Shown: positions 1-64,000 of the stretch, piece after piece
Numbering within the stretch: position 1 is the stretch's first letter
Layout of the letters: every line of letters starts with the position of its first letter
Assembly (NCBI RefSeq): GCF_007475525.1
Contig: NZ_CP037899.1
Span: forward strand, 744,001-808,000
Source of the DNA: Methylacidiphilum kamchatkense Kam1
GTDB lineage: Bacteria > Verrucomicrobiota > Verrucomicrobiia > Methylacidiphilales > Methylacidiphilaceae
Length of the DNA stretch: 64,000 nucleotides
Reading direction: 5' to 3'
Translations under genes and position numbers: made by a program
Notes under the pieces: generated by a model
Seen by the model: only the letters and a program-made list of their open reading frames with translations
What the model was told of the DNA's origin: nothing
The model's database searches: none

Positions 1-428
1 TAATTGGCAAGATGGTGCTTTGTTCCCGTAGAACAGTCCTGTATAGCTAGAACCATTAGACTACCTCCACCTACAGGAAAAGCAAAGGCAGGCCAAAATC
101 CGGCAACAGCAAATACCATGGGCTTATTTTTGTCGATAATAATCAGTGCATTACTGTGGTGTTGCTTAGCAGTCCTGATAAAATCTCTCAGGATGCCATT
201 GTTACTTCGAAAGGCGTCTAGTAAGCTTCCCTTATGAATTATGATTCCTTGTGGTATATATTTTTCAGGAGACCCATACACATAGATTTTAAATTTTGTC
301 TTGGGTTCTATGTAAAAGGCTCCCCCCTGACCTTTTATTATTTTTAATGGATAGTAATCTAACCATTTGTCGGTAGCCATCAAAAGAGATATCGGAGCTA
401 AGAGGAAAATAAGGATTAATTTTTTCAC
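1..428 (-). CDS. Secreted protein of unknown function, 3' part outside window
   Basis: The reading frame on the minus strand is open from position 428 to the left edge, about 142 codons with no stop, so the gene is cut by the window. It begins with GTG, directly preceded by an in-frame TAG. The first 18 residues (two Lys, then LILIFLLAPISLLMA) look like a Sec signal peptide, so the product is probably exported. The mature part begins TDKWLDYYP and contains a run of hydrophobic residues near GFWPAFAFPVGGG. I do not recognise the family. A good sigma-70-like promoter lies 67 bases upstream of the start. Confidence 0.6.
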   Translation of the reverse strand, partial: MKKLILIFLLAPISLLMATDKWLDYYPLKIIKGQGGAFYIEPKTKFKIYVYGSPEKYIPQGIIIHKGSLLDAFRSNNGILRDFIRTAKQHHSNALIIIDKNKPMVFAVAGFWPAFAFPVGGGSLMVLAIQDCSTGTKHHLAN

Positions 429-935
429 CTATCTATGATACATTGGTTGGCTTCAAAGTATGATACGAATGTTCTTCTTTTAACAATCATGTTGTCTATA
501 AAATTTAGAGTTGTGAATGTCAATGGCATTGAAGGAAGAATCCTTTGAATAAGGTTTACCTACACTTCGAGTTGATTAACAATCCATTAGATTCATTAAC
601 TAGATAAAGATGCTTAGCAATTAAAAAAAGGGAAATGAACCTATTTGAATCTATTATAAATCAACAAGGTGAGTATATGATCCATTATTTTAAAACCTGC
701 CAGAAAATAGATGATGGACATTTGTCCTGTAGCAGCTTTAGGTGAGAGCATTATGACAGTTGCTATGGGAAGAACTTTGCTGTCCATAATGGATCTTGTT
801 ACAGAGAAGTCGCAATCGAGCATGAATCGGAAAAGAAGAAAGTTTGCATAAATATTCTTTAAGTCTTTGCATTCTTTTAGCCTTGGTATGGATTGAGACA
901 GGGGTGAGGATTTAGAGCATTAAAACATTCATAAT
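429..935. other. Gene-poor interval
   Basis: About 500 bases between the left-edge gene and the SRPBCC gene. Apart from the promoter at 495-523 I see no supported gene. Short open frames of 46-60 codons on both strands near 640-850 match nothing I recognise and have no ribosome binding site; the stretch may hold decayed coding sequence. Confidence 0.4.
495..523 (-). promoter_or_regulatory. Sigma-70-type promoter for the left-edge gene
   Basis: On the minus strand TTGACA (523-518) and TATAGA (500-495) are separated by exactly 17 bases. The GTG start of the secreted protein lies 67 bases beyond the -10 box. Seen by eye; not tested. Confidence 0.5.
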
Positions 936-1376
936 CTAAGAAAGGGATTCTAGTTTATTTTTAAGGGCATGGTTCATCGATTCAAACCCTTTTCTCACTC
1001 TTTTTTCCATCATTTTCCAAAGTATAGGTAAAAGGAATCCATCGAATGTTTCATGATGAAGGAAGATAACGCTAAGGGGTCGATGTTCTGTCCATTCTAG
1101 AGTATGAATGCCCTTCAGGAAAAAAGGATGGATCAAATAACATTCCCAGCGAATAAGGGAAGGGAAAGAAACCGTCGTGATTTTTCCAGTCATTAAGACT
1201 GGGAAAGAAGATGGGGCTTGAATTAGCAATCTAAGAGGTTGTCCAGACTCCAGTTTTTTGAACCATATTTTCTTTATAAATGGATTCCAATATGGATAGG
1301 CAGAAAAATTAGATAGACAGTCCCAAAGAGCTTCTTTTTTTGCCTTGATTTCAATCTCTGTTGAGATTGTATACAT
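936..1376 (-). CDS. SRPBCC (polyketide cyclase/dehydrase-like) family protein
   Basis: 146 residues. The opening (ISTEIEIKAKKEALWDCLSNFSAYPYWNPFIKKI) and the later strand pattern match the helix-grip START/Bet v1-like SRPBCC fold, in which a pathway-unspecific cavity binds hydrophobic ligands. The W-D/N-P segment after the first helix (YPYWNPF) is the most typical part. There is no signal peptide, so it is probably cytoplasmic. It lies downstream of nrdDG on the same strand, 25 bases after nrdG, but nothing links the functions. The family is clear; the substrate is not. Confidence 0.7.
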   Translation of the reverse strand: MYTISTEIEIKAKKEALWDCLSNFSAYPYWNPFIKKIWFKKLESGQPLRLLIQAPSSFPVLMTGKITTVSFPSLIRWECYLIHPFFLKGIHTLEWTEHRPLSVIFLHHETFDGFLLPILWKMMEKRVRKGFESMNHALKNKLESLS

Positions 1377-1401
1377 CGATTATATAGAAGATCCGTATCT
1401 T

Positions 1402-2094
1402 TTAATAATTTCTAATAATTACCTTTTTTATTTTCTTAAGGGCATAATTTTTCCATTTTTCAATTATGTCCAAGTCGATTGGATGTTTTGTACTGTACGA
1501 TGGATCGACAAGTGGGGAGGCAGGAAGAAATTTTTGAAGAACATATTTTTTTGCCCCTGCGATAGTTGTTACCATGGACTTAAAATCATCAAAAGTTATG
1601 TCTTCGCTGACAAATGTTGTTCGAAATTCGTAATCTACATTCCCTTTTAGAAGTAAGGAAATGCTTTGAGTTATTTGTTCTTTTTCAATCGTAGATCGAG
1701 TGCTTTCTGTATACTTTTCAAGAGGAGCTTTGAAGTCCATTGCCACATAATCGATAGTTTTCATCAGTTTTTCTAAGACTTCAGGATGACTTCCATTGGT
1801 ATCGAGCTTAACCAAAAACCCCATTTTTTTTATGCTCCATATAAATTCCTCTAGATCTTCCTGAATGGTTGGTTCTCCTCCCGTTATAACGACTCCATCG
1901 ATCTTCTCTTTCCTAGCTTCTAAAAAGCGCCAAACTTTAGCCATGGGAACAAGTGTCCCGTATTGTTCTGGAATAACAAGCTGGGGTACATAACAATAGG
2001 GACAGCGAAAGTTACATCCTTGAGTGAAAACTACGGCTGCTGTTTTGCCTGGAAAATCAATAAGACTGAATGCATCAATGCCACCGACTTTCAT
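1402..2094 (-). CDS. nrdG: Anaerobic ribonucleoside-triphosphate reductase activating protein (radical SAM)
   Basis: 230 residues. It should use SAM and a [4Fe-4S] cluster to install the glycyl radical on NrdD. The radical-SAM motif CxxxCxxC is at C27, C31 and C34 (GCNFRCPYC), followed by the SAM-binding TGGEPT near residue 73. The N-terminal VGGIDAFSLIDFPGK is typical of the stand-alone NrdG/PFL-activase-like proteins next to NrdD. The gene starts inside the last 20 bases of nrdD, so the two are translationally coupled. The length is longer than E. coli NrdG (about 154) but usual for this subgroup. Confidence 0.9.
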   Translation of the reverse strand: MKVGGIDAFSLIDFPGKTAAVVFTQGCNFRCPYCYVPQLVIPEQYGTLVPMAKVWRFLEARKEKIDGVVITGGEPTIQEDLEEFIWSIKKMGFLVKLDTNGSHPEVLEKLMKTIDYVAMDFKAPLEKYTESTRSTIEKEQITQSISLLLKGNVDYEFRTTFVSEDITFDDFKSMVTTIAGAKKYVLQKFLPASPLVDPSYSTKHPIDLDIIEKWKNYALKKIKKVIIRNY

Positions 2095-3910
2095 CTAGTA
2101 GATAAGTTTTCCGAAGTTTAAATTCTTCCTGCTTTCCAGGGTTCCACTGATCAACCGGTCTTAAATAACCTACAACTCGAGAATAGACTTCGCAAGGCTT
2201 ACCACAACGTGGACAATGGGATTGTTCTCCTGAAAGATACCCATGTTCTGGACAGATTGAGAAAGTGGGAGTTAAGGTAAAATACGGAATCTTATACTTT
2301 GAACAGACAGTATGGACAAAGGAGCCAATTGATTCTGGTTCGTCAATTTTTTGCCCAAGAAAAAAATGAAGGACGGTGCCACCAGTATAGCGTGTCTGAA
2401 GTGCTTCCTGATGCTCCAGGGCGACAAATGGGTCAGTAGTAAAATTCACGGGAAGTTGGGTTGAGTTGGTGTAGAAGGGAGCGGCGCCTTTTTTAACAGC
2501 CTCTTCGTTGGCAACGAGGATCTGGGGGTATTTTCTTTTATCGATTTGAGCCAATCGATAACTTGTTGCTTCGGCGGGAGTCGCTTCTAAGTTGTAGTTG
2601 TTTTGGGTTTCTTTTTGGAAAGAGAGTAAAATTTCTCTCATCGCATCAAGAACTTTTATGGCAAAAACTTTTGCTTCAGGATCGGCAATGCTTTTCCCAA
2701 GGAAATTAAGGCAAGCTTCATTCATCCCCACAAGCCCTATGGTTGAAAAATGGTTGGCCCAGTAGGAGCCAAACCGTTGATAAATCCCTTTTAAGTAAAA
2801 CTTGCTATATGGATATAATCCCTTTTCCATCCACCCCTCAATAGCCTTTCGCTTGGCTTCAAGTGCCTTTTTTGCCAATTCCATGAGGTCTCGAAGCCTT
2901 GAAAAAAAATCAGATTCATTCTTAGAAAGATATCCAATCCGCGGTAAATTGATTGTGATCACACCGATAGATCCTGTTAAAGGATTGGAACCAAAAAGGC
3001 CTCCTCCTCTTCGTGCAAGTTGCCTTAAGTCTAGTCTTAATCGACAACACATGCTTCGGACTTCGTCGACTTTTAGTTCCGAATTGATGAAATTGGCAAA
3101 ATAAGGAATGCCGTATTTTGCAGTCATTTTCCAAAGAGCCTGAGTGGCTTTAGAGTCCCAGGGAAATTCAGAACTGATATTGTATGTGGGTATAGGAAAG
3201 GTAAAAACCCTTCCTCGAGCATCTCCTTCCAAAAACATTTCACAAAATACCCGATTGAAAAAATCCATCTCTTCTTGAAATTCTCCATAGGTTTCTCTTC
3301 TAGTTTTTCCACCTATCCGAACGGGCTCGTTTTGCAAAAAATGAGGCGGACGTAAGTCTATTGTCAAATTGGTAAAAGGAGCTTGAAATCCTACTCGTGT
3401 CGGGACATTTAAATTGAATAGGAATTGTTGGAGTTGTTGTCTAAGATCTTTTTCTTTAAGATTATCATAACGAATATAAGGAGAAAGAAGCGTATCGAAG
3501 TTCGATAAAGCCTGTGCGCCCGCAGCTTCTCCTTGTAAAGTATAAAAAAAATTGACAATCTGGTTTAAAGCTGAGCTCAAATGTAGGGGAGGACCACTTT
3601 CCAGCTTGGCTTCAGCCCCCATAAATCCTTTTTCAAGAAGGTCTATAAGATCCCAACCCATGCAATATACGCCAAGGACTTGAAGGTTATGGATATGAAT
3701 ATCCCCTTGCTCAAAGGCTTCTTTGACCTCATGAGGATAAATTTTATGTAACCAATAGCTTTTGGAAATTTTTGAAGAAATATAAAAGTTGAGCCCTTGA
3801 AGGGAATAAGTCATGTTGCTGTTTTCCTTAACCTCCCAGTCCTCTTTGGAAAGATATTTGTCCACAAGATTTATTTCTTCACTCAAGATGGGGCTTGGCT
3901 GCTGTTTCAT
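2075..3910 (-). CDS. nrdD: Anaerobic (class III) ribonucleoside-triphosphate reductase
   Basis: 611 residues. It reduces ribonucleoside triphosphates to deoxy forms by a glycyl-radical mechanism. The C-terminal radical loop RVVGYLRPVDQWNPGK places the radical glycine at G581, and four cysteines just before it (C553, C566, C569, C573) form the usual zinc site. The protein starts directly with the barrel region; there is no N-terminal ATP-cone, so allosteric overall-activity control by dATP is not expected there. It overlaps nrdG by 20 bases. A weak AAAGG lies just ahead of the ATG. Class III enzymes are destroyed by oxygen, so this is an anoxic or microoxic function. Confidence 0.92.
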   Translation of the reverse strand: MKQQPSPILSEEINLVDKYLSKEDWEVKENSNMTYSLQGLNFYISSKISKSYWLHKIYPHEVKEAFEQGDIHIHNLQVLGVYCMGWDLIDLLEKGFMGAEAKLESGPPLHLSSALNQIVNFFYTLQGEAAGAQALSNFDTLLSPYIRYDNLKEKDLRQQLQQFLFNLNVPTRVGFQAPFTNLTIDLRPPHFLQNEPVRIGGKTRRETYGEFQEEMDFFNRVFCEMFLEGDARGRVFTFPIPTYNISSEFPWDSKATQALWKMTAKYGIPYFANFINSELKVDEVRSMCCRLRLDLRQLARRGGGLFGSNPLTGSIGVITINLPRIGYLSKNESDFFSRLRDLMELAKKALEAKRKAIEGWMEKGLYPYSKFYLKGIYQRFGSYWANHFSTIGLVGMNEACLNFLGKSIADPEAKVFAIKVLDAMREILLSFQKETQNNYNLEATPAEATSYRLAQIDKRKYPQILVANEEAVKKGAAPFYTNSTQLPVNFTTDPFVALEHQEALQTRYTGGTVLHFFLGQKIDEPESIGSFVHTVCSKYKIPYFTLTPTFSICPEHGYLSGEQSHCPRCGKPCEVYSRVVGYLRPVDQWNPGKQEEFKLRKTYLLDESRWH

Positions 3911-3977
3911 TACCTTTTTAATGTGCCCAGAGGATATTCCAAAAACATCGTTTTGAGACTGTTTTAAGGCTAAGCTC

Positions 3978-4358
3978 TCAGAGGGCTTCCTGCATAATCT
4001 CTTTTAATATACTTTCAACTTCCTCTGCTATTTTGTATAATTGAGGAGCTTGAAACATTTCGATCAAAAGGCGAGGAGAAAGGCTAGCGACTATCCTTTT
4101 GTCTTTTTTTTCGTAAATGGCTATTCTACAAGGAAGTGCAGTTGAAACTTCAGGATTTTTCTCCAGGACTATTTTTGCAAACTTTGGTGAGCAAATTTCT
4201 AAGATAAGACACTTGTAGGATATAGGAAAGCCCTTCGTTTCTAAGGTCTTGGAGATATCATGGACTGTCAAAACTCCAAAATTTTTGGCTTTGGATTTTT
4301 CTTCCAATGCCTCTTTTAATGCTTCAATGCTTTTACTACTTTCGTATTCAATCAGCAT
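3978..4358 (-). CDS. DUF302 family protein
   Basis: 126 residues, no signal peptide. The order of segments (YESSKSIEALKEALEEKSKAKNFGVLTVHDI, then a SYKCLILEICSPKFAKIVLEKNPEVSTALPCRIAIYE core) is the DUF302 fold. In this family a conserved PC pair follows the second strand; here it is at ALPCRIAIYE. Its function is unknown; DUF302 proteins often neighbour sulfur or redox genes. It lies 67 bases upstream of nrdD on the same strand, so it may be co-transcribed with nrdDG. Confidence 0.75.
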   Translation of the reverse strand: MLIEYESSKSIEALKEALEEKSKAKNFGVLTVHDISKTLETKGFPISYKCLILEICSPKFAKIVLEKNPEVSTALPCRIAIYEKKDKRIVASLSPRLLIEMFQAPQLYKIAEEVESILKEIMQEAL

Positions 4359-4570
4359 AATGGATCCTTATTAAAAAATTAATCCTTACCGGTTTTTTTT
4401 CAATATGGTTGTAGAAGGGAAGTCGTCTTTTTATCAAATCGCTGGATAAATTATTTTTCTAAACTAATTTCAATGATTATTTTCAAGCAGTGAAGATAAA
4501 TACTTGCATATTTTATAGTTTTTTTAGCAAATAGAAACTCAACCAATAAAGATCAACAGGAGAAGATTCA

Positions 4571-5605
4571 TTGAGGATAGCCCAGGTTGCCTCTCTTTAT
4601 GAGCCTGTTCCTCCTCCACGGTACGGAGGTACAGAAAGGATAATCTCCTATTTGACTGAAGAACTTGTCAGCCAAGGACATGATGTAAGCCTTTTTGCAA
4701 GTGGGGATTCAAAAACCTCAGCCCGTTTAATTTCTATAATTCCTAGAGCCCTTTGGGAAGATGTTACTCCCTGTGCCAACCCCTCTATATATCATATCCT
4801 TTTACTTGAGGAAGTAATTAAGCATAAGGAAGAATTTGATATTATTCATTTCCATACGGACTTTTTTCATTTTCCAATTTTTCGAAGGATGAATGTTCCT
4901 CATTTAACGACTCCTCATGGAAGAATGGATTTCCCGGAATATATCCGTTTTTTTTCTAATTTTAACGATATGCCTCTTTCTTCGATTTCTTATTCGCAGA
5001 AAAAGCCATTACCTCTTGCCCGTTGGATCGGAACAGTCCATCATGGTCTTCCATTGTCTCTTTATCAATTAAACGAAAATCCATCTGATTATATTGTTTT
5101 TTTAGGGAGGATTTCTCCGGAAAAAGGGGTAGATGATGCCTTGCAAATAGCAAGGAAGGCGGGAGTAAAGTTGAAAATCGCTGCTCGTGTTGGGCTTGGA
5201 GATGATGCTTATTTTGAAAAACTATTACCTGAATTTAAAAAAGAAAATATAGAATATTTAGGCGAAATCACGGATAAGGAAAAAAATGAATTATTGGGTG
5301 GAGCGCTAGCCTTGGTATTTCCTGTTTGCTGGCCTGAACCATTTGGGTTGTCAATGATTGAAGCAATGGCTTGCGGCACTCCAGTCATTGCTTATCCATG
5401 TGGATCAATTCCAGAAGTAGTCGATCATGGGATTACAGGCTGGATTGTTAAAGATGTGGAGGAGGCGGTTGATGCTTTACGCCAGATTCACAAAATAGAC
5501 AGAAAGAAGTGTCGGCAGAGGTTCGAAATGAGGTTTTCTGCTCGAAAAATGGCCGAATCGTATCTTACTTTATATCAAAAGCTGATTGCAGGGCCCTCAC
5601 AGTAG
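4571..5605 (+). CDS. Glycosyltransferase family 4 protein
   Basis: 344 residues with the two Rossmann domains of a GT-B enzyme. The N-terminal GGTERIISYLTEEL is the acceptor-side loop. The C-terminal donor-side motif EPFGLSMIEAMACGTPVIA carries the paired glutamates (E-x7-E) of GT4 enzymes. It begins with TTG preceded by AGGAGA (4558-4563), which fixes the start although the codon is rare. It most likely transfers a sugar to a cell-surface or storage glycan; the substrate cannot be read from sequence. It is unpaired with other polysaccharide genes. Confidence 0.85.
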   Translation: MRIAQVASLYEPVPPPRYGGTERIISYLTEELVSQGHDVSLFASGDSKTSARLISIIPRALWEDVTPCANPSIYHILLLEEVIKHKEEFDIIHFHTDFFHFPIFRRMNVPHLTTPHGRMDFPEYIRFFSNFNDMPLSSISYSQKKPLPLARWIGTVHHGLPLSLYQLNENPSDYIVFLGRISPEKGVDDALQIARKAGVKLKIAARVGLGDDAYFEKLLPEFKKENIEYLGEITDKEKNELLGGALALVFPVCWPEPFGLSMIEAMACGTPVIAYPCGSIPEVVDHGITGWIVKDVEEAVDALRQIHKIDRKKCRQRFEMRFSARKMAESYLTLYQKLIAGPSQ

Positions 5606-5729
5606 GTGCTTCAAGTTGATATTTTTGCGGGTTGTAGGCTATTCCAAGAACTGGATTGCTAGCAGAACCATTTTTTTAAAAGTTTGAGGACTTTTCTTCC
5701 TTTCAATTATAGCGCGGCGCGGGAATACC

Positions 5730-5747
5730 CATCCCCTTCAGGGGATG
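5730..5747. repeat. Left-end subterminal hairpin of IS copy 1
   Basis: CATCCCC and GGGGATG are perfect 7-bp arms around a TTCA loop. This is the likely TnpA recognition hairpin at the left end. Confidence 0.65.
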
Positions 5748-5759
5748 TGATGAAAGCGC

Positions 5760-6170
5760 CTATTTACCTTGGCATTCATGTATGTATCGTCGGATAACCT
5801 CTGCTGACACGCTTCCCGCCGTACCCACATAGTACGCCTGCGTCCAAAGCTGCTCTCGTCCGCATGCCTTTTTGAGCCAGGGAAATTGCTCACGCAACTT
5901 CCTCGACGTATAGCCTTTCAGCAGGCCCACGATGGTGGCTGGCGCCCATCGAGGCGGCGCGGATACGAAGCAATGCACATGGTCGATGTCCATTTCCATG
6001 GCCAGAAGTGTAAATCCGTGTTGGACGCAACACTCCGCGATGAATCTCTTGCAGGCGCTCTCCACCTTGCCGGTGAGCACTTTCCGACGATACTTCGGAA
6101 TCCATACGAAGTGGTACGCAATTTGATAGTGCGTCCATCTGGTTTTTCCGGTTTGCAATGTATCGCTCAT
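5760..6170 (-). CDS. tnpA: IS200/IS605 Y1 transposase TnpA, copy 1
   Basis: 136 residues, the usual TnpA length. The HUH motif is H64-V65-H66 (DIDHVHCFVS) and the catalytic tyrosine is probably Y129 in VIRRYIHECQ. Start chosen at 6170 (MSDTLQTGKTRWTHYQIAYH), because an upstream extension to 6392 would run across the tnpB start and adds nothing family-like. The gene diverges from tnpB with 18 bases between start codons. It appears intact, so it may be active. Confidence 0.9.
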   Translation of the reverse strand: MSDTLQTGKTRWTHYQIAYHFVWIPKYRRKVLTGKVESACKRFIAECCVQHGFTLLAMEMDIDHVHCFVSAPPRWAPATIVGLLKGYTSRKLREQFPWLKKACGREQLWTQAYYVGTAGSVSAEVIRRYIHECQGK

Positions 6171-6188
6171 GTACCTAGAATAACAGGC

Positions 6189-7469
6189 ATGGAACGGGTA
6201 CGCATCCTGTCTCTCAAGGGAATTTCCAGGCGTTTGCAAGCCCTCATCCGGGATGGGCAGGCGGAGTCTGCTCGCGTCTGGACCCTGTGCCGGGACATGC
6301 ACCTTGCGGCCAGACAGAAAAACCAACCTTGGCCTGGCAAAAGGGAGTTTCACGAAGCCACCAGAGGTGGCAAATTCGCCCTGCACTCCCAAAGTGTTCA
6401 GCAGGTGTTCCGGGCATTTGACGCGGCGGTACAGTCAACCCGTGAGAATCGCAAAGCTGGATGCCGGGAAATCCGCTATCCATACAAGGACAAACGCTTT
6501 TACCCGCTGATGTGGCCGGCCCAGGCCATGTGTCTGGAAGAGAAGCGCATCGTGCTCCCGATGGGGCGCGGGCGTCACTCTTTGGTGCTTCCTCGTCCAG
6601 CGTGGCTGGAAAGTCCTCGCGCCTGCAAAATCGTCTGGAATGGTGTTCACGACGAACTGCATGTCAGCATACCGGAGACTGGTGGACCGCCGGATACCAC
6701 AGCGCCCGCCGAAAAACACGCCACGGTGGACCTTGGACAAATCCACCAAGCCGCAGTCGTCACGAATACCGGCGAAGCGCTGGTGGTATCCGGCAGAGGC
6801 ATCCGTTCCCTCAAGCGGTTGCACAGCAAACAACTGGGCGAAATCCAGAAAAAGCGAGCCAACTGCCAAAAAGGCTCGCGGCGCTGGCGCAAGCTCGGAC
6901 GGACACGTGCGAAGCTCACCCTGCGCCATAAACGCCGCGTCCGCGACCTGCGCCACAAAGGCACCCGGGCGGTGGTGGACTTCTGCGAGGACCGTGGCAT
7001 CGAAGCCCTTTTTGTCGGAAACCCGGACGGGGTTCGCCGCAAGCATGCTGGACGCCACCACAATCAGCGTATGAGCCAGTGGGAGTACGGCAAGGATATC
7101 CAGTATCTGGAACAAAAGTCGGAACAAGACCGCATCGCGTGCTTCACCGGGAGCGAAAGAGGTACGTCCAGCCGGTGTCCCGTATGCGGCCATCGCCACA
7201 AGCCCAAAGGGCGGATCTGGCGATGCAAAACCTGTGGATTTGAAGGCCACAGGGATATCGTGGGCGCTGTAAACATGCACCCCATCGCCTTCGGTCAAGG
7301 AGTGCCGTTCCCTCAACGCATCACGTATCTACGTCCGGGGAATCTCCGGCGTAGTAGTAGCCCGGACACGGGCCAACGTTGTCTAGCCGAATCGCAAGCG
7401 TCAAGCACCACGCCGGAGACGGCGCGGGTTCCCTCCGGGAGCAGCCCACGGCTTGCGATATGTGGTTAG
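6189..7469 (+). CDS. tnpB: TnpB RNA-guided nuclease of the IS605 element, copy 1
   Basis: 426 residues from ATG 6189. Upstream extension would be antisense to tnpA and is rejected. RuvC-I Asp is D181 (ATVDLG), the RuvC-III Asp is D356 (GHRDIVGAVN), and the zinc finger is C330-C333-C346-C349. At the RuvC-II position, where most TnpBs have E-D/N-L, this one reads VGNPDGV (276-282); the neighbouring QWEYG carries E299. The last ~65 residues are low in structure and rich in S, P, T and R, which fits an overlapping omega-RNA. TnpB proteins use that RNA to cleave DNA next to the element's insertion motif. Confidence 0.87.
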   Translation: MERVRILSLKGISRRLQALIRDGQAESARVWTLCRDMHLAARQKNQPWPGKREFHEATRGGKFALHSQSVQQVFRAFDAAVQSTRENRKAGCREIRYPYKDKRFYPLMWPAQAMCLEEKRIVLPMGRGRHSLVLPRPAWLESPRACKIVWNGVHDELHVSIPETGGPPDTTAPAEKHATVDLGQIHQAAVVTNTGEALVVSGRGIRSLKRLHSKQLGEIQKKRANCQKGSRRWRKLGRTRAKLTLRHKRRVRDLRHKGTRAVVDFCEDRGIEALFVGNPDGVRRKHAGRHHNQRMSQWEYGKDIQYLEQKSEQDRIACFTGSERGTSSRCPVCGHRHKPKGRIWRCKTCGFEGHRDIVGAVNMHPIAFGQGVPFPQRITYLRPGNLRRSSSPDTGQRCLAESQASSTTPETARVPSGSSPRLAICG

Positions 7470-7505
7470 AAGCCCATCCCCTTTAGGGGATATGGGAGTG
7501 TCACT
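7330..7505 (+). ncRNA. Probable omega-RNA scaffold, copy 1
   Basis: By analogy with known IS605 elements, the 3' end of tnpB and the right end form the guide-RNA scaffold, with the guide taken from the flank after 7505. The stretch is GC-rich with short complementary pieces (for example CCGG and GCCG blocks), and ends in the right-end hairpin. The 5' border is a guess. The predicted guide here would start with AGCCCTAGGATTT. Confidence 0.35.
7473..7496. repeat. Right-end subterminal hairpin of IS copy 1
   Basis: ATCCCC pairs with GGGGAT around a TTTA loop, extended by CCC/GGG with a small bulge. It resembles the left-end hairpin and is the likely right-end TnpA site. Confidence 0.65.
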
Positions 7506-7509
7506 AGCC

Positions 7510-8205
7510 CTAGGATTTGTCCGATTTTCTTTTAATTAACTCAGCTTCGATCAAGGTAGAGAATTCTTCTAGATTGGAGGGATTGGGAATTTTTTCTCCA
7601 TTGATGAAGAAATTTGGATTGCCATCCACTCCAACTCTAATAGCAGAAAGGCAGTCGGCAAGAATCCTCTTTCGAAGAGGGATTCCTTCTACTCCTTGGA
7701 GATCTTTTTTAAATTGTTCTTCGTTTAGTCCCAATTTTTTGGCATATTGGAGGAAGGCTTCAGTACAGGAAGATTTGAACGACCACTCTTTTTGATTGGT
7801 GAGGAGTAAATTAACCATTTCCCAGAATTTTCCTTGTCTGCCTGCAGCTTCAGCGGCCATGGAAGCTGGAAAGGCTTCAGGATGAGAGATGGAAGGATTG
7901 TGACGGATGATCCAGGAGAGTTTATCTCCATATTTTCTTTTTAGTTCTTGGAGGATAGGATAATAGGCTGCACAAATTGGGCATTCAAAATCGATATATT
8001 CAATGATCACAACTGGAGCATTCCTATCTCCCTGGATCCAGTCAATAGATAGGGGTTTAAGCAGTTTTAATCTTCCTTCTGGGGGCAAAGGAGGAAGAGG
8101 AGTAGAAGGAACAGGTTCGGAATTTTTGGATGCCCTCAGAGAAAAACAAGAGAAAAAAAAGAGTGGTAAGAAAATAAAAAGAATCTTTATGGATGACTTC
8201 ATCAT
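7510..8205 (-). CDS. Thioredoxin-fold (DsbA/DsbG-like) disulfide oxidoreductase, probable lipoprotein
   Basis: 231 residues. A hydrophobic N-terminus (IKILFIFLPLFFFSC) ends in a cysteine that could be a lipobox, so it is probably exported and perhaps lipid-anchored. The active-site CxxC is C75-P-I-C78 (FECPICAAYY), and the cis-proline region is GNPNFFING. A Pro-rich linker at residues 31-43 separates anchor and domain. The arrangement matches the Thioredoxin_4/DsbA-like group that makes or isomerises disulfides in periplasmic proteins. The IS at 5700-7505 sits directly after the stop codon and leaves the gene intact. Confidence 0.85.
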   Translation of the reverse strand: MMKSSIKILFIFLPLFFFSCFSLRASKNSEPVPSTPLPPLPPEGRLKLLKPLSIDWIQGDRNAPVVIIEYIDFECPICAAYYPILQELKRKYGDKLSWIIRHNPSISHPEAFPASMAAEAAGRQGKFWEMVNLLLTNQKEWSFKSSCTEAFLQYAKKLGLNEEQFKKDLQGVEGIPLRKRILADCLSAIRVGVDGNPNFFINGEKIPNPSNLEEFSTLIEAELIKRKSDKS

Positions 8206-8320
8206 GGTAACGAATAAACACTAATGGATAGCTATGAATTATTTTTTGTAAAGGATTCAAATTTTATCTTTTTTAAAGATTTTTTCTTATTTTAAATTAT
8301 GATTTCCCTTTAAACTTAAA

Positions 8321-8623
8321 ATGGGTATGACATTCCAAGAATTTCTCGAACTAATAGAAAAAGAGGACACTCCTCCATCATCGCTTTCAGCGCCACTTCA
8401 AGCTCTTTTTTACGAAAAAAAAGGCCAATGGGCACGTGCGCACAACTTAATCCAACGGCATGAAGACACTGATTCCTGCTGGGTCCATGCTTTTCTTCAT
8501 CGTAAAGAAGGGGATATACCTAACAGCAAATATTGGTATGCAAGAGCAGGAAAGGCCATGGGAAAAGATTTTGATTCCGAATGGAAGGAAATTGTTCTCT
8601 CTCTGATAGAAAAAGGGCTCTGA
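8321..8623 (+). CDS. Small conserved-looking cytoplasmic protein, unknown function
   Basis: 100 residues, no signal peptide or membrane segment. It is rich in aromatic residues and His: FYEKKGQWARAHNLIQ, then SCWVHAFLHRKEGDIPNSKYWYARAGK. The paired helices with W/Y and the W-x-AH spacing suggest a small alpha-helical TPR-like repeat. Proteins of this kind occur widely as hypotheticals; I know no function. A second in-frame ATG lies six bases downstream. No clear ribosome binding site is seen. Confidence 0.6.
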   Translation: MGMTFQEFLELIEKEDTPPSSLSAPLQALFYEKKGQWARAHNLIQRHEDTDSCWVHAFLHRKEGDIPNSKYWYARAGKAMGKDFDSEWKEIVLSLIEKGL

Positions 8624-8652
8624 ATCGATCAGGGATATTTCATAATTAGTTA

Positions 8653-9441
8653 TTAGAGAACTACTTGCAACGCTGGATTAGCTGGATTTATTGCTTGAAT
8701 ATAAGGCAGAGGAAGAGCAGCAGAAAGGATTTTGTTTTTAACAGTTGATTCGGCAAGATCCGTTCGGTTGCAGTCCTCACTTAAGTGAGCTAAAAACAGG
8801 TTTTGTATCCCTTCTTTTACTAATTGAGTAGCTATTTCTGCTGTAGCCTCGTTGGAAAGATGCCCGTGCCTGGAAATAATCCTTTGTTTGACCGACCACG
8901 GTCTTTTTGTGTCTGCTTGAAGTAGAGACAAATCATGATTAGATTCCAAGATCATGGTATGAACGCCTAGGATCTTTTCTCTAACCAATTTTGTAATGTA
9001 ACCTAGATCTGTGAGCAGGCCAATAGTTCCTTTGGAATGGTGAAAAAGAAAACCCACAGGATCCGCAGCGTCATGGGGAACAGGAAAGCTTTCGATCTCT
9101 ATTTCATCTAGAACAATGTTGCAGCCTGGCTCAAAGGGTTTCCAATCGACGGCTTTTTCTTTCAAGTCCATCATTTTCTTTAAGCTTTTCCAGGTTAGCT
9201 CGTTGCAATAAAGGGGAAAAGGAATTTTTTTCAAAAGCACTGGCAGTCCGATAACGTGATCGGAATGTTCATGAGTAATGAAAATTCCATTTATGGATTC
9301 CAATGGAATATTTAAATTTGCAAGCTGAATAGCCAAATGCTTAAAACGAATACCGGGGTCCAATAAAAATCGGAACTTTTCTGTTTCCAACAAATAAGCG
9401 TTGCCTTTGCTTCCGCTAGCAAGGACTCTTAGGCTAACCAT
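8653..9441 (-). CDS. Metallo-beta-lactamase-fold hydrolase, YycJ/WalJ type
   Basis: 262 residues. The opening VLASGSKGNAYLLE is typical of YycJ, and the metal-binding HxHxDH is present as HEHSDH. Further ligands are in the PHDAADPVGF and GHLSNEATA segments. YycJ-like proteins are zinc or manganese hydrolases, probably 5'-to-3' exonucleases acting in DNA repair. It diverges from rpoN with 93 bases between them. Confidence 0.85.
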   Translation of the reverse strand: MVSLRVLASGSKGNAYLLETEKFRFLLDPGIRFKHLAIQLANLNIPLESINGIFITHEHSDHVIGLPVLLKKIPFPLYCNELTWKSLKKMMDLKEKAVDWKPFEPGCNIVLDEIEIESFPVPHDAADPVGFLFHHSKGTIGLLTDLGYITKLVREKILGVHTMILESNHDLSLLQADTKRPWSVKQRIISRHGHLSNEATAEIATQLVKEGIQNLFLAHLSEDCNRTDLAESTVKNKILSAALPLPYIQAINPANPALQVVL

Positions 9442-9495
9442 TTTTTGACTATTTCATGTTAAAAAATTTTTCTCCAGAAAAAAAAAGAAAAAAAA

Positions 9496-9513
9496 TTGGC
9501 CTGGAAAATGCTT
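9496..9513 (+). promoter_or_regulatory. Possible sigma-54 promoter upstream of rpoN
   Basis: TTGGC with GG at 9498-9499 and GC at 9510-9511 gives the GG-N10-GC spacing of a -24/-12 promoter. It deviates from consensus at several positions between. Transcription would begin near 9523, 12 bases before the GTG start of rpoN, so the gene could be autoregulated. The motif could also occur by chance. Confidence 0.3.
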
Positions 9514-9534
9514 CAAATTAATGTAGGATAAGCT

Positions 9535-10920
9535 GTGTCAACATCTTTAGGTTTATATCAATCTGTTAAGTTGCATCAGACATTGTCGCCACAGATGCAA
9601 CATTCTTTGAGCATATTGCAGGCTCCTGCTGTAGAACTCTCTACTCTTATCCAGCAAGAGTTGCTTGCCAATCCGATGCTTGAAATTTCAGAAGAAAAGC
9701 CTTTAGAAAATCCAGATGCATTGTCGATTGATCAGTGGATTCAGGAAGAGGAAAAATGGTACGAATATCTGGGTTCGAATTTCGAAGGGTTCCAACGCTC
9801 GATTGAAGATGAAAAAAAACGTCAGTTTTTTTTCGATTCACAGACCGCTTCAGAATCCATGAGTACGCAATTATCGAAGCAACTTGCTTTAGTTTGTACT
9901 GATAGAACCCTTTTAGAAGCAGCCAACCATATTATTGGCAATTTGGATGAAAAAGGGTATTTGAGGGCGGAATTAGAAGAAATAGCGACTGATTTAGGAA
10001 TGCCATATAGTCTAATTGAAGAAGCCTTATCTTTAGTCCAATCTTTGGATCCACCTGGTATAGCTGCTAGAAACCTTTCCGAATGTCTTTTATTGCAACT
10101 AAAAGCTCAAGGGAAAGAAAACTCCTTGGAGTTCCGCATTGTTAAAGAATGTTTGCCACTTTTAGAAAGGAAAAAATTTAATGAAATTGCCAAACAGCTA
10201 AAAGTAAGTCTTAAACAGGTTCAAGAAGCGGTGGCTACGATTCGTTCCCTAGAACCTTTCCCTGGTTCAAAGTTTGGGAACGATGAAAAAGAAAAGATTA
10301 TTCAGGTAGACCTTATTATCGTAAGGGAAGGAGAAAATTGGAAGGTATACTTCAATGAGGAATTGTTGCCTCGGTTACGATTGAATCATTATTATAAAAA
10401 CTTGTTGAGTGATAAAGACAAAGACCCCAGCTTGAGAAATTATTTGAAGGAAAAAATGCGTTCGGGTCTCTTTTTGATCAAATGTTTAAGGATGCGGGAA
10501 AATACTCTTTTAAGGGTAGCCGAAGCGATCGTAGAGAGTCAGCAGGAATTTTTTCAACATGGACCTGGGTTTTTGAAGCCATTAACGATGAGTGAAGTTG
10601 CAAAAAAAACTGGTGTCCATGAAACAACAGTCAGTCGTGCGATTGCTAACAAATATGTTCAGACTCCTTATGGAATATTTGAGCTAAAATATTTCTTTAA
10701 TTCTGGATTTCAAAAAACAACTGGAGAGTTTGTAGCCAATCAGACCATTAAAGAAGCGATCGAAAGACTTATTCGCAACGAAGATCCTCAGGCCCCTCTG
10801 TCTGATCAACAGATCGTCGAGGCTCTAGCAAAGATGGGAATAAAAATGGCCAGAAGAACTATCGCAAAATATAGGACGCATTTGAAAATCTTACCCAGTC
10901 ATTTAAGACGAAAAAGCTAA
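9535..10920 (+). CDS. rpoN: RNA polymerase sigma-54 factor
   Basis: 461 residues from a GTG start. The Gln/Leu-rich region I (LYQSVKLHQTLSPQMQHSLSILQ) contacts activators, the middle binds core polymerase, and the C-terminal RpoN box ARRTIAKYRTHLKIL (near 440) reads the -24 element. A helix-turn-helix (TMSEVAKKTGVHETTVSRAIANK) precedes it. RpoN directs transcription of nitrogen, motility or other genes that need enhancer-binding ATPases. No such activator is in the window. Confidence 0.95.
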   Translation: MSTSLGLYQSVKLHQTLSPQMQHSLSILQAPAVELSTLIQQELLANPMLEISEEKPLENPDALSIDQWIQEEEKWYEYLGSNFEGFQRSIEDEKKRQFFFDSQTASESMSTQLSKQLALVCTDRTLLEAANHIIGNLDEKGYLRAELEEIATDLGMPYSLIEEALSLVQSLDPPGIAARNLSECLLLQLKAQGKENSLEFRIVKECLPLLERKKFNEIAKQLKVSLKQVQEAVATIRSLEPFPGSKFGNDEKEKIIQVDLIIVREGENWKVYFNEELLPRLRLNHYYKNLLSDKDKDPSLRNYLKEKMRSGLFLIKCLRMRENTLLRVAEAIVESQQEFFQHGPGFLKPLTMSEVAKKTGVHETTVSRAIANKYVQTPYGIFELKYFFNSGFQKTTGEFVANQTIKEAIERLIRNEDPQAPLSDQQIVEALAKMGIKMARRTIAKYRTHLKILPSHLRRKS

Positions 10921-10980
10921 AGAAAGGGATGCTTTGCTTGTTATTCAAACGTAGAATTTTTTCTGCCTGCAGCTTTGTAA

Positions 10981-11193
10981 TTATTTTCTAATCAACCAGA
11001 AAATAAAACTTAGAATAATGCTAATAAGAATGGAAGTAGTGAGAGGAAAATAAAAAGTAAAATTGCCTTTTTCAATTTTAATATCTCCAGGCAATCTGCC
11101 TATCCATCCTTTTCCAAATCCAAGTCCAATGATTAAGCCTGTAACAATGAGAAAAATTCCAAGAAAAACAAGGATCTTCCCGATTTCTTGCAT
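10981..11193 (-). CDS. DUF2905 small membrane protein
   Basis: 70 residues from the ATG at 11193, which gives the usual family start MQEIGKILVFLG. An upstream ATG would add 12 atypical residues. Two membrane helices (residues ~5-25 and ~45-66) flank the conserved loop GKGWIGRLPGDIKIE. The family is common in bacteria and its function is unknown. It sits between rpoN (convergent) and alaS. Confidence 0.8.
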   Translation of the reverse strand: MQEIGKILVFLGIFLIVTGLIIGLGFGKGWIGRLPGDIKIEKGNFTFYFPLTTSILISIILSFIFWLIRK

Positions 11194-11284
11194 ATTTATA
11201 AAAATATTTATAAACCCACTTTTTATCAACTGCGTTGCATCATGCTTCTTTCGAATAACCGAAATAAAACATTGATACGGATCT

Positions 11285-14035
11285 TTATCCTAAAAACTCC
11301 TTAATAGCTTTTCTGGCATTTTCAAAGATAAGATTGAGCTTGAGATCTTTTGCGTCTTTGCAACCCCCTTGGGCAATGGTGGCTGACCCTCCTCCTTTTC
11401 CTTCCAATGGGAGGAGAATCTTTGAAAGGACCGCTTTTGCTTGTATCTTTTGGGTTAAGGAAGGAGAAATTCCAACAAAAAAATTTATTTTCTCTTCCCA
11501 CCGGCAAGAGAGCACAGCTATACCTTCGACTCTTTTGTTTAGCTCATTCCAGAGGATTGGCAAATAGGAAGGAGGTTTTATTCCACAATCATAGAATATA
11601 ACAGGGACCGAGCCAAATTTTTCTGCTCTAGACTGGAGCTCCATTACTTGATTTTTGGCTTCCAATCTAAAAGATTCTTCCTGTTTTTTTGCCTTCAGTT
11701 TTTCTTTTTCTCGAATGTTTTTTTCAAGTTCAGCAATTTCTTCGCTCCTCCTCTGGAAGAGCTCAATCAAGGATTGAAAATCCAAAGACTCTGTAAACTT
11801 TGGAAGCTTACGTAAAGAAGGATCTTTACTAAAAAGCTGATTCCATTTTTTGTCTTGTTCTTGTGCTTGTGCCTTTAAAAATTTTAAAAGAGCTTTGCCG
11901 CATGCTGCTTCAATTCTCCTTATGCCTGCAGAAACTCCACATTCACTCAGTATTTTAAAGTAGCCTAATTCACCGGTTGATTTAGCATGCGTTCCTCCGC
12001 ATAGCTCTTTTGAATAATTTCCAATGGATACAATCCTTACCCGCTCCCCATATTTTTCACCGAAGAGCTGTAAAATGTTTGGGTCATTTTTAATTTTTTC
12101 ATAATTTTCTTCTTCCCAATAGACTGGATCATTAAGCTCAATTTTTTCATTAACAAGCTCTTCGATCGCTCTAAGTTCTTCTTTACTGAGAGGGCCAGAA
12201 TGAGCAAAATCGAATCTTAACCTATCGGGTCCTACATAACTGCCTCTTTGGAGAGTTTCAGGTCCGAGGACTTTACGCAATGCCCAATGGAGAAGATGAG
12301 TAGCCGTATGATGCGCAGCAATATTCTGTCGTCTTTCTTTGTCGACTTGAAGGAATACGCGACTTCCCGGTTTGAGATCGTCAGTAAAGGCTAGTCTATG
12401 GAGATGAGCCCCACTAGCCGATTTAATGGTGTCAAGCACTTCAATGCTTTTCTGATTGACCAATACTAATCCTTTATCACCTACTTGTCCTCCCATTTCA
12501 GCATAAAAGGGAGTGCGATCGAATATAGCACGGTTAGCTGAAAGCAAGGCGACAACTTCGGCTTCTGCTTCCAACTCCTCATAGCCCACAAATTCAGAAG
12601 TTTTTGTCAAGCTGACAATGTCTTCTTCATGTGCTACAATCGATCTTTGTCTTTGTTCTTCCATGTATTGTTCAAAACCTTTAGTGTCGACACTAAAGCC
12701 ATGTTCTTTGGCTAGGAGTTGAGTTAAATCCAAGGGAAAACCATAGGTGTCATAAAGGACAAAAGCCTCTTTACCAAGTATTTCTTTTCTGTTTTCGGAT
12801 AGCATCTTTTGCTTTATCTCCTCGAATACAGCCATGCCATGGGAGAGAGTTTTAGCAAAAAGTTCTTCTTCTGAACTAATAACTTCTTCAATGCGTCGTT
12901 GTTTGTCGATCAGCTCCGTATAGTGATGCCCCATAGTCTGGACAAGGGGATCGACGAGTTCAAAAAGAAAAGGAGGATTCAGTCCAAGAATAAGACCAAA
13001 TCGAGTGGCTCTTCTTAAAAGCCTCCGCAGGACATGGCCTCTACCCAAATTGCTCGGAAGGATGCCATCAGCGATAGCAAAGGCAATTGCACGAAGGTGA
13101 TCGACGATAACCCGAAAGGCAATATCTTGCCGGATTGTTAAGTCCTGAACAGTATGCTCAGTTGGAATGGTGCCTTTATAGGAAATTTTTGAAATATCTT
13201 CTAGTTTTCGGATAAGAGGAATGAAAAGGTCTGTATTGTAGTTAGAAATGGGAGCATCAAACTTTTGAAAATAAGAGGTTCCTTTAAAAATGGCACAAAC
13301 GCGTTCTAGTCCCATGCCTGTATCTACGTGCCTGGAGGGAAGCAAAGAAAAGGATCCATCTTCTTTAGCATCCAGCTGTATGAAGACCAAATTCCATATT
13401 TCAATGCAGTAGGGACTGTTTTTATTGATTAATGTTCCTTCAGAGTTACCCTCTGGCGTAAGATCAATATGAATTTCCGAACAGGGCCCACATGGTCCTG
13501 TTTCTCCCATCATCCAAAAATTATCCTTTTTTGTCCCAAACTGGATATGCACAAGCGGGTTAAGCCCGGATTTTTGAAAAAGCCCAAACCAAATTCTAAA
13601 GGAGTCTTCATCAAATTCGGCAGGTTCTTCAGGGGCAGGTTTGTAAACTGTTGCATAAATCCTTTCTTTTGGAATTTTCCATACTTCAGTCAAAAGCTCC
13701 CACGCCCAATGGATGGCTTCGTTTTTAAAATAATCATTAAAAGACCAATTCCCCAGCATTTCGAAAAAAGTGTGGTGATAGGTATCATAACCAACTTCTT
13801 CTAAATCGTTATGCTTTCCCCCCGCACGGAGGCATTTTTGGCTGTTAGCTACTCGGGGAGGAACGTAAGGGCATTTCTGTTTGCCTAAAAAAATGGGAAC
13901 GAAAGGATTCATTCCCGCATTAGTAAAAAGAAGATTAGGAGATTCTGGTACAAGACTGGCTGAAGGAAGGATTGTGTGTCCTCTTTCTTTAAAAAAATCA
14001 AGAAAACTTTGTCGAATTTCATTCGAATTCATCAA
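11285..14035 (-). CDS. alaS: Alanyl-tRNA synthetase
   Basis: 916 residues. It charges tRNA-Ala. The class II catalytic core begins at FLDFFKERGHTILPSASLVP and includes the NAGMNPF motif. The editing domain shows HHTATHLLHWAL with zinc-binding His, and the CGGTH motif downstream. The C-terminal part is a coiled coil (EIAELEKNIREKEKLKAKKQEE) followed by the C-Ala DHHA1 domain with a GGGGS-like loop (KGGGSATIAQGG). The length is typical. An alternative start lies one codon downstream. It runs 27 bases downstream of yebC on the same strand. Confidence 0.96.
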   Translation of the reverse strand: MMNSNEIRQSFLDFFKERGHTILPSASLVPESPNLLFTNAGMNPFVPIFLGKQKCPYVPPRVANSQKCLRAGGKHNDLEEVGYDTYHHTFFEMLGNWSFNDYFKNEAIHWAWELLTEVWKIPKERIYATVYKPAPEEPAEFDEDSFRIWFGLFQKSGLNPLVHIQFGTKKDNFWMMGETGPCGPCSEIHIDLTPEGNSEGTLINKNSPYCIEIWNLVFIQLDAKEDGSFSLLPSRHVDTGMGLERVCAIFKGTSYFQKFDAPISNYNTDLFIPLIRKLEDISKISYKGTIPTEHTVQDLTIRQDIAFRVIVDHLRAIAFAIADGILPSNLGRGHVLRRLLRRATRFGLILGLNPPFLFELVDPLVQTMGHHYTELIDKQRRIEEVISSEEELFAKTLSHGMAVFEEIKQKMLSENRKEILGKEAFVLYDTYGFPLDLTQLLAKEHGFSVDTKGFEQYMEEQRQRSIVAHEEDIVSLTKTSEFVGYEELEAEAEVVALLSANRAIFDRTPFYAEMGGQVGDKGLVLVNQKSIEVLDTIKSASGAHLHRLAFTDDLKPGSRVFLQVDKERRQNIAAHHTATHLLHWALRKVLGPETLQRGSYVGPDRLRFDFAHSGPLSKEELRAIEELVNEKIELNDPVYWEEENYEKIKNDPNILQLFGEKYGERVRIVSIGNYSKELCGGTHAKSTGELGYFKILSECGVSAGIRRIEAACGKALLKFLKAQAQEQDKKWNQLFSKDPSLRKLPKFTESLDFQSLIELFQRRSEEIAELEKNIREKEKLKAKKQEESFRLEAKNQVMELQSRAEKFGSVPVIFYDCGIKPPSYLPILWNELNKRVEGIAVLSCRWEEKINFFVGISPSLTQKIQAKAVLSKILLPLEGKGGGSATIAQGGCKDAKDLKLNLIFENARKAIKEFLG

Positions 14036-14062
14036 CTTCTTATTTTCTCAAAAAGTTAATTG

Positions 14063-14809
14063 TTAATTCAGTTCTAAAAATTCTTGAGGCACATCGAAAT
14101 TGGCATACACATTTTGAACATCATCTTGATCCTCAAGAACTTCTAGAAGGCGAAAAAGGGATTTGGCTATTTCTTTATCGCTTAGAAGAATTGAATTTTT
14201 GGGCAAATAAACTATTTGAGAGGACTTAACAACAATTCCAGCCTTTTCCAAGCATTTGAGCAGTTCGTCTAATTTCTCAGGCAAAGTAATCACTTCAATT
14301 TCACCATCTTTTTGTTGTACTTCTTCAGCCTCAGCTTCTACTGCAACTTCGAACACCTTGTCAAAATCGCATTTATCCTTTTCAATAAGAATCTTGCCCC
14401 TTCTTTGAAACAACCAACTAACGCTTCCGGCGGCACCCAGATTGCCTCCATATTTAGAGAAAAGATTTCGAATTTCGGAGGTGGTTCTGTTTCGGTTATC
14501 TGTTGCTGCTTCAACAAGAATGGCTATACCTCCTGGGCCGTAGCCTTCGTAAAGCACTTCTTCATAGTGACTCCCCGATATTTCTCCTGTTCCTTTTTGG
14601 ATAGCTCGAAGGATGTTTTCTTGAGGAACTCCTTCGTCGCGAGCAGTTGCAATAGCCCTCCGCAGCCTCGAATTGAATGCTGGATCTCCTCCTCCAATTC
14701 GGGCCGCTATAGAAATTTCTCTGGAGAGCTTACTAAAAAGCTTTCCTTTTCTTATATCAGATAAACCTTTCTGATGCTTGACCTTTGCCCAGTGACTATG
14801 TCCTGCCAT
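14063..14809 (-). CDS. yebC: YebC/PmpR (TACO1) family translation or transcription factor
   Basis: 248 residues. The signature MAGHSHWAKVKHQKG at the N-terminus and the YEGYGPGGIAILVEAATDNRNRT block are diagnostic. Members of this family were first described as DNA-binding regulators; more recent work ties them to ribosomes stalled at proline-rich stretches. The gene lies upstream of alaS on the same strand and may be in the same transcript. Confidence 0.93.
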   Translation of the reverse strand: MAGHSHWAKVKHQKGLSDIRKGKLFSKLSREISIAARIGGGDPAFNSRLRRAIATARDEGVPQENILRAIQKGTGEISGSHYEEVLYEGYGPGGIAILVEAATDNRNRTTSEIRNLFSKYGGNLGAAGSVSWLFQRRGKILIEKDKCDFDKVFEVAVEAEAEEVQQKDGEIEVITLPEKLDELLKCLEKAGIVVKSSQIVYLPKNSILLSDKEIAKSLFRLLEVLEDQDDVQNVYANFDVPQEFLELN

Positions 14810-14907
14810 ATTTGATCAATAGCGCGTTGTTTTTTAAACCACTTCTTTTATCATTTAAATGTATTTAACCTTTATATATTAACCTACAAGGATATTAGAT
14901 GAAAGTT

Positions 14908-16043
14908 TTATAATCCTAACAGTTCCGCTTGCCAGGGACAAAGCTTATCATTTTCAATTAATCTTTGTCGAATCGTTTTAGGGTCCATGGCCATTTCGCT
15001 TAAAAGGGCTTTTGAGGCTATTAGACCAGGATCTAAGCCAAGCGAAGAAGCAATCTTGTTACGTTTGTTTTTTAGTTCTTCGAATCTTTTGGAAGATTCT
15101 TTATCCATGAAGTAAAACGGTTTTGAGACGAGCGGTTCTTTGTGAGGACCATTTTGTTTTCCTTTTTCAATTGCTTGCAATAGGCTATAACGGGTGTTTT
15201 TTTCTAGCTGTTTAACAGCAGGAATTTTTAAAACTGATTCTCCTTGAGAGGAGATAGAACTTATTTGGATGAGGTCTTCAGTTTTTAGGATTTTAAAAGG
15301 CGGAATGCCTTTTGATAGGGCTAGTTCTTGACGCCATCGCTGTATTTCAAGCAGAATAGATTGACCAAGAGGGTCGAGTCTTTGAAATCCTTCGATTCTT
15401 TCCGGATCTTTATATGGTGGGTTAGAAAGAGATTTTTCAATTTTTCTCCGAATTCTTTCACAGCTTTGTTCCATCCATTCAGATCTTCCTAAACTTTTAA
15501 GAAGTTTTGATAAAATATCCTTAAGCTTTTCAAGATAAAGGACATCTTTGGCCGTGTAATGAACAAGGGATGTGGGTAAGGGTCTCTTGGACCAATCGGC
15601 TTTTTGATGTTCTTTGGATAATTTAACTTGAAAGAATAGGGAAACTAAATCAGCATAACCAACAGAATCAAATCCGCAAAGCTTAGCAGCAATATGGGTA
15701 TCGAAGATTTTTGTGGTTGAGGGCATCCGGCCCTTCTTAGCATCTTTAAATCATAATCCATTCCATGACAAATCCATTCGCAGCCACTAAGTAGTCTCCA
15801 AAGAGATGAGAGATCGCCTTTTAAGCAATCGACAACGGCAAGAAAGCCCTCTTGGCATAAGGAAATAACACAAAGTTTTTCTGGATAATGATGAAGACTA
15901 TCCCCTTCAATATCGATGGCGATTGGTTTTAAAGGATCTAATATGGATAAATATTCTTGAAGCGAATTGTTATCCTCAATCCATCGTACCTTTCGATTCG
16001 TGGTTGAGAAAGAGAGCAAGTCTAATTGCTTATTTTGTTCCAT
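14908..16043 (-). pseudogene. rnd: Ribonuclease D, frame broken by one missing base
   Basis: The N-terminal half (from 16043) has the DEDD exonuclease start AIDIEGDSLHHYPEKL and ends after LKMLRRAG; the rest continues in another frame with PSTTKIFDTHIAAKLCGF and the YTAKDVLYL motif, then an HRDC domain (QELALSKGIPPFKIL). Adding one base near 15718-15722 joins the halves into 378 codons, close to the 375 of E. coli RNase D. RNase D trims tRNA 3' ends and is dispensable in many bacteria, so a true mutation is possible. The five similar breaks in this window make an assembly error more likely. Confidence 0.8.
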
Positions 16044-16224
16044 TATTATCTTATAAAATAAAGAGGAGCCATTTTAAGAAAAAGAAATTTCTTTTCTTTA
16101 TAAAAAAATATCTATAGATTTAGATCACTTATCAAGGAATAAAACGACTTGTTGAATCGGGGTGAATCTTTTTTTTGGGCTTTGAACAATAATAAAACAA
16201 ATAGGGAAGATAAGAAAGATAAAG

Positions 16225-17412
16225 ATGAAAAGTTTTATACCGAGAGTTGAAAAGACATTTTCTAGTATGGAGTTATCTCTTGAAGAAATCAAACGCTATG
16301 GTCGTCATCTGATCATGCCGGAGGTAACTTTAGAAGGTCAAAAAAAACTGAAAGCAGCAAAAGTGTTAGCTGTGGGAACAGGGGGACTAGGCTCTCCTCT
16401 GCTTCTCTATCTGGCCTCCGCTGGGATTGGAACTTTAGGTATTGTGGATTTTGATGTTGTCGATCATTCGAATCTGCATAGACAGGTCATTCATAAAACA
16501 AAAAATGTAGGAAAACCAAAAATAGAATCAGCTATTGAGACTATTTTAGAAATAAATCCAAATGTCAAAGTTGTACCCTATGAGATGGCATTAAGATCTG
16601 AAAATGCCTTAGAGATAATTAAGGAATATGATTGTGTTGTCGATGGTACCGATAACTTTCCAACCCGTTACTTAGTGAATGATGCCTGTGTGCTTTTAGG
16701 TAAACCTAATGTATATGGTTCGATTTTCCGGTTTGAGGGACAATCTACTGTTTTCTGGGCTGAAAAGGGGCCGTGTTATCGGTGTCTTTATCCAGAACCC
16801 CCTGAACCTGGAATGGTTCCAAGTTGTGCTGAAGGAGGAGTATTAGGAGTATTGCCGGGAGTTATAGGGGTTTTGCAGGCCATTGAAACCGTCAAATTAA
16901 TTCTGGGCATAGGCAAACCATTAATCGGTCGTTTACTCCATTTTGATGCTTTGCAAATGCGTTTTCGGGAATATGTCCTAAGAAAAGATCCTGACTGTCC
17001 ATTATGTGGGAAGAACCCAACCATAAAAGAGTTGATTGATTATGAAGCTTTTTGTGGCTTAAACAATCAACCGCCTCTGGATCTTAATAATGGCGTCCCT
17101 TCCATTTCGGTTGAGGAACTGAAACGGGCATTGGACAATGGGGAAGATTTTATTTTGATTGATGTTCGAGAAGAGCATGAATATCAGATAGCAAGAATTC
17201 CCAATGCTAAACTTATACCGTTAGGACAGTTGCATGCTAGGCTTCATGAATTAGATAGCTCTAGAAAAATTGTTGTCCATTGCAAATTGGGCGGAAGAAG
17301 CATGAAAGCTTGTCGTATGCTTTTAAACGCTGGTTTTAAGAACATTTGGAATGTTCATGGAGGCATCGATGCATGGAGTCAGTTGATTGACCCGACGGTT
17401 CCTCGCTATTAA
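16225..17412 (+). CDS. moeB: ThiF/MoeB-type adenylyltransferase with C-terminal rhodanese domain
   Basis: 395 residues. Residues ~20-265 are the E1-like adenylation domain with the nucleotide loop GTGGLGSP, the R-x-V-I motif (LHRQVIHK), two CxxC zinc pairs (CYRC and CPLC) and DGTDNFPTRY. Residues ~285-395 are a rhodanese domain with active-site Cys in VHCKLGGRS. It adenylates and sulfurates small sulfur carriers (MoaD, ThiS or similar) for molybdopterin or thiamine synthesis. A start at 16267 (MELSLEEIKRYG) is also possible. Molybdenum use fits sorA at 38.9 kb. Confidence 0.88.
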   Translation: MKSFIPRVEKTFSSMELSLEEIKRYGRHLIMPEVTLEGQKKLKAAKVLAVGTGGLGSPLLLYLASAGIGTLGIVDFDVVDHSNLHRQVIHKTKNVGKPKIESAIETILEINPNVKVVPYEMALRSENALEIIKEYDCVVDGTDNFPTRYLVNDACVLLGKPNVYGSIFRFEGQSTVFWAEKGPCYRCLYPEPPEPGMVPSCAEGGVLGVLPGVIGVLQAIETVKLILGIGKPLIGRLLHFDALQMRFREYVLRKDPDCPLCGKNPTIKELIDYEAFCGLNNQPPLDLNNGVPSISVEELKRALDNGEDFILIDVREEHEYQIARIPNAKLIPLGQLHARLHELDSSRKIVVHCKLGGRSMKACRMLLNAGFKNIWNVHGGIDAWSQLIDPTVPRY

Positions 17413-18055
17413 TAAGAAATAAGAGCCATTTCTTACCCGGAACTCATCATCATATCTACTACCACTGCTTATTGAAGGTGTCGGCAGTGGGCCTTGCATG
17501 GTTGAGTAATCGCCTGTGATGTCTAGGGCAAAATTTTTTTTTCTGAGTCGTAGAGACTTTCGATTGAAACTTTTGAAGATCCTCCATGGATAAGTAGACT
17601 GTGGCTCTATTGAAATAGTTGTTGATGGTATGAAGAACTGACTATTGCCAAACCGATGGCCATTGATGGGTCGATTGGAGCGCAAAGTCACTTTGGCTAT
17701 CCCTAGGATAAAACGGTATCAAAAGAATAAGACCTTTTTTGAACTTTCAGTTGGTTCTAGTGTTCTTTTATAAATAAAGGGATGCTTGCCTTTTTTAATT
17801 TTTATCTTTTGTGATTATTGATTGGCTCGTCATTCCTGCTTATAATTGAAATAACAGATAAATGATCGAGAAAAAAGATACTTTTATCCTAGCTGGGAAA
17901 ACGGAAAACAGTAAAACTTGGGCCTTTTTCTGTGAAAAAGGGGGGGATAAAAGGTTCGTTTTTTTTCATAATGATTTTTGATTTGTTATTTAACGAATGC
18001 GAATACTATTTTTTTTTCATAACCATTCCAATGAATGACTGAAGGGAGGTGGTTA
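17413..18055. other. Gene-poor interval, possibly decayed coding sequence
   Basis: About 640 bases between moeB and clpS. A 122-codon minus-strand frame (17323-17691) runs into moeB and has no start signal or family match. Runs of codon-like sequence in several frames hint at a degraded gene. A short inverted repeat (AAGAAAT / ATTTCTT) follows moeB but lacks a T tract. The SD of clpS is at 18041-18050. Confidence 0.35.
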
Positions 18056-18361
18056 ATGGCGGTTGAGCAATTAACAAGTCCTGATGTAATAAAAGAAGAG
18101 TCAGTCGAAGAGAAGGTTAAGGAGGCCTTCGATCAACTTTGGGGAGTAATTGTCTGGAATGATCCAATTAATTTAATGAGTTATGTTGTTTATGTTTTTC
18201 AGAGAGTGCTTAAGATGAGCAAGCAGGACGCTACACGTCATATGCTGGAGGTGCATAATAAAGGGAAAAGTATGGTAGCAAAAGAAACCAAAGAAAAAGC
18301 TGAGCTTTTGGTTCACCAATTACAAGGGTTTGGTTTGCAAGCAACAATGGAGAAAACGTGA
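18056..18361 (+). CDS. clpS: ATP-dependent Clp protease adaptor
   Basis: 101 residues from ATG 18056, fixed by the strong GAAGGGAGGT at 18041-18050; an upstream ATG at 18035 lies before that SD. The core VIVWNDPINLMSYVVYVFQRVL matches ClpS (VxLxNDDxTPMEFVVxVL), and the later MLEVHNKGKSMV matches its H-x-x-G segment. ClpS hands N-degron substrates to ClpA-type unfoldases. The stop overlaps the GTG start of the next gene. Confidence 0.9.
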   Translation: MAVEQLTSPDVIKEESVEEKVKEAFDQLWGVIVWNDPINLMSYVVYVFQRVLKMSKQDATRHMLEVHNKGKSMVAKETKEKAELLVHQLQGFGLQATMEKT

Positions 18362-18867
18362 AGATTAGGGAGGAAAATGAGGAATTGGTGATTCTTTTCG
18401 AACCGACCGAAAGAGAATTGCTTTTAAGTTCTCTTTTTGAGCTCAGGAAACATTATCAGCAAGAAATTTCGCAACTTCCTGAACCTTTAAAAAAGTTTTG
18501 GTTGGGTGAGCTCAGCCGAGATCCACAGCTTCAGTCTGAATTTGATGACCTCATAGAAGATTTATCATCCGAAAGAATCGAGTTGCGTTCGGAAAGACTT
18601 CGTTTGTTAGAAAAATGGCTTTCTAGGGAAAGCCCCTTACGTAATCCATCCAAAGGATATTTGCGGATTGCTAAAAAGGATATCGATCAATTTTTATGCC
18701 TATTAAATGATCGCCGATTAACTCTAGCTATAATCCATGGAATCACTGAGGAACAAATGGACTGGGATCCATTTTTAATCAAATCCAAGCCCTTGCAGCA
18801 AGCAATTTGGGAAATTCATTTTTTAGCTTATCTTCAAGAAAATTGTATTTCGTATTTAATGGGTTAA
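18358..18867 (+). CDS. DUF2017-like protein coupled to clpS
   Basis: 169 residues, starting with GTG inside the clpS stop (GTGA overlap), so translation is probably coupled. It is alpha-helical and acidic, with EPTERELLLSSLFELRKHYQQEI near the N-terminus. The pattern resembles DUF2017, a family known mostly beside clpS in actinobacteria. The role is unknown; the pairing suggests a part in adaptor-dependent proteolysis. The family call rests on context plus general resemblance. Confidence 0.6.
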   Translation: MKIREENEELVILFEPTERELLLSSLFELRKHYQQEISQLPEPLKKFWLGELSRDPQLQSEFDDLIEDLSSERIELRSERLRLLEKWLSRESPLRNPSKGYLRIAKKDIDQFLCLLNDRRLTLAIIHGITEEQMDWDPFLIKSKPLQQAIWEIHFLAYLQENCISYLMG

Positions 18868-18888
18868 CGGTGGAATGGTTCTTGAAAA

Positions 18889-21348
18889 TTATTTAGGAAG
18901 ACAAGGTGAAAGATTCCAAATGGTTGTGGCATATTGCTTAATGGAGCGGTCACTAGAAAACCAACCCACCGAGGCCGTGTTGATAATAGCTTTTGAAACC
19001 CATGTTTTTTGGTCTTTGTATTCTTGATCCACCTTCGATTGGGTTTCTTTGTAGGAATGAAAATCAGCTAAAACATAAAAAGGATCCCCTCCGTCAATTA
19101 GACTATGAACGATAGGATGAAGCACAGAGGGGGGTTCCATGGGCGTAAATTCTCCACTTCCTAACCAATCCAATAGATATTTAATTTCTGGATCTGTCTC
19201 ATAAATTTTTCTTGAAGAATACCCGGCAGCAGCTAATTGAGCAATCTCTTCAGCTTTAAGACCAAAGATGAAAATATTTTCTTCTCCAACTGCTTCTCGA
19301 ATTTCAATATTTGCTCCATCCAGTGTCCCAACTGTCAGAGCTCCATTTAAGGCAAGTTTCATGTTTCCTGTTCCAGAAGCTTCTTTGCCTGCTGTCGATA
19401 TTTGTTCGGAAACATCAGCTGCAGGAATAATTTTGCATGCTGACCAAATACCGTAGTTAGGAACGAAATAGACTCTAATTTTTTTATTCGCCCGGGGGTC
19501 GTTGTTAATTTTATAGCTAACGGCATTGATCCCTTTGATGATGCACTTGGCAAGATCGTATCCTGGAGCGGCTTTCCCAGCAATAAGAAAAACTCGTGGA
19601 TGGATATCCAGATTAGGATTATCTAGTATCCTACGGTAAAGAGAAAGAATATGTAGTAAATTGAGATGTTGCCTTTTATATTCATGAATTCGTTTAATCT
19701 GAACATCGAAAATAGCATCTGGATCCAGAATAAAATTGTAGCGGCTTTTCAGCAAGTTTGCCAATTCTATTTTATTGGCTTGCTTGACTAGTTTGTACTC
19801 TTCTTGAAACTCAGGATCCGAAACAAAGGCTTTAAGCGCCTTTAGTTTTTCTAAATCGGCGGGCCAATCGTCTCCTATAGCTTTAGTGATAAGGTTAGAA
19901 AGCCTGGGGTTGGAGGCTAATAACCAGAGTCGTGGGGTGATGCCATTGGTCACATTTCGGAATTTCTGTGGAAACAAAAGATAAAAAGGGTGGAAAAGAC
20001 TTTTTTTAAGCAACTCACTGTGAAGGGAGGATACCCCATTGATAGAATAACTCCCACAAATTGCTAGATTAGCCATTCGGACAAGCTTTGGATAGGTTTC
20101 TTCGATGATTGATATCTGACGGATAATTTTGTCTCTTTCTGGTAGGTCTATGGGAACATTATCCAAAAGATGCTTGTTGATTTCATAAATAATTAGAAGA
20201 TGTCTAGGTAATACTCTCTCAAAGAGTGGAACAGACCATTTTTCTAGAGCTTCAGGCAATAAAGTATGGTTGGTATAAGCAAAGCTTTGAGATACCAGCT
20301 TCCAAGCTTGATCCCATGGTAAGTTGTGTTCATCAAGAAAAATACGCATTAGCTCCGCAACGGCAATAGAAGGATGGGTATCATTAAGATGAATTACCAC
20401 TTTTGAAGGAAAGTCGTTGAAATTAGAATGCTCCTTCAAAAATCTTCGGACGATATCATGGAGAGAGCAGGAAACAAAAAAATACTGTTGAATTAAACGT
20501 AACTCTCTACCAATCTCTGTTTTGTCATTGGGATAGAGAACTTTGGAGATCGACTCGCAAAAGTTTTTTTCTGCAACCGCTTCAAAATATCCACCACGGT
20601 TGAAAGCTTCCAGATCGAACTCAACGGTAGATTTTGATCTCCATAAGCGTAAGACATTAACAACAGGACTATTATAACCAGGTATGAGATAATCATACGG
20701 GACTCCTAAAATATCCTTTCCCCCCACCCATACAGGCTTATGCCCGTTCCAATCTATATTTCCATAGAGTCTGATAACTTGAGATAATCGTGGCCGAATA
20801 ATCTCCCACGGAACTCCAAATCTTGTCCAGTCATCGGGTCTTTCTACTTGATAGCCATTGATGATTTCTTGATGAAAGAGCCCGAATTCATAGTGTAGAC
20901 CATACCCAAAGGCCGGGTAACGCAAAGTCGATAAACTATCAAGGAAACAAGCGGCAAGCCTTCCTAATCCCCCATTCCCTAGACCTATTTGAGGTTCTTC
21001 TTCAAAGATTTGATCTATATCTAGTCCAAGTCCGATTAAAGCTTTCTTGGTTTGTTCCACAATCCCAAGGTTGATTAGATTTTGATGCAAAAGCCTGCCC
21101 AAAAAATACTCTAGTGATAAAAAATAAAGCCTTTTTACCTTCTCTATCTTCTGCGTTCTGTAGGCAGCAAGAAATCGATCAACAATATGATCTTGACACA
21201 TCATGGCTGTTGAAATCCACCAATCAAAAGGAGTTGCTGTGTCAGGAGATCGAGCCAGACTGAGCCTAAGGTGAGTAAGGATGGATTCTCGTATGCCTTC
21301 AGGAGTAGTATCTGTGGCAAATCTCCATTGCCCATTATGAGAGGTCAT
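18889..21348 (-). CDS. glgP: Glycogen/alpha-glucan phosphorylase
   Basis: 819 residues, full length for the family. It splits terminal glucose from glycogen with phosphate to give glucose-1-phosphate. The pyridoxal-phosphate lysine lies in EASGTGNMKLALNGALT near the C-terminal third, and the glycine-rich GNGGLGRLAACFLDSL is in the N-terminal domain. It converges on DUF2017 with a 21-base gap. No other glycogen gene is adjacent. Confidence 0.96.
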   Translation of the reverse strand: MTSHNGQWRFATDTTPEGIRESILTHLRLSLARSPDTATPFDWWISTAMMCQDHIVDRFLAAYRTQKIEKVKRLYFLSLEYFLGRLLHQNLINLGIVEQTKKALIGLGLDIDQIFEEEPQIGLGNGGLGRLAACFLDSLSTLRYPAFGYGLHYEFGLFHQEIINGYQVERPDDWTRFGVPWEIIRPRLSQVIRLYGNIDWNGHKPVWVGGKDILGVPYDYLIPGYNSPVVNVLRLWRSKSTVEFDLEAFNRGGYFEAVAEKNFCESISKVLYPNDKTEIGRELRLIQQYFFVSCSLHDIVRRFLKEHSNFNDFPSKVVIHLNDTHPSIAVAELMRIFLDEHNLPWDQAWKLVSQSFAYTNHTLLPEALEKWSVPLFERVLPRHLLIIYEINKHLLDNVPIDLPERDKIIRQISIIEETYPKLVRMANLAICGSYSINGVSSLHSELLKKSLFHPFYLLFPQKFRNVTNGITPRLWLLASNPRLSNLITKAIGDDWPADLEKLKALKAFVSDPEFQEEYKLVKQANKIELANLLKSRYNFILDPDAIFDVQIKRIHEYKRQHLNLLHILSLYRRILDNPNLDIHPRVFLIAGKAAPGYDLAKCIIKGINAVSYKINNDPRANKKIRVYFVPNYGIWSACKIIPAADVSEQISTAGKEASGTGNMKLALNGALTVGTLDGANIEIREAVGEENIFIFGLKAEEIAQLAAAGYSSRKIYETDPEIKYLLDWLGSGEFTPMEPPSVLHPIVHSLIDGGDPFYVLADFHSYKETQSKVDQEYKDQKTWVSKAIINTASVGWFSSDRSIKQYATTIWNLSPCLPK

Positions 21349-21632
21349 CGTAAAAAAATATTTTCTGAAGAGTTGCTTTTAAATTTCAATAAAATAAATT
21401 AATAATTTTTTAAAATATTCAAAAGTTTTCTTTTTGGATTCTTTCTTCTATTGAATTTTTTTCCCTGTTTACATCAGGTTGTAAATTTTTTTTCTATGAT
21501 TTCAAAATCAAGAAAAATAGACATAACATAAGTAATATATTTATTAAAAAAAATAATCAGATATTTTTGTTATTTTGTCCTTTCTTTTTATACATTGTTT
21601 TAACAAGAATGATTGAATTATTATTTATTGTT

Positions 21633-22975
21633 ATGGGTAAAACAGAAAACTTTTTCGAAAGAAAGCCTGAACCACCTCCTATCCCAGTTGAAGAGTATCG
21701 TGGAAATGGCCATAAATCGGCCGCTTCTGGGTTTATAAAAGAAGAAAAAAGGTCTTTTCAAAAAGAGGAACTAAAAAAATATTGTTTTTGGTTATCGGAT
21801 TTTGTCTTTTCGTTCTGACAGTATCTTTCTTGATTTATATTTTTACGAAGCCTTATCCGGGGTCTACGACAAACGATGAGATAAATTCTTCTGAGATCGC
21901 CTATTCAAAATACCTTTTCTGGAATGAACAGATAAGTCGCTACATGCAGTCTAATATTACTCCTTTTCAACCTCTTAAGGAGTTTAATCGGCCAAATTTC
22001 TGGCAAATCTATCATGATTTGCCTAACGGCAAAGCTGTGAAAGCTGCATTGTTGAGGCATCTTCCGGCTGGTGTTGCACTACTTAAAATAGATCCAGTCC
22101 AATTCGAAAGAACAAAGGATTATGTTCAGGTCACTTATAATGTCAGAGTGCTTCCATCCTATACAGAATGGATTATACCTAGGGGCAAGGCCATGCTACC
22201 TGCCTCAAATGAGGATAAAATCCAAAAGAAGCTAGTCCGCCTTGTTCTTTTTACCCATGATTTGCCCCCAGGGTTTATTTATTTTTTTGGAGAAAAGAAA
22301 ATTTTGGCGAAAGCCCAAGAACCTTTTGAATTTTCTTGGACAGTTAAAAGAGCTGTCGTGCAAGGTGGGCTATGGCGCATTCTTGAGGTGGCACCGACTC
22401 CATTTGAAGGGCCGGAAAGCCTTTTGCAACCATTTCAAAAATCCATTGAAGCTGAAGAGCTTTATTCGGTTAAATCCGATCCGGTTATGAATCAATTGAT
22501 GCAAGAACAGGATCAGAGCTGGCAGGCTTTTTTTGCAAGAATTAATCAGATTCGTGATCAAGTGATCGATTATCGCAATCAGCTTATAAAGGATATTCCA
22601 GGGGTTCCTCAAATGGGTAAGCCTTTTGCTTCAGGTTCAGGTACTCCGACTACGACACTTGAGGGTGCCGGAATTGGTCTTTTGGGAGGGGCACTTATTG
22701 GAGGATTGGCGGGTGGAGGTCTGGGTGCAGGCATTGGAGCTGGTCTGGGACTGTTAGGTGGAGGGCTTGGTGGTTATCTGTATAGTCATGAACGAAGAAA
22801 AAGCATCTATAGAAGAAAGCTTGCTGAACGAAGGGAAAAAATTAGAGAAGTGAATGAAAAGGTTGAAGCCTATAGAGATAAATTAGTCAAGGAATATGAA
22901 GAAGAGTTAAAAGAAAAAATTCAAGCAAGGCAGGCTCAATATCAAGGGATATCTAATAGCTCTCCAAAATTTTAG
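21633..22975 (+). CDS. Membrane protein with glycine zipper and coiled coil, frame broken at an A7 run
   Basis: Two overlapping frames make one sensible protein. From ATG 21633 a cytoplasmic Pro/Lys-rich segment (MGKTENFFERKPEPPPIP) runs to LKK at an A7 run (21773-21779). One extra base there, or a -1 slip, continues into a membrane helix (FLVIGFCLFVLTVSFLIYIF) and the rest, giving 447 residues. Later come a soluble domain, a glycine zipper (GGALIGGLAGGGLGAG) near the C-terminal third, and a charged coiled coil (KLAERREKIREVNEKVEAYR). I do not recognise the family. The protein is probably anchored in the inner membrane. Confidence 0.65.
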
Positions 22976-23732
22976 AAAGCTGTAAGTTAGACAAAAATTC
23001 CACTCGATTCGTTTAGAAGGCCTCAAGCTGATTGATTGTACCAATCTATTCTCTTTTCTCTAAAAAGGAAAGCTTCATAAGTATAGAGGAGCAGCCGCAA
23101 AAGCCTTGGGCCTTTTCATCCCTAGCCTGGGAGGGGATGGAAAACAGAAAACAGGGTGGTTGCCAAACAGACCATGCAACCTTCAACACTTTGATTGGGC
23201 GAAATTGTGTCCAGAGTGGTTTTCTGCTGCGGATAGTATGAACCGTTGGATGATTGGCTACGGCCTCCTCTTCGACTACGACTAGAAAGGGGACTTGGAT
23301 TGGCAAAAGCAAGCTAGGCAAACTTTATTGCTATAGGCCAGAATGGATATAATCAAGAACATGTTCCAGATGGCGATCATTGACGGCGGCGTTTTAGAAT
23401 TTTGCTTTGTAGGTCTAAAGAATCTGGTCCCTGAGTTCCATGATTTTGAACCTGTGGAGATGAGGACTCTGGCGCGCGTGTAACCAGCCATAGCAAAACA
23501 GGAAGTTAGCTTTATACCTGTTTAGGCTGAGTTAAGGAGGCCAGGAGAAAACTGAAAACATCAGGCTCACCTACCTATGTGGTGGCCAATTTGAAAGCAT
23601 CCATTTGCATATGGCTGTTCCTCATTCATCCTGGAGAAGGTGTTCCTGTTTTAATCTGGAGAGCTAAGTAAAAATTATTTTCTTTTTTTATCACTTTTTA
23701 TAGATTTAAACTAATCTTTTCATCATTTTATT
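22976..23732. other. Gene-poor interval with decayed coding-like sequence
   Basis: About 760 bases before tRNA-Leu. Open frames of 69-91 codons occur on both strands (near 23032-23491) but none has a ribosome binding site, and none matches a family I know. The local GC is higher than usual and codon-like signals change frame, which fits a decayed mobile or foreign gene. Nothing else is supported. Confidence 0.35.
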
Positions 23733-23815
23733 GCGCTCGTGGCGGAATTGGCAGACGCGCTAGATTCAGGTTCTAGTGGGTATCCCCCATGGGAGTTCAA
23801 ATCTCCCCGAGCGCA
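23733..23815 (+). tRNA. tRNA-Leu (anticodon CAG)
   Basis: Acceptor GCGCTCG (23733-23739) pairs with CGAGCGC (23808-23814), with A as discriminator. The anticodon arm CTAGA/TCTAG encloses TTCAGGT, so the anticodon is CAG. A long variable arm and the T-arm GTTCAAATC fit a class II tRNA. The 3' CCA is not encoded. Confidence 0.95.
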
Positions 23816-24552
23816 CAACCCATGGTTTTTTGCTATTTTAAAATTATTCAAAAGTTTCTCCACAATGGTTTGTGGAATAATGGAGTGTCAATCTTTTTAG
23901 CTTTGATCTGTAAATTGCTTCTTTCTTTTTCTCTATTTGCTGACTATAGATGCAATGCTTTAAAGAGCGCTGGCTTAAGAAAGCAAAGGGGAAGATCTTT
24001 AAATGAGTGCTATTGGTTTTATTGGTAGTAATCTATAGATCTGACATTTCTTTTTGTGTGCTAATCTTTGCTAGATTCTCTGTAGTGGCTCATAATAATG
24101 AAACGGTGGGATCTTGAGAGGTTGGGATTAATGGGGTCTGATCTTTATAAACGTAAGATGGTTTTTTTTCACATTCATTTTCAGGCGATTAGACAATCTT
24201 CTCATTGCTATGTGCATTTATTTTTCTGTTGCAATAGGCAGGAATGGATTTTCTTGTCCTATCGTTCACTCATGAGGTTCAAATAGAGGCTCAACATCGC
24301 AATAGGCATTACTTAAAATCAAAAAGAATCTCGTTTAGCTGCCATTATATAGCTTCTAGTGCTTCTTCTATTATTTAGTTGGGATGGGAAGCTCTGTTGG
24401 AAGAAGAAAAAAAGCTATAGCAATGAGAAGAGCAGACGATGGGGCTATGGTTGTGGAGAGATTATTTCTACAAAGATAAAATCAACAAAGTTTTTTACGA
24501 AAAAAGATCAGATAAATTAAAAAAAGAAAAGTTAAAAAAGAACGTAGGTGCG
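23816..24552. other. Gene-poor interval
   Basis: About 740 bases between tRNA-Leu and IS copy 2. Only short open frames of 62-79 codons occur, without start signals or recognisable products. I see no RNA gene or repeat. The IS inserted at its right border. Confidence 0.4.
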
Positions 24553-24582
24553 CTTTCAATTATAGCGCGGCGCGGGAATACC

Positions 24583-24600
24583 CATCCCCTTCAGGGGATG
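24583..24600. repeat. Left-end subterminal hairpin of IS copy 2
   Basis: Same 7-bp hairpin (CATCCCC / GGGGATG) as in copy 1. Confidence 0.6.
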
Positions 24601-24612
24601 TGATGAAAGCGC

Positions 24613-25023
24613 CTATTTACCTTGGCATTCATGTATGTATCGTCGGATAACCTCTGCTGACACGCTTCCCGCCGTACCCACATAGTACGCCTGCGTCCAA
24701 AGCTGCTCTCGTCCGCATGCCTTTTTGAGCCAGGGAAATTGCTCACGCAACTTCCTCGACGTATAGCCTTTCAGCAGGCCCACGATGGTGGCTGGCGCCC
24801 ATCGAGGCGGCGCGGATACGAAGCAATGCACATGGTCGATGTCCATTTCCATGGCCAGAAGTGTAAATCCGTGTTGGACGCAACACTCCGCGATGAATCT
24901 CTTGCAGGCGCTCTCCACCTTGCCGGTGAGCACTTTCCGACGATACTTCGGAATCCATACGAAGTGGTACGCAATTTGATAGTGCGTCCATCTGGTTTTT
25001 CCGGTTTGCAATGTATCGCTCAT
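24613..25023 (-). CDS. tnpA: IS200/IS605 Y1 transposase TnpA, copy 2
   Basis: 136 residues, identical in translation to the first copy, with H64-V65-H66 and Y129 intact. Start taken at 25023 for the same reasons. It diverges from tnpB by 18 bases. Confidence 0.9.
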   Translation of the reverse strand: MSDTLQTGKTRWTHYQIAYHFVWIPKYRRKVLTGKVESACKRFIAECCVQHGFTLLAMEMDIDHVHCFVSAPPRWAPATIVGLLKGYTSRKLREQFPWLKKACGREQLWTQAYYVGTAGSVSAEVIRRYIHECQGK

Positions 25024-25041
25024 GTACCTAGAATAACAGGC

Positions 25042-26322
25042 ATGGAACGGGTACGCATCCTGTCTCTCAAGGGAATTTCCAGGCGTTTGCAAGCCCTCAT
25101 CCGGGATGGGCAGGCGGAGTCTGCTCGCGTCTGGACCCTGTGCCGGGACATGCACCTTGCGGCCAGACAGAAAAACCAACCTTGGCCTGGCAAAAGGGAG
25201 TTTCACGAAGCCACCAGAGGTGGCAAATTCGCCCTGCACTCCCAAAGTGTTCAGCAGGTGTTCCGGGCATTTGACGCGGCGGTACAGTCAACCCGTGAGA
25301 ATCGCAAAGCTGGATGCCGGGAAATCCGCTATCCATACAAGGACAAACGCTTTTACCCGCTGATGTGGCCGGCCCAGGCCATGTGTCTGGAAGAGAAGCG
25401 CATCGTGCTCCCGATGGGGCGCGGGCGTCACTCTTTGGTGCTTCCTCGTCCAGCGTGGCTGGAAAGTCCTCGCGCCTGCAAAATCGTCTGGAATGGTGTT
25501 CACGACGAACTGCATGTCAGCATACCGGAGACTGGTGGACCGCCGGATACCACAGCGCCCGCCGAAAAACACGCCACGGTGGACCTTGGACAAATCCACC
25601 AAGCCGCAGTCGTCACGAATACCGGCGAAGCGCTGGTGGTATCCGGCAGAGGCATCCGTTCCCTCAAGCGGTTGCACAGCAAACAACTGGGCGAAATCCA
25701 GAAAAAGCGAGCCAACTGCCAAAAAGGCTCGCGGCGCTGGCGCAAGCTCGGACGGACACGTGCGAAGCTCACCCTGCGCCATAAACGCCGCGTCCGCGAC
25801 CTGCGCCACAAAGGCACCCGGGCGGTGGTGGACTTCTGCGAGGACCGTGGCATCGAAGCCCTTTTTGTCGGAAACCCGGACGGGGTTCGCCGCAAGCATG
25901 CTGGACGCCACCACAATCAGCGTATGAGCCAGTGGGAGTACGGCAAGGATATCCAGTATCTGGAACAAAAGTCGGAACAAGACCGCATCGCGTGCTTCAC
26001 CGGGAGCGAAAGAGGTACGTCCAGCCGGTGTCCCGTATGCGGCCATCGCCACAAGCCCAAAGGGCGGATCTGGCGATGCAAAACCTGTGGATTTGAAGGC
26101 CACAGGGATATCGTGGGCGCTGTAAACATGCACCCCATCGCCTTCGGTCAAGGAGTGCCGTTCCCTCAACGCATCACGTATCTACGTCTGGGGAATCTCC
26201 GGCGTAGTAGTAGCCCGGACACGGGCCAACGTTGTCTAGCCGAATCGCAAGCGTCAAGCACCACGCCGGAGACGGCGCGGGTTCCCTCCGGGAGCAGCCC
26301 ACGGCTTGCGATATGTGGTTAG
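25042..26322 (+). CDS. tnpB: TnpB RNA-guided nuclease, copy 2
   Basis: 426 residues, identical to copy 1 except for Leu in place of Pro in the low-complexity tail (TYLRLGN). Catalytic D181 and D356, the VGNPDGV variant at RuvC-II and the four zinc cysteines are unchanged. The substitution lies where the omega-RNA probably overlaps the gene, so it may alter RNA rather than protein function. Confidence 0.87.
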   Translation: MERVRILSLKGISRRLQALIRDGQAESARVWTLCRDMHLAARQKNQPWPGKREFHEATRGGKFALHSQSVQQVFRAFDAAVQSTRENRKAGCREIRYPYKDKRFYPLMWPAQAMCLEEKRIVLPMGRGRHSLVLPRPAWLESPRACKIVWNGVHDELHVSIPETGGPPDTTAPAEKHATVDLGQIHQAAVVTNTGEALVVSGRGIRSLKRLHSKQLGEIQKKRANCQKGSRRWRKLGRTRAKLTLRHKRRVRDLRHKGTRAVVDFCEDRGIEALFVGNPDGVRRKHAGRHHNQRMSQWEYGKDIQYLEQKSEQDRIACFTGSERGTSSRCPVCGHRHKPKGRIWRCKTCGFEGHRDIVGAVNMHPIAFGQGVPFPQRITYLRLGNLRRSSSPDTGQRCLAESQASSTTPETARVPSGSSPRLAICG

Positions 26323-26358
26323 AAGCCCATCCCCTTTAGGGGATATGGGAGTGTCACT
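26183..26358 (+). ncRNA. Probable omega-RNA scaffold, copy 2
   Basis: Equivalent to the 3' end of copy 1. The guide would come from the right flank after 26358 and start GTTTCAAATAGC, so it would differ from that of copy 1. The C to T change at 26189 lies close to the guessed 5' border. Borders are inferred. Confidence 0.35.
26326..26349. repeat. Right-end subterminal hairpin of IS copy 2
   Basis: Same hairpin as at 7473-7496 in copy 1 (ATCCCC / GGGGAT around TTTA). Confidence 0.6.
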
Positions 26359-26416
26359 GTTTCAAATAGCTTTATTGTTTTGAGCAAATCTAACTAGCAA
26401 AGAAACAAGATGGACA

Positions 26417-26797
26417 ATGAAAAATCATTTCTTTGTCAAACAGCTCAATGCTGAAGAATTTTTTGTTGCCCAAGACGGCTCTTTATTGAATGAACTGTTT
26501 CATCCTGACAAAATAGGATTAAGTCTGCCTTTCTCTATTGCCTACGGGAAATTAGAGCCGAGGGAATCAACAAAGCCTCATAGCCTCAGCCAACCAGAAA
26601 TCTACCTTTTTATAAGTGGAGAAGGGATTTTTAAGACAAACAATCAGAGGAGTTATCCAGTAAAAGCTTTAAGTCTTGTTTATGTTCCTCCTGGCTTCAT
26701 TCAATGGATAGAAAATACAGCAGAGAGCCCTCTTTGTTTTTTTTGTATTGTTAGTCCCCCTTGGAAAGCGGAGTGGGAAAAAGAAGAAAGTGTGTGA
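26417..26797 (+). CDS. Cupin-domain protein
   Basis: 126 residues forming one small double-stranded beta-barrel. Cupin motif 1 is seen around TKPHSLSQPEIYLFISGEG and motif 2 around PPGFIQWIENTAES. The usual metal His/Glu set is only partly present: motif 1 has an H and E, while motif 2 has Q in place of its His. It may therefore bind a sugar or other ligand without catalysis. It starts 58 bases after IS copy 2, so the IS could have displaced its promoter. The substrate is unknown. Confidence 0.75.
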   Translation: MKNHFFVKQLNAEEFFVAQDGSLLNELFHPDKIGLSLPFSIAYGKLEPRESTKPHSLSQPEIYLFISGEGIFKTNNQRSYPVKALSLVYVPPGFIQWIENTAESPLCFFCIVSPPWKAEWEKEESV

Positions 26798-26937
26798 AAT
26801 CGCTTTTTGTCTTGAAAAAAAATAAAATCCATAGTATGGCTTTCCTTCCTTTTTCATTTTATTGTTTTTCATCTTTGTTTGGTCTTTAAAATTTCGGAGA
26901 TTCAAAAAAATATTCGGTAGGTTCGTATCTTTTGATA

Positions 26938-29709
26938 ATGAGAAATACAAGGAAAGACAAAAAGCTTATCGAAAAAAGGAATTGGAGAGCTATTTTCTTT
27001 GAGCTCTTTCTTGGGAAGGTACGCCTTGGAGAAAGGAAAAAAGAAGCTTTTCTGAAAGAAAAGGAAGCAAGCATATTTGAAAGGCTCAAGAAAGCAAGCC
27101 AGGTACCTCTTTCCGATCTCTATGCTGAATTAAAGACGCGTCCAGAAGGCCTCACTGAGAAGGAAGTTGAAGAACGACTAGAAAAATACGGCTATAACGA
27201 GATCAAACAAGAAGAAATACCTAGTTGGTTCATTATGCTTCTGCAAAGTTATTTTAATCCTTTTGCTCTTCTTTTGACTTTTCTTGCTTTGGTTGCAGGA
27301 TCGGTGGGAGAAAAAGAAAGCGTCCTTATCATGATGATTATGGTCGTGGTGAGTGTGGTATTACGATTTAGTCAAGAGTTTCAGTCAAGCAGAGCTGCCG
27401 AAAGACTCAAAGCCATGGTAAGGACAACTGCATCGGTAAAGAGGCTATGGAATAAGGAACAAGATCAAGAAACATCGATAGTCCCTAGCCTCGAGTCAAG
27501 CCAAGTAAGAGAGGTGCCCATTAGCCAGATTGTTCCAGGGGACATTCTCCAATTGTCTGCAGGAGATATGATCCCTGCCGATGTTCGACTGATTTTTACA
27601 AGAGATCTTTTTGTTAGCCAGGGAGTTCTCACAGGCGAATCCATGCCTGTAGAAAAATATGACACGGTTTATCCTGCTTCTTTCAATGAACAAAAAAGAA
27701 CAGATCCCTTTTCTCTACCTAATATTGCCTATCTGGGTACAAATGTTATTAGCGGAACGGCGACGGCCGTAGTCTTAGCAACAGGTGAAAATACCTATTT
27801 TGGTGCCTTTTCGAAAAGTCTCAGGGGTTATAGGACAATGACCAGTTTTGATGTTGGGGTAAACCGGATCAGCTGGTTACTGCTTCAGGTCATTGGAACA
27901 TTAATACCGGTGATTTTTCTCATCAATGGCTTTACCAAAGGCAGTTGGATGGATGCCTTCCTTTTTTCTCTGGCAGTTGGTGTTGGTCTCACGCCAACAA
28001 TGCTACCGGTGATCGTTAGCGGTTGTCTGGCTAGAGGTGCCCTTTTACTTTCAAAAAATAAAGTCGTCACGAAAAGACTGAATGCGATTCAGAATATAGG
28101 AGCGATGGATATCCTTTGTACGGATAAAACAGGAACTTTAACCCATAATAAGATAATTTTGGAAAAATATCTTGATCCGGAAGGTAACGAGAACGAAGAG
28201 GTTCTGAAATATGCGTATATCAATAGTTATTATCAAAGCGGTTTACGTAATCTTCTTGACCAGGCCGTTTTGGATAAAAAGGAAGAAGGTAAAAAATTCA
28301 TATTTCACTATACAAAAGTTGACGAGATCCCTTTTGATTTTACAAGGCGCCGAATGTCTGTAGTGGCAAGGGAAATTACGACAGGAAAAGATCTTTTGAT
28401 AACGAAGGGAGCCGTTGAGGAAATGATTGCTATCTGTGGGAGCCTATTAAAGGATGGAAAAGTAATAGAATTAACTCCAGACATTAAGAAGAAGGCTCTA
28501 GCTCTTCGGGATGATTTAAATAGTGATGGATTAAGAGTTCTTGCGGTTGCTTTTAGGGAGTTGCCTCTTGAAATGAATAGACCTGTTTCAGTGAACGATG
28601 AACAGGGGATGACCCTTTGCGGTTTTATTGCTTTTCTGGATCCTCCAAAGCATGATGCTGAAGATGCTGTGCGGGCACTGAAGAACTATGGAGTGGAAGT
28701 TAAAATTATTACTGGAGACAATGAATTAGTGACACGAAGGATCTGCGATTGGATTGGATTGGAAGTCAGAGGAGTCATGCGTGGCTCTGAAATAGAAAAC
28801 TTAACCGATGATGAATTGATTACAGCAGCTGAAAAAGCAAATATTTTTGTCAAAATGTCCCCTCTACAGAAAGCACGGGTGATTCGAGCCTTAAGGACTG
28901 GGGGACATATTGTTGGATTTTTAGGGGATGGGATCAATGATGCTCAAGCTTTGAGAGAAGCAGATGTGGGAATATCTGTGGATACGGCTGTTGATATAGC
29001 TAAGGAGTCGGCTGACATCATTCTTTTAGAAAAAAGCCTGATCGTTTTAGAACAAGCCGTTATTGAAGGCAGGGTAATGTTTGGCAATATGGTGAAGTAC
29101 ATAAAAATGGCTGTGAGTTCTAATTTTGGTAATGTATTGAGTATCCTAGGCTCAGGAATTTTACTCCCTTTTTTACCCATGAGTCCCCTTCAAATCTTAA
29201 TTCTTAATTTGATTTATGATCTTTCGCAAACATTGATTCCTTGGGATAGAATGGACGAGGACTTTATTGCCAAGCCTAGGAAATGGGAGGCTGAGGGGAT
29301 TCTTAGGTTTATGTTCATCATTGGACCGATTAGTTCAGTTTTTGATTATGTAACCTATGGAGTCATGTGGTTTGTTTTTGGAGCAAATTCCATCGAAAAT
29401 CAAAGTCTGTTTCATACCGGTTGGTTTGTTGAATCTTTACTCTCACAAAGCTTGATCGTTCATATGATAAGAACGAGAAAAATTCCGTTTATCCAAAGTA
29501 TTGCCACAAAACCGCTGGTTTTGGCTACTGCTGTCGTCATTGTCATTGGTCATTTAATACCATATAGTTTTTTTGGAGAAGCAGCGGGACTTGTTCCATT
29601 ACCTTTTAGTTATTATCTATGGCTTTGGGGTATATTACTTACCTACTGCATTACTGTACAGACAGTCAAAAATTGGTATATAAAGAGATTTCATGGAGAA
29701 TGGCTCTGA
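26938..29709 (+). CDS. mgtA: Magnesium-translocating P-type ATPase (type IIIB)
   Basis: 923 residues from ATG 26938 (a TTG two codons earlier is the alternative). It should import Mg2+ across the inner membrane with ATP. Motifs in order: a cation-ATPase N-terminal domain (SDLYAELKTRPEGLTEKEVEERL), the actuator TGES (GVLTGESMPVEK), the phosphorylation site DKTGTLT, the hinge GDGINDAQALREADVGISV and about ten membrane helices. The C-terminal half matches MgtA/MgtB closely. I see no Mg2+-sensing leader in the 140 bases upstream. Confidence 0.93.
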   Translation: MRNTRKDKKLIEKRNWRAIFFELFLGKVRLGERKKEAFLKEKEASIFERLKKASQVPLSDLYAELKTRPEGLTEKEVEERLEKYGYNEIKQEEIPSWFIMLLQSYFNPFALLLTFLALVAGSVGEKESVLIMMIMVVVSVVLRFSQEFQSSRAAERLKAMVRTTASVKRLWNKEQDQETSIVPSLESSQVREVPISQIVPGDILQLSAGDMIPADVRLIFTRDLFVSQGVLTGESMPVEKYDTVYPASFNEQKRTDPFSLPNIAYLGTNVISGTATAVVLATGENTYFGAFSKSLRGYRTMTSFDVGVNRISWLLLQVIGTLIPVIFLINGFTKGSWMDAFLFSLAVGVGLTPTMLPVIVSGCLARGALLLSKNKVVTKRLNAIQNIGAMDILCTDKTGTLTHNKIILEKYLDPEGNENEEVLKYAYINSYYQSGLRNLLDQAVLDKKEEGKKFIFHYTKVDEIPFDFTRRRMSVVAREITTGKDLLITKGAVEEMIAICGSLLKDGKVIELTPDIKKKALALRDDLNSDGLRVLAVAFRELPLEMNRPVSVNDEQGMTLCGFIAFLDPPKHDAEDAVRALKNYGVEVKIITGDNELVTRRICDWIGLEVRGVMRGSEIENLTDDELITAAEKANIFVKMSPLQKARVIRALRTGGHIVGFLGDGINDAQALREADVGISVDTAVDIAKESADIILLEKSLIVLEQAVIEGRVMFGNMVKYIKMAVSSNFGNVLSILGSGILLPFLPMSPLQILILNLIYDLSQTLIPWDRMDEDFIAKPRKWEAEGILRFMFIIGPISSVFDYVTYGVMWFVFGANSIENQSLFHTGWFVESLLSQSLIVHMIRTRKIPFIQSIATKPLVLATAVVIVIGHLIPYSFFGEAAGLVPLPFSYYLWLWGILLTYCITVQTVKNWYIKRFHGEWL

Positions 29710-29871
29710 TTTCTCCTGGCTGCTATCCATGCAACAAAGTTAATGGTCTAAAAACACATTACTTTTTAAAAGACCAAGCAATAGAGAAGGCTTGCTGCTG
29801 ATTGTGTTAAAATAGCCTTGAAATAATGCCATCAAATCAGTTAAGCTGTTTTTTCCTTTGTGTGGACGACA

Positions 29872-30843
29872 ATGAATTTGATTAGTTTAGCGAAAAAAGT
29901 TTTTGATCTAGAAATGGACGCTCTGCGTTCTGTTCAAAAACAGCTAGACTCTTCTTTTGAACAAACCATTGAGGTTTTGGAAAGAACGATCTTAGCTAAT
30001 AGAAAAATTGTCATTACCGGAGTTGGAAAATCAGGCCATATTGGTAGAAAAATAGCAGCTACTTTAACAAGCACTGGAGCCCCAAGCGTGGTGCTTGATG
30101 CTGTTAATGCGTTCCATGGAGACTTGGGAATGGTTAATAAGGGAGATGCTGTTATTGCATTAAGTTATAGTGGAGAAACGGAAGAAATTCTTAGGCTTAT
30201 CCCTCATTTAAAAAGAATTGCAACCTCTTTGGTTTCCATTACTGGCAATGAAAATTCGACATTAGCGAAAAATTCTGATCTTATTTTGAATGTTAGGGTC
30301 AGTAGGGAAGCTTGCCCTTTGAACTTAGCTCCTACCTCGAGTACCACAGCAATGCTGGTTTTAGGGGATGCAATAGCTATGGTGTTACTTGAAAAACGAG
30401 GATTTAAAAAAGAGGATTTTGCCCGCTTTCATCCTGGAGGAACACTGGGTAGGAATTTACTCTTAAAGGTAGGGGATATAATGCGTCCTTTGCCTCAAAT
30501 TGTAGTTCTCGAAGCGGAGGCGAAAGTAAAAGAGGCTCTGAAGCTGTGGAATATAAAAAGAGCGGGAGCTGTGGTGGTGGTAGATTCAGAGAGAAAAGTC
30601 ATTGGGATCTTTACCCATGGAGATTTCGTAAGGAATTACGAGCTGAATCCCAAAATTGGCGAAGTATCATTAGGAAATGTGATGACCAAAAATCCAGTAA
30701 CAGTGCGAGTCGATAAACTTGCAGTTGAAGTTCTTAATGTTTTTGAACACAATAAAATAGAAGATTTAATTGTTGTGGATGAAGCTTACAAAGTGGTAGG
30801 TTTAATAGATTCTCAGGATTTAGCGATCCATCGATTGTTATAA
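29872..30843 (+). CDS. kdsD: KpsF/GutQ-type arabinose-5-phosphate isomerase
   Basis: 323 residues from ATG 29872 ([11 protein letters not shown]). It interconverts ribulose-5-phosphate and arabinose-5-phosphate, the first step to Kdo in lipopolysaccharide. The N-terminal SIS domain has [21 protein letters not shown] and [13 protein letters not shown]; the catalytic HPGGTLGR is at its end; two CBS domains follow (residues ~205-320). A GTG four codons upstream is an alternative start. It is followed after 11 bases by efp. Confidence 0.9.
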
Positions 30844-30854
30844 GGAGATTGGTT

Positions 30855-31415
30855 ATGTTTGTGAATGCGAGTGACATCGGAAAAGGTCAAGCGATACGGC
30901 ATAACGGAGCTATTTGTCTTGTTTTAGATACAATGCATAGAACCCCAGGTAATTTAAGAGCTTTTGTACAGATGACTTTGAGAAATTTGAAAACGGGGAA
31001 GTCTTTTGTTGAAAGATTTGGCTCTCAAGACAAAGTGGAGTTGCTCTCTTTAGTCCGAAGGCGTTGCGAGTATAGTTATAGAGAAGGCAATAGTTTTGTT
31101 TTTATGGATCCTGAAACTTATGAGACCTTTTCTGTTCCGGAGGAGATGGTAGGAAAAGCCAAGGATTTTTTAAAGGAGAATCAACCTGTTGATCTGCTGT
31201 TTGCTGATGATACGTTAGCTGCTATAGAACTGCCCCAAAGTGTGGTGTTGAAAGTCGTGGAAGCTCCAGAAGGAGTGAAGGGTGATTCTGCAACTAATGT
31301 GATGAAGCCAGCTATCCTTGAAACGGGGTTATGTATTCAGGTTCCGCTTTTTATTAAGGAAGGAGAATTGGTAAAAGTAAGCACTACTGATGGAAAGTAT
31401 TTGAGCCGGGCGTAA
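30855..31415 (+). CDS. efp: Elongation factor P
   Basis: 186 residues from ATG 30855, set by AAGGAG at 30842-30847. EF-P binds between P and E sites and relieves stalling at polyproline. Three beta-barrel domains are recognisable, ending [13 protein letters not shown]. The loop that carries the modified Lys/Arg in characterised EF-Ps (PGKGQAF in E. coli) here reads PGNLRAF, with Asn33 at the Lys34 place. The known modification enzymes would not apply. It follows kdsD closely and ends in a clear terminator. Confidence 0.92.
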
Positions 31416-31437
31416 AAAATATTTTCCGGCTTTTTTT
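31404..31437 (+). terminator. Rho-independent terminator after efp
   Basis: AGCCGG (31404-31409) pairs with CCGGCT (31426-31431), followed by a T run to 31437. The stem begins inside the last codons of efp. Confidence 0.75.
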
Positions 31438-31478
31438 GCTGTTAGAAATATACTTTTAAAAGATACTTTTAAAAGCCT

Positions 31479-32324
31479 GTGGCGGTCTATATGGGAAAAG
31501 GTCTTGTTGAAGATTTGGATTGGACAGATCTGTGGAATGAGATTTTGCTCAAAGCTCAAAAAGGTCAAGAATTGACCGATACGGAGCTGGCACGAAAAGC
31601 AGGAGTCAAAATAGAGGATTTAAGAAAACTGAAAAATGGGGTGCTTAATGAAAAGGCTCTTTTTTTAGTTGCTCAGGCTCTTTCCTTGAGTGGTGAAATT
31701 TTGCTATCAATGGCTACTGGAAAATGTAATCCTCAACCGTTGTCTCTTCCCTTCTTTTTAAAAAAAATATCGATAGAAGAGACACCTGAAAAAAAATCTT
31801 ATCTATTAATAGACAAGAAAACTAACAAAACATTCTTGATAGATCCTCCAAATAAGCAATTGATCGAAAATTATGTCAATGATAGGGAGTATGGACTGGA
31901 TCATGTCTTTCTTTTTTCTTTGGAACAAATTCAGGAATTAGCCGATGTTCTAAAAAGTTTTTCCTTGGCTTGTTCAGCTCCTTCTAAAGAGGGGCAATTA
32001 GTAAGGAAAGAGGAATGGTTTGGATCGTTCAAAGTGGAGCTTATTCCTTTAATCGATAAAATATTTTACTTTGTCCATCCTCCTGAATCTCCTCCATTGG
32101 TTTTTGTCGGAAAATATTTTATTTCTGGATCTATTTCCTATGAAGAAACCGGTTATTATAAGACTCTTGAACTGATTCGATCTACGCTGTTTGGATTTCC
32201 GGATGAAACCATCATTTGTCCAAGGATTGGCCCCCTATCAACCGTGGGCTTTGAAAAAGGACATAACCCTTTTTTTCCTGAATACCAGATTTATTCTTCT
32301 TTTCAACTGCTTACCGAAATTTAA
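31479..32324 (+). CDS. HTH protein with C-terminal metal-ligand-less metallo-beta-lactamase-like domain
   Basis: About 281 residues from GTG 31479; ATG 31491 is an alternative start. Residues ~30-85 form an XRE-like helix-turn-helix (LTDTELARKAGVKIEDLRKLKNG). The rest resembles a glyoxalase-II/metallo-beta-lactamase fold: KKSYLLIDKKTNKTFLIDPPN is the first strand pair, and VFVGKYFISGSISYEE then DETIICPRIGPLSTVGFEKGHNPFF match its end. The ligands are gone: no HxHxDH is present, GD has become GK and the final GHG has become RIG. It is probably a sensor-type regulator rather than an enzyme. Confidence 0.65.
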   Translation: MAVYMGKGLVEDLDWTDLWNEILLKAQKGQELTDTELARKAGVKIEDLRKLKNGVLNEKALFLVAQALSLSGEILLSMATGKCNPQPLSLPFFLKKISIEETPEKKSYLLIDKKTNKTFLIDPPNKQLIENYVNDREYGLDHVFLFSLEQIQELADVLKSFSLACSAPSKEGQLVRKEEWFGSFKVELIPLIDKIFYFVHPPESPPLVFVGKYFISGSISYEETGYYKTLELIRSTLFGFPDETIICPRIGPLSTVGFEKGHNPFFPEYQIYSSFQLLTEI

Positions 32325-32444
32325 GAAAATCCAAGACGCTTTGTTTTATGATTGGCAATCCAATGGTTTTAAAGCACAACAATTTTTTGTTTTTTTATGA
32401 AATGCAAAATATTTTAGGTTAAATTTTGTCGGAGCTGCGGTTAA

Positions 32445-33413
32445 ATGAATGACGAATATAAATTATTAAAAATATTTTCTGGCAGAGCGAATCCGGCTCT
32501 GGCAACAAAAATTGCTCAGTATGTCGGCATACCTCTTGGGCAAGCAACCATTTCATCATTCCCTGATGGAGAAACCTTTGTAAAATTTAACGAAAATATT
32601 CGAGGCAGAGATGTTTTTATTGTGCAGCCTACCTGTCCTCCGACTAATCATAATCTAATGGAATTATTGATTATGATTGATGCTGCCAAAAGAGCAAGTG
32701 CAGCAAGAGTTACAGCCGTAATTCCTTTTTATGGTTATGCCCGGCAAGATCGGAAAGATCAGCCAAGAGTATCTATAACGGCTAAACTGGTTGCGAACCT
32801 CCTCGTAGCCGCTGGAGCCAACAGAGTGCTGGCAATGGATCTTCATGCCCAACAAATTCAAGGTTTTTTTGACATTCCCGTAGATCATCTTACAGCTGTT
32901 CCTGTTTTTTATAAGTTTCTTGAGGCAAACAATCTACTCGATCTTGTTGTTGTCTCTCCAGATGTAGGAGGGATAAAAATGGCCTCTACCTATGCTCAAT
33001 TGTTGGGGAAAGGGCTTACTTTAGTGGTTAAGAAGAGGGTGGATGCCTATCATACGGAAGCGGATTTCGTTGTTGGTGATGTGGAAGGAAAGGATGTATT
33101 GATTGTCGATGATTTAACAGAAACGGCTGGAACTGTAGTTTCTGCGGCAACGATTTTAAAAAAAATGGGAGCCAGAAGGATTTATGCTGGAATTTCTCAT
33201 GCCGTTCTTAATCAGATTGGTATAGGCAGGCTGAGAAGTTCACATCTTGAAGAATTAATTACTACTAACAGCGTTCCCGTTCCTGTAGTTGAAGGAGTTC
33301 GGGTAACGGTGTTAGATGTTGCCCCCCTTTTGGGAGAAGCCATTAAAAGAATTCATACAGGGATGTCCGTAACCTCTCTATTCGAGGTTGACGGAAAGAA
33401 AATTAATCTTTAA
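32445..33413 (+). CDS. prs: Ribose-phosphate pyrophosphokinase
   Basis: 322 residues. It makes PRPP from ribose-5-phosphate and ATP for nucleotide, His and Trp synthesis. Seen are SFPDGETFVKFNENIRG, the flexible-loop YARQDRKDQPR, the DLHAQQIQGFF Mg-binding region and the PRPP loop DDLTETAGTV. The length is typical. Its 3' end is followed directly by the Lrp-type regulator. Confidence 0.95.
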   Translation: MNDEYKLLKIFSGRANPALATKIAQYVGIPLGQATISSFPDGETFVKFNENIRGRDVFIVQPTCPPTNHNLMELLIMIDAAKRASAARVTAVIPFYGYARQDRKDQPRVSITAKLVANLLVAAGANRVLAMDLHAQQIQGFFDIPVDHLTAVPVFYKFLEANNLLDLVVVSPDVGGIKMASTYAQLLGKGLTLVVKKRVDAYHTEADFVVGDVEGKDVLIVDDLTETAGTVVSAATILKKMGARRIYAGISHAVLNQIGIGRLRSSHLEELITTNSVPVPVVEGVRVTVLDVAPLLGEAIKRIHTGMSVTSLFEVDGKKINL

Positions 33414-33423
33414 AAAAAATTGT

Positions 33424-33933
33424 GTGCATAACTTTTTGAAAGCTAATCCTCAATTAATTGGCGATATCGTTAGACTGTTAGAAAAAAATGCTCGTCTTTC
33501 CCTATCGGATATAGCTTCGGCGTTAGGAATATCCGTTGAGGAAACGGCAGCTCTTTTGAAAGAGCTGGAAAAAGAGAAGTTCATTTTGGCGTATAAGACC
33601 ATCTTTGATCCAGAAAAAATACAGAAAAACAGAGTACGTGCCGTCATTGAAGTCAAAATTACTCCTGAGCGAGGAGGTGGTTTTGATAAGCTATCCAAGC
33701 GAATAGCCGGTTTTGAAGAGGTTACTTCTTGTTTCTTAATGAGTGGGGGCTATGATCTACTTGTTTTCCTAGAAGGAGAAAGTCTCAAAGAGGTTGCTCT
33801 TTTTGTTTCAGAAAAATTGGCTACGCTACCTGGGGTTATTTCTACAGCAACTCATTTTATGCTAAAAACTTACAAAGAACAAGGAATCATTTTTTCTACT
33901 CCATCCCATTTTCGTCTGCCTGTAAGTCCGTAA
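33424..33933 (+). CDS. Lrp/AsnC family transcriptional regulator
   Basis: About 169 residues from a GTG at 33424, just after prs; an open frame extends back into prs but that start (TTG 33388) lies inside the prs coding end. N-terminal HTH: LSLSDIASALGISVEETAALLKELEKEK. The C-terminal RAM domain covers residues ~65-150. Members sense amino acids and control their metabolism. The aminotransferase starts 9 bases downstream, so it is a likely target and operon partner. The exact start is unsure. Confidence 0.82.
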   Translation: MHNFLKANPQLIGDIVRLLEKNARLSLSDIASALGISVEETAALLKELEKEKFILAYKTIFDPEKIQKNRVRAVIEVKITPERGGGFDKLSKRIAGFEEVTSCFLMSGGYDLLVFLEGESLKEVALFVSEKLATLPGVISTATHFMLKTYKEQGIIFSTPSHFRLPVSP

Positions 33934-33942
33934 TTTCCTTTC

Positions 33943-35178
33943 ATGAAAAAACATCCCGTTATCAATTCTACCGAAAAAATAGTGCCTTTTGATTTTCGGA
34001 CTAAGCTACCAATAGCCAAACATCTTTCCTCAATTGGAAAATCGTCAATCAGGGATTTTTTCGAACTTGTCCAGAACCAAACGGATGTGATTTCCTTAGG
34101 GATTGGTGAACCGGACTTTGATACTCCCTGGATGATTAGAGAAGCAGCCATTTATTCCCTTGAAAAGGGAGAGACAGGCTACACATCTAATCTTGGCCTT
34201 ATAGAACTCCGAAAATTAATAGCCCAATATGTATCGAAACTAATCGGTGTCGACTACAACCCCTATGAAGAGATCCTTGTAACGGTAGGGGTTTCAGAAG
34301 GGCTTGATTGTGCTTTAAGAGCGATAATCGATCCTTTTGACGAAGTCATAATCCATCAGCCTTCTTATGTGTCTTATGTTCCTTTGGTGGTTCTTGCCTA
34401 TGGCGTGCCTGTCATTGTTGAAACATTAGAAAAAGACGGATTTCAACTTGATCCAGTTGCGGTCGAAAAAAAAATTACCCCAAAAACCAAAGCAATTATT
34501 CTAAACTTCCCCACGAACCCTACAGGAAGCATTGAAAATGAAGAGAAACTGCAAGCCATTGCTCAATTAGCTTGTAAGCATAATCTTTATGTAATCAGTG
34601 ATGAAATTTATGCGGAACTGATGTATGAAGGCACGCATCGTTCGATAGTCGCTCTTGATAGAATGAAAGAAAGGAGCCTTTTTCTACATGGGTTTTCTAA
34701 GGCGTTCTCTATGACAGGTTTTAGGATAGGGTATGCCTGTGGCCCAAAGGAGTGGATTGAGGCGATGATGAAAATTCATCAATATTCGATTCTCTGTGCT
34801 TCTTCCATAGCCCAGCAAGCAGCTATAGAAGCCTTATTGCATGGAAAGAAAGATATGGAACAAATGGTTGAAGAATATAGATTGCGTCGGAACTTTCTGT
34901 GGAAACATCTTTCTTCCTTAGGTCTTGTCGGGAATCTGCCCAAGGGGACCTTTTACTATTTTCCTTCGATTCGACATTTTGGATTGTCATCAAAAGAATT
35001 TTGTTATCGACTGCTCCAGGAGGGAGGAGTGGCACTGGTTCCTGGTTCTGCTTTTGGACAGGGGGGAGAAGGATATGTGAGATGTAGTTTTGCCACCCGT
35101 TTTGAAGATCTCGAAATAGCTGTCCGAAGAATCGAAAGTTGGTTAAAAAAAATTGAAAAAGAAGGGAAGAAACAATAA
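33943..35178 (+). CDS. Class I/II aminotransferase (AspC/PatA-like)
   Basis: 411 residues. Fold type I PLP enzyme: NFPTNPTGS substrate loop, SDEIYAELMY with the PLP aspartate, and SKAFSMTGFRIGY with the Schiff-base Lys. About 20 extra N-terminal residues precede the usual start of the fold. It resembles aspartate or diaminopimelate-related aminotransferases; the substrate cannot be decided. It lies 9 bases after the Lrp-type regulator. Confidence 0.88.
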   Translation: MKKHPVINSTEKIVPFDFRTKLPIAKHLSSIGKSSIRDFFELVQNQTDVISLGIGEPDFDTPWMIREAAIYSLEKGETGYTSNLGLIELRKLIAQYVSKLIGVDYNPYEEILVTVGVSEGLDCALRAIIDPFDEVIIHQPSYVSYVPLVVLAYGVPVIVETLEKDGFQLDPVAVEKKITPKTKAIILNFPTNPTGSIENEEKLQAIAQLACKHNLYVISDEIYAELMYEGTHRSIVALDRMKERSLFLHGFSKAFSMTGFRIGYACGPKEWIEAMMKIHQYSILCASSIAQQAAIEALLHGKKDMEQMVEEYRLRRNFLWKHLSSLGLVGNLPKGTFYYFPSIRHFGLSSKEFCYRLLQEGGVALVPGSAFGQGGEGYVRCSFATRFEDLEIAVRRIESWLKKIEKEGKKQ

Positions 35179-35243
35179 ATGAATAGTTAGGAAAGAAAGC
35201 TTATAGTATTTAGAAAAATATTTAATAGCGATCAAGGAGACTT

Positions 35244-35705
35244 GTGGGTATTCAGACAACGCAAGATAGGCAGCCGGAAAAAATTAGCCAATTTACCGTT
35301 TTCATGGAGAATAAAGCGGGAAGACTTTTAGAGTTAGTGCGTCTTTTGGAAAGTCATGAAATCCACATCATAGGTTTTACTATTTTAGACACCTCTGAAG
35401 CCTCCACCATTCGATTGGTGGTTGATGACCCTCAAAATGCTAGAAAGATTCTTGCTGAAAATGGAATATCTTATACGGAATGCTCTCTCATTGCCTTGGA
35501 GCTTCCGCAATCAGCTGAAGATCTAAGAAAAGTCCTTACAGTGCTGCTTCAAGCTGAAATCAATATTTATTTTAGCTATCCTTTCCTGACAAGACCCTAT
35601 GGGAAAGCGGTATTGGCACTTAGGGTTGAAGATGAAGAATTAGCCATATCCGTACTTTTAAGAAACAATTATCGGGTGCTCTTTCAAAAAGATATTAGCA
35701 GGTAG
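35244..35705 (+). CDS. Tandem ACT-domain protein
   Basis: 153 residues from a GTG at 35244. Two ACT domains are visible: [31 protein letters not shown], then [31 protein letters not shown] pairs bind amino acids and act as regulatory sensors. It has no enzymatic domain. It sits between the aminotransferase and metK on the same strand, so it may sense an amino acid such as Met. Confidence 0.85.
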
Positions 35706-35767
35706 AAAAAGTTTTTTTTATTTTAAAAAAGATTGTTTTTTTTTCTTATATTCTCATTGTAGCTATT

Positions 35768-36958
35768 ATGTCTAAGTCTTATGTTTTTGCTTCTGAATCC
35801 GTGACGGAAGGCCATCCAGATAAAGTATGCGATACCATTTCGGATACCGTTTTGGACCATTGCCTTCAGCAGGATAAGTTCAGTAGAGTGGCCTGTGAGA
35901 CCCTTGTGAAGGAAAACCTGGTCGTGCTAGCAGGAGAAATTACCACCAAGGCTAATCTAGATTATATAAAGATTGTCAAAGATACGGTTCGGCAAATAGG
36001 ATATAATGATCCCAAAAGCCTATTTTACCCTGAAAAATTACATATCGTTTGTGCGATTTCCAAACAAAGCTCAGACATTGCCTTGGGGGTTGATGGGCAG
36101 AAAGAACGTCATAATATAGGAAAAAATCTTGATCAGGGTGCAGGGGATCAAGGACTAATGTTTGGTTTTGCATGTACTGAGACTCCTGAACTTATGCCTG
36201 CACCAATTACTTTTGCTCATAGACTTTCTAGAAGATTAACTGAATTAAGGAAAAAAGAAGGGTGTCCTTGGTTGCGGCCTGATGGGAAAACGCAGGTATC
36301 TCTTTATTATGAGGACAATAAACCATTGCGCGTTGAGGCCATTGTTGTGTCGACACAGCATACCGAAGAGGTTTCTAACAAAGAAATAGAAGAAATCATA
36401 AAGAAAGAAGTCATTCAGAAGGCCATACCTGAAGAATTTCTCCACAAAAAAACGGTTTTTTACATTAACCCAACTGGTAGGTTTGTTGCCGGGGGGCCAG
36501 ATGCCGACTCTGGAGTTACTGGGAGAAAAATTATTGTTGATACCTATGGAGGCATGGGGCGACATGGGGGAGGTGCATTTAGTGGGAAAGATCCTTCGAA
36601 AGTGGACAGAAGTGCTGCTTATATGGCTAGATATATTGCCAAAAATATTGTGGCAGCAAAAATTGCTACCAAAGTCGAAGTTCAAATAGCTTATGCTATT
36701 GGAAAAGCTGATCCGGTTTCGGTTGCTGTTGATACTTTTGAAACAGGACTTGTGGAAGATAAAAAAATAGAAAGGGCAATTCGTGAGGTTTTTCGGCTTA
36801 AGCCTGCTGAAATAATTGAAGAACTGAACTTACTTCGACCTATTTATAGTAAAATCACCAATTATGGCCATTTTGGTAGAAACGACCAGTTTGATATCTT
36901 TAGCTGGGAAAAAACTGATAAAGTAAATGATTTGCTTACTGCCGTAGGGTTGGTGTAG
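35768..36958 (+). CDS. metK: S-adenosylmethionine synthetase
   Basis: 396 residues. It forms SAM from Met and ATP. Seen are [16 protein letters not shown] at the N-terminus, [15 protein letters not shown], the [22 protein letters not shown] loop (both Mg/ATP sites) and a typical length. It begins the SAM cycle with ahcY downstream on the same strand. Upstream is a long T-rich stretch without a recognisable SAM riboswitch. Confidence 0.96.
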
Positions 36959-37065
36959 ACAGTTCAAAACGCCAATCAATTACTAGACCCTTGTCTATTT
37001 CTTCATGAATAAACCAACAATCATACTAGGATAGTTTTAGAAGCATGCTTATGGAAGGAGTTAAT

Positions 37066-38370
37066 ATGGCTGATTTTAAAGTAAAAGACATGGAGCTTGC
37101 CGATTTTGGCCGAAAGGAAATTGAAGTGGCAGAGGATGAAATGCCTGGCCTGATGGCTCTTAGAAAAGAATATAAGGGGTTATATCCATTAAAAGGAACT
37201 CGGATTGCTGGCTGTCTTCACATGACCGTTGAGACGGCCGTTTTGATAGAAACTTTGGTTGAGCTTGGGGCATCGGTCAGATGGAGTTCCTGCAACATTT
37301 TTTCTACTCAGGATCATGCTGCTGCGGCGATTGCTGCTAGGGGCATTCCAGTTTTTGCTTGGAAAGGTGAAACATTGGAGGAATATGAGTGGTGCATTGA
37401 ACAAACGTTAAGATGGCCCGATGGTCAAGCTTTAAACATGATCTTAGACGATGGTGGCGATCTGACTGAACTTGTGCACCAGAAGTATCCAGAACTACTA
37501 GATGGGATTGTAGGTATTTCTGAAGAAACAACAACAGGAGTTCATAGATTGTACCAAAGAGAGGCCAAAGGGACCTTGGGGCCTCCAAGTATGAACGTTA
37601 ATGATTCCTGCACAAAAAGCAAATTCGATAATCTCTATGGTTGCCGGGAATCCTTTCTTGATGGTGTAAAAAGGGCTACCGATGTGATGATTGCAGGGAA
37701 AATTGTCGTTGTTTGTGGGTATGGGGATGTTGGGAAAGGCTGTGTCCAATCAGCCAAAGGGATGGGAGCGCGGGTTATCGTTACAGAAATTGATCCTATT
37801 AATGCCTTGCAAGCTTCAATGGATGGTTATGAAGTAACTCTTTTGGAGGATGTGGTAGAAAAAGCTGATCTGTTTGTAACAGCGACTGGGTGTATTAATG
37901 TCATCCGAAGAGAACATATGGATAGAATGAAGTCTGGAGCCATCGTATGTAATATTGGACATTTCGATTCAGAAATAGAAGTAAGATCACTATATGAGGA
38001 TAAGAATTTGCAACGGATCCAAATAAAGCCACAGGTAGATATGTTCATTTGGCCCAATGGAAAAAAATTGTATGTATTGGCTGAAGGACGGCTTGTAAAC
38101 TTAGGGTGTGCTAGCGGACATCCAAGTTTTGTCATGAGTGCCAGTTTTACCAATCAAGTTTTAGCTCAAATTGAATTATGGACCAAACGCCACAGTGGGG
38201 AATATAAAAGGGGTAAAGTCTATACCCTACCCAAGATCCTCGATGAAAAAGTGGCAAGGTTACACCTAGATAAGCTGGGTGTAAAACTAACCCGCTTGAC
38301 AAAAGAGCAAGCAGATTACTTGGGTGTTCCAATTGAAGGACCTTATAAACCTAATCATTATCGCTATTAA
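37066..38370 (+). CDS. ahcY: Adenosylhomocysteinase
   Basis: 434 residues from ATG 37066, with GGAAGGAG at 37053-37060 as SD; ATG 37045 would contain that SD and is rejected. It hydrolyses S-adenosylhomocysteine to homocysteine and adenosine. NAD-binding loop: [17 protein letters not shown]. Further signatures are [20 protein letters not shown] and the C-terminal PNHYRY. No SAH riboswitch is visible upstream. Confidence 0.95.
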
Positions 38371-38411
38371 AATTTCTTCTAGACAGGTTTGAAGGGAAGA
38401 GGAGGGAATTC

Positions 38412-38445
38412 AGAACAAAAAGCCTAGATTGAGGTTTTTTGTTCT
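38412..38445. terminator. Bidirectional terminator between ahcY and sorB
   Basis: A 14-bp stem (AGAACAAAAAGCCT with AGGTTTTTTGTTCT, one G-T pair) encloses a 6-base loop. The A-rich 5' arm and T-rich 3' arm can serve both convergent transcripts. It lies 42 bases after ahcY and 8 before the sorB stop. Confidence 0.65.
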
Positions 38446-38452
38446 ATGGGAC

Positions 38453-38899
38453 TTATTTTTTTTCCTCTTTAACGGAACAACTCTTTTCAAGGAATTCGAT
38501 AATATGGGAGATCATATCCTCAGGGATTTGAGCCCCAAGTTGTTTCATTTTTTCCACTTCATGCCTCCAAGTTTTTATAGAAAATTTCGGTTGGAGGCTA
38601 ATGATGGTTGTACTATGGCACATGGAACAATAACTCTGCACTATTTCTTGTCTTTCCCCCGTTGGTAAAGGCTCGGTTGTAAGAGGATAAGCACCTACCG
38701 CATAGACAGAGCTAGAATCTTGCGGATACGGGATAAAAGGAAAGATTACTCCAGATGAATCAAGAGTATATAATCCAGCCTCGCCAATTTCACTTACATC
38801 AATAGAGGCTTGAGAGAAAGATGTGGAAATAATAAGAAGGCTTAAAAAAATGGGTATTTTGGAGAAAAAAAATAGCCTTGAACGATAATGGCGCTTCAT
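38453..38899 (-). CDS. sorB: Sulfite dehydrogenase cytochrome c subunit
   Basis: 148 residues from ATG 38899, which follows the sorA stop after one base; two upstream ATGs would overlap sorA. A signal peptide (residues ~9-30, RLFFFSKIPIFLSLLI) sends it to the periplasm. One heme site, C91-S-M-C94-H95, follows. The distal Met ligand may be in KQLGAQIPEDM. Paired with sorA it should take electrons from sulfite oxidation to the respiratory chain. The length and domain fit SorB-like subunits. Confidence 0.82.
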   Translation of the reverse strand: MKRHYRSRLFFFSKIPIFLSLLIISTSFSQASIDVSEIGEAGLYTLDSSGVIFPFIPYPQDSSSVYAVGAYPLTTEPLPTGERQEIVQSYCSMCHSTTIISLQPKFSIKTWRHEVEKMKQLGAQIPEDMISHIIEFLEKSCSVKEEKK

Positions 38900-38900
38900 T

Positions 38901-40205
38901 TTATGCATATTTTCCAACCCAAACTTTTTGAATTTCAATCGTATTCCAACAATAGCCTCCAGGATTCCATATGGGTGTAGTCGGTTGAGTATTTCCCTTC
39001 ACATCCCAGGCCCTGGAAGCAAGTAAGTATTCTCCTGGCTTGCTTGGGGTCCAGTTTAAATGCCAAAGCCGGAATGAATATTTTCCTAAATCCCTCTCTA
39101 GTGTTGCTTCTTGCCAGTGAGAACCGCCATCTGCAGAAAATTCTACTTTGACGATTCCTCCATACCCACTGAAGGCTATCCCTTTGACTTGCACTTCCAT
39201 TTTTTCGACTAATTTCACATCCCCAGTTGGCTGAATAATAAAAGATCTGACAGGCATCTGGATATCCCCAATGGGAATAGTCTCAATAGGAGTGTTTTTT
39301 TGATATTCCTCAAATGCAATGGAGTTCCTATTGGTTTTTGGGATTCGATAGGCGGTTTTCATCCAGAAGTTTGTGTCTGGAGTATCCAACGCTCGAATCC
39401 AGGTCAGATGTTTAATCCAGTATGTGGCGAACTTTCCTGGGACAACCAGCCTTAATGGAAAACCGTTTAATAAGGGAAGCGGCTCTCCATTCATGGCATA
39501 AGCAAGAATCGTTTCTTCTAAAATAGGATCATTTCTATCAAGCGATTTGATAAACGCATGAGCGGGAGTTCCTTCTGGAGATCGGCCATAATCGAACCCT
39601 TGGAATTGAATTTGAACGGTATTGGGTTTTATTTTTGCTTTTTGCAAGACATCCATGAGCCGAACTCCGGTCCATTTTGCATTCCCCATAGCACCATTGC
39701 CCCATTGAGCCCCAGGGACTCTAGGAAAGAACCTGCTTCTAGAATTTCCTGAACATTGGTTGACAGCTACAACCGATACGGGATCAAATTGAGTCAGTAG
39801 GTCTGCAAAAGAAAAAGAAATAGGATTAGCGAAATTTCCTTCAAGGTACAGCCGCCATTTAGAAAGATCAATGGAGTTCGGAATGCCATCGAGATGATAT
39901 CTTACATAAAATGCTGCATTTGGTGTAAAAGGAAACTGGAAAAATTCCCGTGGGGTTTCAAGTACGATCGGTCTATCGTTTAATCGAATAAGCGGAAGCT
40001 TTTGTGGCTCATAGGCAAAGGGATTTTGGCTTGTCCAATATGGACTGGGATTGGATGTAGATAGATGGATCTTTCTTGTTTCTTCTCCAGCAAAGGATTT
40101 TTGGAAAGCTAAACTGGAGAGGGTAGAAAATCCAAAAATTTTCAGCCAGTCTCTTCTAGTAATAACAGGAAAATTCAAAAAGTATTTTAAAAACTCTTTA
40201 TGCAT
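38901..40205 (-). CDS. sorA: Sulfite:cytochrome c oxidoreductase, molybdopterin subunit
   Basis: 434 residues. The N-terminal TRRDWLKIFGFSTL is a twin-arginine signal, so it is folded with cofactor and exported by Tat. The Mo-ligating Cys is C151 in VNQCSGNSRSRF. The C-terminal part (from ~330, the SorA/SUOX dimerisation Ig-like domain) includes GGIVKVEFSADGGSHW. It oxidises sulfite to sulfate. It forms an operon with sorB. A palindrome and direct repeat upstream (40208-40249) may control it. SoxC-type enzymes are similar, but SoxC normally pairs with SoxD, not seen here. Confidence 0.87.
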   Translation of the reverse strand: MHKEFLKYFLNFPVITRRDWLKIFGFSTLSSLAFQKSFAGEETRKIHLSTSNPSPYWTSQNPFAYEPQKLPLIRLNDRPIVLETPREFFQFPFTPNAAFYVRYHLDGIPNSIDLSKWRLYLEGNFANPISFSFADLLTQFDPVSVVAVNQCSGNSRSRFFPRVPGAQWGNGAMGNAKWTGVRLMDVLQKAKIKPNTVQIQFQGFDYGRSPEGTPAHAFIKSLDRNDPILEETILAYAMNGEPLPLLNGFPLRLVVPGKFATYWIKHLTWIRALDTPDTNFWMKTAYRIPKTNRNSIAFEEYQKNTPIETIPIGDIQMPVRSFIIQPTGDVKLVEKMEVQVKGIAFSGYGGIVKVEFSADGGSHWQEATLERDLGKYSFRLWHLNWTPSKPGEYLLASRAWDVKGNTQPTTPIWNPGGYCWNTIEIQKVWVGKYA

Positions 40206-40207
40206 TA

Positions 40208-40249
40208 TGTAATATCCTGTAATATTCTGTTTATATAAATAAACAGAAT
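40208..40249 (-). promoter_or_regulatory. Inverted repeat and direct repeat upstream of sorA
   Basis: A perfect 11-bp inverted repeat (ATTCTGTTTAT and ATAAACAGAAT, 4-base centre) spans 40224-40249. Two 10-mers, TGTAATATCC and TGTAATATTC, lie back to back at 40208-40227. Both are within 45 bases of the sorA ATG. They look like an operator, but the regulator is unknown. Confidence 0.45.
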
Positions 40250-40292
40250 AAAAAGCAAAAGTTTTTCTTAATAAATTGATATCAGTCCAGCC

Positions 40293-40964
40293 TTAAAATT
40301 CCCATGGCTTTTCAAAAGCTTCTTCTGAAATCATAAATTGAGGAGGTGGATCAGGAAGAAGTTCATCTCTTGGCCTTTTGAGATGTTTTCCAATAGTAAG
40401 GTCTTCAGGAAAAGAGTCAGCAATCTGAATTTTTGTTCCAATGCTTACAAGATTAAAAAACTCAATGGCCGATTTTCCGTGAAGACGGATGCAGCCATGT
40501 GTCCGTGGCGTAGTCCATACAAAGCCTTCATGAAAACCATACCCAGGAGCAAATTCTACCCAGTAAGGCATAGGATAGCCGACATATTCCCAAGGACCTC
40601 CAGGAGGTGCTTGGGATGGGTTTTCAGTGGCTCTTATATCATTGCCTTTTACCCAGAATCCATAACTATGAGAGCGTTTTTTTATTGATTTTGCAATAAT
40701 GTGGAATACTCCTTTAGGGGTCGGGTGCCCACTTTTCCCTACGGTACAGGGGGCTACAAAAATAACCTTACCTCTATCGAGCACATAAACAGCTTGGTTC
40801 TGTAGGGAAACTTTAACGATTCTTTCCTTACTAACTGTTGAATTTTCCTCATTCGAGCCGGAGATATCGTTTAAAGCTAAGGCTGAAGAAGAGAGATAAA
40901 AGAAAAAAAAATAGAGCCAATAAATGTAAGAAAGGGTGTTAATAAAGGTTTTTTCTTTTCCCAC
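40293..40964 (-). CDS. L,D-transpeptidase (YkuD domain)
   Basis: 223 residues. An N-terminal hydrophobic stretch (TLSYIYWLYFFFFYLSSSALA) serves as signal peptide or anchor. The YkuD domain covers ~45-175; its active-site signature reads HGCIRLHGKSAIEFF, with the nucleophile Cys, and the His is in GYGFHEGFVW. It cross-links peptidoglycan (3-3 links) or attaches lipoproteins in the periplasm. It lies upstream of sorAB on the same strand with an 87-base gap, which holds the repeats above. Confidence 0.88.
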   Translation of the reverse strand: MGKEKTFINTLSYIYWLYFFFFYLSSSALALNDISGSNEENSTVSKERIVKVSLQNQAVYVLDRGKVIFVAPCTVGKSGHPTPKGVFHIIAKSIKKRSHSYGFWVKGNDIRATENPSQAPPGGPWEYVGYPMPYWVEFAPGYGFHEGFVWTTPRTHGCIRLHGKSAIEFFNLVSIGTKIQIADSFPEDLTIGKHLKRPRDELLPDPPPQFMISEEAFEKPWEF

Positions 40965-41527
40965 AGGATGGGAATATACTAGGAGTTTTGAGGATCGGAA
41001 AGAAAAAAAACGATTGTATAAGATTGGGTTTTAAAAATTTATGTAAGAGAAGGATATCATGGATTCAAACTGCCTTAGTAGGACATGGGCACATACCAAC
41101 TGCCTTGCATGTAGCAAGGAACCATCTTGTTATTGTCTTGGTAGGAGCAGAAATCGCCAAGTTACTGATACTTCAGCAGGAAATGCAGTCTGTGGACATC
41201 AAAACTTACTAGCCTTCAGGCTCCTCACTGTGGTTTAAAGAATAGAGCAGAAAACAACCTGAAAGGATCTCACGAGCCATGTGTCCACAAGTTGCCAAAC
41301 GGTTCCCTCATGCAAGATTCATTCAATGTATCTACTGTATCGAAAAGGGATAAAACTATGTAGCTCGTGGTGCTCCAAAGTTCTTAGCTTTTCTTGTTGA
41401 TGAAAAGGGAAATCCATTGCCTTACATCCTTTTTTATATTCCTTTTTCTTTTCTTCTGTTTTTTTATACTGCTTGCTCATGTAAAAATGAAAAAGCAAAT
41501 AATGTGCCAAAAGCCTTTTAAATGGAC
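40965..41527. other. Gene-poor interval
   Basis: About 560 bases between the transpeptidase and rsmD. A 74-codon plus-strand frame (40988-41212) and a minus-strand frame reaching into rsmD lack support. A plus frame near 41370-41520 reads like a decayed peptide, with a stop before it. I recognise nothing in it. Confidence 0.35.
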
Positions 41528-42076
41528 TTAAAACAATGGTTTTAGAATCCACACTTTTGTTTCTCCAGTTGTTTTTTCCCAATGAATTGACCAAAAATCA
41601 GGCAAACGAAGTAGGTTTTTGGAATAAAACTCCCAGACGAACAGTCCTTCAGAGTCTATATTCTGATGCACCAGAGAGAGTAAGGCGGAGCTATCGACAG
41701 GCTTCGATGCTTTGACATAAGGCGGAGAGGCAAAAATAAGTTCAAATTTCTCTTTGTTCTTTTGTAGAAATTTAAAGACATCCATCAGAATTAATTTCCC
41801 TTCTAAATGGGCTTTTTTAAGATTGTTACTTATGCAATCAATGCATTCTTTGGATAGATCAACGAAGGTGCAGGAAGAAGCTCCCCTGCTCAAAGCCTCT
41901 ATTCCAAGAGAGCCGGAACCTGCAAATAGATCAAGGGCGCTTCTGCCTTCTATCCAGTCTCCAAGGGAAGAAAAGATGGCAGCTCTCATTCTCGATAGAG
42001 CCGGGCGAACAACGGTTTTCTTTGGCACTTGAAGTAGGGTTCCTTTGGCAATTCCACCTATGATTCTTAGAGACAT
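41528..42076 (-). CDS. rsmD: 16S rRNA guanine-N2 methyltransferase (RsmD family)
   Basis: 182 residues. It should methylate G966 of 16S rRNA. The start RIIGGIAKGTLLQVP, the RPALSRMRAAIFSSL segment and the SAM loop LDLFAGSGSLGIEALSRGA are typical. The catalytic tetrad is usually D/N-PPY; here it reads SPPY (FASPPYVK), which is unusual for RsmD. The gene follows the AsmA-like gene after 27 bases. Confidence 0.88.
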   Translation of the reverse strand: MSLRIIGGIAKGTLLQVPKKTVVRPALSRMRAAIFSSLGDWIEGRSALDLFAGSGSLGIEALSRGASSCTFVDLSKECIDCISNNLKKAHLEGKLILMDVFKFLQKNKEKFELIFASPPYVKASKPVDSSALLSLVHQNIDSEGLFVWEFYSKNLLRLPDFWSIHWEKTTGETKVWILKPLF

Positions 42077-42103
42077 AGCAAGAAGGCAATGAAGGCTAGG
42101 AGG

Positions 42104-43459
42104 TTATTTGGTGAAAATTAGAGTAGGAGAAAGAAGAGATGAGCCGGAAGGAGAAAGCCTAGGCAAGGGGTTTGGTTGTATGAAGGCAGCTTTGGGGTTA
42201 GCCAAAGTGCCAGAAATTTTGACTGGAATAGCAGTCAAAGCATTGGAAGGAACATTTAGTTTGCTTAGAAGAGCATCTGGAAGCTTTCCATTAAAAAACG
42301 TTTTATTGAGTAATATCTTTAGATCCATATCTATAGAACTATCGAAACGGAGAAGGCCGTTTCCAATCATTGAAAAAGAATTTGATAAAATAGACATATC
42401 TGATAATAAAATTTTTCCTTCTTTGATCTTAAAAGAACCATACCATTTCTCAAACTCGGGAGTTTTCAAATTGGTATTTTTAAGCAATCCAGATAGTTCT
42501 TGAAACAAAGCTAAATTTTGTATCTTTCCTTGTTCAATTTGAAAAGTGCCATTTCCTTCGATGGCATTAAGCTCCACCTTATTGATAGATCCATCAGCTT
42601 TACAACTTAACAACCCAGAGATCGAATAAGAACCATGGGGATCAAACAAACTGAAAAGCTCTTCAACTTTTGACCCAGAGGAAATAATTTTCCACTGGAG
42701 CTTCTTTTCTTTATCCTGATTGTTAGTGATGTTCGATAGACTTAAATGTAATTTGCCACCTGCGAGCAAGGCATCAAGATCTAAATGTTGAAAAACTTTA
42801 TGGAAAAAAATGTAATTAAAATGAACATCATGAAGCAATGGAACCGAATTAACAAATGCCAGAGCAGCTTTTCCAGAGCAGGAGGCTTTCTGTTTTTTTA
42901 GATCTAGGCTTTCTTGTTCTTCAATTCCTTGAAGAATGAACAACGGAGTTTGATTGCCAGAAAAAATTTTTATCATTCCATTACGGATTAGAATATTTCT
43001 AATTGGTAGAGAAGCTGCCAGTTTTCCTGAAAAAAGGGAAGGAAGCTCTTCCCCATTGCTTCCTTCCTCTATCAAAGGTAGAAGAAGATGGCGTCCTCGA
43101 TTGAGTTCAAAAGATGTTTTAGGGTCCATTAAAAAGACATCATAGAATATACCATGGCTAAAAGGGGAGAATCCGTTTTTTAATTTGATGGCAGTGGATT
43201 CGAAAAGAAGAGGACAATTTTTAGAGAGAGAATTTTCAACCTTCAATTTTTCCAGACTTACGGTAAAGGGAAAGGAAAAATGAACTTTTTCGATAGTTGT
43301 GGGAATACCAAAAGCATCGGTTAAAAACGATTCGATAAAATGGACCATAGCCGGTTTTTTTTCCATTTTTTGCAAAATCAAGAAGAAGCATAGAAATAAC
43401 AATAGCAATGTGGCGAGAAGTAAGATAAAAAATTCGACGAGCTTCAGAATAACGCGCAC
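42104..43459 (-). CDS. AsmA-like membrane-anchored protein
   Basis: 451 residues from a GTG start. One N-terminal membrane helix (VEFFILLLATLLLLFLCFFLIL) is followed by a long beta-rich region with AsmA/DUF748-type features: a beta-strand segment with FESTAIKLKNGFSPFSHG and a C-terminal AsmA-like part (GNGTFQIEQGKIQNLALFQELSGLLKNTN). Such proteins bridge the periplasm and may move lipids or aid outer-membrane assembly. It diverges from the lipid kinase gene with 36 bases between starts. Confidence 0.7.
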   Translation of the reverse strand: MRVILKLVEFFILLLATLLLLFLCFFLILQKMEKKPAMVHFIESFLTDAFGIPTTIEKVHFSFPFTVSLEKLKVENSLSKNCPLLFESTAIKLKNGFSPFSHGIFYDVFLMDPKTSFELNRGRHLLLPLIEEGSNGEELPSLFSGKLAASLPIRNILIRNGMIKIFSGNQTPLFILQGIEEQESLDLKKQKASCSGKAALAFVNSVPLLHDVHFNYIFFHKVFQHLDLDALLAGGKLHLSLSNITNNQDKEKKLQWKIISSGSKVEELFSLFDPHGSYSISGLLSCKADGSINKVELNAIEGNGTFQIEQGKIQNLALFQELSGLLKNTNLKTPEFEKWYGSFKIKEGKILLSDMSILSNSFSMIGNGLLRFDSSIDMDLKILLNKTFFNGKLPDALLSKLNVPSNALTAIPVKISGTLANPKAAFIQPNPLPRLSPSGSSLLSPTLIFTK

Positions 43460-43495
43460 AAAGAAATAGTGTATATGTATTTGAGGTAAAGGCTA

Positions 43496-44377
43496 GTGCA
43501 GAATAAGATTTGTATAATTTTCAATCCGGCGGCTCGAGGAGAAAAAGCTAAAAATCTCCTTACTAAGCTTCACAGCGTCGTAGGGAAAGTTCCAATTAAA
43601 ATTAGCCAATATCCAGGAGATGCAGAAGCGAAAACGGAATGGGCTATCGAGCAAGGATATGACCTGATTGTTGCTGCGGGTGGGGATGGAACAATCAATG
43701 AAGTAGTTAATGGTTTTAACGGCAGAGAGGTGACACTAGGGATCATTCCTTTAGGAACGATCAATGTTTTTGCAATGGAACTTGGCTTGCCTAGATCGAT
43801 AGAAAAAGCTTGGACAATGATATTACAAGGAAATGTAAAAATAATAGATTTACCCAAAGCCAATGACCATCCTTTCGTACAGCTTGCAGGGGTAGGATTG
43901 GATGCTAAGGTGCTGCAAGTCACCCATAAAGATATAAGAAAGACTTTTGGTCCTCTAAGCTATGTTTTTACCGTCACAAAACTGTTGAAGGAACCACAAC
44001 CCTTGATAGAAGTAAGATTAAAAGAAGGTAAACGGTTTTTCGGCTCTTTTCTTTTGGTGGGCAATGGGAAGTATTATGGGGGACCATTCTCAGTTTTTCC
44101 CAAGGCTCGATTGGATGACGGGATTCTTGATGGATGCCTATTTTCGCGTGTGAGTTCAACGATATTGTTAAAATGCCTTTTCAAAAGTTTTTTTAACAAA
44201 ATGCCTACGGACTGCGAGGTCATTCACTTTCAGTCAAAGCAATTCCAGGTGAGCTCTCCAGAAGAAATTCCAGTAGAGCTCGATGGAGATTTTTATGGGT
44301 ATACACCAGTGAGCTTCAGCTGCGAGCCACACAAGTTAAAAGTGATTGTTCCTCCATCTGAAAAGGCAACATGTTGA
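43496..44377 (+). CDS. Diacylglycerol/sphingosine kinase-like lipid kinase (YegS/BmrU type)
   Basis: 293 residues from a GTG. The nucleotide-binding signature GGDGTINEVVNGF and the early NPAARGEKAKNLL are diagnostic; a C-terminal beta-sandwich domain carries SFFNKMPTDCEVIHFQ and VELDGDFYGYTPV. It phosphorylates a lipid or sugar-lipid in the membrane. The natural substrate is unknown. It diverges from the AsmA-like gene. Confidence 0.85.
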   Translation: MQNKICIIFNPAARGEKAKNLLTKLHSVVGKVPIKISQYPGDAEAKTEWAIEQGYDLIVAAGGDGTINEVVNGFNGREVTLGIIPLGTINVFAMELGLPRSIEKAWTMILQGNVKIIDLPKANDHPFVQLAGVGLDAKVLQVTHKDIRKTFGPLSYVFTVTKLLKEPQPLIEVRLKEGKRFFGSFLLVGNGKYYGGPFSVFPKARLDDGILDGCLFSRVSSTILLKCLFKSFFNKMPTDCEVIHFQSKQFQVSSPEEIPVELDGDFYGYTPVSFSCEPHKLKVIVPPSEKATC

Positions 44378-44582
44378 AGGTTTTTTGAAATAAAAGACTT
44401 GATTTTTTTTCTTTTTTTTCCATTTTTATAAGTTCCCGGTTGTGTTGGCGGGATATTCTCTTCGGAGTTGGGCTTGAGGGACAATGAGCAGCAAGCCTTA
44501 AGAGAGGCTCCATTGGAATAATAAAAATATTGAGAGAAAAGAAGAACTAGCTTTATTTAAAAAAGCAGGATTTGGTAAGTGT

Positions 44583-45008
44583 ATGCCTACGATTAATCAA
44601 CTTGTACGAAAAGGTAGAGAAGCTTTAAAAAGAAAAACCAAAGCGCCGGCTTTGGACAGTTGTCCACAGAAAAGGGGTGTCTGTGTTCAGGTGATGACAA
44701 GAACTCCCAAAAAGCCAAATTCCGCTTTAAGAAAAGTTGCAAAAGTAAGATTAACCAATGGTAAGGAAATTATTGCCTACATTCCAGGAGAAGGACATAA
44801 TTTGCAAGAACATTCTATTGTTCTTGTTCGGGGTGGAAGAGTAAAGGATTTGCCAGGTGTACGCTATCATATTATTCGAGGTACATTGGATGCTTCTGGA
44901 GCTGTTGGTCCAAGTAATACAAACAAAATGAATAGGAATGTATCACGAAGTAAGTATGGAGTTAAAAGGCCTAAGGCTGGTGCAAAACCTGCAGCTAAAA
45001 CCAAATAA
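44583..45008 (+). CDS. rpsL: 30S ribosomal protein S12
   Basis: 141 residues. It sits at the decoding site. The streptomycin-linked [17 protein letters not shown] and [16 protein letters not shown] loops are intact, so the coding suggests streptomycin sensitivity. It opens the str cluster. The C-terminus has an Ala/Lys-rich tail a little longer than in E. coli (124). Confidence 0.97.
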
Positions 45009-45222
45009 CCAGAGCATTCAATCCAGAAGGAAAATAATCGAATTTACATGGGTTATTGAAAATATATATTATGTTTTGAAAAGGGTTTAGAAGGGACTAT
45101 TGGAGGATCATTAGTCTTTATCGGTGCTCCTTTGTCATAGATGCATCGTTTTTAAATGTTTTTATTGTGGAGTGGATTTTTTTACTAAAAAGGCAAGTCG
45201 ATGATTAGGTTTGGAATGTATT

Positions 45223-45693
45223 ATGAGAAGAAGAAGAGCTGAGAGAAGGGAACTAGAGCCGGATCCGAAATATGGTTCTGAACTTATTACAAAGCTGGTC
45301 AATACGGTGATGAGAAAAGGAAAAAAAAGTGTGGCCAGAAGAATAGTTTACAATGCCATTGAAGCATTGAATCAAGACAACAAGGAAGGAGATCCGGTTG
45401 AGATTGTTAGAAAAGCGGTGGACAATGTCAAACCAAAGCTGGAAGTGAAATCCAGAAGAGTGGGAGGGGCAACCTATCAAGTGCCAGTTGAAGTCAACCC
45501 GCATCGCCAAGTCTCTCTGGCATTGCGTTGGATTGTGCGCTATGCCAATGCTAGAAAGGGAGTTCCTATGTCCAAAGCATTATTTTTGGAGCTCATGGAT
45601 GCGGCCAACGGCCAGGGAAGTTCAATTAAGAAAAGGGATGAAGTCCATAAAATGGCACAGGCAAATAGAGCTTTTGCGCATCTTCGTTTTTAA
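45223..45693 (+). CDS. rpsG: 30S ribosomal protein S7
   Basis: 156 residues from ATG 45223 (MRRRRAERRELEPDPKYGS); a TTG four codons earlier is less likely. S7 nucleates the 30S head. Typical: KLVNTVMRKGKKSVARRIVYNA and GGATYQVPVEV. It follows rpsL after 214 bases and precedes fusA. Confidence 0.96.
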   Translation: MRRRRAERRELEPDPKYGSELITKLVNTVMRKGKKSVARRIVYNAIEALNQDNKEGDPVEIVRKAVDNVKPKLEVKSRRVGGATYQVPVEVNPHRQVSLALRWIVRYANARKGVPMSKALFLELMDAANGQGSSIKKRDEVHKMAQANRAFAHLRF

Positions 45694-45764
45694 AAGAATG
45701 GATGATTTGATATATGGTTGAATATTGCATTTGGAAGCAATAGTTTAAAAATAAAGGATTTATT

Positions 45765-47936
45765 ATGAGTAGCGAGCTACTACAAACTGTAAAAAGTGCA
45801 GCAGTAAATTCCCCTCATCGAACTTTCCCTTTAGAAAGAACGAGGAATATTGGGATTGCAGCTCATATCGATGCGGGAAAGACGACACTTACTGAAAGGA
45901 TTCTTTTTTATACTGGGATGATCCATAAGATGGGAGAAGTTCACGAAGGGACAACTGTCACGGACTGGATGGAGCAGGAAAGAGAACGGGGGATTACTAT
46001 TACGGCTGCGGCTATTTCTTGTTTCTGGCCTGAGAAAAAGGAGCCAGGCTTAGTGAAGTTGTTCGAGGGTGAAAAATTTAGAATTAACATCATTGATACG
46101 CCGGGGCATGTCGATTTTACTGCAGAAGTGGAGAGATCTTTGCGAGTGCTAGATGGGGTGATTGTAGTATTCTGTGGAGTGGCGGGAGTACAGCCGCAAT
46201 CCGAAACGGTCTGGAGACAAGCTAATCGGTACAAAGTACCTCGAATTGCTTTTGTCAATAAAATGGATCGGATCGGGGCCGATTTTGATAAAGTCGTCGA
46301 AGAGATTCGGACAAAGCTTGATGGTTATGCTTGGCCAGTGCTACTTCCCTTGGGAAAAGAAGATCAACTTCGAGGGCAGATAGATGTCATTTGTCAAAAG
46401 GCTATAGTATATACGGATAATGACAGACTTGGTTCCACCTATGTGATAACGGATATCCCCGAAGAGTATCAAGCTGTTGCACGTGAGGCTAAGGCTAAAC
46501 TTATAGCTGCTTTGGCGGATCGGGACGAAGCAATGGCTGAGCTCTTTCTAGAAGAAAAAGAACCTACTCCCCTTGAGATAAAGCAGGCTATTCGCAGACT
46601 AGTTGTTAAAAATGAATTTGTACCTGTCGTAGGAGGTTCTGCTTTTCGTAATAAAGGCGTGCAATCTTTGATCAATGCCGTTATCGATTATCTGCCAAGT
46701 CCTTTAGATATTGATCCCCCCAAAGGACAGCATCCTTATACCCATGCTCCAGTTGAAGTCGTTGTAAGTGATGCCTCTAAATTTTGTGCTCTTGTCTTTA
46801 AAATATGGTCTGATCCTTATGTAGGTAAGCTGGTGTTTTTTAGGGTTTATTCTGGGATTTTGCGAAAAGGAGACAGCGTTTATAATGTCCGGACTGGAAA
46901 AAAAGAAAGAATCAGTAGAATAGTTCAAATACAAGCTAACGAAAGAAAAGATATTGAAGTGGTCTATTCCGGGGATATTGCAGCTCTTGTTGGAATTAAA
47001 GATGTGGCTACTGGAGACACGCTTGTTGCAGAAGGCTTTGAAGTGTCTTTGGAGCCTCCTGTCTTTCCTGAGCCTGTCATATCAATGGCTGTAGAGCCTA
47101 AATCTCAGTCAGATAGAGAAAAGCTTTCTCTTTCTTTGCAACGGTTAATGGAAGAAGACCCTACTTTTCGAGTTCATACGGATCCTGAAACTGGCCAGAC
47201 TATTATATCGGGAATGGGGGAGCTTCATCTCGATATTATTACCGATAGACTAAGGAGGGAGTTTGGAGTCAGTGTTAATGCGGGAGCTCCTCAGATTGCT
47301 TATAGAGAAACGATTAGAAAACATGCCGTAGGAGAAGGAAAATTGATTAAGCAAAGTGGTGGCCGTGGGCAGTATGGACATGTGATACTGGAGATGGCAC
47401 CTTTGGAACGGGGCAAAGGAGTGGAATGGGAAAGCAAAATTGTTGGAGGGACCATCCCCAAAGAGTATATTCCGGCTTGTTTTAAAGGAATTCAAGAAGC
47501 ATTAAATGCAGGTATTCTCTACGGAAGTCCCGTAACAGATCTTAAAATAACAATTATTGATGGAAGTTATCATGAAGTGGATTCGAGTGAACTGGCTTTT
47601 AAAATGGCTGCTATATTTGCCGTTAAAGATGCTCTTAAAAAAGCCGATTGCTATTTACTTGAGCCAATCATGAAAGTGGAAGTGTCCACACCTTCTGAAT
47701 TCCAAGGGGATATTCTTGGGGATTTAACTCGAAGAAGAGGCAAGATTCTCAATGTTGAAACCAAAGGCAATACTTCTATTATTAATGCAGAGGTGCCGCT
47801 GGCGGAAATGTTCGGATATGTTAATGATATCCGTTCGATGTCTAAGGGGCGGGCAGCCTATTCGATGGAGCCTTCTCATTTCGAAGAAGTCCCCGTTCAT
47901 ATTTATAATGCACTATTGGATCAAAAGAAAAAATAG
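45765..47936 (+). CDS. fusA: Elongation factor G
   Basis: 723 residues. The GTPase drives ribosome translocation. G1 is AHIDAGKTT, switch II is [12 protein letters not shown], and NKMD is G4. Domains II-V follow in order, with GGRGQYGHV in domain IV. It precedes rpsJ by 20 bases; tuf is not between them, as it is in many str operons. Confidence 0.97.
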
Positions 47937-47956
47937 GAATAGGGGGGATGTGACAT

Positions 47957-48262
47957 ATGGCTAATAAAATTAGGATTCGTTTAAAATCTTTCGATTATCG
48001 TCTGCTGGATAGGGCAGCTTCTGAAATTGCAGAAACTGCGCGAAGAACAGGTTCTGCAGTATCAGGTCCCATTCCGTTACCTACCAAAATAGAACGGTGG
48101 GCTGTGAATCGGTCACCACATGTTGATAAGAAGAGCATGGATCTATTTGAAATAAGAACCCATAAGAGGCTGATTGACATCAAAGAACCAACCTCTAAGA
48201 CGGTAGATGAATTAAAAAAATTAAATTTACCTGCAGGTGTTGATATTAGCATTAGAATTTAG
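47957..48262 (+). CDS. rpsJ: 30S ribosomal protein S10
   Basis: 101 residues, typical length. [24 protein letters not shown] and [23 protein letters not shown] are the family core. Besides its ribosomal role, S10 (NusE) takes part in antitermination. It starts the S10 part of the cluster. Confidence 0.96.
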
Positions 48263-48365
48263 TGTGGGAAAAGATAGAGTTATTAGAGTTTTACATTGAG
48301 GGAAGAATTTACCAGAGTTTTCAAATTATAGAGGAAAGAGAGAGAAAAAAACTAAACGGTTTAAT

Positions 48366-48971
48366 ATGAGCATCAATGGATTTGGGGTAATGGCAAGGAA
48401 AGTGGGAATGACCCAACTGTTTGATTCTAAAGGTAGATTATGTCCTCTGACGGTTCTGGTTGTAGAACCAAACGTGGTGGTACGATTTAATAAAGAGGAT
48501 AATAATACTGTCCGCTTGCAAGTGGGTTTTGAAGAAGTAGCAGAGAGAAAGGTAAGCAAGCCTCTTTTGGGACATTATAAGAAAAACGGGATCAGCCCTC
48601 GGAGGTTCCTAAAAGAATTTGTATTTGAGTCAGAAAAACTGTGGCAGCCTGGCCAAACACTCTCTGTAAGTGATTTCGAAGAAGGTGAAAAAGTAGACGT
48701 TATTGGAATTACTAAAGGGAAGGGATTTCAAGGAGTAATAAGAAAACATGGATTTGCAGGTCAACCTGCCTCTCATGGGTCCAAAACCCATAGGAGAAAT
48801 GGGGCTATTGGGGAGAGATCCTTCCCAGGAAGAGTATTTAGAAACCAAGGGATGCCAGGCCATATGGGAAGAAAACGGGTAACCATACAAAATTTGGATC
48901 TTTTTAAAATTCTTCCTGAAGACAATGCGCTTCTGGTGACTGGGAGCATCCCTGGGGCTAGGGGGATGTAG
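48366..48971 (+). CDS. rplC: 50S ribosomal protein L3
   Basis: 201 residues. GVMARKVGMTQLFDSKGRLCPLTVL at the N-terminus and the GHRNNG-like loop region (HGSKTHRRNGAIGERSFPGRVF with MPGHMGRKRVT) are typical. It binds 23S rRNA near the peptidyl-transferase centre. No clear SD is seen, and ATG at MARKVG is a possible alternative start. Confidence 0.94.
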   Translation: MSINGFGVMARKVGMTQLFDSKGRLCPLTVLVVEPNVVVRFNKEDNNTVRLQVGFEEVAERKVSKPLLGHYKKNGISPRRFLKEFVFESEKLWQPGQTLSVSDFEEGEKVDVIGITKGKGFQGVIRKHGFAGQPASHGSKTHRRNGAIGERSFPGRVFRNQGMPGHMGRKRVTIQNLDLFKILPEDNALLVTGSIPGARGM

Positions 48972-49040
48972 TCATTGTTCGCAAAGCTATAAAAGGGCAA
49001 GCATCGAACAACAAGTAAGTAGATAACCAAAGGTTTCGCC

Positions 49041-49676
49041 ATGGAATTGCTAAGTAGAGAAAAAGCAGAACAGTATGGATTGGTTGTCCCTCAGGTTAAA
49101 GAAAGGGATCAGGTGTTGCATGATGCCCTTTGTGGCTATCTTGCGAATATCCGGAGTGGCACTCGAGCTACAAAAACAAAGGCAACCGTTAAGGCTTCTG
49201 GTAAAAAACCATGGAGGCAAAAGGGAACAGGTAGAGCTAGGGCTGGATATGTTTCTTCACCAATATGGGTAGGAGGGGGAGTGGTTTTTGGGCCACAGCC
49301 AAGAGATTTTTCTAAAAAAATTCCCAAAAAGGTTAAACAATTAGCCTTAGTCAAAGCTTTGGCTGCGAAAATAAATAATGAATCTGTTCTATGCATAGAT
49401 AATGCGAACCTAGCTGAGATTAAAACAAAACATATATTTTCATTACTTGATGGATGGGATGGTAAGGAGAGTTGTTTGTTGATTTTAAAATCTCCCAATA
49501 GGAATGTCTTACTTTCTGGAAGAAATATTCCTCATTTAGATATAGTTACGGCTTGGGATGTGAATGCCTTGGACTTGATGAGCTTTAGGAAAATTTTTAT
49601 TGAAAAAGAAGCCATTAATATCCTTGTTGAAAGAGTTAAAAAGCATCATCAAACTGGCAATACCAATAGCCAATAA
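49041..49676 (+). CDS. rplD: 50S ribosomal protein L4
   Basis: 211 residues. The tunnel-lining loop KATVKASGKKPWRQKGTGRARAG and WVGGGVVFGPQPRDFSKKIPKK are typical. In E. coli L4 also represses the S10 operon; whether this holds here cannot be seen. It lies 69 bases after rplC. Confidence 0.95.
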   Translation: MELLSREKAEQYGLVVPQVKERDQVLHDALCGYLANIRSGTRATKTKATVKASGKKPWRQKGTGRARAGYVSSPIWVGGGVVFGPQPRDFSKKIPKKVKQLALVKALAAKINNESVLCIDNANLAEIKTKHIFSLLDGWDGKESCLLILKSPNRNVLLSGRNIPHLDIVTAWDVNALDLMSFRKIFIEKEAINILVERVKKHHQTGNTNSQ

Positions 49677-49694
49677 CCATAATGGAGGCAATTT

Positions 49695-49979
49695 ATGAAT
49701 GATCCGTTTTCTATCCTCCGACAAGCTAGAGTGACAGAAAAAGCTACAATGCTTCGTGAACAAAACAAATATATTTTTGATGTCGATCCAAGGGCAACGA
49801 AAATTGATGTTAAGAGATCGGTGGAAAAGGCTTTTGGGAAAAAAGTTCTTAAAGTTAATTTATATAATGTCCAGTCAAAGACAAAATGGAATAGAATAGG
49901 CAGGCCAGGCAAGACTCCAAGGATTAAAAGGGCAATTGTTCAGTTATATCCTGGTGAAAAAATAGACATTACAGTTTGA
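49695..49979 (+). CDS. rplW: 50S ribosomal protein L23
   Basis: 94 residues, preceded by a clear GGAGG. VTEKATMLREQNKYIFDVDPRATKIDVKRSVEKAF is the usual core at the nascent-chain exit. The stop overlaps the frame leading into rplB, whose ATG is at 49991. Confidence 0.95.
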   Translation: MNDPFSILRQARVTEKATMLREQNKYIFDVDPRATKIDVKRSVEKAFGKKVLKVNLYNVQSKTKWNRIGRPGKTPRIKRAIVQLYPGEKIDITV

Positions 49980-49990
49980 AAGGAAAGAGT

Positions 49991-50841
49991 ATGGGAATAA
50001 AAAGTTTTCGACCTTTGACACCAACTTTGCGTTTTACAGCGTTGGATGATTTTTCAGACATTACCAATTGGGAGCCCGAATGGTCTCTAACCGAACCATA
50101 CAAAAAGACGGGTGGAAGAAACAACTATGGAAGGGTTACGGCTCGTCATAGAGGGGGGGGCATAAGCAACGTTATAGGATTATTGATTTTAAAAGGAACA
50201 AGTTTGGAATACCAGCCGTAGTAGAGAGTATAGAATATGATCCAATACGAACGGCTCGAATTGCTTTGCTGAAGTATGAAGATCAAGAAAAAAGGTATAT
50301 TATTGCTCCACAGGAACTGAAAGTGGGTAGTCGAGTGATTAGTGGTCCAGAGGCTCCACCAGAAGTTGGGAATGCTTTGCCTCTAAAGAACATTCCTTCA
50401 GGTCTTCCGATATACAATATAGAGTTGGTACCTGGAAAAGGAGGACAGCTCGTTCGCTCTGCTGGAAGCAGTGCTCGAATGATGGGTTTAGATAAAGAAT
50501 ATGCCATTGTGAAGTTGCCTTCTGGCGAAGTAAGAAAAATTTTGTCTGAATGCTATGCAACGATTGGACAAGTCAGCAACCCGGATCATTTTAACAAATC
50601 TCTTGGAAAAGCCGGTAGAACAAGATGGCTTGGTTGGAGACCTCGAGTCAGAGGGGTTGCCATGAATCCAGTAGATCATCCTAATGGAGGGGGACAAGGA
50701 AAAAGTAAAGGAGGAGGAGGATGGCAACAGCTGGAATCTCCATGGGGGAAACCGGCCAAAGGCAAAAAGACAAGGAAAAAAAGGAAAAATTCTTCGAGGT
50801 TTATTGTAGAAAGACGGCCTAAGAAAAAGAAGAAAAAGTAA
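49991..50841 (+). CDS. rplB: 50S ribosomal protein L2, frame broken in a G8 run
   Basis: The protein starts at ATG 49991 ([15 protein letters not shown]) and is read to RHRGG at a run of eight G (50153-50160). A ninth G gives [16 protein letters not shown], the standard L2 text, and a 283-residue protein. The second frame then holds [16 protein letters not shown] with the functional His region. L2 is essential for peptidyl transfer, so the break is almost certainly an assembly error in the homopolymer. Confidence 0.9.
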
Positions 50842-50856
50842 AGGGAGGGAGCTAAT

Positions 50857-51132
50857 ATGGGTAGAAGTCTTAAAAAGGGTCCTTTTGTAGATGCGCATTT
50901 ACTAGAAAAAATAGAAAAGTTAAAAGGAGCAAAAAAGCCTATTAAAACATGGTCAAGACGATCGATGATTATACCCGATTTTGTGGGGCATACCTTTTTG
51001 GTGCATAATGGAAAAACCTTTCAATCTGTCTATGTGACAGAGAATATGGTTGGTCATAAGTTGGGTGAGTTTGCTCCGACCCGCACCTTCAGAAAGCATG
51101 GTGCACATACAGAAAAGGCTTCAGTGAAATAG
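50857..51132 (+). CDS. rpsS: 30S ribosomal protein S19
   Basis: 91 residues with [15 protein letters not shown] at the N-terminus and [17 protein letters not shown] near the end. A strong AGGGAGGGAG precedes the ATG. It forms part of the 30S head with S13. Confidence 0.96.
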
Positions 51133-51141
51133 GAGATTCAT

Positions 51142-51479
51142 ATGGAAGTTCGGGCGGTATATAAAATGGCTAGGATTTCAGCGTTTAAATCTAGAGATGT
51201 TGCACGTTCCATAAAAGGGATGGATGCTAAAGAGGCTTTTAATCTGCTGGCATTCTATCCTAAGAAAGCGGCTCGGATTATACGAAAAACGCTTGGTTCG
51301 GCAATTGCCAATGCGGAAAATAATCACAATTTGAGGGTCCAAGATCTTTATGTCAAAGGGGTCTTTGTGGATGAAGGACCAACCTTTCGAAGGTATCAAC
51401 CAAAGGCTCGGGGAGTGCTGGGATTATAAGGAAGCGAACGAGTCATATTCAGGTGATTTTGGAAGAAAAAGAAAAATAA
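51142..51479 (+). CDS. rplV: 50S ribosomal protein L22, frame broken near the C-terminus
   Basis: Read straight, the gene stops at 51429 after QPKARGVLGL, about 17 residues short. One extra G in the four-G run at 51410-51413 restores KARGSAGIIRKRTSHIQVIL and a stop at 51479, giving 112 residues, the normal L22 length. The KRTSHI C-terminus is a conserved L22 feature, so the restored reading is convincing. L22 lines the exit tunnel. Confidence 0.88.
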
Positions 51480-51499
51480 GAAGAAAATAAGGTATTTTT

Positions 51500-52147
51500 A
51501 TGGGCCAAAAAGTAAATCCAATTCTATTTAGGCTGCCAGTCAATAGACAATGGCGATCGATTTGGTACGCTGATAAAAAAACTTTTCCTAGATTTATTTG
51601 GGAAGACTATCAGATTAGGAAATTTATTAAAAAACGGTTAGAATCTGCTGCTGTATCGAAGATCGTTATAGAAAGAGCTGGAAACCGTGTACGGATCAAT
51701 ATTCATACAGCTCGGCCAGGATTGGTAATTGGGAGAAGAGCGGCTGAACTCGATAAGATCAAAGAGGAAATTGCTGATATTGTTGAAAAAGGAAGAGAAG
51801 TCTTAATTGATGTTAAAGAAGTCAAACATCCAGAACTTGAAGCCCAGCTGGTAGCTGAAAATATTGCCCTTCAGATTGAAAGAAGGGTGGCTTATCGAAG
51901 GGCAATTAAAAGGGCGATACAACTGACTATGGATGCTGGGGCCATGGGGATTAAAGTAAGATGTGCAGGAAGGTTAGGTGGCGCTGAGATTGCTAGGGCT
52001 GAGCGTTATCATGAAGGCAAAGTTCCACTTCATTCTCTCAGAGCAGATATTGATTATGGGTTTGCAGAAGCTCTGACGGTGGCTGGCAAAATTGGGGTTA
52101 AAGTATGGATTTGTAGAAAGGAAGATATAGCGACGGTAGTCGTTTAA
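51500..52147 (+). CDS. rpsC: 30S ribosomal protein S3
   Basis: 215 residues. N-terminal GQKVNPILFRL, the KH domain with RPGLVIGRRAAELDKIKEEI, and the C-terminal KVRCAGRLGGAEIARAE. S3 is part of the mRNA entry channel. It starts 20 bases after the corrected end of rplV. Confidence 0.96.
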   Translation: MGQKVNPILFRLPVNRQWRSIWYADKKTFPRFIWEDYQIRKFIKKRLESAAVSKIVIERAGNRVRINIHTARPGLVIGRRAAELDKIKEEIADIVEKGREVLIDVKEVKHPELEAQLVAENIALQIERRVAYRRAIKRAIQLTMDAGAMGIKVRCAGRLGGAEIARAERYHEGKVPLHSLRADIDYGFAEALTVAGKIGVKVWICRKEDIATVVV

Positions 52148-52169
52148 TAGCTTAGCAGGAGACTGATAT

Positions 52170-52595
52170 ATGCCTCTATTGCCTCGAAGAGTAAAATATA
52201 GGAAAAGTCAGCGTGGCAGCCGAAAAGGGAATGCGACGCGAGGAACTGAATTGGCTTTTGGATCCTATGGAATGCAGGCTCTGGAGAGAGCCTGGATCAC
52301 CAACACCCAAATAGAAGCAGCTCGTGTTGCTATCATGCGCAATGTAAAAAGGAAAGGTAGGTTATGGATTAGAATTTTTCCTGATAAATCTGTAACGGCG
52401 CGCCCCCCTGAAACTCGTATGGGTAAAGGGAAAGGCCAACCTGCATTTTGGGTAGCTGTTGTCCTGCCGGGTAGAGTACTTTTTGAATTGGATGGACTAC
52501 CTGAATCAGTGGCTAAGGAGGCTATGAGGCTTGCTGCAGCAAAGCTTCCTATTCACACCCGTTTTATAACAAGGGAGAGGTTGATTAAAGTATGA
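52170..52595 (+). CDS. rplP: 50S ribosomal protein L16
   Basis: 141 residues. [21 protein letters not shown] and [21 protein letters not shown] are the family signatures. It binds near the A-site tRNA. The stop overlaps the rpmC start by four bases. Confidence 0.96.
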
Positions 52596-52804
52596 AAAGC
52601 AAAAATCTGCTCACTGAATTAAGATCGCTAGGAAAGCAGGAGCTTTTAGTTAAAGAACAGGAATGCCGGGAAGAACTTTTTCGGTTGCGAATGCAAAAAT
52701 CAACGGCTCAGCTGGAAAAGCCATCACGCATCAAGGAATTGAAAAAGATGATAGCACGAATTAAGACGATATCCAAGCAAAAGTTCGCAGAAGAAGGCAA
52801 GTAA
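52592..52804 (+). CDS. rpmC: 50S ribosomal protein L29
   Basis: 70 residues, two helices ([27 protein letters not shown], then [14 protein letters not shown]). Translationally coupled to rplP through ATGA. Confidence 0.93.
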
Positions 52805-52817
52805 AAGGGGGATTAAG

Positions 52818-53111
52818 ATGGAAGACAACATGGAACTCAAAGCTGTTGCCAATGAGAAAGCTGTAGCTAAAAGAAAACCGAAGGAGAAGATAGGCACGGT
52901 GGTGTCGACGAAAATGGCGAAAACTGCTGTAGTCCTTGTCTCTAGGCATAAGTCCCACCCTTTATATAAAAAGGTTGTTTTGGTGAGAAAAAAGTTTTAT
53001 GCACATGACGAAGAGGGTATTGCCAAAGAAGGAGATAAAGTTCGGATTCAAGAGTGTCGCCCACTGAGTCGCTTGAAGAGATGGAAAGTTGTAGAGGTTT
53101 TAAAATCGTAG
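52818..53111 (+). CDS. rpsQ: 30S ribosomal protein S17
   Basis: 97 residues, with an N-terminal extension of about 20 charged residues before the OB-fold core [28 protein letters not shown]. The [22 protein letters not shown] part is typical. AAGGGGG lies upstream. The later ATG (MELK) is a possible start. Confidence 0.94.
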
Positions 53112-53133
53112 TAAATGGGAAGGGGGTGTAGAA

Positions 53134-53499
53134 ATGCTTCAGGTACGTAGTTGGTTAGAGGTCGCCGATAATACAGGAGCAAAAAAAGCGACCATGATTG
53201 GAGTTATTGGTAGAAAAACATTGATTGCCAGAGTAGGGGATATTATTACTGCTTCGGTGAAAGATGCCATTCCTAATGGATCGGTAAAAAAGGGAGAGGT
53301 TGTGAGAGCGGTGGTGGTGCGGACTAAAAGCCCGATTAGGAGAAGCGATGGCTCGTATCTTAAATTTGATAATAATGCTATCGTCATCATCGATAAAGAA
53401 TCTAATCCTAAAGGAACTCGAATATTTGGTCCTGTAGCTCGAGAATTGCGCGAAAAGAATTTTATAAAAATTCTTTCCCTTGCGCCGGAGGTAGTATGA
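53134..53499 (+). CDS. rplN: 50S ribosomal protein L14
   Basis: 121 residues. [18 protein letters not shown] and [25 protein letters not shown] are diagnostic. It lies at the subunit interface. It ends in an ATGA overlap with rplX. Confidence 0.96.
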
Positions 53500-53810
53500 A
53501 GAAAAGGGGACAAAAAAAGTGCATTGTTCCATTAAAAAAATTTCCTGTAAAACGAGGCGATGAGGTCATCGTTATATCGGGCAGTGAACGTGGCAAAAAG
53601 GGGAAAGTATTGCAGGTTCTCAGGGAAAAAAGTAAAGTCATAGTGGAAGGAATTAGGATGATGAAAAAAGCATTACGACCTACCCAAGACAATCCACAAG
53701 GAGGTATTATTGAAAAAGAAACGCCCATTTCAATTTCAAACGTTATGCTTTTTTCAAGATGGGAAGAGAGACAGAAAAAAAAGAAGAGCGCTTCAACAAC
53801 CGAAGCATGA
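53496..53810 (+). CDS. rplX: 50S ribosomal protein L24
   Basis: 104 residues. The KOW motif is [23 protein letters not shown]. It helps start 50S assembly. The start overlaps rplN by four bases; the C-terminal ~20 residues are Lys-rich. Confidence 0.94.
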
Positions 53811-53874
53811 AAGATAACCCTTGCAATAGGGTATGATGGCATGTTGGCTAATATAAAGGAAGTACCGAAAGAAA

Positions 53875-54465
53875 ATGAAAAGTAATATGCCCACCTTTTG
53901 GAAAGCGTATAAGGAAATAGTGGTTCCTCATCTGCTTTCTTTAAATAACTATAAGAACATCCATGAGGTGCCAAAAATAGTAAAAATCACCATAAATTGT
54001 TGTGTGGGTTCCTCTGGGGATATAAAAGTGGCCTTAGAGGAAGCAGTCAAGGAGCTTGCATTAATAACAGGACAGAAGCCAGTAAAGACGAGAGCGAAAA
54101 AAAGTATTTCCAATTTTAAGTTAAGGAAAGGTCAAGAGATTGGCTGTATGGTTACATTGAGGGGAGCCAGAATGTATGAGTTTTTGGAAAGATTTGTCTG
54201 GGCGGCTTTACCCAGAGTCAGGGATTTTAGAGGTCTTCCTACTCGTTCCTTTGATTCTCAAGGTAATTATACAATAGGTATAAAAGATCATACAATTTTT
54301 CCTGAAGTAGATATTGAAAACATTAAGAGGAATCTAGGATTTGATCTGACGATTGTCACCACTGCGAAGACAAAGAAAGAGGCAATCGATCTTCTTTCGG
54401 CGATGGGTTTTCCGTTCATTGGAGAAAAGAATAAACCACTTGTTTTATCTGCTTTATCTGCTTAA
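53875..54465 (+). CDS. rplE: 50S ribosomal protein L5
   Basis: 196 residues. NIHEVPKIVKITINCCVGSSG, KPVKTRAKKSISNFKLRKGQEIGCMVTLRG and DFRGLPTRSFDSQGNYTIGIKDHTIFPEV are conserved L5 segments. It binds 5S rRNA. The 64-base gap before it is wider than usual in the cluster. Confidence 0.95.
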   Translation: MKSNMPTFWKAYKEIVVPHLLSLNNYKNIHEVPKIVKITINCCVGSSGDIKVALEEAVKELALITGQKPVKTRAKKSISNFKLRKGQEIGCMVTLRGARMYEFLERFVWAALPRVRDFRGLPTRSFDSQGNYTIGIKDHTIFPEVDIENIKRNLGFDLTIVTTAKTKKEAIDLLSAMGFPFIGEKNKPLVLSALSA

Positions 54466-54495
54466 AGAAGACTAATAGTAATAAGGGGAGGCAAT

Positions 54496-54681
54496 ATGGC
54501 TACCAAAGCGTGGATAGCAAAGCAAAAGAGAAAACCAAAATTTAGTACAAGAAAGTATAACCGATGCAAAATCTCCGGGAGGCGGAGAGCTTATATGAGG
54601 AAATTTGGGCTTAGCAGGATTCAATTTAGAGAATTAGCGTCATGGGGAGAAATTCCTGGGGTAATTAAAGCTAGTTGGTAA
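54496..54681 (+). CDS. rpsN: 30S ribosomal protein S14, short form without zinc ligands
   Basis: 61 residues, the length of the zinc-type S14, and close to it in sequence ([41 protein letters not shown]). Of the four zinc cysteines only C24 is left; the others are S27, S40 and Q43. It is thus a zinc-free short S14. AGGGGAGGC precedes the ATG. Confidence 0.93.
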
Positions 54682-54696
54682 ACAGGGAAAGGAAAT

Positions 54697-55083
54697 ATGA
54701 CAACGGATCCTATTGCTGATTTCTGTTCTGCATTGCAAAATGCTGCATATGCGAAGAAAAAAGAATTAACTGTTCCTTATTCTCGGATTAAAGAGCAGAT
54801 CGCTAAAGTCATGCTGGATGAGGGTTATTTAGAAAAATCTGAAAAAATAGCAATTGGTAAAAATATATTTGTGTTGAAGATAACTATCAAAGATCCGGCT
54901 CTTATAACCAAAATCAAAAGAATAAGTAAGCCTGGATTACGGCAATATGTTGGATTTAAAGAAATTCCCAATATATTAAGGGGCTTAGGAATTTGCATCC
55001 TTTCTACATCGAAAGGAATAATGGCGGGTCATAAAGCAAAGAAAATGCGAATGGGGGGAGAACTTTTGTTATCGATTTATTAA
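54697..55083 (+). CDS. rpsH: 30S ribosomal protein S8
   Basis: 128 residues. TTDPIADFCSALQNAAYAKKKELTVPYSRIK and the C-terminal STSKGIMAGHKAKKMRMGGELLLSIY are typical. S8 is a primary binder of 16S rRNA and, in E. coli, the repressor of the spc operon. Confidence 0.96.
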   Translation: MTTDPIADFCSALQNAAYAKKKELTVPYSRIKEQIAKVMLDEGYLEKSEKIAIGKNIFVLKITIKDPALITKIKRISKPGLRQYVGFKEIPNILRGLGICILSTSKGIMAGHKAKKMRMGGELLLSIY

Positions 55084-55096
55084 GGGGGGTTGAAAA

Positions 55097-55636
55097 ATGT
55101 CAAGAATTGGAAAGATGCCTATCAAATTGCCGGCGGGGTTACAAGTGACCATCGATAAGAATGTTGTAACTTTTGAAGGGAAAAAGGGGAAGCTTTCTCA
55201 TCCATTACCCGACTTTTTGAAAGTTCATAAGCGTGATAATACTTTAGTGGTGGAAAATACATCAGAAAGTCGCGAGGCGAAGGCGATGCATGGATTGCAT
55301 AGGTCCCTACTATATAATGCCCTTGTAGGGGTTCAGGAGGGTTTTCAAAAAAAATTGGAAATAAACGGTATTGGCTTTAAAGCTGCGGTTGAAGGAAGAA
55401 AGTTAGTGATGCAATTAGGCTTTTCTCATCCAGTTGTTTATGAAATACCTGAAGGTGTAACGGTAAAAGTTCAAGATAATACAAAGTTGACGGTAGAAGG
55501 GATTGATAAATGTTTAGTAGGGGCGGTGGCAGCGGATATTCGAGGGTTTTATCCTCCGGAGCCCTACAAGGGAAAAGGAATAAGATATGCTGGTGAACAA
55601 ATCCGAAGAAAAGCTGGGAAGACAGCTCAAAAATAG
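55097..55636 (+). CDS. rplF: 50S ribosomal protein L6
   Basis: 179 residues. SRIGKMPIKLPAGLQVTI opens it and EPYKGKGIRYAGEQIRRKAGKT closes it. It stands near the sarcin-ricin loop. A run of six G precedes the ATG. Confidence 0.96.
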   Translation: MSRIGKMPIKLPAGLQVTIDKNVVTFEGKKGKLSHPLPDFLKVHKRDNTLVVENTSESREAKAMHGLHRSLLYNALVGVQEGFQKKLEINGIGFKAAVEGRKLVMQLGFSHPVVYEIPEGVTVKVQDNTKLTVEGIDKCLVGAVAADIRGFYPPEPYKGKGIRYAGEQIRRKAGKTAQK

Positions 55637-55651
55637 TACTAGAAATTGGCT

Positions 55652-56005
55652 ATGAAAAAAAATAGGTTGGAAGCAAGAAAGATTCGTCATCAGAGAATAA
55701 GAAAAAAAGTTTTTGGTACATTGCAAAGACCACGGCTGAGTGTTCATTTTTCTAATAAGCATATCTATGTCCAACTAATAAATGATGAAGAAGGGAAAAC
55801 GCTTGTTAGTGCATCGACTAGAGAAAAAGCATTTTCCGAACTAAAACCAAATATCAATGGGGCAGTAAAATTGGGGGAAGCCATTGCTGTACGAGCGCAA
55901 GAAAAGAAAATAAGTAAAGTGGTTTTTGATCGTGGGGGATTCTTATATCATGGGAAAGTCAAAGCCTTAGCAGATTCTGCAAGAGAAAAAGGATTGGAGT
56001 TTTAA
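55652..56005 (+). CDS. rplR: 50S ribosomal protein L18
   Basis: 117 residues from ATG 55652 ([22 protein letters not shown]). It carries 5S rRNA together with L5. The [31 protein letters not shown] and [27 protein letters not shown] parts are typical. Confidence 0.95.
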
Positions 56006-56009
56006 AAGA

Positions 56010-56648
56010 ATGAATTCAAAAGAAAATACCATCTCACCTGCAATTTTAGAGGAAAAGTCTTCCTATATTCCTAAAGAAGAGGAAGGGGCTTTAGAGCCTA
56101 AAGGATCTAAAAAAAGGATTCGGCGTCATTTTGAAAAGAAGGATCTTAAACAGGATGAGTCTTTCCATGAAGAGTTGATGGATAGAGTCATCTATGTGAA
56201 CCGGTGTGCAAAGGTAGTAAAGGGGGGTAGACGGTATAGTTTTGGGGCTTTAGTAGTTGTTGGAGATAGGGCTGGACAGATTGGACTAGGCTTTGGAAAG
56301 GCAAATGAAGTAACTGATGCTGTCAAGAAGGCCACAGAAAATGCACGGAAAAATATGAAACAAATAATGAGAAACGGTGATACCATCCCACATGAGGTGA
56401 TAGGGGAATTTAGTGGAGGCAAAGTGTTGTTAAAGCCTGCTTCTCCAGGCACTGGGATTATTGCTGGGGTTACGGTTCGTTCTATATTGGAAGCAGCAGG
56501 TATCAAGGATGTTTTAACGAAATCGTTAGGTTCTAAGAATCCCTACAATGTGGCTAAAGCTACTTGTAAAGCATTAGCTCAATTGAAATCTCGAGACGAA
56601 GTTTTTCAGAGAAGGGGAAAAGAAATAAATCTTTCCTCTAAAAAATAA
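56010..56648 (+). CDS. rpsE: 30S ribosomal protein S5
   Basis: 212 residues, with about 50 extra charged residues before the S5 core, which starts LMDRVIYVNRCAKVVKGGRRYSFGALVVVGD. The second half (SPGTGIIAGVTVRSILEAAGI) is standard. S5 helps mRNA unwinding and fidelity. Directly after it should come rpmD, which is absent. Confidence 0.95.
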   Translation: MNSKENTISPAILEEKSSYIPKEEEGALEPKGSKKRIRRHFEKKDLKQDESFHEELMDRVIYVNRCAKVVKGGRRYSFGALVVVGDRAGQIGLGFGKANEVTDAVKKATENARKNMKQIMRNGDTIPHEVIGEFSGGKVLLKPASPGTGIIAGVTVRSILEAAGIKDVLTKSLGSKNPYNVAKATCKALAQLKSRDEVFQRRGKEINLSSKK

Positions 56649-56691
56649 CAATGTAAGCTGACAATGAGAATGATTTTATAAGGAACGAGTT

Positions 56692-57135
56692 ATGATGCTT
56701 AATGATATCAAGCCTGCAATAGGAGCCAAAAAGAGAAAAAAAAGGGTTGGCTGCGGCGAAAGTTCAGGTCATGGCAAAACTAGTGGCAAAGGGCATAAAG
56801 GCCAGAAAGCGCGTTCTGGGGGATCGATACGAATAGGTTTTGAAGGCGGTCAAATGCCACTTATCCGAAGAATCCCCAAAAGAGGATTTAATAATAAGCG
56901 GTTTCATATTCAGTATGCACCTGTTAATCTTAGCTCCATCGAGGGAATTACCGAGGAGATAATAGACGAAAACTTGTTAAGGAAATTGGGATTAGTCAAA
57001 GGCAGAGTTGACGGGATAAAGATATTAGGAAAAGGAGAAATTAGTAGAGCCTATGTTTTTAAAGTCCATGCCGTGAGTACTTCTGCAAAAGAAAAAATCG
57101 AAAAAGTAGGCGGTAAGATTGAATTGATTCAATAG
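56692..57135 (+). CDS. rplO: 50S ribosomal protein L15
   Basis: 147 residues. The glycine-rich GESSGHGKTSGKGHKGQKARSGG and GFEGGQMPLIRRIPKRGFNN are diagnostic. It starts at one of two adjacent ATGs. It follows rpsE after 43 bases, too few for an L30 gene. Confidence 0.95.
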   Translation: MMLNDIKPAIGAKKRKKRVGCGESSGHGKTSGKGHKGQKARSGGSIRIGFEGGQMPLIRRIPKRGFNNKRFHIQYAPVNLSSIEGITEEIIDENLLRKLGLVKGRVDGIKILGKGEISRAYVFKVHAVSTSAKEKIEKVGGKIELIQ

Positions 57136-57260
57136 GTTTTTATTCCATTATTATCTATAATCCGGAGGAATTGTCTAGAATGTTCTCGGGATAAAATGAA
57201 TAAAAAACTGTGGAATTGTAAAATTCTTTAAAATTCTATTGATGAAAAGAAAAAGAGTCC

Positions 57261-58750
57261 ATGCTGAACGCCTTTGTCAATATTTTTAAAATACCTGAAC
57301 TAAGATCTAGAATCCTATTTACTTTGGGAGTTATCATAATTATAAGGCTTGGTTCAGCTATACCTTGTCCAGGAGTCAATCCTAATGTCCTAGGAGAATT
57401 TTTCCGGACCGTTGTTGACCAACAAGCTCAGGGGTCGGTTGTGGGGATGCTGAATCTTTTTAGTGGGGGAGCACTTGAAAATTGCGCCATTTTTTCCTTA
57501 AGCGTCATGCCTTATATAAGTGCAAGCATTATGATGCAACTGTTGACTACAGTTGTTCCGACTCTTGGCAAGCTGGCAAGAGAAGAAGGGGTAGGCAGAA
57601 ATTAACCCAATATTCCAGGCTTTTAACCGTTCTATTATGTCTTTTCCAAGGATATTTACTTGCCATAGGTTTTGAAAATCCTGAAAGTATCCCTTTGCTT
57701 CATGGAATACACGGGATAATAGAAAAACTGGGAAGTCCGCTGGTTCCTGAACCAGGGTGGAGCTTTAGATTTATCACTATGATCAGTTTGACCACAGGGA
57801 CATTATTGCTCATGTGGTTGGGGGAACAAATATCCGACAAAGGAATTGGTAATGGGGTTTCTTTGATTATCACCATAGGGATTCTAGCCAGATTGCCTGC
57901 GGGACTTGTTCAAGGATGGTCAAAACTAGTATCCCCCTCAAGCATTACCGCATCAAGTCCCTTTTTAATCGCACTGCTTCTCCTCTTTTTGTTTGGTGTC
58001 ATTGCTGCAACAGTGGCAATGACTCAGGCTATGCGAAAAATCACTATTCATTATGCTAAGCAGGTACGGGGGAATCGGGTCTATGGTGGCCAGACTTCTT
58101 TTTTGCCTCTGAAAGTGAATTATGCAGGGGTGATGCCGATCATTTTTGCTCAGGCTATTCTGTTATTCCCATCGACTATAATAGGATTTGTAGTCCCCAA
58201 TTCTGCTGTTGCTGCCAGGATTGCTAATTCTTTATCTGCTGGAGGTCTCTATTATGCCCTTTCAGTGGTTTTGATTTTCTTCTTTTCTTATTTTTGGGTG
58301 GCTACCCAATTCAATCCTGTGCAAATTGCTGATGATTTAAAAAAACATGGTGGCTTTATTCCTGGAATTAGACCGGGAGCACCAACCGCTGAGTTCCTTG
58401 ACTACTCGATGACAAGATTGACCTTAGCGGGAGCTATTTTTTTATCTATTTTAGCTGTCTTACCTATGGTAGTTCAAAATCTTCTGGGCATCCCTGCGAT
58501 CACAGCACAATTTTTTGGAGGTACAAGTTTGCTTATTGTTGTGGGAGTAATATTGGATACAATGCGCCAAGCCGAAACCTATTTACTTCAAAGAAATTAC
58601 GATGGATTTCTTAGAAAGAAAAAGGTTGGGAAAGTGGCTGGAAGCCCAGTTGTAGCTAATGTTACAAAAGAAGGAACATTGGTGTGGATTTATACTTTTA
58701 TTGGTATTCTTGTAATTGCTGGAATTACTGTGTCTCTGTTTAAAAAGTAG
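57261..58750 (+). CDS. secY: Preprotein translocase subunit SecY, frame broken near residue 114
   Basis: The channel of the Sec translocon, ten membrane helices. The first frame covers FKIPELRSRILFTLGVIIIIRLGSAIPCPGV to LAREEGVGRN and stops at 57605; the rest runs in another frame from KLTQYSRLLTVLL. One extra A at the AAA (57598-57600) gives GRKLTQYSR, the normal text, and 496 residues. As SecY is essential, this is almost certainly a sequence error. The last 11 bases overlap the convergent membrane-fusion gene. Confidence 0.9.
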
Positions 58751-59690
58751 TGGTTGGTTGTGAGTTTTTAAAAATATTCTTTCTAAAAATCTTAACAAGG
58801 ATGACAAAAGCAACAAGAGTTAGAAAAGAATATATTCCACTTAATATATAAACGGCTTTGCAGTCCTTTGTTTTTACCTCTACTGTTGCGGTCATCCAAG
58901 GGCCAATATTAGAAGCATCGAATTTTTGGTTCTCATCGAAAAGGATTTTGACTGGGATTCGTTGTGTAGTTTTCACATAATTAAGGGAAAGATCTTCCAA
59001 GGGATAAGGGCTAAAGGCTCCTTTGGTCCCTCTTTGCACACTATCAACATGTGCTCTGAACCATTTCTTAGGATAGGCATCGATTCTGACTTTAGCCTGT
59101 TGCCCTTGATGAATATTCTCTAATTGGTTCTCCTTAAAATTACCAATAATCCAGTAGTGGTTTCCAGAAATAATGGACAAAAGATACTGGCCCTCACTTA
59201 CGTAGTCTCCTTCTTCAATACCTCGGGCTGTGATTTTTCCTTCTACTGGGCTATAGATATTGGTATAACCAAGAGAAAGGCTCTCTAGGCGCAAGATAGA
59301 ACGAGTAATTACGTTAGTGGCTAAGGCTAGATCATAATTGAAGGCACTTAAAGCATTGATCACGCTTAGTTGGCGGATTCTTAACCATTCAGTTTGAGCA
59401 AGTTTTCTAATGGCATCGGCCACAGCTACTCTGGACATGTAATCTCTACTATCAATTTTTGCTAAAAGTTCTCCCTTTTTTACCTCCCAATTATCCTGAA
59501 CAAGGAGTGTTTCAATGTAACCAGAAACCTTCGTGGCAATTCGAACAACATGGGCTGCTACATACGCATCTCTGGTTTTTTGATAACAACCTCTCTCTAA
59601 GAAATATTTCCAAAAAATGAATAATATCCCTTCTAAAAGAATGGAAGCCATGAGAATAATGAACAATGGCATTTTTTTTGTTAATTTCAT
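58740..59690 (-). CDS. HlyD/EmrA-type membrane-fusion protein with extra C-terminal membrane helix
   Basis: 316 residues. N-terminal membrane helix (MPLFIILMASILLEGILFIFW), a biotinyl-lipoyl-like part (VSGYIETLLVQDNWEVKKGELLAKIDSRDY), a short helical hairpin (~95-145), a second lipoyl half (YSPVEGKITARGIEEGDYVSEGQYLL) and a beta-barrel. Such proteins connect an inner-membrane pump to an outer-membrane pore. Unusually, a second membrane helix (ILSGIYSFLTLVAFVILV) lies near the C-terminus. No pump or outer-membrane channel gene is adjacent. It converges on secY with an 11-base overlap. Confidence 0.82.
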   Translation of the reverse strand: MKLTKKMPLFIILMASILLEGILFIFWKYFLERGCYQKTRDAYVAAHVVRIATKVSGYIETLLVQDNWEVKKGELLAKIDSRDYMSRVAVADAIRKLAQTEWLRIRQLSVINALSAFNYDLALATNVITRSILRLESLSLGYTNIYSPVEGKITARGIEEGDYVSEGQYLLSIISGNHYWIIGNFKENQLENIHQGQQAKVRIDAYPKKWFRAHVDSVQRGTKGAFSPYPLEDLSLNYVKTTQRIPVKILFDENQKFDASNIGPWMTATVEVKTKDCKAVYILSGIYSFLTLVAFVILVKIFRKNIFKNSQPTTTF

Positions 59691-59737
59691 AAGTAAGTAA
59701 TTGCTTACTATACTATCAAACGAGCCATTGACTAGGA

Positions 59738-61698
59738 TCAGATTTTGTTATCTTTTAATGCTAAAAAAGGATTTTTTCTTTTGCTTGAGGAATTTTCTAG
59801 AAATGAAATTTTATGGGCTTTATTTATTGGAACCTTTCGTGGCTCTTTTTCTTCAGAAATATTATCTTCCTTTGGGAAACTCAAAACCAATTCCCGTGAT
59901 AATTCTTCTTCAGCCTGTCGTAATTTGTAATCGCGCATCATAGTGGTCATGGTAGTTACCCCTGCTATAGCCAGATCAATAGGAGTAATGGCTGGAATGA
60001 AACGATTAGAGGTTCTTGTGGCTTGTGTAGTAAAAAGTGTGATCCCAGAATGGGTAGATACAAGATTAAGTTTCGCCCCAACCCGCCATGCCGCCCATAC
60101 GATGGAATAGAATCCTTCATAGTTCGTGACTTCCCCATAAATTAGACTGTCTACTGAAAGCCATCTGCCTAAAGTTTTTGCAGGAACTCTAAGTAGATCC
60201 TTCATAGTAGATAGACCATGAGATTTTAAAATTGTGTCTGTTTCGCCAATATTAAGAATGTCAAAATCCCTTTGTGCAAGATAGCATGCAATTGCTTTGC
60301 GTATTCTATTTCCTACTATCCATCTCCAATTTTCCTTTTGTTCCTTTGTTTTGGGGAAAAGTGGTATGCGATTTATAAGTAAGTTGCCTCCGGTTGCTTG
60401 ATCTGAAAAAGGAAGGATAGCAATGGTACCGCACGTTTTACTGGAATAGCTGGGATGAACAATTACCTCAGGTTTTTGAATGTCCATTTCAATTAACCGA
60501 TCAAACATGGTTTTTTTTCCATGTTGTTTTTCAGCAATTTCTGGCAGAAAGAAACTTTGTTGAGGGACGGAACTGAGAAGGTTTGATGGCAAGGCTAGTT
60601 CCTTTTTGTTATGGTGGTCCATCCTTGCTTCTTCTATTGGGGCAAGGGCAAAATCAGCTTTTTTAATCTGTTCTTTTGTTTCATTTTTTGTTTCTTTTTC
60701 TTTTCTGAATAGATGGGCAGAAAAGGTAGGATGATCCATTGTTATCGCATCATTCTGTGGAATATTTCCAAAAGAATGTCTCATAATAGGAGGCTGCTCA
60801 CTTTTTTTATTAGCTAACAATTGACTGTTGGAATTTGAAGAATGGCCAAGAGATTCTTTTTTCTTTTTTTTTGCTTTAGTTTGATTTTCAGAAAGCTTTG
60901 TTTTTTCTGTTTGAGGAAAATAGGGCAATGGCCTTCTAGTTGGAATTCTGAAAACAATTTCTCTTGAAATATCTTCTTCTGCTCGCCTCAAGACCACATC
61001 TCTTAAATAGGTCCCATTGGCAATCATATTTAGAGCTAAGTCTGTTGGATTCAATCCAAAATCGAATCCTAATTGGTTTCTGGAGGCGGAAGAATAAAAG
61101 AGCTGATCACCTGTTTTTGTTGAGAGCATTTGGACATCTGTAGCAATACTGTAACCACAAATAATTCCCGCATAATAACTTTCATAATTTTTGACTATCC
61201 CGTATATCACTGCATCTACCTTAAGCCATGAGCCTAAAACTTCAGGAGATATCTTAGAAAGATCGGTGCTATTTTTGATTCCATGTTCTTTTAATACCGT
61301 ATCGATCTTTTCTAACTTAATGGGATAATATTCTCTTTGAGCTAGGTTTCCGTAGATTAATTTTCTAACTCTTTGCGCTCTTGTCCACCGATATTGTTCT
61401 TTCCATTGAGGATTTCGATTAGTCACGGCAACTTTGTCTAGATAAAAATTCCCACTATCTTTGTCGACAAAAGGTAGAACAGCAATTGTTTTGGGAGGAA
61501 GTTCGTAAAATAAGGTACTTGTTTTACTTTTTATACGTCCAGGATCTATATCAACTACATGATCGTAAAGAGTTTTTCTCCCATGATTGGAAATGGAAGG
61601 TTCTTTTACAAAAAGTTTTTGTTCTTCGGGAGGAGTTCGAATACCAGAGCACCCAAAAAAAAGAAAAAAACGGCAAGGATGCAAATGGAATTGCGCAT
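59738..61698 (-). CDS. Tandem GNA1162-like (DUF799) lipoprotein, signal peptide shifted out of frame
   Basis: The long frame (to 61750) contains two copies of a GNA1162/DUF799-like domain: TIAVLPFVDKDSG to LRRAEEDISREIV, and AILPFSDQATGG to LRQAEEELSRELV, joined by a Lys/Ser-rich linker of roughly 130 residues. Its start reads poorly. From ATG 61698 the next frame gives MRNSICILAV and a Phe run; one extra base in the A8 at 61655-61662 joins it to FGCSG, a regular lipobox signal, giving 653 residues. I therefore call it an outer-membrane or periplasmic lipoprotein. The family resembles the third component of a Neisseria lipoprotein set; function unknown. Confidence 0.72.
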
Positions 61699-61805
61699 AG
61701 TTGGAAAGGTCGAATAATTTTGACATTAACTTATTGAAAAGCAAGAACAAAGAACAAATAGCTCTTGCTTGCGCAATTCAAAAATACTATTAAACAAAAA
61801 AGACT

Positions 61806-62438
61806 TTAACGTTTAATCGTAAAAGGCACTAGTTTTTTAAATAAACTGGAAAAATTGTGTCTTTCCAATTCCTTTTTCAATTTCTCTTGATCTGTTACCC
61901 AATTGAGCATAACCACTCTTCTTTCTCCTTCAAATGGCAAATGGCCATGATAAGAATTGTCGGATCTTTTGAAGATAATCAGTGAACCCCAATCTGGAGG
62001 CACTTCAGCTGCAAAATCATTGATATTTTTACTTCTTAACAGGCGTAATCTCCCTCCTTGAGGTTCCCATTCCTCATTCAAATAAATAAGTAGCGTAACG
62101 AGTTTCCATTCTGAATCAGTATGGATATTGCCATCTCTGTCTTTTGAACACCAACCTCTTACTGTTGTTAAAATGGGTCTATTTTGAAGATTGATTCTAA
62201 ATTTTTCCTGAATGATTTCAGTCAGTTGCGGGCTTTCCAGTTCTTCTATAAAAGAAGCAAAGGCAGGACCATAATTTAACTCAGAGAGAGGGAAAACACC
62301 AGGTTTTTGGATTTTCGGAAAATCTGCAAGCAAAGTTTCTTTGGTTTCGATATTAACGAAACCTTTGACGATGACGTATTCAAAAGGATCCGTAATGACT
62401 GGTGCCGACGATAGCTTTTCTAATAAAAGGTATTTCAT
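61806..62438 (-). CDS. 2-oxoglutarate/Fe(II)-dependent oxygenase superfamily protein
   Basis: About 210 residues from ATG 62438, which sits nine bases after AAGGAAG; an ATG at 62447 is too close to that SD. The jelly-roll enzyme motif HxD is in GNIHTDSEWKLVTLLIYLN, the second His and the Arg in SYHGHLPFEGERRVVMLNW. It should hydroxylate a substrate with O2 and 2-oxoglutarate. Such proteins are often found in glycan clusters; no substrate can be read. The Arg supports 2OG binding. Confidence 0.78.
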   Translation of the reverse strand: MKYLLLEKLSSAPVITDPFEYVIVKGFVNIETKETLLADFPKIQKPGVFPLSELNYGPAFASFIEELESPQLTEIIQEKFRINLQNRPILTTVRGWCSKDRDGNIHTDSEWKLVTLLIYLNEEWEPQGGRLRLLRSKNINDFAAEVPPDWGSLIIFKRSDNSYHGHLPFEGERRVVMLNWVTDQEKLKKELERHNFSSLFKKLVPFTIKR

Positions 62439-62574
62439 AGGCTTCATCTTCCTTGTTTCTTTTAAAGTTAAATTTTTTGAGTATTTAATGCTTCATTCTT
62501 TTTCGAAGTTTTTTTAAAGTTTAAGATAGTTGTTGTTAGTCTAAAAGCTTAAAATATAGTTTATGGATAAAATT

Positions 62575-62663
62575 GGAGCTGTGGCCGAGTGGCTGAAGGC
62601 AGCGGTTTGCTAAACCGCTAAGGGACCAAAATCCCTTCGAGGGTTCGAATCCCTCCGGCTCCG
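62575..62663 (+). tRNA. tRNA-Ser (anticodon GCT)
   Basis: Acceptor GGAGCTG (62575-62581) pairs with CGGCTCC (62656-62662); G62663 is the discriminator. The anticodon arm GCGGT/ACCGC encloses TTGCTAA, so the anticodon is GCT. A long variable arm (AGGGACCAAAATCCCT) and the T-arm GGTTCGAATCC fit tRNA-Ser. CCA is not encoded. Confidence 0.95.
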
Positions 62664-62872
62664 ATGCCGTTTATTTTTTTAGATGGACTCAAAAAGTGAG
62701 CACTCTCTATATCAACACGCCTCTTTTTTTGTTCTCTTTCTTCTCTGTCCGTAGTCTTTGAGAACCTTTTGGTTGTATTTTAAATAATTGTAATTCTATT
62801 TATTCAGACAAATAAAAGCCAAAACGGGTATTGTACTTTTTTTTTCTTTCATTTAAAAAAATTCTAAGATTT

Positions 62873-62896
62873 TTTCTGCAAAAATTTCTGCAAAAA
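62873..62896. repeat. 12-base tandem repeat upstream of the hydrogenase operon
   Basis: TTTCTGCAAAAA occurs twice back to back (62873-62884 and 62885-62896), about 107 bases upstream of the -35 box. It could be a regulator site or chance in an AT-rich region. Confidence 0.5.
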
Positions 62897-63002
62897 ATTT
62901 TTTTGGCATATAGCACAAATAGCATTCCTGTGCAGGTCAAGTAAGGCGAACTGATTTAGGTTGTCAGGGAAAGGCAAAGCTTTTCAAAAGAATAAATATC
63001 AA

Positions 63003-63031
63003 TTGACATAAAATCTCCTCAAGAATAAAAT
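63003..63031 (+). promoter_or_regulatory. Strong sigma-70-type promoter for the hydrogenase operon
   Basis: TTGACA (63003-63008), exactly 17 bases, then TAAAAT (63026-63031). The -35 is perfect and the -10 differs by one base. The small membrane gene starts 23 bases downstream. Confidence 0.65.
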
Positions 63032-63053
63032 CAGAAACGGAAGTGAACGGTAT

Positions 63054-63191
63054 GTGCGTCAAAAAAAGGAGAAATTCAAAGATGAAATTGTGGCGTTGTC
63101 TTTTTTAGTGTTGTTTGCGTGGGTGATCGTTGCAATTGTGATTCCGTCTTTTCCTGGGTTTGTTAGATATTTAAGAATACGACAAATGTGA
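63054..63191 (+). CDS. 45-residue single-pass membrane peptide ahead of the hydrogenase
   Basis: GTG start at 63054 with GGAAG at 63039-63043, stop TGA at 63189-63191. The peptide begins MRQKKEKFKDE, a basic cytoplasmic start, then one strong membrane helix (VALSFLVLFAWVIVAIVI), then PSFPGFVRYLRIRQM with basic residues. It is the first gene after the promoter and 78 bases before the hydrogenase start. The context suggests a membrane anchor or small partner for the hydrogenase. I know no named family for it. Confidence 0.6.
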   Translation: MRQKKEKFKDEIVALSFLVLFAWVIVAIVIPSFPGFVRYLRIRQM

Positions 63192-63211
63192 AGCAGGAGA
63201 AAAAAAGAAAA

Positions 63212-63249
63212 GTTCGGCTACACGGGGCATATAGAAACCCAAGCCGAAC
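63212..63249 (+). other. Stem-loop between the membrane peptide and hydrogenase genes
   Basis: GTTCGGCT (63212-63219) and AGCCGAAC (63242-63249) form a perfect 8-bp stem around a 22-base loop. Almost identical CAGGAG-A-rich sequences stand on each side (63194 and 63253). The hairpin ends four bases before the AGGAG (63254-63258) of the hydrogenase gene, so it may protect the mRNA or tune translation. No T tract follows, so a terminator is unlikely. Confidence 0.5.
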
Positions 63250-63269
63250 GAACAGGAGAAAAAAAAGAA

Positions 63270-64000
63270 ATGAACAATACTGAACAGTCTGTTCAATCAA
63301 AGGAGCTTGAGGTTCATATATTATGGATCAATGCTGGACTTTCTTGTGACGGAGACTCTGTTGCCTTGACTGCTGCTAGCCAGCCTTCCATAGAAGACTT
63401 AGTGCTTGGGGTATTCCCGGCTCTTCCTAAAGTACAGTTTCATTGGCCGCTTATAGATTATCACACGGGCGATGATTTTATCGAATGGTTTTTTAAAGCG
63501 GACCGTGGGGAAGTTGACCCCTTTATTTTAGTGGTTGAGGGTTCCATTCCGAACGAAAAAATAAAGGCTGAGGGATACTGGGCTGGATTTGGAAATGATC
63601 CTTCCACCGGTCAACCCATGACGACCAGCCAATGGATTGATCGGTTGGCTCCTAAGGCATGGGCGGTTGTTGCTGCGGGAACCTGTGCGACCTATGGTGG
63701 AGTTCATGCGATGGCTGGCAATCCGACAGGGGCGATGGGTCTTCCAGACTATCTAGGATGGGAGTGGAAATCGAAGGCAGGAATTCCTATTGTTTGTGTC
63801 CCCGGCTGTCCTATCCAGCCCGATAATCTTTCTGAAACTTTTCTTTATCTCCTTTATCAAGCTGCTGGGAAAGCACCAATGATCCCTCTTGATGAAAACC
63901 TGCGACCTAGTTGGCTTTTTGAACAAACCGTTCATGAAGGCTGTGATCGGGGAGGGTATTATGAGCAAGGACAATTTGTTAACGAGTATGGGGAAAAGGA
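63270..64000 (+). CDS. Group 1h/5 NiFe hydrogenase small subunit, 3' part outside window
   Basis: 243 codons from ATG 63270 to the window edge, with AGGAG at 63254-63258. It carries the electron-transfer iron-sulfur clusters of an H2-oxidising enzyme. There is no Tat signal, unlike most group 1 uptake enzymes, so the protein stays inside the cell. Proximal-cluster ligands are C26, C139 and C180; the fourth is D29 (LSCDGDS) instead of Cys, the hallmark of the actinobacterial-type (1h/5) enzymes. H222 and C225 (VHEGCDRGG) belong to the distal cluster. These enzymes can use trace H2 and tolerate oxygen. Confidence 0.9.
   Translation, partial: MNNTEQSVQSKELEVHILWINAGLSCDGDSVALTAASQPSIEDLVLGVFPALPKVQFHWPLIDYHTGDDFIEWFFKADRGEVDPFILVVEGSIPNEKIKAEGYWAGFGNDPSTGQPMTTSQWIDRLAPKAWAVVAAGTCATYGGVHAMAGNPTGAMGLPDYLGWEWKSKAGIPIVCVPGCPIQPDNLSETFLYLLYQAAGKAPMIPLDENLRPSWLFEQTVHEGCDRGGYYEQGQFVNEYGEK

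Follow-up and report, generated by a model that had tools for sequence, protein, structure and literature searches.

A probable ligand-less metallo-beta-lactamase pseudoenzyme with a Cro/C1-like domain, encoded between efp and prs in Methylacidiphilum kamchatkense

The efp-prs locus

The window analysed here is a 64,000-nucleotide stretch of the genome of Methylacidiphilum kamchatkense Kam1, a single contig of 2.20 Mb (genome G000 in our set). On its forward strand, an open reading frame at 31479-32324 lies between two conserved neighbours, efp, encoding elongation factor P (30849..31415, + strand), and prs, encoding ribose-phosphate pyrophosphokinase (32445..33413, + strand). A gene for a SIS/CBS protein also lies to the left, and to the right prs is followed by genes for an Lrp/AsnC regulator, an aminotransferase, an ACT-pair protein, MetK and AhcY. 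The order of this last cluster, from Prs to AhcY (32445-38370), is conserved in the five genomes of the genus that we examined. Elsewhere in the window, an ORF at 24739-26322 resembles a TnpB-type transposon protein by eye, with paired CxxC motifs. In Methylacidiphilum sp. Yel, what appears by eye to be the end of an IS200/IS605-type element (L001, 1-130) lies directly 5' of the corresponding gene, at the contig edge.

The ORF could encode 281 residues from a GTG start at 31479, or 277 residues from an ATG at 31491, 12 bases downstream. The start context ATGGGNAA is conserved in G000, G001, G003 and G004, and also in a remnant of the gene in G002 (discussed below). The GTG, compared by eye, is found at an equal distance in G000, G001 and G004, lies at a different one in G003, and is not present in the G002 remnant. 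The ATG is thus the likelier start, and on the basis of the ORF and this start context we place the gene at 31491..32324 (+ strand), encoding 277 amino acids. The closest named relative of the window protein is from Methylacidiphilum sp. Yel, with 91% identity.

The N-terminal domain

Residues 11-79 (31521..31727, + strand) are predicted to form a Cro/C1-like helix-turn-helix (HTH) domain of five helices, an assignment drawn from a family profile, a model of the domain, and its structural neighbours. By itself, the window protein matches HTH families weakly, with 434 Cro at E=0.0071 and RstR at 0.026, the latter an NCBIfam match below its cut-off. The HTH profile of the wider family (47 rows, two of them from the ligand-less clade described below) matches variants of the 434 repressor at 7.1e-6 to 3.1e-5, cyanate hydratase at 2.3e-5 and PhpD at 0.0063. 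A model of the window HTH alone has five helices at a pLDDT of 63.3. Cro/C1 proteins predominate among its structural neighbours, where the scores are weak (best E 0.19, best Z 4.2). Membership in the Cro/C1 (XRE) group is therefore indicated by the sequence similarity of the family profile, while the single protein and the fold model give weak evidence. A preliminary description made from this DNA had placed an HTH before a metallo-beta-lactamase (MBL)-like domain, and this order is borne out by the family HTH profile together with the MBL profile matches given below.

The same description suggested a transcription factor whose effector domain is a pseudoenzyme, perhaps sensing a thioester or nucleotide-like ligand. 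On such a reading the HTH would bind an operator, which might be a palindrome upstream of its own gene, and the dead MBL domain would sense a small ligand. The resemblance of the HTH to 434 Cro, the 434 repressor and other C1 proteins speaks for this reading. Against it, the HTH is common to members that keep their metal ligands, and across the 47 rows of the family variability is greatest in the recognition helix and least in helix 1; acidic residues occur at two positions of the recognition helix, in 22 and 19 of the 47 rows. With the evidence from selection and from the upstream DNA, considered below, we regard a DNA-binding regulator as possible but doubtful.

The metallo-beta-lactamase-like domain

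The second domain, at approximately residues 85-262 (31743..32276, + strand), is a degenerate MBL domain of the YcbL/glyoxalase-II-like kind according to profile matches. Single sequences do not reveal it: the window protein matches no Pfam family at E<=10 and nothing in NCBIfam beyond the HTH matches below their cut-off, and when the nine intact orthologues were scanned singly none matched an MBL model at E<=1. A profile of these nine sequences (A1), however, matches the MBL enzymes BLEG-1 (7ev5, E=1.4e-8) and YcbL (2xf4, E=1.3e-7), with further solved MBL enzymes down to approximately 6e-4, and its alignment by hhalign to the family of ligand-intact paralogues (A2) has a probability of 100 and E=1.3e-44. 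This profile similarity places the domain in the MBL superfamily by descent, which we take as confirmed. The assignment rests on sequence profiles because the full-length AlphaFold2 model, made from a two-row alignment, is of low confidence (pLDDT 43.6); its Foldseek matches (best E 0.05) were to folds of other kinds, did not reach E<=0.001, and were counted neither for nor against the assignment.

When the window protein is aligned to the intact paralogue, the motifs HTHADH, GHS, GD and GHG of the latter correspond to SL--EQ, D--, GK and RIG. The site of the lost HxHxDH motif lies at 31917..31934 (+ strand; approximate placement), the GD to GK change at 32109..32114 (+ strand) and the GHG to RIG change at 32223..32231 (+ strand). 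The alignment confirms the loss of these three motifs, as first noticed in the preliminary description. None of the seven metal ligands is present in eight of the nine ligand-less members, the window protein included, and the one aligned histidine in the ninth (L011) is probably there by chance. The ligands that mark an active MBL hydrolase or glyoxalase II (HxHxDH, H, D and H) are therefore absent, and metal-dependent hydrolysis of the usual kind is very unlikely because every ligand has been lost.

One might suppose instead that the protein is an enzyme with a new active site, either metal-independent or differently liganded. The purifying selection reported below is consistent with this, as is the presence of a few invariant polar residues in the core of the nine orthologues (e.g. 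D108, D118 and E167). The loss of all seven ligands and the concentration of conservation at the ends of the protein make it highly improbable.

Ligand-intact paralogues

The M. kamchatkense genome contains a second HTH-MBL gene (L003, C1:719012-719827), whose product is 31% identical to the window protein and has all of HTHADH, GHS, GD and GHG. Its MBL part is recognized as Pfam Lactamase_B, while its HTH has no Pfam match in that member; it is predicted to be an enzyme. A DUF5069-like gene (below the Pfam cut-off) was found near the ligand-intact HTH-MBL gene at all ten loci examined in the window's family, and all five genomes of the genus also have a metal ABC transporter set, identified by eye, in its vicinity.

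Relatives of the window protein are widespread. A match at E<=0.01 was found in 59 of 60 genomes, many of these to the MBL part only. In a phylum-level sample of 288 genomes, 94 had a match at E<=1e-6, and 50 had a single match spanning both HTH and MBL; all 50 belong to the host's class or a closer group. We took a census of ligands in 119 distinct HTH-MBL ORFs, drawn from the fetched two-domain genes and leaving out the weaker C-terminal-only matches of the 288-genome sample. Rows that agreed in all of their last 150 residues were counted once, and four contig-cut fragments (L025, L093, L110 and L111) and the HTH-less L004 were left out. All seven ligands are kept in 109 ORFs, among which L091 is cut near the C-terminus and the HTH is partly aligned in L090, L097, L099 and L104. 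One ORF keeps six of the seven, and nine, all within the window's own bacterial family, are ligand-less. The ORF with six (L032, from G016) has HGDGDH in place of HxHxDH and is otherwise a ligand-intact HTH-MBL protein.

No relatives were found in viral contigs, and the window protein had no match at E<=0.01 among plasmids and phages. The intact paralogue matched 482 plasmid records, with one place covering at least 80% of the query, within a 382-codon gene of a haloarchaeon annotated as an MBL fold metallo-hydrolase.

These comparisons change part of the earlier picture. The pairing of an HTH with a dead MBL domain stands as a description of composition, although the idea that the HTH was fused to an already dead enzyme does not, as a ligand-intact fusion is present both in the M. 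kamchatkense paralogue and in many other members of the class; as judged from these sequences, the fusion is older than the ligand loss. Homologues that keep the metal ligands had been named in advance as grounds against the reading of the domain as a pseudoenzyme. Such homologues do exist among the paralogues (109 of the 119 ORFs), but not among the orthologues, since all nine intact orthologues lack the ligands. Neither Pfam nor NCBIfam gave a model covering the whole fusion, in agreement with the earlier remark that no named family has this make-up. The window protein is very probably a ligand-less paralogue of a class-wide family of predicted enzymes, in which a Cro/C1-like domain is fused to a YcbL/glyoxalase-II-like MBL domain.

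Inheritance and loss of the ligand-less gene

The nine ligand-less members group together with support of 98/94 in a tree of 59 rows and 99/97 in a tree of 47 rows. Both trees are flagged for odd composition, and in the 59-row tree the join of the two genus groups that makes up the ligand-less clade is flagged as a union of long branches that may be false. Because the trees carry these flags, we looked to locus and tail motif as independent support. A search of homologues with the same fusion and of their neighbours, of the kind proposed in the preliminary description, found the fusion widely, and in eight genomes out of nine it showed the ligand-less gene flanked by efp and prs; in the remaining one (G001) the sequence stops at a contig end on the efp side. 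The C-terminal segment of the protein (residues 236-277; 32196..32321, + strand) is conserved, with 22 of 42 residues invariant among the nine orthologues, and ends in a clade-specific tail, S.F..LTE (32283-32321, + strand). Searched as S.F..[LV]TE, this tail is present in all nine ligand-less proteins and in none of the 110 others, the C-terminus being measurable in 109 of the latter. A single clade is thus supported, with the caveat of the flags, and the ligand-less genes appear to have one origin and to have been inherited at the efp-X-prs locus within one bacterial family. Whether the duplication took place inside this family or earlier is not decisively favoured either way (p-AU 0.393).

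Thirteen genomes of the host's family could be compared. Nine have an intact ORF, and the copy in G012 is truncated by a contig end. The efp-prs slot of G002 and of G006 contains a remnant whose middle is gone; in G006 a short ORF still connects an N-terminal stretch with the tail in one reading frame. In G005 the gene is missing from the locus, with only about 220 bases separating efp from prs. The ligand-intact paralogue is retained in G002, G005 and G006, and the paralogue can therefore do without the ligand-less protein.

The remnants, together with the missing copy, are what would be expected of a slowly decaying duplicate, under weak residual constraint and heading for loss with no distinct new role. 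The nine intact ORFs in two genera argue against this, as do the 22 invariant residues of the C-terminal segment and the clade-specific tail, since free decay would not keep a new motif. Rates of substitution bear on it from both sides.

Selection and conservation

Estimates of omega for the ligand-less gene are 0.20-0.30 in the five closest pairs and 0.14-0.19 in three more distant pairs, which have high dS. In four pairs that were bootstrapped, none of 2000 replicates reached an omega of 1 and the confidence intervals lie below 1. The intact copies are under purifying selection, and a pure pseudogene is ruled out for them by this bootstrap. The gene thus combines ligand loss with purifying selection, as a regulatory pseudoenzyme is expected to. 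The ligand-intact paralogue has an omega of 0.06-0.11 (four pairs, all within genus g1), so that the value for the ligand-less gene is approximately two to four times higher in the same genome pairs. For prs, efp, kdsD and the ACT gene, omega stayed under 0.1 wherever a pair gave an estimate, and the range for the Lrp gene was 0.06-0.14.

The constraint is unevenly spread along the protein. In three pairs from genus g1, omega is 0.11-0.14 for the HTH and 0.24-0.38 for the core; the last 27 residues give 0 to 0.25, too few residues for a firm value. Between the two genera, identity of the ligand-less gene product is 38% in the HTH, 17% in the core and 67% at the C-terminus (about 29 columns), as compared with 53%, 63% and 72% in the ligand-intact paralogue. 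Selection preserves the ends of the protein.

These figures divide among the explanations. The raised omega and the core identity of 17% are compatible with a decaying duplicate, while the confidence intervals below 1 count against it, and on balance we regard mere decay, like the DNA-binding regulator, as possible but doubtful; both are serious rivals to the reading favoured below. The stronger constraint on the HTH than on the core is what a DNA-binding regulator might show, but the small conservation of the core, which contains the former pocket, fits poorly with the sensing of a ligand there.

Upstream DNA

Between efp and the gene, at 31450..31475 (+ strand), lies a tandem pair of ATACTTTTAAAAG, a possible promoter or operator that occurs as a single copy in G001 and G004. 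The tandem pair in the window alone is not beyond chance, as at least two matches at one mismatch also arose in 9 of 100 shuffled versions of the window. An exact 14-mer, TATACTTTTAAAAG, with the palindromic core CTTTTAAAAG, is found once each in G000, G001 and G004, before this gene, and this recurrence speaks for a regulator acting on its own operator. The exact site is absent from G003, which has a 54% identical orthologue, and from G002. The exact 13-mer has three copies in the G000 genome, two being the tandem pair and the third lying inside what appears by eye to be a hisI-like ORF. No regulon is seen, as this is the only other exact copy, and a regulon of the 13-mer was accordingly ruled out.

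A terminator-like hairpin followed by a T-run is present at the end of efp (31403..31438, + strand; z -2.07, with 5 of 200 shuffles folding as well), and it hints that the gene may have a separate promoter. A consensus scan did not list the hairpin, and a promoter scan of 30700-32700 on the + strand listed no site.

Possible function

If the active site is gone and the ends are kept, partner binding is probably a better description of what the protein does than chemistry, because both ends are conserved while the former active site has dissolved. We tentatively favour a pseudoenzyme that binds protein partners through its HTH and its C-terminal end, with the ligand-intact paralogue as the first candidate. 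Loss of the metal ligands would have left the protein without metal-dependent hydrolysis, the HTH would serve in assembly, as in cyanase-like enzymes, rather than in reading DNA, and a second partner-binding end would be formed by the C-terminal segment, which carries the FSSFxxLTE tail. The old MBL core would be retained mainly as a scaffold. The paralogue is the first suspect as partner because the two proteins share both domains.

The match of the HTH profile to cyanate hydratase and PhpD, in which the domain lies within an enzyme, is a point for a role in assembly. Against partner binding, G002, G005 and G006 have the paralogue without an intact ligand-less copy, and the structural neighbours of the HTH model consist for the most part of repressors, antitoxins and further proteins whose titles name them as transcriptional regulators. 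In a more extreme version, which we find improbable, the protein might be a two-ended adaptor in which the HTH and the new C-terminal tail do the work and the MBL core is a replaceable spacer, in which case the short ORF of G006 may itself function.

A single genome carries the fusion both with and without its ligands, and one locus shows intact, eroded and absent copies across related species, so that the route by which an enzyme may become a binding protein can be traced and tested here. In this widespread HTH-MBL family the Cro/C1-like domain may not read DNA at all, which is a caution for automatic annotation.

Comparison with known systems

In the best open-access literature matches, considered by titles and the beginnings of abstracts, we found no description of the HTH-MBL fusion or of this gene. 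Full-text searches turned up little on bacterial MBL pseudoenzymes, the matches being papers on the Integrator complex and on a metformin hydrolase of the ureohydrolase superfamily.

Within the fusion family, the ligand-intact paralogues resemble the window protein in domain order, in the similarity over both domains that hhalign detects, and in a common C-terminal TVGxEKxHNPFF stretch. They differ from it in keeping all metal ligands, in lacking the S.F..LTE tail, and in their DUF5069-like neighbourhood. The closest solved relatives of the MBL domain are the type II glyoxalase-like enzymes YcbL and BLEG-1 (2XF4 and 7EV5), which share a C-terminal GPLxTxGxExxHNPF stretch with the window protein. 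Unlike it, they are metalloenzymes that, at 210 residues, are too short to include an HTH, and the zinc ligands of YcbL/BLEG-1-type enzymes, as given in PMC8431146, have no counterpart in the window protein.

Cyanate hydratase and PhpD offer a parallel for the other half of the protein, having a Cro/C1-like N-terminal stretch within an enzyme, as here, although their catalytic domains are unrelated. The Cro/C1-like domain of cyanase is not known to bind DNA. For the dead MBL domain, the nearest parallels are INTS9 and CPSF100 of eukaryotic RNA processing, which are MBL paralogues without metal ligands, each paired with an active MBL paralogue. They are ligand-less paralogues like the window protein, but they belong to eukaryotic nuclease complexes and have no HTH. 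Pairing with an active paralogue is known for INTS9 and CPSF100, and for the window protein it is a proposal.

Follow-up and report, generated by a model that had tools for sequence, protein, structure and literature searches.

A candidate small membrane-peptide gene ahead of the group 1h [NiFe]-hydrogenase genes of Methylacidiphilum kamchatkense Kam1

The hydrogenase locus and its upstream region

The window analysed here is the whole stretch of 64,000 nucleotides from the thermophilic, acidophilic methanotroph Methylacidiphilum kamchatkense Kam1 (NZ_CP037899.1, positions 744,001 to 808,000 of the forward strand), and all coordinates are window positions unless stated otherwise. At its end lies hhyS (63270..64000, plus strand, extending past the window), which encodes the 351-aa small subunit of a group 1h [NiFe]-hydrogenase, an enzyme that oxidises atmospheric H2; the best solved relative is 5aa5_A (E 1e-173). 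The hhyS ATG is preceded by an AGGAG at 11 nt, and hhyL follows hhyS directly. Both HhyS and HhyL are homologous to the actinobacterial-type group 1h enzyme, and the Kam1 hydrogenase has been classed as 1h in print (PMC6688271). Among 388 genomes of the phylum, an hhyS this close was found only in Kam1 and in a comparison genome (G004; 2,476,671 bp), the only other Methylacidiphilum genome examined that has this hydrogenase. This genome is probably that of M. fumariolicum SolV, in which the enzyme has likewise been reported (PMC5364354). Strain Phi carries the 1h genes as well (PMC8498564). Elsewhere in the window, two copies of a 1.6-kb element (5705-7330 and 24558-26183) align with equal scores to the same place in G004, and this element is probably an insertion sequence.

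The Fe-S partner gene (HhyE / NifU-like), which is usual next to hhyL elsewhere and is not strictly defining, is absent at the locus; the absence of HhyE in Kam1 has been published (PMC6688271). A search for a NifU-like protein in Kam1 and G004, run without a positive control, gave no match. The first-pass annotation had noted that group 1h hydrogenases lack the usual cytochrome b anchor, and the gap is real: the SolV Hyd-1h is membrane-associated with no predicted helix and no known partner or anchor (PMC7174314). This association is weak and important for affinity to H2, the affinity was lower after purification, and the purified enzyme gave two bands only, of 65 and 40 kDa (PMC7174314); a peptide of 4 kDa could have been missed on such a gel. 

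The genes after hhyL are convergent, making hhySL a closed unit of which a short peptide frame ahead of hhyS is the only possible extra member. Two hypothetical, unusual membrane proteins, MfumV2_0985-6, have been described near the SolV Hyd-1h (PMC7174314). They are probably the products of L083:15670-15927 and L083:15988-16317, which encode small membrane proteins with no Pfam or NCBIfam match; this pair lies more than 5 kb downstream of hhySL, beyond the convergent genes and therefore outside the hhySL transcript. In the same region, a gene for a 945-aa protein that resembles outer-membrane receptors (L083:12662-15499; named by eye) is open in Kam1, and interrupted and partly missing in G004.

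Ahead of hhyS lies the promoter-like sequence TTGACA-17-TAAAAT (63003..63031, plus strand), which matches the consensus at 11 of 12 positions. It is the sole plus-strand site of such quality in the window, with a chance expectation of approximately 0.2% per 300 nt. The -35 element and the next 20 nt are identical in G004, where the -10 element reads TAACCT and the site overall matches at 9 of 12 positions. The near-consensus promoter proposed from the sequence alone is thus present, and the proposed order, in which a promoter-like sequence is followed by a short hydrophobic frame and then by hhyS, is borne out.

The short hydrophobic frame and its interruption in the Kam1 assembly

The short gene originally proposed was a 45-codon frame opening with GTG (63054..63191, plus strand), with its own Shine-Dalgarno sequence and one membrane helix. 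The frame exists and encodes one strong helix (maximum 19-residue hydropathy of 3.14), but the GTG is preceded just by a weak GGAAG. A strong AGGAG does lie inside the frame (63067-63071), but the start codon it serves is the ATG at 63082, which is read in a different frame. The GTG is replaced by CTG in G004, where an additional T brings the 45-codon frame to a stop after 18 codons. The 45-codon frame is therefore not conserved in the relative with the same hydrogenase, and this comparison rules it out as a gene model.

The ATG at 63082 opens a frame that fares better. Its AGGAG (63067..63071, plus strand) stands 10 nt upstream and is identical in G004, where the frame runs for 36 codons. The product, MKLWRYLFLILFAWVIVAIVIPSFPGFVRYLRIRQM (36 aa), has a maximum 19-residue hydropathy of 2.6 and one transmembrane helix, as judged by hydropathy rather than by a dedicated predictor; no family match was found in Pfam or NCBIfam. 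The last 29 codons match the C-terminus of the 45-codon frame with 97% identity, and the stop position is common to both frames, being TAA in G004 and TGA in Kam1. The earlier proposal of a short membrane peptide as the first gene of the hhySL transcript thus survives as an ATG-led frame with a good Shine-Dalgarno sequence in the sister species. In Kam1, the corresponding interval (63082..63191, plus strand) is a probable small membrane-peptide gene, the assembly copy of which is interrupted by a one-base deletion. The differences between the two genomes in this frame are limited to a T run and a few substitutions.

The Kam1 ATG frame meets a TAG (63106-63108) after 8 codons because one T is missing from this run (63101..63106, plus strand), which is T6 in Kam1 and T7 in G004. 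The Kam1 genome (2,202,032 bp) was assembled with HGAP3 from PacBio data alone (PMC6688271). Within the window, rplC (48950-49015), rplB (50155-50161), rplV (51402-51426) and secY (57590) each lack one base that G004 has, and each gene is split as a result. In secY, residues 1-110 lie in one frame and residues 111-496 in the next, both at 99-100% identity, and further conserved genes are split by single missing bases within the same 76 kb. As rplB, rplC, rplV and secY are essential, assembly error is the simplest cause of their splits, which are almost surely errors. The missing T in the short peptide gene is most likely an error of the same kind. Short homopolymers are only slightly over-represented across the assembly (5 vs 3 by a strict count), so that the case for an error depends on the essential genes that are split.

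Were the T6 genuine, the Kam1 copy of the peptide gene would be broken, and a gene that is real in SolV would here be decaying as dispensable. The T6 is present in the assembly despite a reported coverage of 489-fold (PMC6688271), and one-base homopolymer differences occur outside genes too. A true break is nevertheless quite improbable, given that a living cell cannot lack the four essential genes that are split alike, that the authors of the Kam1 genome suspect a frameshift in hyhL to be an error because the draft genome has none (PMC6688271), and that the remainder of the 36-codon frame shows no signs of decay. Programmed frameshifting on the T run was also considered and rejected: a T6 followed by TAG makes a poor two-codon slippery site, and an error is the simpler explanation. 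With several essential genes split by one-base deletions, the Kam1 reference gene models need care.

Coding potential and the hhySL leader

Coding support for the 36-codon frame, drawn from two genomes, is moderate, and the frame is probably a gene. A Shine-Dalgarno sequence with an ATG frame of at least 30 codons is expected in approximately 1.3% of such 300-nt stretches by chance. A scan for Shine-Dalgarno-plus-start combinations outside long ORFs in the syntenic 80 kb of G004 returned ribosomal genes, one spurious frame and the peptide only. The substitution rate between Kam1 and G004 is 6.4% in the frame, 6.2% in hhyS and 13.9% in upstream non-coding DNA. Four of the seven changes in the frame fall at third positions, and the stop is swapped for another stop; this surplus of silent changes falls short of proof that the frame is coding (approximately 0.13 in a binomial estimate with an assumed silent share of 0.3). 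The spacer between the frame and hhyS is equally conserved (6.4%), and in its 3' half 58 nt are free of any change, as are 0.2% of such windows within hhyS and 5% across the whole 76 kb. The unchanged stretch could mean constraint on the RNA.

The spacer has a distinct structure. A purine-rich direct repeat, the first copy of which is CAGGAGAAAAAAAGAAAA (63194..63211, plus strand), begins directly after the peptide stop and recurs at 63253..63270 (plus strand), where it contains the AGGAG of hhyS. Between the two copies lies an intercistronic hairpin (63212..63249, plus strand; -16.1 kcal/mol, z -3.6), which is kept in G004 (-16.9, z -4.5). With CAGGAGAAAAAAAGAAA on either side of the conserved hairpin, the arrangement (63194-63270) resembles a ribosome site duplicated about a stem. 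The hairpin is unique in the genome, ruling out a mobile or repeated element, and an Rfam search of the leader found no element apart from the upstream tRNA.

These features bear on the main rival explanation, in which the 36-codon frame arose by chance within a conserved 5' leader of hhySL that is not translated. The leader would act as RNA, with the hairpin and the doubled Shine-Dalgarno-like repeat controlling stability or the loading of ribosomes on hhyS. The strong hairpin in both genomes, the AGGAG-A-rich repeat around it and a spacer as well conserved as the frame are consistent with such a leader, as is the high and constitutive expression of hhyS (PMC5364354). The leader has no Rfam family match, however, and the joint occurrence of a Shine-Dalgarno sequence, an ATG, 36 codons and a strong helix is improbable by chance, while the exchange of one stop codon for another also argues against an untranslated frame. 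We regard this explanation as a serious one, at somewhat less than even odds.

Alternatively, the frame may encode a leader peptide whose translation regulates hhyS, through coupling or attenuation, the product itself having no function. The arrangement, in which a hairpin and the ribosome site of hhyS come directly after a short frame, would suit this, but no T run follows the hairpin, which therefore lacks the form of an intrinsic terminator, and the frame contains no run of regulatory codons. In addition, hhySL expression was constant across the three conditions tested (PMC5364354), and a clear membrane helix would be superfluous in a leader. Regulation by a leader peptide is thus unlikely.

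Distribution and proposed role of the peptide

A search of 20 genomes with the peptide recovered it just in Kam1 and G004 and in none of the 18 further relatives; other hits had E values of 0.16 or worse. Small hydrophobic frames ahead of hhyS at 80 actinobacterial loci, examined with G004 as the positive control, were HypB pieces and unconvincing frames only, and no similar peptide was found ahead of hhyS in Cupriavidus or Methylocystis. This comparison covered Actinobacteria, Cupriavidus and Methylocystis, and left out the 1h loci of Chloroflexota and Acidobacteriota. HhyS and HhyL are shared with Cupriavidus necator (PDB 5aa5) and with the Mycobacterium Hhy (HhyS approximately 71-76% identical), whereas in Cupriavidus NifU-like and DUF5947 genes follow hhyL and no peptide precedes hhyS. 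The expectation that the short gene would recur ahead of small-subunit genes was thus not upheld in the other lineages that share this hydrogenase, and the peptide would be a lineage-specific solution.

The explanation we find best, with a probability of roughly 0.4, is a three-gene transcript encoding a single-helix peptide that would hold HhySL weakly at the membrane. We infer from the sequence a single transcription unit starting near 63038 and comprising the 36-codon gene (ATG 63082), hhyS and hhyL. In Kam1, the absence of a single T from the assembly splits the first of these, and a sequencing error is the most likely cause. The translated peptide would insert into the cytoplasmic membrane, its basic tail (RYLRIR) facing the cytoplasm, and, by contact with the otherwise soluble HhySL dimer, would keep the enzyme weakly at the membrane, a role that other tiny accessory membrane proteins play for respiratory enzymes. 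The peptide of G004 contains no Cys and no His, and thus no residues that ligate heme or Fe-S clusters; it cannot carry electrons or link the enzyme to quinone alone. At most, it would anchor or assemble the enzyme, and electrons would reach quinone by another route. Given that the frame is a gene, anchoring is its probable function. Against this explanation, the peptide was seen in only two closely related genomes, and none like it stands ahead of hhyS in Actinobacteria, Cupriavidus or Methylocystis, although the Mycobacterium Hhy is membrane-associated as well (PMC7174314).

Small single-helix accessory membrane proteins of approximately 30-50 residues that carry no cofactor are known from respiratory and transport complexes (CydX, KdpF and AcrZ), and for CydX and KdpF the gene lies in the same operon as the enzyme it serves. 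The candidate peptide is alike in size, in its one helix and in having no cofactor. In contrast, CydX, KdpF and AcrZ have been shown by experiment and attach to membrane-embedded complexes, whereas the partner here would be a soluble hydrogenase, and no sequence relation is claimed. A further parallel is HucM, an extra subunit that links the Mycobacterium group 2a hydrogenase Huc, which uses atmospheric H2, to the membrane. The candidate peptide would resemble it as an extra small membrane-linking subunit of an atmospheric-H2 hydrogenase, but HucM is far larger, scaffolds an oligomer and belongs to a different hydrogenase group.

A stronger reading is that the 36-residue peptide is an overlooked third subunit, and that the hold at the membrane gives the enzyme its affinity for atmospheric H2. 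This appears doubtful. Membrane contact matters, having been reported as important for the high H2 affinity in SolV (PMC7174314), and with a specific 36-codon frame now named in the putative hhySL transcript, the question of how the SolV group 1h hydrogenase contacts the membrane becomes directly testable.
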